This document shows positions 1 through 22,343 of a DNA stretch of 22,343 nucleotides, piece by piece (the stretch's first letter is position 1; every line of letters starts with the position of its first letter). The DNA comes from a virus. The position numbers were made by a program, and so were the translations under genes. The stretch is taken from IMG/VR virus record IMGVR_UViG_3300031857_001526, positions 1-22,343 of that record; one strand, given 5' to 3'. Below the pieces are notes generated by a model. That model was not told the DNA's origin and searched no databases. It was given only the letters and a program-made list of their open reading frames with translations.

Positions 1-184
1 GTTCCTTTCCCTGTTCCAGTATATCCTCCTTTCTCTTGCATTCATTTATCACTTCAATTAGTTGTTTGCTTAACTTGCCTCTTTTTATTATCATCTTACC
101 AAACTCATTAATGCAGTTCTTTTCTTTCTCTGTTTCGGGGTAAACCCGTTTACTTATCATGTCGGTAAGTTTCTTAATTTCCAT
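1..184 (-). CDS. Partial hypothetical phage protein, C-terminus beyond the left edge
   Basis: An open frame starts at an ATG on the minus strand (182-184) and runs without a stop to the window edge, giving about 61 codons. The N-terminus is MEIKKLTDMI and the peptide is rich in Lys and Glu, likely helical, with no signal peptide or membrane segment. It lies 95 bases downstream of the portal gene in the same direction, where phages often carry a small head-completion, protease or regulatory gene. Too little is visible to assign a family. Confidence 0.6.
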   Translation of the reverse strand, partial: MEIKKLTDMISKRVYPETEKEKNCINEFGKMIIKRGKLSKQLIEVINECKRKEDILEQGKE

Positions 185-279
185 TCTCTAAATGAATAAC
201 ACACATTTGATAGAAAACCATAGCATCTAAATTCGCTACTAAGGTCATGGGCAAATGAACTTCCATCAGTTCAAACCCG

Positions 280-1602
280 TTATAACTCGTCCAAATAATC
301 CTTTGTTGGTTGTACATCTTGCTCAATGGGTGCGTTTACATCTTCCAATAGTCCGTAATTGCCAGTAATAAGAAACTGCTCATGTTCTGCCTTTCCGCTT
401 TCCTCAAATCCTGTAAGCATTCTCAATTCTTTTGCATTGATAGCCCCACGGTCAAACATACCACTCCATACAGTCCACATCTTACTCAAGTCCTCTTGTA
501 ATTCAGGAATCGAACTAAAGTCAAAATCAACCACACCGTTTTTAAATGAAGGTGCTAAAACTCTGTTTAATTCATCCCTTAATGAGTTACACATCGGCAT
601 CACTAAATCCGTTACGAATTTCTTTTGCGCCCACTCTTTGTTGCTAAAACTTTGACCTGGTATTAATACGTCAGGGTCTATTCCTAAAGCTAAGGATATA
701 CGTTCTAAGGTTACTTGCTGGCTCTTTAATAACTCCATATCTACGCTGTCCTTTCCAATGTCTAAATAACCCCATTTGCCCTGTAAGGAAGCCACAGCAG
801 CTTTCATATCCTTATTGTTAATCTTCCTGTCAATAACCCCTTTTATTTGCGTAGCTTGTTCAGGGGTTAAGTCGGTGTATGTTTCGTTATAAAGAACACC
901 CTTTGCGCCTCCGTTTTGAAACATAGCCACAGCCGCTTCCATTGCATCGTTATCCTGTTGTAACCTTCTTTTAAGTGGGCTTAACGGGTCAAACCCTCTC
1001 ATGTGCGTTCTTTCGTAAGCATCAAATTCTGGGTTGAATGTTTTCCAATGAATTACGTCTTCTTTAGGGATTGATATTTGTGTTCCGTTAGCATCGAATA
1101 TGTAACCTAAAATGCCGTACAAATCCTGCGGGTCAGGAACTAACTCTATTTTGTCGGGTGGGATAATATACATTTCCAACACCCGACCTTTCTCAAAGCC
1201 GCCACGATTAAGCCATATAAAACATTCGCCTCTTAAAACGTAAAAAGCAAACACACCTTCCCAAAATGAATCAGCCCCTTGTACGGGGTTTGGTCGCATT
1301 ATCAATTTAGCGAAGTCGCTATCTTCAATTACTTCATCTACTGACTTTATTTTGTCCAGCAGCATCTTTTTTAAGTTGGGTGTGTACCAATAGGCTTTAA
1401 ACTTTTCGCCTTTCTGTTTGTAAACATACATCGGAACACCAGCCGCTTTTCTTGCTATCTTCTTAACGACTGTAAAAACAGTGTCATTATTTACAAAAGC
1501 ATCACTGTTCTTATCCCATTTAAAATAAGTAGGGGCTGCACCTATCTGCACCCCTTGAAATGTCATGCCTTTCTTCCTGAATAAATTAGTGAACCAACTC
1601 AT
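280..1602 (-). CDS. Phage portal protein, HK97 type
   Basis: A 440-residue protein that should form the dodecameric ring at the capsid vertex through which DNA is packaged and ejected. Its length and layout fit the HK97-like portal family: a basic N-terminus (MSWFTNLFRKKG), an early helix with a KKIARKAAGVP-type segment near residue 50, and a central part with RPNP, the FYVLRGECFIWLNRG stretch and the IPPDKIELVPD stretch. A C-terminal helical region has ISLALGIDPDVL followed by a long segment ending in an acidic tail. It begins directly after the large-terminase stop (TAA 1605-1603, ATG 1602-1600), so terminase and portal form one packaging operon. No frameshift is seen. Confidence 0.93.
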   Translation of the reverse strand: MSWFTNLFRKKGMTFQGVQIGAAPTYFKWDKNSDAFVNNDTVFTVVKKIARKAAGVPMYVYKQKGEKFKAYWYTPNLKKMLLDKIKSVDEVIEDSDFAKLIMRPNPVQGADSFWEGVFAFYVLRGECFIWLNRGGFEKGRVLEMYIIPPDKIELVPDPQDLYGILGYIFDANGTQISIPKEDVIHWKTFNPEFDAYERTHMRGFDPLSPLKRRLQQDNDAMEAAVAMFQNGGAKGVLYNETYTDLTPEQATQIKGVIDRKINNKDMKAAVASLQGKWGYLDIGKDSVDMELLKSQQVTLERISLALGIDPDVLIPGQSFSNKEWAQKKFVTDLVMPMCNSLRDELNRVLAPSFKNGVVDFDFSSIPELQEDLSKMWTVWSGMFDRGAINAKELRMLTGFEESGKAEHEQFLITGNYGLLEDVNAPIEQDVQPTKDYLDEL

Positions 1603-2781
1603 TTACATTGCTACCCATGTAGGGCTTTTAGTTGTTAATTTCGTAAACACAGCGTATCTTAAAGCATCTAAACTGTGGTCATTTTCTTTAACGGGTGCTT
1701 CATCTGCTGCTATATTCCCGTCTTTGTCTGTTTTCCACTTGTATGATTGCAATTCTCTTTTAATGTTTTCGCTGTTGTGAGTAACAAATAAAGGATAAGA
1801 CTTTAATTTCATAATACCGCCCCACACATCTTTTTCACTTGGCTTTGCGTTAAAACCGCATCTTGTTAATTCCTCTATTGTTTTTGGTTCTGCTGAATCA
1901 CAAAACAATTCATCACTCCTCGACAAATTTAACACCTTTAACTTGTTTACTAAGTCGCTTACTGTCAACTTGCTTTGATACAGCATTTCCTCAACATAGA
2001 TTGCACCTTCGTAATATTCAACTTTTACTAACGCAGTGGGTGCAGTATAACCAAAGTCCAAACCGTAAAAGATTTGTCCTTTGTTTGGCAGTTCTTTTAC
2101 TATCTTCCAAGCGGTGTAAATTAATTCTTTACTTGCACCACGTTCACCTAACCCGTACACCTTCCACATGAAATCATCGGGTAATTCTTTGTAGGATTCA
2201 ATGTATTCAACCTGAACAAGGGAGAGGTTATGTATGTTGTCTAAGTAAGTAGAATGTATTTTCTTATTCTTTGGATTGTCGGCTATGTCATACACCCATG
2301 AATTAAATTCGGCTGGATTCCAGTCCATGAAAATAGTTCCTGTGGTACGCATGGCTAACTGGTCAAATAACAGTTTAGATATTAGGTTTGCTTCGTTTAC
2401 AAAAAGAATATCCCTTGCAGGCCCTCTTGCCTTGCCTTCATCTTCTAAACCAAATAACTCAATATAAGAACCGTTGGTAAACTCATAAACAAAGTCAGTG
2501 TATCTGAAATTATTATCGTTCCACCATCCGCAATCTTCCATTATTAGTTTAAAATCACGATATGCACCCCGTTTAATGTGTGGTAAAGAGTGAGATACTA
2601 TTGAAATACGTGTGTTTGGAGTTGATTTAGCAAGTCCGCAAAGTAGTTGGATGATTGAGTAGGTTTTACCGCTTCGACTTCCTCCTTCGTTACAAATGAT
2701 TGAACAGCCGTCTAAATAGGCTGCGTAATTGGATTGAAATACAGGGGTTGTGTTAATTTCCTTTGGTTCTGAAACGTTCAT
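1603..2781 (-). CDS. terL: Phage terminase large subunit (packaging ATPase and nuclease)
   Basis: 392 residues, the usual size for the PBSX/XtmB-like (Terminase_3) group. The ATPase half has a Walker A motif GGSRSGKT at residues 33-40 and a Walker B-like ILFVNEA near 124-130. The RNase H-like nuclease half shows GLDFGYT (Asp241), FCDSAEP (Asp294) and DHSLDALRYA (Asp367 and Asp371), the acidic residues expected to bind metal. It docks on the portal, pumps DNA and cuts the concatemer. The start overlaps the upstream small-terminase gene by 29 bases and the stop abuts the portal start. All key motifs are intact. Confidence 0.95.
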   Translation of the reverse strand: MNVSEPKEINTTPVFQSNYAAYLDGCSIICNEGGSRSGKTYSIIQLLCGLAKSTPNTRISIVSHSLPHIKRGAYRDFKLIMEDCGWWNDNNFRYTDFVYEFTNGSYIELFGLEDEGKARGPARDILFVNEANLISKLLFDQLAMRTTGTIFMDWNPAEFNSWVYDIADNPKNKKIHSTYLDNIHNLSLVQVEYIESYKELPDDFMWKVYGLGERGASKELIYTAWKIVKELPNKGQIFYGLDFGYTAPTALVKVEYYEGAIYVEEMLYQSKLTVSDLVNKLKVLNLSRSDELFCDSAEPKTIEELTRCGFNAKPSEKDVWGGIMKLKSYPLFVTHNSENIKRELQSYKWKTDKDGNIAADEAPVKENDHSLDALRYAVFTKLTTKSPTWVAM

Positions 2782-3166
2782 CCAGTTTGAATATTACGGG
2801 CTTGTCCTGACTGCCTTCATGCTCTATTGTTTGTTTGTCCGACCATCCTAAGTTCTTTAATGCGAAGATTGCACCTGTTGGACTCATAGCTGTTTGCAGC
2901 ATTTCTTCGTATTCCTTTTCGATTAAAGTTCTTGCTTTTTTAATAGTGTAAGTAAACCCTTCCTTTGCTTCGTAGTCGTAAAAGGATTGACGGCTTTCAA
3001 ATCCTAAGTGAAGCACAAGCCCTGTGATAGTTGGAACGGGTAATGTAACGGCTTGTTGATTGGGTGCTTTGCCTATGATTACGGTTCTTTCCTTTATCCC
3101 GTTTTCAAAGTAATCTTGAATAGCTGCTTCCAGTTCTTCGGGTGTATTGTACATTGGCGGCCTCAT
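2753..3166 (-). CDS. terS: Terminase small subunit, gp3-like
   Basis: 137 residues. The central and C-terminal part (YEEMLQTAMSPTGAIFALKN followed by LGWSDKQ) is the signature of the gp3-like DNA-packaging family of phage small terminases. The N-terminal part (TPEELEAAIQDYFE, then a GLVLHLGFESRQSFYDYE segment) looks like the helix-turn-helix that recognises the packaging site. TerS binds phage DNA and stimulates TerL. The ATG (3166-3164) overlaps the TGA of the gene before it (3165-3163), and its 3' end overlaps terL. The gp3 type is known from headful-packaging phages, which fits the circular-permutation inference. Confidence 0.85.
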   Translation of the reverse strand: MRPPMYNTPEELEAAIQDYFENGIKERTVIIGKAPNQQAVTLPVPTITGLVLHLGFESRQSFYDYEAKEGFTYTIKKARTLIEKEYEEMLQTAMSPTGAIFALKNLGWSDKQTIEHEGSQDKPVIFKLDERFRTKGN

Positions 3167-3549
3167 GCAAATATTTTTAACTGTTTCCCATCTTTTCGTG
3201 GTTTAATATCTTGACTTTCAAACTTTTGCATTTCCACGTTGAAACGGCTTTTAATGTATGCTAAATCTGTTTTTAAATCTTGGTCTTTTCTTCTTAGATA
3301 CATTCGCCTGATTACCTGATACACCGTTTTAGGGTATTTGTGGCAAGGCATTGTATGTCTTATAAGTCTTTGTGGTGCGTTTAAGTCGTTAAAGCAAAAC
3401 CATGTGTAAAGGTATCTTGACCTGTCATAGTCTTTACTTTCGCCTTGTTCTGTAAATTTAGGAGTGTTGAACTCCTTACTGATGATTTCAGCAGCTATAT
3501 TACATAGTTCAAAGCGTGTTAAACTATCCACGAAGTCAAATATAAGCAT
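3163..3549 (-). CDS. Small protein with possible DnaA-domain-IV-like fold, first gene of packaging operon
   Basis: 128 residues, no signal peptide or membrane segment, strongly basic C-terminus (KPRKDGKQLKIFA). Residues about 45-105 contain RYLYTWFCF, then PKTVYQVIRRMYLRRK, then DLKTDLAYIKSRF. This spacing resembles the C-terminal DNA-binding domain of DnaA, in which a conserved motif near the recognition helix precedes a long final helix. The family assignment is an inference from pattern, not certain. It opens the leftward packaging operon opposite the early operon, so a role in DNA recognition or late-gene control is plausible. Confidence 0.6.
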   Translation of the reverse strand: MLIFDFVDSLTRFELCNIAAEIISKEFNTPKFTEQGESKDYDRSRYLYTWFCFNDLNAPQRLIRHTMPCHKYPKTVYQVIRRMYLRRKDQDLKTDLAYIKSRFNVEMQKFESQDIKPRKDGKQLKIFA

Positions 3550-3597
3550 AATTTATCAACTTTCAAATATTTCTGAAATAATAAAATAAAAAAAATA

Positions 3598-3639
3598 TTG
3601 AAAAAGTATTGCACAATTAAAAAATGTGCTTTATATTTG
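3598..3639 (+). promoter_or_regulatory. Bacteroidota-type promoter for the early operon
   Basis: TTG at 3609-3611 and TATATTTG at 3632-3639 are separated by 20 bases, matching the TTG-N19/20-TAnnTTTG consensus of the Bacteroidota primary sigma factor. The 16-mer TTGAAAAAGTATTGCA (3598-3613) covers the -33 element and recurs exactly at the promoter near 9615. The first rightward gene starts at 3676, leaving a leader of about 30 bases. Confidence 0.75.
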
Positions 3640-3675
3640 CTATGTCATTAAAACTTAAACTTAAAACCTAAACAA

Positions 3676-3969
3676 ATGAAACATGAACAATTTGAGCTAA
3701 TTATCTCACGCTCACATTTCCGCAACTGGAACTTCGTTTTAGAACCTACCGTTATCGTGGATTACCAATTTCAAGAGGAAAAGTATTTTATCGAATACGT
3801 TTCTTTAACCCCTGAAATTATGTTACAGCTTCGCCCTACTGCAATCCTTGACATTTTAGAAGAAGTAAACAAAGCCGTACACGAAAGGGTAATGGACGGG
3901 CTGAATGATAATTTTATGTACTTACTGGACAGAGTAGGCGTTAACCAAAAAGAAAGGGGGGAAGAATGA
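3676..3969 (+). CDS. Hypothetical protein, first early gene
   Basis: 97 residues starting at the first ATG downstream of the promoter. It is acidic to neutral and mostly helical in the second half (residues about 50-90, with LRPTAILDILEEVNKAVHER), without cysteines, signal peptide or membrane segment. I do not recognise the family. It is the first gene transcribed in the rightward operon, a position phages often use for host-takeover or anti-defence proteins, but nothing in the sequence shows that directly. Its TGA overlaps the ATG of the next gene (3966-3969), so the two are probably translated together. Confidence 0.7.
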   Translation: MKHEQFELIISRSHFRNWNFVLEPTVIVDYQFQEEKYFIEYVSLTPEIMLQLRPTAILDILEEVNKAVHERVMDGLNDNFMYLLDRVGVNQKERGEE

Positions 3970-4508
3970 TTACAGGAATATTTGGCATTGCCACGATAAT
4001 AATTGTTATCTTTATTTGGTGCTTCTATAAAGGCGTTATTCAACCTCAACAGGAGTTTAAAAAGTATCAGCAAGAGAAAAGAAAATTTAAAGCCTTTGTG
4101 GTTGGGTTGGTTTTATCAGTTAGTTCTTATGGTCAATTTGTGGAGTTAGCCCCTACTCTTACCAATGGAAGATTGGGAATGGAATTGCAGGTTGGTGTAA
4201 GGGTAGGGGATTTTTTTACATCAGTTGGCTATGTGGCAATGCTTAACGCATCACAGCCAGCACTATTTAACGCAAGAACAGGAGTGGTATTGAATAAGAA
4301 CGGCAACAATAAGTATTTGATTTATGCAGGTGGGGTTCGTGTATTGAAGTCAACCGACTACAAAGAACAAAACTACTACACTTGGCAGGTGGGTGGGCAA
4401 TGGCATTTTGCTTACTATGACAGGGGAACATTTTATGTAACTGGTATTTATTCCCCTAAGTTCATCAGCTACGGTATTGGAATGAGTTACAACCTATTTA
4501 AAGATTAA
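3966..4508 (+). CDS. Membrane-anchored or secreted outer-membrane-like protein
   Basis: 180 residues with two hydrophobic segments. The first (about 5-22, GIFGIATIIIVIFIWCF) is a plain membrane helix. After a charged linker (QQEFKKYQQEKRKFK) comes a second segment (about 43-56, AFVVGLVLSVSSYGQ) that looks exactly like a signal peptide ending in a SYGQ cleavage region. The remainder has alternating polar/aromatic strands and ends with GIGMSYNLFKD, the aromatic-rich end typical of outer-membrane beta-barrels. It could be a fusion of two small genes or a barrel with a long leader. A role in altering the host surface, for example superinfection exclusion, is inference only. Confidence 0.65.
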   Translation: MITGIFGIATIIIVIFIWCFYKGVIQPQQEFKKYQQEKRKFKAFVVGLVLSVSSYGQFVELAPTLTNGRLGMELQVGVRVGDFFTSVGYVAMLNASQPALFNARTGVVLNKNGNNKYLIYAGGVRVLKSTDYKEQNYYTWQVGGQWHFAYYDRGTFYVTGIYSPKFISYGIGMSYNLFKD

Positions 4509-4758
4509 ATTTTTCTCATACAGTAGTTTAGGTTTAGTTAACGTACCCTTTATTCTTATCGGGTACTACTTTAAAAAAACAGGAGGTTATATGAAGTAGC
4601 ATAGTAAGCCCTTTGCCTACTTTTTAACCGAAAGATTGTCAACAGCAGAGGGCTTTTAAAATTATTAGGGGCGGTTAATCAAATTTAAAAACAGTTAGTA
4701 AGGTTATTAAAAATGGTTTCTAACAGCCGCCCCTTTTTTAAACATCAAAATTTATAAC
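4509..4758 (+). other. 250-base intergenic leader with three long-loop hairpins and a minimal ORF
   Basis: This stretch lacks a substantial gene but has three inverted pairs: GTACCC 4543-4548 with GGGTAC 4561-4566; AAGCCCT 4606-4612 with AGGGCTT 4649-4655; and AGGGGCGG 4667-4674 with CCGCCCCT 4727-4734. An AGGAGG at 4581-4586 stands 4 bases before ATG-AAG-TAG (4591-4599), a two-codon ORF. No clear TAnnTTTG promoter is visible. It may act as an attenuator or structured leader in front of the recombination genes. Confidence 0.45.
4667..4740 (+). terminator. Terminator-like stem with long loop and T-run
   Basis: AGGGGCGG (4667-4674) can pair with CCGCCCCT (4727-4734) and is followed at once by a run of six T (4734-4739). 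The 52-base loop is long for an intrinsic terminator, so it could work as an attenuator or an RNA-processing element instead. It sits 20 bases before the ERF gene. Confidence 0.4.
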
Positions 4759-5292
4759 ATGAAACAGTTAATTGAAATTCAAAACGAACTGAAAGCTCCC
4801 AAAAACCAGTTCAATTCTTTCGGGAAGTACAAGTACCGTTCACAGGAAGACATTTTAGAGGCTCTTAAACCGCTTTTAAAAAAACATGGTTGCTCACTTA
4901 CTATTTCAGATGAAATAAAAAAAGCTGGCAGTATTGTTTATGTAGAGGCCACAGCTACTATAATCACCGCAGATGAAATTGTAAAAGTAAACGCACAGGC
5001 AGGTATTGACCCAAACAGAAAGGGAATGGATATAGCCCAGTGTTTCGGTTCATCCTCCAGTTACGCCCGTAAATACGCTTTAAACGGTTTGTTTTTAATT
5101 GATGATACCAAAGATGCTGACAGCACCAACACACACGAAGATAATACAGATACTACAAAATGGGTGAAATTAGTAAGTAATTGTGGAACTGCTAAAGAGT
5201 TATCTGAATTATACGAAGTAAATAAGTCAGAAATCGGTAACGATACATCCATTTTAAAAGTATTTTCAACCCGTAAATCACAGTTAAAATGA
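4759..5292 (+). CDS. erf: ERF-family single-strand DNA annealing protein
   Basis: 177 residues. The N-terminal part (FNSFGKYKYRSQEDILEALK, then a PLLKKHG segment) and the segment QAGIDPNRKGMDIAQCFGSS followed by SSYARKYALNGLFLIDD are hallmarks of the ERF superfamily of phage recombinases, which anneal complementary single strands during phage recombination and genome circularisation. The C-terminal 40 residues after the acidic TNTHEDNTDTTK linker are probably a separate protein-interaction tail. The stop overlaps the ATG of a PD-(D/E)XK nuclease (5289-5292), the usual exonuclease/annealase pairing. Confidence 0.9.
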   Translation: MKQLIEIQNELKAPKNQFNSFGKYKYRSQEDILEALKPLLKKHGCSLTISDEIKKAGSIVYVEATATIITADEIVKVNAQAGIDPNRKGMDIAQCFGSSSSYARKYALNGLFLIDDTKDADSTNTHEDNTDTTKWVKLVSNCGTAKELSELYEVNKSEIGNDTSILKVFSTRKSQLK

Positions 5293-5948
5293 GATACAGA
5301 TGTTCAAGATTAGGCGATATTATGACAGGCAGCAGGGATAAAAGCGACCCATTAGGTGAAACCTGCAAAGCATACTTAGATGAAATTATTATTTTTAAAA
5401 AGTACGGCATCAAAAAAAATATTGAATCTAAGTATTTAGAGAAAGGGATTTTGATGGAAATGGATTCAATAGGGTTGCTTTTATCAGTAGATAATATTAT
5501 CTACTCAAAAAACGAAGAAAGGTTTGATAATGGTGTACTGACTGGCGAACCTGACATAATACATGAAGATAAAATAATTGACATAAAAAGTTCATGGGAT
5601 TTATTTAGTCATTTAAAAAACAAAAAAATTAACCCTAAATATGAATGGCAAGTATTGGGTTACATGGAACTTACAGGATTACGCAAAGCAGAGGTTATTC
5701 ATGTTCTTGTAGATACACCAGATACTATGATTGAAGATGAAATAAGAAGATTAAGTTGGAAATTAGGTATGTTAGAAGTTCCCGAAGAAATACAAGAAGA
5801 AATAAGAAACAATATGATATTTAAACAAGTACCTATTAATGAAAGAGTAATCCGTTTTGAAGTACAATATTCACAGGAAAAAATTGACCAGCTTTACAAC
5901 AAACTTGAATTATGCAATCAGTATATTTTTAATCAATTAAACAAATAA
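5289..5948 (+). CDS. PD-(D/E)XK phage exonuclease, recombination partner of ERF
   Basis: 219 residues. The catalytic core is visible as GEPDII (about residues 94-99) followed by KIIDIKSSWD (about 103-112), the Asp...(Asp)-x-Lys arrangement of the PD-(D/E)XK superfamily, preceded by an EKGILMEMDSI helix contributing an upstream acidic residue. It then has WQVLGYMELTGL, as in YqaJ/lambda-exonuclease-like and PDDEXK phage proteins. It likely resects duplex ends to give the single strands bound by the ERF protein encoded just upstream. Start chosen at the ATG overlapping the erf stop. The substrate is inferred from context. Confidence 0.8.
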   Translation: MRYRCSRLGDIMTGSRDKSDPLGETCKAYLDEIIIFKKYGIKKNIESKYLEKGILMEMDSIGLLLSVDNIIYSKNEERFDNGVLTGEPDIIHEDKIIDIKSSWDLFSHLKNKKINPKYEWQVLGYMELTGLRKAEVIHVLVDTPDTMIEDEIRRLSWKLGMLEVPEEIQEEIRNNMIFKQVPINERVIRFEVQYSQEKIDQLYNKLELCNQYIFNQLNK

Positions 5949-5949
5949 C

Positions 5950-6171
5950 ATGGCAGACTACACAAACACTGGTGCGCTGTTCACCAATGACAAAAAAGGC
6001 AACGACAAAGCCCCCGATTACAAAGGGAAAATTAATCTTAACGGTACTGACTACGATTTAGCTGGATGGAAGAAACAAGGCAAGAACGGAACTTTCCTTA
6101 GTCTTAAAATTTCAGAGCCTTACAACAAAGAAAACAAAGCTGCAAAAGTAGCAACTGACCTTCCATTTTAA
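5950..6171 (+). CDS. Small DUF736-like protein
   Basis: 73 residues. The pattern NTGALFTNDKKGNDKAPDYK, then a short strand and DLAGWKKQGKNGTFLSLKIS, closely follows the layout of DUF736 proteins (a TGxF strand, ...APDY..., AWKK...G..YLSVKL.P), which are small beta-rich proteins common on mobile elements and phages. The biochemical role of that family is not established. Position between a recombination exonuclease and NinG suggests a DNA-binding accessory, possibly SSB-like, but that is inference. It starts one base after the upstream stop. Confidence 0.65.
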   Translation: MADYTNTGALFTNDKKGNDKAPDYKGKINLNGTDYDLAGWKKQGKNGTFLSLKISEPYNKENKAAKVATDLPF

Positions 6172-6174
6172 TCT

Positions 6175-6534
6175 ATGAAGAAAACCACGCTCCCTAAATT
6201 AACCAAGAAAGCACAGGAAGTATTTAACAGGTTTATCCGTGAAAGAGATAAAGAAAGAGGCTGCATAAGTTGTGGTTCAGATATTAACCACGCTGGCCAC
6301 TACTTTGCAGCAGGTTCACATTCTGCACTTCGATTTGATGAAATGAACGTAAACGGCCAATGTGTTGGCTGTAATTGCTACAAACACGGGAACTTAATTT
6401 ATTACAGGCGTGGCTTAGTTAATCGGTACGGTGAACTAATGGTGGAACAAATGGAACGGCAAGCTATTGAAACAAGGGTTAAAAAATGGAGCAGGGAAGA
6501 ATTAGAATTTATCATTAAAAAATACAAAACATGA
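6175..6534 (+). CDS. ninG: NinG/Rap-like recombination endonuclease
   Basis: 119 residues. Zinc-ligand pattern Cys30-x2-Cys33, His39/His42, then Cys63-x2-Cys66 (CVGCNCYKHGN) around an HNH-like fold, with NHAGHYFAAGSHSALRFDE, is characteristic of phage NinG (Rap) proteins. In lambda, Rap is a structure-specific endonuclease that cuts recombination intermediates. It is shorter than lambda NinG but keeps the core. Its TGA overlaps the ATG of the next gene (6531-6534). It completes a recombination set with ERF and the PD-(D/E)XK nuclease. Confidence 0.88.
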   Translation: MKKTTLPKLTKKAQEVFNRFIRERDKERGCISCGSDINHAGHYFAAGSHSALRFDEMNVNGQCVGCNCYKHGNLIYYRRGLVNRYGELMVEQMERQAIETRVKKWSREELEFIIKKYKT

Positions 6535-6722
6535 AATCAGCAACTGAAAAAATCTTAACCGACCTCAAAGCAGGTCGCAAAGTATCAGCACTTGACGGAT
6601 TTACCAAGTACAACACCGTTCGATTAGGTGGCCTTATCCATCAACTTAGAAGGCAAGGGCATAACATTCAAACCCAAATCGTAAAAAAGAAAAATAAACA
6701 ATACGCAATTTACACATTATGA
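6531..6722 (+). CDS. Small winged-helix/HTH protein
   Basis: 63 residues: TEKILTDLKAGRKVSALDGF, then NTVRLGGLIHQLRRQGHNI and QTQIVKKKNKQYAIYTL. This is the compact helix-turn-helix plus beta-wing seen in short phage HTH proteins (the PF14090-like group): a length-determining helix, a recognition helix in RLGGLIHQLRRQG, and a two-strand wing. It is likely a DNA-binding accessory or regulator in the replication region. Both ends are ATGA overlaps with neighbouring genes, so it is translated as part of the operon. The target is unknown. Confidence 0.75.
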   Translation: MKSATEKILTDLKAGRKVSALDGFTKYNTVRLGGLIHQLRRQGHNIQTQIVKKKNKQYAIYTL

Positions 6723-7201
6723 CAGCAGACGAATTTAAAAAAGAACTGTTTTGGACTTTTAATCTCAACCTAACCAAAGAAGGTGAGGCTAAACTGGACA
6801 AATTAATTGAACGGATTACAAAAGCACGTATTGAACAAAAGCACATCTACATTACTGGGAGGCCAAAAGTAAGACCATCAGAAGAAGAAGTTAATGGGTT
6901 GATTAACAAGTATTGTGAAATACACGGAACTACTTACAAAGACTTTTTCAGGCAAACGGGTTACAGGGTAGGTAAAGAAAAAATCAGTTCTGCAAGATGC
7001 GATGTTTGTAGAGAAATTAAAGTAAAATATCCACATTTGGTACTGGGTGATATAGCCCTTTTGATAGGAAAAAAAAGAACCAACCACACCACGATTGGAT
7101 ATTACTTATACTCTTGTAAATCAATAACAGTTAATCTACCCTTACAAGGTGCGAAATACGTTAAATACAAACGACATGAAAGAAAAAATCAGGCAGCTTA
7201 A
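6719..7201 (+). CDS. Putative DNA-binding protein with DnaA-domain-IV-like C-terminus
   Basis: 160 residues. The C-terminal third (ARCDVCREIKVKYPHLVLGD, IALLIGKKRTNHTTIGYYLY) resembles DnaA domain IV: a helix, then an LxxIALLIGK helix, then the (D/N)HTT loop-helix that reads the DnaA box. The N-terminal part carries a helical segment (FKKELFWTFNLNLTKEGEAK) and a conserved central EEEVNGLINKYCEIHG stretch. A role in origin recognition or phage replication control is plausible, as it lies between recombination and helicase-loading genes. No ATPase domain is present, so it is not a complete DnaA. The ATG overlaps the upstream stop by 4 bases. Confidence 0.65.
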   Translation: MTADEFKKELFWTFNLNLTKEGEAKLDKLIERITKARIEQKHIYITGRPKVRPSEEEVNGLINKYCEIHGTTYKDFFRQTGYRVGKEKISSARCDVCREIKVKYPHLVLGDIALLIGKKRTNHTTIGYYLYSCKSITVNLPLQGAKYVKYKRHERKNQAA

Positions 7202-7394
7202 CACTAAAGAAATGACTTCAATCCAAATTGCACAAGCATTAGGTAAAAAAGTTACAACGGTAAGGAGTTACTTGGACAAATTTCACATCCCCTACAAAAA
7301 GAAGTTTAGCCGCACGCCACGAATTGAAACGTGTGCAACGGGTGAACTGTTTACATGGGAACTTATGATGGATGATATTATTTTTTGTGCTTAA
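7176..7394 (+). CDS. Small HTH protein
   Basis: 72 residues from the ATG at 7176. A GTG at 7149 would extend it by nine residues but deepen the overlap with the previous gene. The sequence KEKIRQLNTKEMTSIQIAQA then LGKKVTTVRSYLDKFHIPYK is a plain helix-turn-helix: an Ile-Ala-Gln-Ala-Leu-Gly turn with a recognition helix TTVRSYLDKF, similar to resolvase or sigma-region-4 HTH units. It is probably a DNA-binding regulator. It is the last gene before the promoter and structured leader at 7385-7500. Confidence 0.7.
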   Translation: MKEKIRQLNTKEMTSIQIAQALGKKVTTVRSYLDKFHIPYKKKFSRTPRIETCATGELFTWELMMDDIIFCA

Positions 7395-7414
7395 TGGAAA
7401 ATTATTTATATTTG
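7385..7414 (+). promoter_or_regulatory. Bacteroidota-type promoter for the replication genes
   Basis: TTG (7385-7387) and TATATTTG (7407-7414) are separated by 19 bases, a consensus match. It overlaps the end of the upstream HTH gene and precedes a leader of about 85 bases before the gene at 7507. Confidence 0.65.
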
Positions 7415-7420
7415 TAAAAA

Positions 7421-7506
7421 GTGAGTTGCACCACTTATTAATTTACTGCCCCAACGGGTAATCGGCTTGTGCAACGGCCTTTTACTCTTAGGGGCAAATC
7501 TTTTTT
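7421..7506 (+). ncRNA. Candidate structured 5' leader with pseudoknot potential
   Basis: GTTGCAC (7425-7431) can pair with GTGCAAC (7469-7475), and TGCCCC (7447-7452) with GGGGCA (7491-7496). The two stems interlock, as in an H-type pseudoknot. A T-run follows (7501-7506) directly before the ATG at 7507. This could be a regulatory leader or an attenuator; no known riboswitch is recognised. Confidence 0.35.
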
Positions 7507-7689
7507 ATGAAGGTTTTATGTATCAACAGCGTTTGCGGTTTAAAGGAACTGGAAACGTACACACCCACAGAAACTTATCGTGGTCATTATTTAATTGATG
7601 GATTTTATTACCATCTTTCTTGCTTTCTTCCATTATCCGACCTTGATGAAAATATTTTAATGGCTAAAAGACATAGAAAAAATGGCTAA
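7507..7689 (+). CDS. Small hypothetical protein with Cys residues
   Basis: 60 residues: MKVLCINSVCGLKELETYTP, then a YRGHYLIDGFYYHLSCFLPL segment and a basic tail MAKRHRKNG. Three cysteines and the alternating aromatic residues suggest a small beta-rich domain. I do not recognise the family. Its position directly after a promoter and structured leader, with an 8-base overlap with the helicase-loader gene downstream, indicates that it heads the replication sub-operon. The function is unknown. Confidence 0.65.
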   Translation: MKVLCINSVCGLKELETYTPTETYRGHYLIDGFYYHLSCFLPLSDLDENILMAKRHRKNG

Positions 7690-8293
7690 AGACCCTGCAC
7701 TTTTATTTTACCCTAATGATTACATTGGAGGCACTTTAGGTATGAGCTTTGAAGAAAAAGGGGCTTATATGGAAATTCTTATGATGCAGTTTAATAGAGG
7801 TCATATGAGCGAAGATATGATTTTAAAAGTAGTTGGAAATCTTTGGCAATCATTTAAAAACAAGTTTGTACAGGATGAAAACGGTTTTTACTATAACATA
7901 AGACTTCAGGAGGAAAAAGAAAAGAGGGCTGCATATACTGAATCAAGGCGTAAAAATAAAGAAGGTAAGAATCAATACACAAAAAGTGGTCATATGACCT
8001 CACATATGACAGGTCATATGGAAAATGAAAATAGAAATATAAATAATACTATAAATACAATAATACAAGAAGGTGAAATTTCTTTAGAAAATTGCTTAGA
8101 AATAGCCTTAAAAGATGAAAGATGGTTAAGACTAAACAAAACCTCAAAACCTGAATTAGAAATATTCAATGAAAAACTAATGACCGAAGGAGTTAACTAC
8201 AAAACACCGATTGATTACAAAACACACTTTGCCCGTTGGAAGAAAAAAGACCCCCAAGAATTAAAAACCCAAAAAACCTTTATTTACAAATGA
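7682..8293 (+). CDS. DUF1376-type replication initiator / helicase loader
   Basis: 203 residues. The N-terminal 90 residues (DPALLFYPNDYIGGTLGMSF, EEKGAYMEILMMQFNRGHMS, ...FYYNIRLQEEK) match the DUF1376 domain, a winged-helix-like DNA-binding domain of phage replication proteins. A low-complexity linker (about 100-130) follows, then a C-terminal part with PIDYKTHFARWKKKDPQE, resembling the end of DnaD/DnaT-like helicase loaders. It probably binds the origin and recruits the DnaB helicase encoded next, whose ATG overlaps its stop (8290-8293). The linker is encoded by a 12-bp-period repeat that may be the origin itself. Confidence 0.78.
   Translation: MAKDPALLFYPNDYIGGTLGMSFEEKGAYMEILMMQFNRGHMSEDMILKVVGNLWQSFKNKFVQDENGFYYNIRLQEEKEKRAAYTESRRKNKEGKNQYTKSGHMTSHMTGHMENENRNINNTINTIIQEGEISLENCLEIALKDERWLRLNKTSKPELEIFNEKLMTEGVNYKTPIDYKTHFARWKKKDPQELKTQKTFIYK
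7988..8072 (+). repeat. Three 12-bp iterons plus AT-rich stretch, candidate phage origin
   Basis: CATATG cores occur at 7991, 8003 and 8015, exactly 12 bases apart, the first inside a perfect 12-base palindrome GGTCATATGACC (7988-7999). A fourth related core lies at 7802. About 50 bases of very AT-rich sequence follow (8021-8072). Iterons then an AT-rich unwinding zone inside the initiator/loader gene is the layout of the lambda origin within gene O. The repeat also encodes a four-residue peptide repeat ending His-Met, so coding constraint is an alternative. Confidence 0.5.
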
Positions 8294-9588
8294 CACCCCC
8301 ATTTTCAATAGAAGCCGAAAAAACAGTAATAGGAACAGTATTAAGAACCCCTAATGTTTTACCACTTGCTATTCAAGAGTTAAAGCCTGAATATTTTTAC
8401 CGTAATGAACACCGTATTATTTACGAAGCAATGGTTGAACTTTTCCAAAAGGGTATAGGGGTTGATTTAATTACAGTTTTTAACGAAGTAACCAAGAAGC
8501 TCAACCCGTTTAACATGGCTGAACTGGTTGAATTTGATAAGAACGTAATTTCCAACATTCACTTTGATTACCATGTTTCTTTGGTTAAAGACAAATGGGT
8601 AAAAAGAGAGTTGATACGCTTAAGCTCAAAAACAATGTCAAATGCAGCCAATGAAACCGCATCAGCTAAAGAATTGATTGCAGAACATAACGGTGAATTA
8701 TACGGCATCAGCCACGAGATACAAAGGGATTTACATATTGGACAGCTTTTGTCCAAATTAGTTATCGAAAGAAGCGAAAGAAAACAAGGAATGAGAGGCA
8801 TACCATCGGGTTATTTTTCTTTAGATATGACTTTGAGCGGGTTTATGAAAACTGACTTAGTGATTTTAGCAGGTAGGCCAGGTCAAGGTAAAACCGCTTT
8901 TGCAATTAATTTACTTGTCAATCTTGCCGTAAAACGCAAAGTACCATCTGCTTTCCTTTCTTTAGAAATGACATGGGAGCAGCTTTTAGAACGTATGGAA
9001 TCAGTTTATACAGGAATTGAACACGCTAAACTTACCCAAAACAATTTATCACCACAGGAACAAGATAAAATTTTACTGGCACACGAAGAAATAGGAAACA
9101 GCCCAATTTATTTATCCGATATGCCAAGAGTTGATATAAATACGATTAGAGCCAAAATAAGCCTGTTTAAGGCTAAGTATGATGTGGAGGTAGTTTTCCT
9201 TGACTATTTGCAGTTAGTGGCTGGAACAGGCAGAAAAGAGGCTTACGAGCGGGTTTCAGAGGTTTCGATGGGTTTAAAGGCTATTGCAAAGGAATTTAAC
9301 GTGTGTTTTGTGGCTTTAGCTCAACTTAGCAGGGAAGTAGAAAAACGTAGCGACAAGATGCCGCAAATGAGCGACTTAAAAGAATCGGGGCAAATAGAAC
9401 AGGATGCAGACAGGATAATATTTTTAATGCGGCCTGAATATTACGACATTGAAACTATTATGACAAAAGGCGGTGAAATATCAACAAAGGGTAAAATATT
9501 GGTTAAGGTAGCAAAGAACAGACATGGTTCAATAGGTGAGTTAAATGTAATGAATTGGCAACCTGAATTTATGAGAGTAGTGGAATAA
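8290..9588 (+). CDS. dnaB: Replicative DNA helicase, DnaB family
   Basis: 432 residues from the ATG at 8290. The N-terminal domain (FSIEAEKTVIGTVLRTPNV, YFYRNEHRIIYEAM) is the usual DnaB N-domain. The RecA-like domain has Walker A GRPGQGKT (residues 195-202), the SAFLSLEM segment, Walker B-type VVFLDYLQLV, the ALAQLSREVEKR motif, and SDLKESGQIEQDADRIIFL. It should form the hexameric ring that unwinds DNA at the phage fork. An upstream in-frame TTG (8236) exists but lies inside the loader gene; the ATG gives a 4-base overlap and the expected N-terminus. Confidence 0.96.
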   Translation: MTPPFSIEAEKTVIGTVLRTPNVLPLAIQELKPEYFYRNEHRIIYEAMVELFQKGIGVDLITVFNEVTKKLNPFNMAELVEFDKNVISNIHFDYHVSLVKDKWVKRELIRLSSKTMSNAANETASAKELIAEHNGELYGISHEIQRDLHIGQLLSKLVIERSERKQGMRGIPSGYFSLDMTLSGFMKTDLVILAGRPGQGKTAFAINLLVNLAVKRKVPSAFLSLEMTWEQLLERMESVYTGIEHAKLTQNNLSPQEQDKILLAHEEIGNSPIYLSDMPRVDINTIRAKISLFKAKYDVEVVFLDYLQLVAGTGRKEAYERVSEVSMGLKAIAKEFNVCFVALAQLSREVEKRSDKMPQMSDLKESGQIEQDADRIIFLMRPEYYDIETIMTKGGEISTKGKILVKVAKNRHGSIGELNVMNWQPEFMRVVE

Positions 9589-9614
9589 TTGCAACAGAAT
9601 TGCAAAAATAAATC

Positions 9615-9655
9615 TTGAAAAAGTATTGCAGTATTGGTAAGGTTTTGTATATTTG
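9615..9655 (+). promoter_or_regulatory. Bacteroidota-type promoter with the shared 16-mer
   Basis: TTG at 9626-9628 and TATATTTG at 9648-9655, spaced by 19 bases. The 16-mer TTGAAAAAGTATTGCA (9615-9630) is identical to that at 3598-3613. It drives the genes starting at 9676 and may feed the cassette array downstream. Confidence 0.75.
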
Positions 9656-9675
9656 TGTAACAAAAGCAAAACAAC

Positions 9676-9876
9676 ATGACAACCCCCGCCAAAGTAAACA
9701 AAGAATTAAAGAAGCTGAATATTAACGGTCAAATAGTTAGGGATTTATCAGGGTACTATTATTTTATAGGTGATTTGCTTGATGTAGTTCCAAGCATATT
9801 TGATTTTAACTTAAGCGGATGGACTACCCAAGAAATAATTGACAGAGTAAAAAAATCATTAGAAAATGAAAACTAA
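9676..9876 (+). CDS. Small hypothetical protein
   Basis: 66 residues beginning MTTPAKVNKELKKLNINGQI and ending with a helical WTTQEIIDRVKKSLENEN. It has no cysteines, signal peptide or membrane helix. The N-terminal half looks like a short helix followed by strands with many aromatics (SGYYYFIGDLL). The family is not recognised. It is the first gene after the duplicated promoter and overlaps the next small gene by 11 bases. Confidence 0.65.
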   Translation: MTTPAKVNKELKKLNINGQIVRDLSGYYYFIGDLLDVVPSIFDFNLSGWTTQEIIDRVKKSLENEN

Positions 9877-10018
9877 ACACGGAGGCCACCGCAAAGGTTC
9901 AGGAGCTAAGTTAAAATACGGTGAGCCTACTACTCCCGTAGTTATAAGAGTACCAAAAAGCAGGGTTAAAGAGTTTAGAGCCTTTGTAGGGGTGGAGTTA
10001 AAAAAATGGCAGCGATGA
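9866..10018 (+). CDS. Short ribbon-helix-helix-like protein
   Basis: 50 residues. The N-terminus is Gly/Lys/His-rich (MKTKHGGHRKGSGAKLKYGE), a type common in small phage DNA-binding proteins, and TTPVVIRVPKSRVKEFRAFV fits a ribbon-helix-helix: a beta strand with alternating residues followed by a helix. That fold binds DNA as a dimer, so a small repressor or accessory is likely. Its stop lies in a dense overlap with the following gene (an alternative ATG at 10015 overlaps the TGA at 10016-10018). Confidence 0.65.
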   Translation: MKTKHGGHRKGSGAKLKYGEPTTPVVIRVPKSRVKEFRAFVGVELKKWQR

Positions 10019-10290
10019 ACTTCATTGAATCGCTCACCATCCCAGCAGTAGGCTGGATGAATCAAATTGAAAGTAAAGCAGGTATTGAAGCCGTTAAACG
10101 CTGCATCGGTAATTCAGGAGTTATAAGAGAAATGCTGGCAAAAGGTTATCAGGTAATTAAAAACGAAAAGCCTATTCAATCCGCACCCTATGAAACTAAA
10201 TTAAAACTGTGGGACGAATCAAAAATATTTTGTGAACATGATAGGATGGAGTTTTGCGAAGCGGTTTGGTTTTGGGAGTGTGCGAAGTAA
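10006..10290 (+). CDS. Hypothetical protein, last gene before the cassette array
   Basis: 94 residues (91 if the ATG at 10015 is used; that ATG gives the ATGA overlap common in this operon, while a GGAG lies upstream of 10006). It is mixed helical and contains several Cys and Trp residues near the C-terminus (FCEAVWFWECAK). The family is not recognised. Its TAA (10288-10290) is part of the AAGTAAC core of the first attC-like site, as in two genes of the array. No complementary cassette start is seen upstream, so I place it as a phage gene at the array border rather than a certain cassette gene. Confidence 0.65.
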   Translation: MAAMNFIESLTIPAVGWMNQIESKAGIEAVKRCIGNSGVIREMLAKGYQVIKNEKPIQSAPYETKLKLWDESKIFCEHDRMEFCEAVWFWECAK

Positions 10291-10412
10291 CGTTTGCAGC
10301 TTTGCGATGTGTGGGCTTTGGAATACCAATGGTCAACACTTGCACTACTGCCAAATAGGATTACAAAAGATGAATTAACCACGTCTGCCCACATATTGCA
10401 AAACTGTTTGTC
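10285..10412 (+). repeat. attC-like site A (left border of array)
   Basis: The R''-like core AAGTAAC is at 10285-10291. Left arm 10297-10316 and right arm 10387-10406 pair at 17 of 20 positions; all three differences are transitions. The arms enclose a 70-base loop. The right core GTT at 10406-10408 is followed by TGTCATGTGC, only an imperfect partner of the end of the next cassette. Confidence 0.7.
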
Positions 10413-10447
10413 ATGTGCAGTACGGTAAATTATAAAGAATTAAAAAT

Positions 10448-10846
10448 ATGAAACAAGTAAATTTATTTGGTCAAGAGTTTGCACCAAATCAAGATGAACA
10501 AAAGTATTCATCAAAGATTGAAGCACCTATTTATGAGCCTAAAAACGCAAAACCACACTTAATGGAACTTTGCGATAAAAGCAAAACTCATAGATTAATA
10601 AGAGAAATTGATATGTCTAATTTGCCTATTGAAGAAAAGAACTTTTTAATGGATGCAGCAAGGAGGCACAATGTTTTTAACTATGAAAAAATAGCTGATT
10701 ACTATGCTCACGCTACACACGAAATGCAACAATTAATGGAACGCAGTGGATTAGTAATTATAGACTTTGAAAAGGCTATTCAATATGGATTTGTAAAATT
10801 ATCAGAAGAAATAAAAACTCAATACCTTACTGAATATGGAGAATAA
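10448..10846 (+). CDS. Conserved-looking phage protein, partner of the glycosyltransferase
   Basis: 132 residues. A flexible N-terminus (MKQVNLFGQEFAPNQDE) leads to a helical domain with THRLIREIDMSNLPIEEKNF, ARRHNVFNYEKIADYYAHAT and QLMERSGLVIIDFEKAIQYG. No catalytic motif, membrane segment or signal peptide is seen. The sequence has the feel of conserved phage proteins found next to DNA-modification or ParB-like genes, but I cannot name a family. It overlaps the glycosyltransferase gene by 11 bases, so the two form a unit carried in cassette 1. Confidence 0.75.
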   Translation: MKQVNLFGQEFAPNQDEQKYSSKIEAPIYEPKNAKPHLMELCDKSKTHRLIREIDMSNLPIEEKNFLMDAARRHNVFNYEKIADYYAHATHEMQQLMERSGLVIIDFEKAIQYGFVKLSEEIKTQYLTEYGE

Positions 10847-11693
10847 AGATTTTTGCGTATTTGTTATATCGCACGGAAGACCAAACGATTTATACACAGT
10901 TGATACATTAAAAAAATATAATTACACAGGTTCGTTTTATATTGTATTGGATGATGAAGATAAAACTATTGAGCAGTATAAAAAAAAATACAACAATATA
11001 TTGGTTTTTGATAAAAAACAAATTGCTGATTTGACAGATGAAGGCAATAATTTCGACAATAGAAGAACCACTACACACGCAAGAAACGCCTGTTTTGATT
11101 TAGCTTATAATCTTGGGTTTAAGTATTTTTTAGTTTTAGATGATGATTACACAGTTTTCAGGTATAGGTACATAGATAAATACATAACAAAAGGTTATGT
11201 TCAAAATTTAGATGAATTATTTTTGAAAACATTTAATTATTATGAAAAATGTAATTTTACATCAATAGCGTTTGCGCAAGGTGGCGATTTTATAGGCGGT
11301 GAAGGATGCGGACTTTTAAAGAATTATTTGTATAATAGCAAAAAGTGTATGAATAGTTTTTTTTGTAGCACGGATAGAAGATTTTGGTTTGTCGGTCAAT
11401 TAAATGAAGATGTAAATACTTATGTTTCATTAAGTGCAAAAGGGCATTTATTTTTAACAATCCCATTTATAGGACTTGAACAGAAAGCAACACAAAAAAC
11501 AAAAGGCGGTATGACTGATGCCTATTTAAAATATGGAACATTTGTGAAAAGTTTTACAACTGTAATGTTTCAACCAAGTAGTGTATTTGTGGCGATGATG
11601 GGATTTACAGAAAATAGACTTCATCATAGAGTAATACAACGTAAAACAAGCCCTATGATATTAGATGAAAAGTATAAAAAATTTAATCATTAA
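10836..11693 (+). CDS. GT-A glycosyltransferase, TET-associated (TAGT)-like, probable DNA-base modifier
   Basis: 285 residues. The N-terminus (FVISHGRPNDLYTVDTL) is the nucleotide-sugar strand/loop of a GT-A fold, FKYFLVLDDDYTVFRYRY carries the metal-binding DxD motif (Asp102-Asp104), and HARNACFDLAYNLG precedes it as in phage TET-associated glycosyltransferases. A later GGMTDAYLKYGTF region and FQPSSVFVAMMG complete the family-like layout. Such enzymes are thought to glycosylate hydroxylated pyrimidines in phage DNA to resist restriction. No TET/JBP oxygenase or hydroxymethylase is in this window, so the acceptor is unknown; a capsule or surface glycan is the alternative. Confidence 0.72.
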   Translation: MENKDFCVFVISHGRPNDLYTVDTLKKYNYTGSFYIVLDDEDKTIEQYKKKYNNILVFDKKQIADLTDEGNNFDNRRTTTHARNACFDLAYNLGFKYFLVLDDDYTVFRYRYIDKYITKGYVQNLDELFLKTFNYYEKCNFTSIAFAQGGDFIGGEGCGLLKNYLYNSKKCMNSFFCSTDRRFWFVGQLNEDVNTYVSLSAKGHLFLTIPFIGLEQKATQKTKGGMTDAYLKYGTFVKSFTTVMFQPSSVFVAMMGFTENRLHHRVIQRKTSPMILDEKYKKFNH

Positions 11694-11733
11694 ATCATTA
11701 GAGGGTGGGCAAAAAAAAATTAAAACAAATTGC

Positions 11734-11869
11734 GCATAACGTAAAAGTATTGCTGAAGGCGGGATATTCACGGTTCGTCCGCCCAGTAGCTTAATAGATA
11801 AAGTTGATTTGCGAACCATTGTTGATAGCGGTTACGTCTGCCCCGCTTTTAGCAATACAAATGTTGGCA
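11734..11869 (+). repeat. attC-like site B
   Basis: R''-like core GCATAAC 11734-11740; left arm 11747-11763 and right arm 11842-11858 pair at 15 of 17 positions (two transitions); right core GTTGGCA 11863-11869. The start GTTGGCAGCA matches, as reverse complement, the end of the next cassette at 12070-12079. Confidence 0.8.
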
Positions 11870-11882
11870 GCAGTTATCTTTT

Positions 11883-12068
11883 ATGAAAGTCAAATTAACT
11901 ATTGAAGTAGAACTTGAAGATGGTTATATACTTCATGCCGATGATGAAGAAAGAGAGTGGTTTGAAACAGAAGTGTTGGCAGGTGATGGAAGTCTTTTAC
12001 TTCACTCAAATGAAGTCGGAGACACCGTTGGTACAGTAAGGAAGGTGCAAATCTTAGGGTACTCCTAA
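11883..12068 (+). CDS. Small cassette-encoded hypothetical protein
   Basis: 61 residues, acidic and strand-rich: MKVKLTIEVELEDGYILHAD, then DEEREWFETEVL, ending VGTVRKVQILGYS. Likely a small beta-sheet protein; no recognised family. It is the sole gene of cassette 2 (about 216 bases between the recombination points), starting 14 bases after the attC core and ending 5 bases before the next. Tiny single-gene cassettes of unknown function are typical of chromosomal integrons. ATG at 11883 is the only good start. Confidence 0.7.
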   Translation: MKVKLTIEVELEDGYILHADDEEREWFETEVLAGDGSLLLHSNEVGDTVGTVRKVQILGYS

Positions 12069-12072
12069 TTGC

Positions 12073-12165
12073 TGCCAACGTTTTGTGGCTTGGCGAAGGC
12101 TGCCTAACGGATGCTCAATTTTCGCACAAATTTCAATGGCAGCTTTTGCCAAACCGCTGTTATGT
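12073..12165 (+). repeat. attC-like site C
   Basis: R''-like core TGCCAAC 12073-12079; left arm 12085-12104 and right arm 12138-12157 pair at 16 of 20 positions (four transitions); right core GTTATGT 12159-12165. The shortest site, 93 bases, in the normal attC length range. GTTATGTGC matches the cassette end at 12473-12481. Confidence 0.82.
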
Positions 12166-12204
12166 GCTAGGCGGTTTATCAGCACTGAATTTAAAACTTA
12201 ACAA

Positions 12205-12480
12205 ATGAATACCAAAAGAAAAGAAAAGATTAAGCAAGAAGCAAAAAGAAGACTAAATGAATGGCTTAAAAACTCAACATTTGATGAAATGTCTGTATGT
12301 GGTAGTTTTATTAGATTTAATATGTCTATTGGTTTAAGTGGTTACCCATTTGAAAAACCTGAATGGATGAAAGACAAAAAGTTTAACAAATTTATTTCAG
12401 ATGAAGAATTTGATTCTATGGATTATGACGAAATAATGTCAGAACTTTTTGAGTTAGCACAGTCAGAGCCTTGCACATAA
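12205..12480 (+). CDS. Small cassette-encoded hypothetical protein
   Basis: 91 residues: a basic N-terminal helix (TKRKEKIKQEAKRRLNEWLK) followed by an acidic C-terminal part (DEEFDSMDYDEIMSELFELA) with a short Cys-containing middle (VCGSFIRFNMSIGLSGYPF). No recognised domain or membrane segment. Sole gene of cassette 3. The TAA stop (12478-12480) is part of the ACATAAC core of attC-like site D, so the recombination site supplies the stop codon. The charge polarity could suit a toxin-antitoxin or nucleic-acid partner, but that is speculation. Confidence 0.7.
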   Translation: MNTKRKEKIKQEAKRRLNEWLKNSTFDEMSVCGSFIRFNMSIGLSGYPFEKPEWMKDKKFNKFISDEEFDSMDYDEIMSELFELAQSEPCT

Positions 12481-12608
12481 CGTTCAGCCCGCTTTGTGCT
12501 GTGGCGGCAAATGCAGCACAACAGTTCAATATTGATTAACAGTTAAAATACATTCAAATGTCAAATAGTAATTCGTCAGCCTCCATAGCACAAAACGGCT
12601 TGTTAGCC
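12475..12608 (+). repeat. attC-like site D, with a start codon in its loop
   Basis: R''-like core ACATAAC 12475-12481; left arm 12491-12508 and right arm 12579-12596 pair at 15 of 18 positions; right core GTTAGCC 12602-12608. The 70-base loop contains the ATG at 12558 that reads through the right arm into cassette 4. Confidence 0.8.
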
Positions 12609-12806
12609 GCCGTGCTTTCAAAGGTGAAATTTCCCTGTTATTTCGATGAGGGAAGCGGGTTCATACTTGACCAAGATGGCAAGATGATATGTGAAATACG
12701 TGGCTGGGGATGGATACAAAAGTTGGGAGCTGATGCAGAGGCAATGCAAGACGAGTTTGGTAGAAAGATATGTGAGTTGATTAATGGTATGTCGCATGGC
12801 GGCTAA
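12558..12806 (+). CDS. Small cassette-encoded hypothetical protein, N-terminus read from attC
   Basis: 82 residues if started at ATG 12558, which lies in the loop of attC-like site D. The first 15 codons then belong to the attC (including IAQNGL from the right arm), and the cassette proper begins at the Leu-Ala-Ala-Val. GTG at 12612 is an alternative start inside the cassette. The body is small and mixed: FPCYFDEGSGFILDQDGKMI, CEIRGWGWIQKLG, then an acidic helix and GMSHGG. No recognised family. The TAA (12804-12806) is part of the GGCTAAC core of site E. Confidence 0.65.
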   Translation: MSNSNSSASIAQNGLLAAVLSKVKFPCYFDEGSGFILDQDGKMICEIRGWGWIQKLGADAEAMQDEFGRKICELINGMSHGG

Positions 12807-12932
12807 CGTTTTGGGGCTTTGCGAAGGCAGGGCTTTTAACCACTAAATTTAATTATAAAGATGAATGATATATTTAACGAGAATGTTCCTTTGAAAACGG
12901 AAACCCCCGCTTTTGTAAAGCACGTGTTACCA
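12801..12932 (+). repeat. attC-like site E, with a start codon in its loop
   Basis: R''-like core GGCTAAC 12801-12807; left arm 12814-12832 and right arm 12905-12923 pair at 14 of 19 positions; right core GTTACCA 12926-12932. The loop contains the ATG at 12861 of the methyltransferase frame. GTTACCAGCA matches the cassette end at 13695-13704. Confidence 0.8.
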
Positions 12933-13676
12933 GCAGTGCCTTTGTCGGAGGTTTATTTAGAAGATTGTGCAACGGCATTAAAACGCTATGCAGATAACCA
13001 TTTTGATTTGGCAATAGTTGACCCTCCTTATGGGATTGGCGAAGATGGAAGAAAATCAAAAGGCAGAACAACCCGAACTGATGGAACTATAAGAAATGGA
13101 ATTGACAAAAGAAATGGAGCAACTATTTTTAGAAAGACTGCAGATTATTCCATAAAAAATTGGGATGAAAAAGCACCTGATGAAGAATATTTTAAAGAGT
13201 TAATTAGGGTATCTAAAAATCAAATAATATTTGGAGCAAACCACTTTATAGAAAAAATACCAAATGCAAATTCAAGCGGTTGGATAGTTTGGAATAAAGT
13301 AAATGGATGCAGTGATTTTTCAGATTGTGAATTGGCTTGGACATCATTTAATAAAGGAGTTAGAAAGGTTGATTTTATGTGGAATGGAATGTTGCAAGGT
13401 TCAGAAGCTAATGGCTTAATAAGTGAAGGGAATAAAAGCAAGTGTGAAAAAAGAATACACCCGACCCAAAAGCCGAAATACATTTATAAGTGGATATTAA
13501 ATAACTATGCCACAAATGGCGATTTGATTTTAGATACCCATTTAGGAAGTGGAAGCAGTAGGGTTGCTTGTTGGGAAATGAAATTTGATTTTGTAGGATT
13601 TGAAATAGACAAAGAATATTATGAGAAACAAGAAAAGCGTTTTAATGACTTTAAATCACAACTTCGGTTGTTTTAG
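12861..13676 (+). CDS. Beta-class DNA methyltransferase (N6-adenine or N4-cytosine), cassette-borne
   Basis: 271 residues from ATG 12861. Catalytic motif IV is DPPYGIG (residues 54-60) and the AdoMet-binding motif I is DTHLGSGSSRVACWEM (225-240), with FVGFEID after it; HPTQKP at 200-205 is the usual approach to motif I. The order IV...I marks the beta class. Homologues normally begin close to the Glu-Asp-Cys-x-x-x-Leu segment (here EVYLEDCATALKRY, about 30-43), so the first 25 residues, encoded by attC-like site E, are an added leader; GTG at 12936 is an alternative start. No restriction enzyme is adjacent: an orphan methylase that could shield phage DNA. Specificity is unknown. Confidence 0.88.
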   Translation: MNDIFNENVPLKTETPAFVKHVLPAVPLSEVYLEDCATALKRYADNHFDLAIVDPPYGIGEDGRKSKGRTTRTDGTIRNGIDKRNGATIFRKTADYSIKNWDEKAPDEEYFKELIRVSKNQIIFGANHFIEKIPNANSSGWIVWNKVNGCSDFSDCELAWTSFNKGVRKVDFMWNGMLQGSEANGLISEGNKSKCEKRIHPTQKPKYIYKWILNNYATNGDLILDTHLGSGSSRVACWEMKFDFVGFEIDKEYYEKQEKRFNDFKSQLRLF

Positions 13677-13694
13677 CGGTGTCGGTTCTGGCAT

Positions 13695-13721
13695 TGCTGG
13701 TAACACGTATATTGTTATTAC
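13695..13721 (+). repeat. Cassette-end core at right border of array, no visible attC arms
   Basis: TGCTGGTAAC (13695-13704) matches in reverse complement the start of the methyltransferase cassette (12926-12935). No paired left/right arms follow. A GTTATTA stands at 13714-13720, only 9 bases further on, so the last site appears truncated. Confidence 0.55.
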
Positions 13722-13745
13722 TAAGCAAACAAAAACACATTGATT

Positions 13746-13952
13746 ATGAGCAAGTTTCTGTATTACAATACACTACTAATGGTTCAAACAGATGGCAAAC
13801 AAGTTTGGGCTGATAATCAATGCTCACAAGGTTTTATCCCAAAAGACAGGGCAGAAATTTATTACAAGATAAGAGGCAAGATGTACAGCCGTAAACAGGT
13901 GTTTAATCAACGGTATTTAGTACGGATGGAGAAAGAAACGCTGCCTTTTTAA
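13746..13952 (+). CDS. Small hypothetical phage protein
   Basis: 68 residues from ATG 13746 (a TTG at 13740 would add two residues). MSKFLYYNTLLMVQTDGKQV, then a Cys-containing CSQGFIPKDRAEIYYKIRG and a basic C-terminus ending EKETLPF. No recognised family. It lies 41 bases after the last cassette core, in the same direction, so it is most simply the phage gene originally next to 10290, now displaced by the array. Confidence 0.6.
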   Translation: MSKFLYYNTLLMVQTDGKQVWADNQCSQGFIPKDRAEIYYKIRGKMYSRKQVFNQRYLVRMEKETLPF

Positions 13953-14042
13953 TGTTCAAAATGAGTTGGCGTTCATGGTTCACTAAATATCTACTTTTCT
14001 GAACTTTAAATCCCAAAGTATTAATAAATAAAAAATAAAAAA

Positions 14043-14270
14043 ATGATAGACCAAAAAACAGTAAACCAAACATTACAACAACTTTGCGAATCTGCTGAAA
14101 ACAATAAAAAGAAACACGATATTGCTAATGCAATGGCAGAAATTAGTATAAATGGAGTAGATTATCAGATTCAGATTTTATTCGTTGCTGATAAATATCT
14201 TTGGTTAAAAGAGGATGAAGTAAGGTTTCAGGAGGCTACTAAAATAGATTTTGAAAATAAATCATTTTAA
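14043..14270 (+). CDS. Small hypothetical protein, last gene of the rightward block
   Basis: 75 residues, helical N-terminal half (QTLQQLCESAENNKKKHDIA) and a strand-rich second half (INGVDYQIQILFVADKYLWL). No recognised family. An A-rich leader (14018-14042) precedes the ATG. Its TAA (14268-14270) shares bases with the stop of the convergent metallopeptidase gene (14267-14269), so the two transcription units collide; no hairpin terminator is seen between them. Confidence 0.65.
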   Translation: MIDQKTVNQTLQQLCESAENNKKKHDIANAMAEISINGVDYQIQILFVADKYLWLKEDEVRFQEATKIDFENKSF

Positions 14271-14518
14271 CCATTATCAACGAACCTAACACCTAAATCC
14301 CATAAAACTTTTGCCATTTCAGAAGCTGATTTTGTTACTTGTGATTCTGTTAATTCGGGGAACATTACATGAAGCAACTCATGAAGGGTAGTGTCTATTT
14401 TTTGTATTCCCTTTAACCTCTTATCAATAGCAATTACCCTATCTTCTTTCCACGCCAAACCAACGGCTTTATACTGCCCTAAATGAGAATACAAAACTTT
14501 AATCGGCTTCTTTTTCAT
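14267..14518 (-). CDS. Small zinc metallopeptidase-like protein (HELLH)
   Basis: 83 residues. The motif TTLHELLHVMFPE (about 43-55) is a classical HExxH zinc site, followed by a helix with SASEMAKVLWDLG in which an acidic residue could be the third ligand. Such short HExxH phage proteins resemble ImmA/IrrE or SprT-type peptidases and often process a repressor or structural protein. No partner HTH domain is fused. It is the last gene of the leftward block and overlaps its upstream neighbour by 20 bases. Confidence 0.7.
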   Translation of the reverse strand: MKKKPIKVLYSHLGQYKAVGLAWKEDRVIAIDKRLKGIQKIDTTLHELLHVMFPELTESQVTKSASEMAKVLWDLGVRFVDNG

Positions 14519-14687
14519 AGTCTAAACCTCCCATCACTTCAAGTGGTGTAAATTTCTCATCCCTTACTAAAAGGCGGTAAAGTTTGGTTAATGCTTCTTC
14601 TTCTGCACGAACTATTTTTAGCCTATCCGCAACCCATTTGCGTTTTTCTTCGTTACTCATTTTCTCAAATTTCTTTGGTACTTTCAT
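14499..14687 (-). CDS. Small hypothetical protein
   Basis: 62 residues, very Lys/Glu-rich and likely fully helical: MKVPKKFEKMSNEEKRKWVA, RLKIVRAEEEALTKLYRLLV, then LEVMGGLDYEKEAD. No motif for catalysis, no membrane segment. It sits between the metallophosphoesterase (4-base ATGA overlap) and the metallopeptidase, so it is translated with both. A coiled-coil or adaptor role is possible but unsupported. Confidence 0.6.
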   Translation of the reverse strand: MKVPKKFEKMSNEEKRKWVADRLKIVRAEEEALTKLYRLLVRDEKFTPLEVMGGLDYEKEAD

Positions 14688-15652
14688 AGTATTTGATTGT
14701 TATAGATTTCTAAATTCCTCACATGGAAATTTCCGTTTGCTCTTGTGATATGTGCAAACCCTAAATTATGTTTTGTATTGTGCGGGTCATAGTCAGGGTT
14801 CAACTCACAAAGGCATCCAGTGGAAAAACAGCTTATAATATTTCCTTTCAGATTGCTTTCCGTGTGTTTACTGGATTGATGGCAATGCCCTATAATGGTA
14901 CTTGCTTTGGCTCTTAAAAATATTCCCCTTGCAGGATTTACAGGACTAAAAACCCCTTTAATTAACGTATGACCATGCAAACAATGTAACCCGTCAATCT
15001 TCAATACTTGCTTTTCAGTCAGATATTCAATTTCCAATTCATCCAGTTTCAATCTGCTTTGTAAAGAATAGTAATTATCATCCCAAACCATAGGAGCATT
15101 TTTAGCTAACCATTTTTCATACCACCTATCATGATTACCTTCCAACCAAATTACTTTAGCTTCAGGGAAACTTAAACGGATGTGCATTAAAATCTGTTGA
15201 GTAATCTCAAACATCTTCTTTGCTTCGCCTCTGTCAGGTTTCTTATCAAATCTTGTAAAAGGGAAGTTATCAATCACATCACCACCTAAAACAATACAGT
15301 TGATTTTATTAGTCTTTCCGTATTCAATCGCTAATTCTAAAGCCTCATGATGATGATTAGGTGCGTGAATATCACTAAGCCAAAGAATGTTATTGTATTG
15401 CTGCGGTAAATTATAAGGGGCTGTTTTCTTTGCCTGTGATTTCGGAATACAAAAGCCCTTGTGAGTTGCTAAGTCTCTTTTGTCTTTTCCAAAACTTCCT
15501 GTAATGTATCTTACAAAACTTCTTACATCTTCAGCGTCTTTAAATATCAGTGGGTTGTCGGAGTGAATTTTAACGGCTATTGCACGTTTGGATAATTCAG
15601 GGAAGCGTTCAACGTAATCTCTTACGATATTAGTTTTTCCAAGTGTATTCAT
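14684..15652 (-). CDS. Metallophosphoesterase with N-terminal helical extension
   Basis: 322 residues. The calcineurin-like metal-binding motifs are all present: SDIH (Asp94, His96), GGDVID (Asp125, Asp128), GNHD (Asn173-Asp175), LHGH (His226, His228) and GHCH (His256, His258). The enzyme should hydrolyse a phosphoester with a two-metal centre; the substrate (nucleic acid, cyclic nucleotide or phosphoprotein) cannot be told. The first 65 residues (ELSKRAIAVKIHSDNPLIF, EDVRSFVRYITGSFGKDKR) look like a small HTH-type domain, suggesting DNA contact. It lies directly downstream of the endolysin gene. Confidence 0.88.
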   Translation of the reverse strand: MNTLGKTNIVRDYVERFPELSKRAIAVKIHSDNPLIFKDAEDVRSFVRYITGSFGKDKRDLATHKGFCIPKSQAKKTAPYNLPQQYNNILWLSDIHAPNHHHEALELAIEYGKTNKINCIVLGGDVIDNFPFTRFDKKPDRGEAKKMFEITQQILMHIRLSFPEAKVIWLEGNHDRWYEKWLAKNAPMVWDDNYYSLQSRLKLDELEIEYLTEKQVLKIDGLHCLHGHTLIKGVFSPVNPARGIFLRAKASTIIGHCHQSSKHTESNLKGNIISCFSTGCLCELNPDYDPHNTKHNLGFAHITRANGNFHVRNLEIYNNQIL

Positions 15653-15666
15653 GTATGTATTTTTGG

Positions 15667-16101
15667 TTAAATCTTAGCTAACTGAAAGTGCATACCGTCT
15701 TTGCGCTTCCAGTCTCCACCCCAATCAAATCCAGCATCTTTAAACGCCTTTACAAAAGCAGGCGTAAGCTGTGGGGTTTTACCTAAACCGTTCCATGCTG
15801 CATTTACATCTATTGCAACACCCCATGAATGTAAACTCATGGATAATAAACTTCCTCTTTGTTTGCGGATGTTAAAACAACCATCCCATGTTACTAAATC
15901 CAAATACAAGCCCCTGTTAATAAGATTCCAAAAAGCAGCCTCTAATGGGGCTACCAAATCTTTATTACAGTAAATCTTATTTGGAATAGTTGGTATCTTC
16001 TTATTGATAACATCGGGTACATCCCATAAAATCATTGAAGCGTTTGCCTTTGATGATGCGGGTTCTCCGTACTTGTTAAAACAATCTTTTGGGGTAATCA
16101 T
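15667..16101 (-). CDS. M15-family peptidase, probable endolysin
   Basis: 144 residues from the ATG at 16101, whose 4-base overlap with the upstream stop supports it over an ATG at 16128. Zinc-site motifs of the M15 (D-Ala-D-Ala carboxypeptidase/L-Ala-D-Glu) family are SLHSWGVAIDVN (His91, Asp98) and DGMHFQL (His138). Such enzymes cut peptidoglycan stem peptides and serve as endolysins in many phages. No signal peptide is seen, so release depends on a holin, and small membrane proteins lie just upstream. Confidence 0.88.
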   Translation of the reverse strand: MITPKDCFNKYGEPASSKANASMILWDVPDVINKKIPTIPNKIYCNKDLVAPLEAAFWNLINRGLYLDLVTWDGCFNIRKQRGSLLSMSLHSWGVAIDVNAAWNGLGKTPQLTPAFVKAFKDAGFDWGGDWKRKDGMHFQLAKI

Positions 16102-16451
16102 GCGGTTATAATTGAAAGAATTAAACAAACAATAATCTTATGTAGCGGCCTGATGCCAAATTTATTCATCAAAATATCTATCTTACTGTTAGTTGTCAAC
16201 GAATAATACAACGGATGTTTGTGCCGTAAAATATTTAAAACAGGTTCGTAAACAACGCCACGAATAAATACATAATTCAACACACCTTCATTATAAAAGC
16301 AGGGTATCATTAAGACTAAGGCAATAAAGTAAGTAACCCACTTATTAATGTTCTTTACTTTGCCATGCGCTGCATCTATTCGCCATGCCTCAATCCCTGC
16401 GGCTGTTAAACTTGCTATGATGTTATAAATAATCAAAACCAAACATCCCAA
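16098..16451 (-). CDS. Membrane protein of the lysis region
   Basis: 117 residues with three hydrophobic segments (about 3-20, 38-54 and near the C-terminus CLILSIITA), separated by charged stretches including WRIDAAHGKVKNINK. No recognised family. It is adjacent to the endolysin, overlapping its ATG, and overlaps its upstream neighbour by 19 bases. A holin or an inner-membrane accessory is possible, but two smaller candidates upstream fit that role better. Confidence 0.6.
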   Translation of the reverse strand: MGCLVLIIYNIIASLTAAGIEAWRIDAAHGKVKNINKWVTYFIALVLMIPCFYNEGVLNYVFIRGVVYEPVLNILRHKHPLYYSLTTNSKIDILMNKFGIRPLHKIIVCLILSIITA

Positions 16452-16705
16452 AAGTCAGCAGCTATTAAATAAAACATAATACCTCCAAAAACTAAGTGCA
16501 GTAAAAACATTTTAAACATGGAAGTTTCTACTAAAGGAATTTTCTTGCCATCATAAATTTTTCGGATTCTTTCGCCTCTTGCACCTTTCTCCCACACATA
16601 AGAACCGCCAGCACTTTGAGCGATTGCAAAACCCAACCAAATAAAAGCACATCCTATACAAAGGATAAGTGCCAACCAAAAGTCAAATGTTAATGCTAAA
16701 AACAT
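16433..16705 (-). CDS. Small membrane protein
   Basis: 90 residues from the ATG at 16705, two bases after the upstream stop; an ATG at 16750 would add 15 residues but overlap the upstream gene by 43 bases. Hydrophobic segments lie near the N-terminus (LALTFDFWLALILCIGCAFI) and near the C-terminus (LLHLVFGGIMFYLIAADFW), separated by a basic loop (EKGARGERIRKIYDGKK). No known family recognised. It belongs to the lysis/membrane cluster. Confidence 0.6.
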   Translation of the reverse strand: MFLALTFDFWLALILCIGCAFIWLGFAIAQSAGGSYVWEKGARGERIRKIYDGKKIPLVETSMFKMFLLHLVFGGIMFYLIAADFWDVWF

Positions 16706-16707
16706 AA

Positions 16708-17334
16708 TTAAAATTTTATAGGTGAAATAATCTTGTACACGAATTTCCAAATCGGCTTACGGAATATCCAAACTACTAACAACCAAAACCCAATAAGCCA
16801 CCGCATAGCCCAATTATTTGCTGTTTTACGGGCTTTAACGGCTTTGTCCTTATCTTCTATTAACTTTTCTTTTTGCGCCTCTAATGCGTTTATTTTAGCC
16901 CTTAGTTCTTCTTTTTCTAAAATATGGCCTTTCTCTTTTTCGTTCCACTCAAACTTTGCCTTGTCCAGTTTAGCCGTTGATTCTTTGGTTATGGTTATTA
17001 TTCTTTCTTTAGTAACAAATCTTTCTTTTACGATAGTTCTAAAAAATATCTTCGCACTGTCTAAGGTCATGGAATCAATCATGGCATACAATACAGCAAA
17101 CTCCCTTTCATACTCTTGTAATAAACCTGAATCAGTTATATACTGGGTATCAGTTGAGGTTTTGATAGGGTAAAGGCTATCACATAGATTCGCTGTGTAA
17201 ACAGGATTCTTAGTAACAAACTTGTTTACTTTCTTTGCTGTGGTACAAGAACTTATCCAACAGATAAGCAGCACAAGCAAAGCCCAAACCAATAACATAA
17301 CCCATTTCGGGTCTATATTAATTTTCTTTACCAT
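16708..17334 (-). CDS. Lipoprotein with C-terminal membrane helix, candidate u-spanin
   Basis: 208 residues. The N-terminus is a lipoprotein signal: basic MVKKINIDPK, hydrophobic VMLLVWALLVLLICW, lipobox ISSC with Cys30. A long charged, coiled-coil-prone ectodomain follows (Lys/Glu-rich, about 100-170) and a C-terminal membrane helix (WLIGFWLLVVWIF) with a basic end. Outer-membrane lipid anchor plus inner-membrane helix in one chain is the topology of unimolecular spanins (as in phage T1 gp11), which fuse the two membranes in the last step of lysis. Neighbours are holin-like proteins and the endolysin. The assignment is by topology only. Confidence 0.6.
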   Translation of the reverse strand: MVKKINIDPKWVMLLVWALLVLLICWISSCTTAKKVNKFVTKNPVYTANLCDSLYPIKTSTDTQYITDSGLLQEYEREFAVLYAMIDSMTLDSAKIFFRTIVKERFVTKERIITITKESTAKLDKAKFEWNEKEKGHILEKEELRAKINALEAQKEKLIEDKDKAVKARKTANNWAMRWLIGFWLLVVWIFRKPIWKFVYKIISPIKF

Positions 17335-17557
17335 CGGGAGTTTTTTTAGTTCCTAATCGGTTGATTGCTTTTTCACCTGCAACACCTACATAAAAGAACA
17401 TCATTAAATACATGAGTTCATCCTGTAAGGCAGGTACTAAAGCCTTCCCTGTGAATAAGTTTGTTAATACCACGATGGTAAACAAACAAACCAAAATAAA
17501 TGAAAACAGCCTCTTGCTGCTTTGCTCGCCTTCGTTTTCTAAAAATGTGAACTTCAT
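17318..17557 (-). CDS. Holin-like small membrane protein
   Basis: 79 residues with two hydrophobic helices: LFSFILVCLFTIVVLTNLF (about 17-35) and LMYLMMFFYVGVAGEKAIN (about 48-66), and a charged C-terminal tail. Size, two-helix layout and position beside a coiled-coil/TM protein and the spanin candidate fit a phage holin that opens the inner membrane. The ATG overlaps the upstream TGA by 4 bases. No family is named with certainty. Confidence 0.6.
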   Translation of the reverse strand: MKFTFLENEGEQSSKRLFSFILVCLFTIVVLTNLFTGKALVPALQDELMYLMMFFYVGVAGEKAINRLGTKKTPDGKEN

Positions 17558-17841
17558 ATTTTACCGATTAAATATTTAATAAATAATGTCAATCCACTAC
17601 CTACAACAGAACCAACAAATAAAGCACCTGCCAGCCATCCTTTAGCTTTTTCCATCTGTTTGTTCATCTCATTGACTTCAACTTCCAATTTCATCAATCG
17701 TTCAATTAACCCCGTTTGATGCAAGTCTTTATCGCCCGCCAACAAAACATAAATACGGTCTATTTTCTCATTGGCTTCATTCATTTGGTCAATCGCTGCC
17801 CAAAACTTTTGCCTGTCTTCAATACTTAGGTACTGTTCCAT
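17554..17841 (-). CDS. Coiled-coil protein with C-terminal membrane helix (XhlA-like topology)
   Basis: 95 residues: long helical N-terminal part (IEDRQKFWAAIDQMNEANEK, then ERLMKLEVEVNEMNKQMEKA) followed by one membrane helix (WLAGALFVGSVVGSGLTLFI) and a short basic tail. This is the layout of XhlA/hemolysin-type phage lysis accessories, which work with a holin. The next gene is the two-helix holin candidate. The family link is by architecture, not by motif. Confidence 0.6.
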   Translation of the reverse strand: MEQYLSIEDRQKFWAAIDQMNEANEKIDRIYVLLAGDKDLHQTGLIERLMKLEVEVNEMNKQMEKAKGWLAGALFVGSVVGSGLTLFIKYLIGKI

Positions 17842-18295
17842 TGTTTCTTACTTTATAAAAATTTCCTTTATACCCGAATGATAAATATTTGTTTCCCCCT
17901 GCATTTACAAACCCCACAAACATTTTACTCGTTTCATCTACTTGCCAAAAGTGAACATCCACACCATACATCCACGAATATTCTCTGTGAACTTTTGCCC
18001 AGCGTTCATTAATTGGTTTGGTTACAATAGTTGATTGCCCTGCTGTAATAGATACCGTTTGAAACAACAACAAACCGCCACGCTTAATCCATAAGTTTTC
18101 TTTGTATTTATCCCATCTGTTTATCATTGAAATTTCAACAAAGGGTTGCACTTGCTTTGAAAGTCTTAATTTATAACCGCCACCAATTTCAGTTCCATGT
18201 GATACAGGATTAACAGGCACAGAAAACGCAAAACGGATAAACGGTTGAGCATTAGCTGATGAAGCAAAAAATAATACGAGTATCAGTAATCTCAT
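17819..18295 (-). CDS. Secreted outer-membrane-like protein
   Basis: 158 residues with a clear signal peptide (MRLLILVLFFASSANAQ, cleavage after Ala-Asn-Ala). The mature part has repeated strands with alternating aromatic residues (FIRFAFSVPVN, GGGYKLRLSKQVQPFVEI, YSWMYGVDVHFWQ, NKYLSFGYKGNFYKV) as in small beta-barrel or porin-like outer-membrane proteins. It is not obviously related to the 3966 gene, though both look like surface barrels. The ATG overlaps the upstream TGA. Role unknown; alteration of the host surface is possible. Confidence 0.7.
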   Translation of the reverse strand: MRLLILVLFFASSANAQPFIRFAFSVPVNPVSHGTEIGGGYKLRLSKQVQPFVEISMINRWDKYKENLWIKRGGLLLFQTVSITAGQSTIVTKPINERWAKVHREYSWMYGVDVHFWQVDETSKMFVGFVNAGGNKYLSFGYKGNFYKVRNNGTVPKY

Positions 18296-18591
18296 TTTTT
18301 CTTTTTAATCAGTTTAACAATTACACCGCAAACAACTGAACTTACAATCGTAGCTGCTGCATCTTTAACATCGAACTTTGAATCATATACCTCTTTTCCT
18401 ACTCCTAAAACAGTACCGTTAATAGTTGCCCAAAGGATAGGTTTGTTTGCTGCAAAGCCGCTTACTGTTCCTATTGCACTACCTGCCATGATGTGATACA
18501 ACTTATCTTCAGGTAGCCACTTGAACGGACTTAATTTTTGCGACTTAACCGCAAATGGGATAAAAAGTAATATGATTATGATAAATTTCAA
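18292..18591 (-). CDS. YfiM-like small exported membrane protein
   Basis: 99 residues from a TTG at 18591 that overlaps the upstream TGA (18590-18588) and puts a signal peptide (KFIIIILLFIPFAVKSQ) at the N-terminus; in-frame ATGs at 18663 and 18645 lie inside the upstream gene and would bury it. The mature part has DKLYHIMAGSAIGTVSGFAA and GKEVYDSKFDVKDAAATIVS, the DKxxH...GKExxD pattern of YfiM/DUF2279-type proteins, and ends in a hydrophobic stretch and KLIKKKK. The function of that family is not established. It is a frequent phage late-region gene in Bacteroidota. Confidence 0.65.
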   Translation of the reverse strand: MKFIIIILLFIPFAVKSQKLSPFKWLPEDKLYHIMAGSAIGTVSGFAANKPILWATINGTVLGVGKEVYDSKFDVKDAAATIVSSVVCGVIVKLIKKKK

Positions 18592-19121
18592 GGCAGCGTG
18601 ATTCTTTTGATTCGTGTTGTTCCAACTCTGCCCACCCACGACCATTGCGGTGTAACATTCCATTCAACTGCCCATCCGTTATAAATAGTACACATTACTA
18701 CATTGTCGCTGTTTCTTCTTACTGTTATCGGAAGTCTTGAATAGTTATCAGCAAAAAAAGCCGTATAAGTAGCGGTTGAGTAAATAATAGCCCAATCACC
18801 GTATTGAATAACTCTTTGCGTGTTTACTGTTGTTGGTACTGTAATTCTGCACATTCCTGTAATTCCTGTGGATGAAAGTGTATCGCTAACATTTCCAGCT
18901 ACTAAGGTTGAGTTCCACAACACAAGACCATCATTATAAATACTTGCCAGCAATGTTGAGCCTAATTTTAATTCAACCCATTTCGTATCATTTACTGCAT
19001 TTGGCGTTGTTGAAACCTGTGTTGAATCGTACCTGTATAAATAATCACGTATCTGAATTACTTTATTTTGCGCTGATGCCGATAAGCTGATAATTAATAA
19101 AAGTGATAATAAATATTTCAT
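18588..19121 (-). CDS. Secreted protein following the tail fibre
   Basis: 177 residues with a signal peptide (MKYLLSLLLIISLSASAQ) and a strand-rich, Ser/Thr/Asn-rich mature part, e.g. NDTKWVELKLGSTLLASIYN, GDWAIIYSTATYTAFFADN, ending VGRVGTTRIKRITLP. No recognised domain. It directly follows the tail-fibre gene (one base after its stop), so it could be a fibre accessory, but a signal peptide would send it out of the cytoplasm, which is odd for a virion part; it may act on the host surface. Confidence 0.65.
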   Translation of the reverse strand: MKYLLSLLLIISLSASAQNKVIQIRDYLYRYDSTQVSTTPNAVNDTKWVELKLGSTLLASIYNDGLVLWNSTLVAGNVSDTLSSTGITGMCRITVPTTVNTQRVIQYGDWAIIYSTATYTAFFADNYSRLPITVRRNSDNVVMCTIYNGWAVEWNVTPQWSWVGRVGTTRIKRITLP

Positions 19122-19122
19122 A

Positions 19123-22100
19123 TTATTTTACGGTTGCGTGTGTTTTATAAATTGCGAAATAATCAGGCCATAATCGAACAGCAGTTGAGCCTGTTTGTTT
19201 TCTGATAAATAAATTTGGTGCTTCGGGTGTAGGTAAATTGGTTGTATGAACAGAAACCAAAACATCGTTTATAAAAAATTCATATCTTGTAGATGTAATT
19301 CTTATTTTTAATTTTGTCCAGTTTGTTGTTACAGGAACAGATGTTGTTGTATATGTTCTTACAGATGATAAAGCAGTAACGGTTTGCCACCTTCCAACGG
19401 CTGCACTTCCTGTACTTGTGCCTGTGGTATCGAATAAGAAAAAAGCCCCATTGGTTTCATCAGTATTTACAGCTTGAAAGAACAACCCCACTTTACAAAT
19501 AACCGCATCTGAAGCACTACCTAAAGAACTTAAATTAACTCTCCATTCTATAATTGTTGGGGTTGTGCCTGCTGCAATAAAAGTATTTAAGTTTTTTATT
19601 GAGCTTCTTGAATTACCAGCTACTGATTGAGTGCCACTACTTAAAGCAAGCCAATTTAACACATCTTCGCTGTGGGTAAATGTTTGAAAAGCAAGACCAG
19701 AGCCAGTACCCGAAAAAGTTGAAATGTTCCCAATAAAACCAGTTCGTGATGCGTCTGATATGTTAAACCTGTCTATGTAAGCTATTTGAGTTGCAGCAAA
19801 CGTAGTATCCATTCGTGTAGCTGGTGCTGCTGTTACCTGCTGCCTCATTAACTGATTGGTAGGTGTATCAACAACTATATGCCAAAGTTTACCTGTGGTA
19901 ATAGGCAGTGAATCTTTGTTGATAAAAGTAGCTGCGTTAACCCTTAACCGAGCATCAACTGTTACAGAATCATTTGCAATGGTTAATTCTAAATTTTTAA
20001 CCGAATGCAATGTTGTTCCACTTGTTGTTGAATTGTAAGAATAGAACCTTAAATTACCACTTCTGCCCGTTCCTCTGCCTCTTGACAAATTGAAATCAAA
20101 ATCATTCCCTTTGTAATTTGAAACATTGGTTACAGAAGCTACATTGAAACTCAAGTCTCTTTCTCCTACAGACCTGCCGCCAAGCCATATATTAGTTGCT
20201 GCGAATAAACCGCCCGATGAAAAAGATACATCATTTGTTTGCCATTGATTGTCTGATTCAGTTGCAAATTCTCCAAATATCATGGAGTTTGAAATGTTAG
20301 CACCTGCATTGCCGTTGCCGTTATTCATAATTAAATGAATATTTCTGCTTCCTGTTGTTATACCTAATAACGAATTTTCTCCAATACCGATATTATTTGA
20401 GCCTGATGTTAAACCAATAGCACCGTTAATAGATATGTTTTTTGAGCCTGAAACAGTTGAAGCATCTGCAGGGGCTGTATTTATTAATACGTTTGTATTA
20501 CCTGTAATAGAGCCTCTTGAATTACCATAAGAAGTATGAAATAATATATTATTATTCCCCGATATGGTGTTTTTTGCCCTTGTTGAACCAAATATTGAAT
20601 TATGGATTTGTATATTTGACTTCCATGTAGTCCCGTAATTTACCGCTTCTCTTATCGGTGCAAAACTAATATATAAGCCTCTTTCATTAGATTGAACAAA
20701 ACCGCTATCAGTCATTACTAATCCATCTGTGTATAGTGTGGCATTTTTTTGTGATACTAAAAAATCAGTATTTAAAACATCGTATTTATTCTCAATAATA
20801 TTGTAATTTTTTACAGGCTGTTTGAATAAGTTACCTTCTTTATCAACTACCACACGTTCCATGTTTTCATTACCAACGGGCAAATCATACAGCTTTGCGA
20901 ATGAACTTGTATCATTAGTGAACAATGCGGCAATTTCGCTACCTATTACTTTTTCTATTTCTCTTGCAAATAATATTTGACCGCTATCAGATAAGTGAAC
21001 CCCGTCATTTGATAAATGCCTTATTTTTATTGCTGTATCAATTCTAACAATAGGTATGCCGTAAGTATTTGCTAAATTAATAAGCGTTGTATTTGGTAAG
21101 TTATTTAACCCTGATGCCTGTGTAACCATTGTTGCAATAGCAGCAATTCTTACACCTGCTCTACGCATTGGCTGTAATAAGCTATCTGCATACTGTCTGA
21201 ATGTGTTTGTATCTATTGTTCTGTTATTGTACCCTAATGTGAATATTACAGGGCTTTCTAATTCAATCGCAATAGGTAAATGAGAAGTTAAGGCATCTTG
21301 CATACCTAATGACGGGGAAGATATATTGTTAAACTTTGTTTTATCACCCCTTAACAATAAGTATGTAAATGATTTACTTTCAGAAGTTGAGCCAGTACCA
21401 GCACTTTGACTATCGCCAAAAATAGTATAACCATGATTTTTTCTATTCCATGAATAAACTTGAAACTTAGTGTAATGCTGCTCACCGCCTAAAAAGCCAA
21501 AAGCCATTTTGCCGCCAATACCAAAACCGTTTTGATTAGGTAGCCTTAAATCAACAGAGTTGCCCGTTCTTCTATTATAAACTCTTGCCTCCGCATAAGC
21601 ATTATCTCTTATCAAAAAAAAGTCAAGCGTATCTAATGAGTTAAAGGCTAAAGACATTACAGAACGTGTAAGTTCAGTTGATAACTGATTATAAAGAATA
21701 ATTCGCCCACTATCAGCAGTTGTACTCATGTCAAAAACAAAGTTTGATTGACCTGCTATTGAACCATTATTACTTTCAAAATGTATAGCAAACCCAAACG
21801 ATGTACTTGTTTTATCTTGCGGTATTAGAGTAGTCGAAAATTTTAATTTGTCGTAATTGTAAAAAGACGTTGTTAATCTGTTTCTATAAACATTCGTTCC
21901 ACCTACACCTACTGAATTTTTATTCCCACCGCTTACAATCATCTTCCCGCTAAAAGTTACAGTTGCATCGGGTGTATTATCAACCCATCCACTTGGTAAA
22001 GAAGTTAATGTGCTGTTTACTTTATAGCCAACGTAATTAGACGGCATAACTCCTGTTTCAGTTGAAACCCATGAGCTATCACCGCCGCCAGAATATTGCG

Positions 22101-22343
22101 GAATATTTAATGTAGTGCCATTAAAAGTAGCAGCCCCACTACTTCCAGTAGTTGTTAAACTGATTTGCCTTTGAAACTGAACTGGACTTGCTCCATCTAT
22201 TTTGTAATAAGGAATACCAGTTGCATCAGCGTAAATAGTTGTATGATTGCCTATTCCACTCGGTGTTGAACTTTGAAACCTCATGTGCAAATGCCCGTTT
22301 CCTCCCGTTCCTGTAATTGATAAACTTTTGGCATTAAGTGAGT
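19123..22343 (-). CDS. Tail fibre / receptor-binding protein with SGNH hydrolase domain, N-terminus beyond the right edge
   Basis: At least 1073 residues; the frame stays open through 22343, so no start is in the window (in-frame TTG/ATG near 22284-22290 are internal). The region near the edge (SITGTGGNGHLHMRFQS, then TTIYADATGIPYYKIDGASP) resembles repeats of Bacteroidota phage tail proteins. An SGNH/GDSL hydrolase follows: IFGDSQSAGTG (Ser near codon 308) and DGVHLSDSG (Asp/His near 445). Then come SGNNNI/TGNTNV/SGSKNI/SGSNNI/TGSRNI repeats (about 20340-20600), typical of a beta-helical shaft. The C-terminal 230 residues look like a lectin-type beta-sandwich. It probably binds and deacetylates a surface glycan. 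Confidence 0.85.
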   Translation of the reverse strand, partial: SLNAKSLSITGTGGNGHLHMRFQSSTPSGIGNHTTIYADATGIPYYKIDGASPVQFQRQISLTTTGSSGAATFNGTTLNIPQYSGGGDSSWVSTETGVMPSNYVGYKVNSTLTSLPSGWVDNTPDATVTFSGKMIVSGGNKNSVGVGGTNVYRNRLTTSFYNYDKLKFSTTLIPQDKTSTSFGFAIHFESNNGSIAGQSNFVFDMSTTADSGRIILYNQLSTELTRSVMSLAFNSLDTLDFFLIRDNAYAEARVYNRRTGNSVDLRLPNQNGFGIGGKMAFGFLGGEQHYTKFQVYSWNRKNHGYTIFGDSQSAGTGSTSESKSFTYLLLRGDKTKFNNISSPSLGMQDALTSHLPIAIELESPVIFTLGYNNRTIDTNTFRQYADSLLQPMRRAGVRIAAIATMVTQASGLNNLPNTTLINLANTYGIPIVRIDTAIKIRHLSNDGVHLSDSGQILFAREIEKVIGSEIAALFTNDTSSFAKLYDLPVGNENMERVVVDKEGNLFKQPVKNYNIIENKYDVLNTDFLVSQKNATLYTDGLVMTDSGFVQSNERGLYISFAPIREAVNYGTTWKSNIQIHNSIFGSTRAKNTISGNNNILFHTSYGNSRGSITGNTNVLINTAPADASTVSGSKNISINGAIGLTSGSNNIGIGENSLLGITTGSRNIHLIMNNGNGNAGANISNSMIFGEFATESDNQWQTNDVSFSSGGLFAATNIWLGGRSVGERDLSFNVASVTNVSNYKGNDFDFNLSRGRGTGRSGNLRFYSYNSTTSGTTLHSVKNLELTIANDSVTVDARLRVNAATFINKDSLPITTGKLWHIVVDTPTNQLMRQQVTAAPATRMDTTFAATQIAYIDRFNISDASRTGFIGNISTFSGTGSGLAFQTFTHSEDVLNWLALSSGTQSVAGNSRSSIKNLNTFIAAGTTPTIIEWRVNLSSLGSASDAVICKVGLFFQAVNTDETNGAFFLFDTTGTSTGSAAVGRWQTVTALSSVRTYTTTSVPVTTNWTKLKIRITSTRYEFFINDVLVSVHTTNLPTPEAPNLFIRKQTGSTAVRLWPDYFAIYKTHATVK

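Follow-up and report, generated by a model that had tools for sequence, protein, structure and literature searches.

An integrase-less integron-type cassette array in a Bacteroidota virus

The array, its sites and its cargo

The window, by which we mean the whole stretch of 22,343 nucleotides analysed (IMG/VR record IMGVR_UViG_3300031857_001526), carries portal and terminase large subunit genes, which mark it as a tailed phage, and positions 10285-13704 are occupied by an integron-type cassette array of five attC-type sites and five cassettes. The features are listed below, with scores from a covariance model (R1), arms as paired positions, and ends as matching positions of the two cassette ends.

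280..2781, minus strand: portal and terminase large subunit genes (PF04860, PF04466/PF17288)
10282..10419, plus strand: attC-type site 1; R1 68.4 bits; arms 17/20; R'' GCGAAGTAAC
10292..11740, plus strand: cassette 1; hairpin, ORFs 10448-10846 and 10836-11693, R'' TGCGCATAAC at 11731-11740; ends 8/10
11731..11872, plus strand: attC-type site 2; R1 28.0 bits, E 1.1e-5; arms 16/18
11741..12079, plus strand: cassette 2; hairpin, ORF 11883-12068 (61 aa, no assigned function), R'' TGCTGCCAAC; ends 10/10
12070..12168, plus strand: attC-type site 3; R1 75.1 bits; arms 16/20
12080..12481, plus strand: cassette 3; hairpin, ORF 12205-12480 (91 aa, no assigned function), R'' TGCACATAAC; ends 9/10
12472..12611, plus strand: attC-type site 4; R1 42.4 bits; arms 17/20
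12482..12807, plus strand: cassette 4; hairpin, ORF 12558-12806 (82 aa, no assigned function), R'' GGCGGCTAAC; ends 10/10
12798..12935, plus strand: attC-type site 5; R1 85.1 bits, E 3e-21; arms 14/19
12808..13704, plus strand: cassette 5; hairpin, ORF 12861-13676, bare terminal core TGCTGGTAAC at 13695-13704
13705..13720, plus strand: candidate acceptor (attI-like) ACGTATATTGTTATTA, adjoining the array end

R1 was built in this analysis from 23 bacterial chromosomal sites, none of them from the window, and its stem itself shows covariation. It returned exactly five plus-strand sites (85.1 to 28.0 bits), and in the rest of the 22 kb nothing under E 0.3 except the minus strands of the same five palindromic sites. 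An earlier note on this DNA had described five spacers with the parts of attC sites (AAC core, long imperfect arms, GTT core); all of these are present in the sequence, and the model recovers all five spacers and scores their arms well. A home-made arm-plus-core finder also matched shuffled sequence and had no useful specificity, and was therefore replaced by the covariance model. No Rfam family matched the sites.

As in a CALIN, the five sites lie in tandem and in the same orientation, 187-1312 bp apart, with short ORFs between them. They have the R''/R' cores and folded arms of attC sites, with strand asymmetry: for the arms, the coding strand gave the more stable fold in three of the five window sites and an equal one in another, and it was the more stable in 92 of 101 bacterial sites (arms only). 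The phage gene at 10006-10290 ends, with its stop codon, in the core of site 1; the R' of this site is partly decayed and its arms have three conserved non-Watson-Crick positions (C.A, G.T and G.T). The hairpin type of site 3 is also present in two other viral contigs (L002 and L006).

R' and R'' are complementary within each cassette, and the terminal core of cassette 5, which no hairpin follows, pairs with the last R' at 10/10. The four complementary end pairs reported earlier (GTTGGCAGCA, GTTATGTGC, GTTAGCCGCC and GTTACCAGCA) are exact, and the first cassette matches as well, at the 8/10 listed. Across seven arrays, matches of 9-10/10 were found in 50 of 64 adjacent pairs and 31 of 691 non-adjacent ones; the corresponding figures for bacterial loci were 60/87 and 18/367.

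The cargo of cassette 1 comprises a ParB-like partition protein match (10448-10846, PHROG 620) and a TET-associated DNA glycosyltransferase (10836-11693). Cassette 5 encodes an N6/N4 DNA methyltransferase (PF01555), which starts inside the hairpin, as does the ORF of cassette 4. Together with the small ORFs, the DNA methyltransferase and DNA-base glycosyltransferase probably constitute a DNA-modification toolkit directed against host restriction. DNA similar to cassette 5 (90 % in aligned pieces) is found in isolated Flavobacterium phages, the similarity beginning and stopping at the cassette ends. Neither 199 Flavobacterium-genus genomes nor phages yielded a relative of the cassette 3 gene (12205-12480).

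Gene orientation and the acceptor end

Gene orientation relative to the site was inverted between viral (111:11) and bacterial (4:142) cassettes, and three of the four bacterial exceptions were one prophage cassette and two recombinase genes. In phages the hairpin lies 5' of the gene and the unit runs from hairpin and R' through the gene to R'', the mirror of the usual gene-then-attC cassette; an attC site 3' of its ORF is seen in the chromosomal relatives, but not in the window or in phages. Each hairpin of the window goes with the gene that follows, which corrects its assignment to the preceding gene. Since the window obeys the phage rule, its array opens with a hairpin and closes on a bare core. 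Start codons of phage genes lay inside the hairpin in 17 of 35 cases. The orientation counts ruled out bacterial genes pointing toward the recombinase, and the toward-acceptor rule applies to phages only. Phages thus carry cassettes reversed with respect to bacterial ones, as if keeping a cassette pool of their own.

The last cassette ended in a bare core in 20 of 20 arrays tested. In all 12 bacterial recombinase-adjacent arrays this bare end, the attI equivalent, lay about 50-125 bp from the recombinase ORF, so that the gene stands next to an attI equivalent and a cassette array, as IntI genes do. In the window, 13705..13720 occupies the place that the recombinase-proximal sequence has in bacterial arrays and that the constant TACAATATTACATGAT has in Flavobacterium phages. 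In those phages one common acceptor-side sequence is found behind several different last cassettes. Acceptor sequences align poorly across lineages.

Cassette turnover in phages and the associated recombinase

Viral contigs held no relatives of the helicase and phosphoesterase of the window, and related phages were therefore identified through the terminase. Among phages with related terminases (33 loci, 451 kb) there was only one weak site match, so these phages mostly lack sites and the spacers are not fixed intergenic sequences of all related phages. In one relative (TerL 78 % identical), two sites with a different gene occupy the corresponding place; another (G412) is not informative, its contig stopping short of the array position.

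The same kind of array is present in isolated lytic Flavobacterium phages, and such arrays are common in Bacteroidota phages. Flavobacterium phages with 97-100 % backbone identity have 9-13 sites each, in differing order. Between near-identical phages whole cassettes have been gained or lost beside the constant acceptor sequence, with the crossover at AAC|GTT. Three such events are clean, with breaks at TAAC|G, and the breakpoints share just TAACG or TAACGTT. The upstream hairpin was kept with its gene despite different neighbours, at 84-100 % identity in five genes with one exception, and the downstream one was not, at 19-52 % identity in six genes with one exception; gene 3 and gene 13 record a single exchange on the opposite side of the hairpin. 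Acceptor-proximal cassettes vary and distal ones (types 0-1-2) are conserved, which is the polarity of active integration. In bacterial loci, polarity could be read only from array ends, the duplicated cassettes there giving two ambiguous pairs.

No tyrosine recombinase is encoded in the 22-kb record, so the array is not a complete integron, which has its integrase on the same element; five other site-bearing viral loci do encode a recombinase. Among 198 sampled Bacteroidota species, R1-type sites were found in 86 (43 %) and an IntI-like tyrosine recombinase in 70, with both in 53 genomes (OR 9, p=1.2e-11). Thirty-three of the 86 site-bearing genomes, some of them drafts, had no recombinase match at threshold, and a match was found in 18 of 119 pattern-picked bacterial site loci (loci ≤8 kb).

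Sites of this family are specific to Bacteroidota, and the recombinase linked to them, encoded for instance in Flavobacterium denitrificans (L035:1831-2916) and Pelobium (L259), has no IntI signature insertion. The IntI-specific additional domain near patch III is absent, 29 residues standing where VchIntIA has 71, and the spacing from KGxKxR to RH(S/T) is 61-70 residues compared to 103 in IntI1. TIGR02249 scores were 199-231 bits, under the 265-bit cut-off, against 505 bits for the IntI1 control; no recombinase from 17 site-bearing genomes reached that cut-off. By sequence, fold and tree the closest relatives are the IntI integron integrases (TIGR02249; VchIntIA, PDB 2a3v) and archaeal XerA (NF040815, 5hxy), with both of which the recombinase shares a C-terminal SPxD motif. 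Plasmid integrase L284 is an internally deleted IntI1; the tree therefore has in effect one IntI sequence, and the exact branching of IntI is not claimed.

Explanations and significance

The explanation we favour, and hold to be likely, is that these are Bacteroidota-specific integron-type cassettes in a tailed phage, moved by a host-encoded, insertion-less tyrosine recombinase at AAC|GTT. It builds on what the sequences display: the sites, matched ends, cassette-precise gain and loss, a constant acceptor side, the orientation rule and the association of recombinase and sites. The coding strand of each site can fold into a hairpin, and this single-stranded hairpin would be the substrate that the host recombinase, encoded beside chromosomal arrays, pairs with the acceptor or with another site. 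Strand exchange at AAC|GTT would then insert or remove one whole cassette unit, hairpin and R' together with gene and R''. Entry of new cassettes would take place next to the putative acceptor, here from 13705 onwards, so that the array would grow at that end. Phage genes point toward the acceptor, the mirror of chromosomal cassettes, and are thereby placed in the direction in which the phage is transcribed.

The array might instead be a dead CALIN, captured once from a chromosome, with hairpins that have since become inert repeats and are rearranged by homologous or illegitimate recombination. The missing integrase, the degenerate site 2 and R' of site 1, and a cassette order that several Moomin phages largely have in common fit this account, and cassettes could also be shuffled where repeated hairpins undergo homologous recombination. 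However, the breakpoints share only 5-7 bases, all at one point of the site, cassette ends remain matched at 9-10/10, and variation is acceptor-proximal with distal types 0-1-2 conserved. Furthermore, genes in chromosomal cassettes run the other way, so that this array does not result from simply capturing a chromosomal block, and we regard this account as unlikely. Less probable still is an ordinary canonical CALIN recognized by classical IntI, with nothing phylum-specific about it. IntI1 recombined phage attC sites, including one of Polaribacter phage P12002L (PMC9892861), in which R1 finds one site. Yet integrons are near-absent in Bacteroidetes according to IntegronFinder 2.0, with almost no complete ones (PMC9024848), despite the frequency of R1 sites, and the sites lie beside a non-IntI recombinase. 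That the hairpins only resemble attC and serve the phage as regulatory elements or terminators, as their location in 5' regions and the start codons within them could suggest, is hardly credible, as the same sites form chromosomal arrays beside a recombinase with genes on the other strand, and neither end matching nor cassette-precise indels are expected of regulators.

Phages were already known to carry CALINs. Seventeen were described by Qi et al. 2023 (PMC9892861), who showed that five phage attC sites work with IntI1, which fits the earlier remark that few are known in phages. Those in virulent phages (TJE1, P12002L, PH101 and MW202573) are likewise integrase-less attC arrays with short ORFs and DNA methyltransferases, with sites recombinable by IntI1. 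Divergent attC directions were read there as mosaicism; that paper gives no mirror-orientation rule, Bacteroidota site family or associated recombinase, and Flavobacterium phages are not named in its main text. Sedentary chromosomal integrons, such as the Vibrio cholerae superintegron, likewise have a recombinase, an adjacent acceptor, matched-end cassettes and folded attC sites, and in Bacteroidota chromosomal arrays, as in these, genes read away from the acceptor. In contrast to sedentary integrons, the recombinase here lacks the IntI-specific insertion, often has extra N-terminal domains (HARP-like or SSB) and is variable in orientation, the site arms have conserved mismatches rather than classical extrahelical bases, and phage cassettes have inverted genes. 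In Riemerella anatipestifer, also of the Bacteroidota, aph(3')-IVb with a 140-bp attC-like 3' flank integrates site-specifically and without homology after transformation, by an unsolved mechanism, although that case concerns a single resistance gene with no recombinase identified (PMC13148043).

Taken together, the earlier reading of an integron-type cassette array without an integrase in a phage, here a Bacteroidota virus, holds; what that reading lacked was the Bacteroidota-specific site family with its insertion-less recombinase, the mirrored unit and the commonness of such arrays in Bacteroidota phages. The recombinase class, its phylum-wide distribution and the mirrored phage cassettes appear to be unreported in the literature we could search. 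With less confidence than for the mechanism, we lean towards a phylum-wide Bacteroidota integron class with an insertion-less IntI-like recombinase, alongside a separate phage pool of mirror-image cassettes that would be assembled at phage-borne acceptors and would exchange anti-restriction genes between phages, chromosomal cassettes staying opposite.

In summary, standard integron surveys have largely missed what is probably a phylum-wide gene-capture system, and current definitions exclude the linked recombinase. That gene orientation is cleanly inverted between phage and chromosome is new and calls for an explanation, and the isolated Flavobacterium phages are a ready laboratory system for following cassette exchange. 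If real, the system would equip a major phylum with gene capture on a large scale, offering a natural comparison for the role of the IntI-specific insertion and a candidate mechanism for homology-free gene insertion in Riemerella.

Sites and cassette ends in the window phage

The window, a virus record of 22,343 bases, carries portal, terminase, ERF, NinG, DnaB and peptidase genes and therefore represents a tailed phage, in which short co-directional ORFs at 10285-13704 are separated by five hairpin sites. The earlier note had read these as attC-type sites, and this was borne out by R1, a covariance model of the site trained on 23 diverse bacterial examples, which scored exactly five sites in the window (85, 75, 68, 42 and 28 bits) and nothing further. 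Stem covariation in R1 comprised both-side changes in 41 cells versus 14 in shuffles. As an independent yardstick, the pattern AACGTTTNGNNGCTTNGCGAAGG was run against species-representative bacterial genomes and matched at least 119 stretches; nearly all of the matches listed were in Bacteroidota, and the AAC-to-GTT distance was usually ~123 bases. Nor are the sites fixed spacers, as 33 loci (451 kb) from phages with related terminases gave a single weak R1 match.

Cassette ends were compared as the ten bases after a site (from GTT) against the ten preceding the next (to AAC). The complementarity claimed for the window was found, with 8, 10, 9 and 10 of 10 bases matching, and 10/10 for the last cassette at 13695-13704. 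Across seven arrays, 9 or 10 bases matched in 50/64 adjacent pairs versus 31/691 non-adjacent pairs, and in bacterial loci the ends matched in 60/87 and 18/367 pairs, respectively. This confinement largely to adjacent pairs indicates that the ends are part of the cassette, as in integrons.

The same site family was seen in two uncultured phage genomes of ~640 kb each (L126, LR756502; L127, LR745206) and in a 170 kb viral contig (L183, IMG/VR 3300043411_001575) with at least 11 sites within 10 kb and matched cassette ends. MAGs named Klebsiella (L116) and Limnohabitans (L051) also hold Bacteroidota-type sites, probably through mis-binning.

Gain and loss of cassettes in Flavobacterium phages

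The window methyltransferase cassette is 90 % identical, in aligned pieces, to that of the isolated Flavobacterium phage hemulen6-1, the similarity starting at the core preceding the hairpin and stopping at TGCTGGTAAC. The isolated, lytic Flavobacterium phages of Lillamyvirus and Muminvirus harboured 9-13 sites each in the stretches read. Their cassettes fall into ~25 types, and phages whose backbones are 97-100 % identical carry different sets of these. Each of three clean gain/loss events (snork/lillamy, tooticki/mumin and mumin/filifjonk) breaks at the R'' core (ending AAC), inside a common TAACG or TAACGTT, rather than at R' (beginning GTT). Where the same gene has changed neighbours, its upstream hairpin is retained (84-100 %; genes 4, 5, 7, 11 and 16), except for gene 3 (48 %), and its downstream hairpin is not (19-52 %; genes 2, 3, 4, 5, 10 and 12), except for gene 13 (93 %). 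Judged from these sequences, the mobile unit is hairpin, R', gene and R''.

An array of such units must open with a hairpin and close with a bare core, and this was seen in 20/20 arrays tested, the window among them. The bare core lies ~50-125 bp from the recombinase ORF in 12 recombinase-adjacent bacterial arrays. In the Flavobacterium phages, TACAATATTACATGAT is constant behind the bare core although the last cassette varies, and distal cassettes 0-1-2 are common to them, as expected if cassettes enter at an attI-like acceptor beside the bare core. The window sequence at the equivalent position, ACGTATATTGTTATTA, is a candidate acceptor.

A recombinase family of Bacteroidota

All 17 site-bearing genomes examined gave integron-integrase-like matches, every one under the IntI cut-off and often adjoining sites. 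Eight tyrosine recombinases examined scored 199-231 bits against TIGR02249 (cut-off 265; IntI1, 505), with NF040815 ('site-specific tyrosine recombinase/integron integrase') as best or second-best match. An additional domain is a defining feature of archaeal and bacterial IntI (PMC9668308); this insertion is absent from the family (29 residues versus 71 in VchIntIA), and two conserved motifs are spaced 61-70 residues apart (Xer proteins, 65-69; IntI1, 103). A family profile set array-linked members, mostly at 244-451 bits with two weaker bacterial matches (218 and 175), apart from IntI (217-221) and Xer (≤195). A tree placed Xer apart from the family plus IntI with full support, and a structure model of one member (pLDDT 76) had XerA and IntI nearest. 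Among 198 Bacteroidota species, 86 had sites, 70 the recombinase and 53 both (p=1.2e-11). The recombinase is also encoded in five site-bearing viral loci, with phage gene family matches in three.

N-terminal matches to SSB, or weak ones to HARP, occur in some members and would fit a substrate that is single-stranded. An SSB domain is fused N-terminally to an array-linked recombinase in Runella (G015, L128:1201-2313). The recombinases of L130, L133 and L137 have N-terminal extensions, one with a weak HARP match (PF07443, E 0.0025), containing ~70-residue domains roughly alike by eye; these possibly bind folded single strands.

Plasmids gave two further observations. E. coli p135-2 (L284) encodes an IntI1 that keeps its annotation as an integron integrase although an internal deletion has removed the greater part of the IntI-specific insertion. 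The mobilizable Pontibacter kalidii plasmid pls1 (L286) carries a family member, and R1 matched no site up to 6 kb from it.

Cassette orientation and a proposed mechanism

Reading the site strand as AACGTT...GCGAAGG and scoring the gene next to R', we counted 111 cases with this gene on the same strand and 11 with it on the opposite strand in viral loci, versus 4 and 142 in bacterial loci; the array-only counts were 35:5 and 3:44. Chromosomal arrays are therefore canonical (acceptor, gene reading away, attC behind the gene); in phages, cassettes with sites of this family have the gene inverted. Among the bacterial same-strand exceptions examined, the gene was that of the recombinase in two, and the remaining locus (L012, Saprospiraceae MAG) was a prophage with a Mu-type portal, a terminase and a PAPS-reductase cassette. 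This cassette is phage-type, the PAPS-reductase-like protein starting within the hairpin. The four viral loci of bacterial orientation that were examined (L158, L191, L198 and L152) have TIR, restriction helicase plus methylase, reverse transcriptase and GmrSD genes next to the site. Apart from the one with the reverse transcriptase, the genes they carry are of bacterial defence type, and all four are candidate defence cassettes.

Owing to the conserved non-Watson-Crick positions (C.A, G.T and G.T), the phage-coding strand folds better in 92/101 bacterial sites (arms only). IntI cuts the folded strand at AA^C, and on this analogy the better-folding strand, which is coding in phages, would be the recombining one.

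Phage CALINs, cassette arrays without an integrase, were already known and some have been tested (PMC9892861). For Bacteroidetes, IntegronFinder 2.0 reported only In0 elements plus a single complete integron, in Salinibacter (PMC9024848), and a study of Riemerella described a gene with an attC-like 140 bp flank that inserted without homology by an unexplained mechanism (PMC13148043). Our search of the open-access literature found no report of the recombinase-site association or the mirrored phage cassettes. Classical integrons have the IntI insertion and an attC 3' of the gene, whereas the Bacteroidota family lacks the former and phage cassettes the latter; we therefore regard the system as an integron variant rather than a classical integron.

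In the likeliest mechanism, a family member encoded by the host would act on folded, single-stranded sites during phage replication and insert cassettes at the acceptor end. The cargo of methyltransferase, DNA glycosyltransferase and small ORFs suggests a counter-restriction role.
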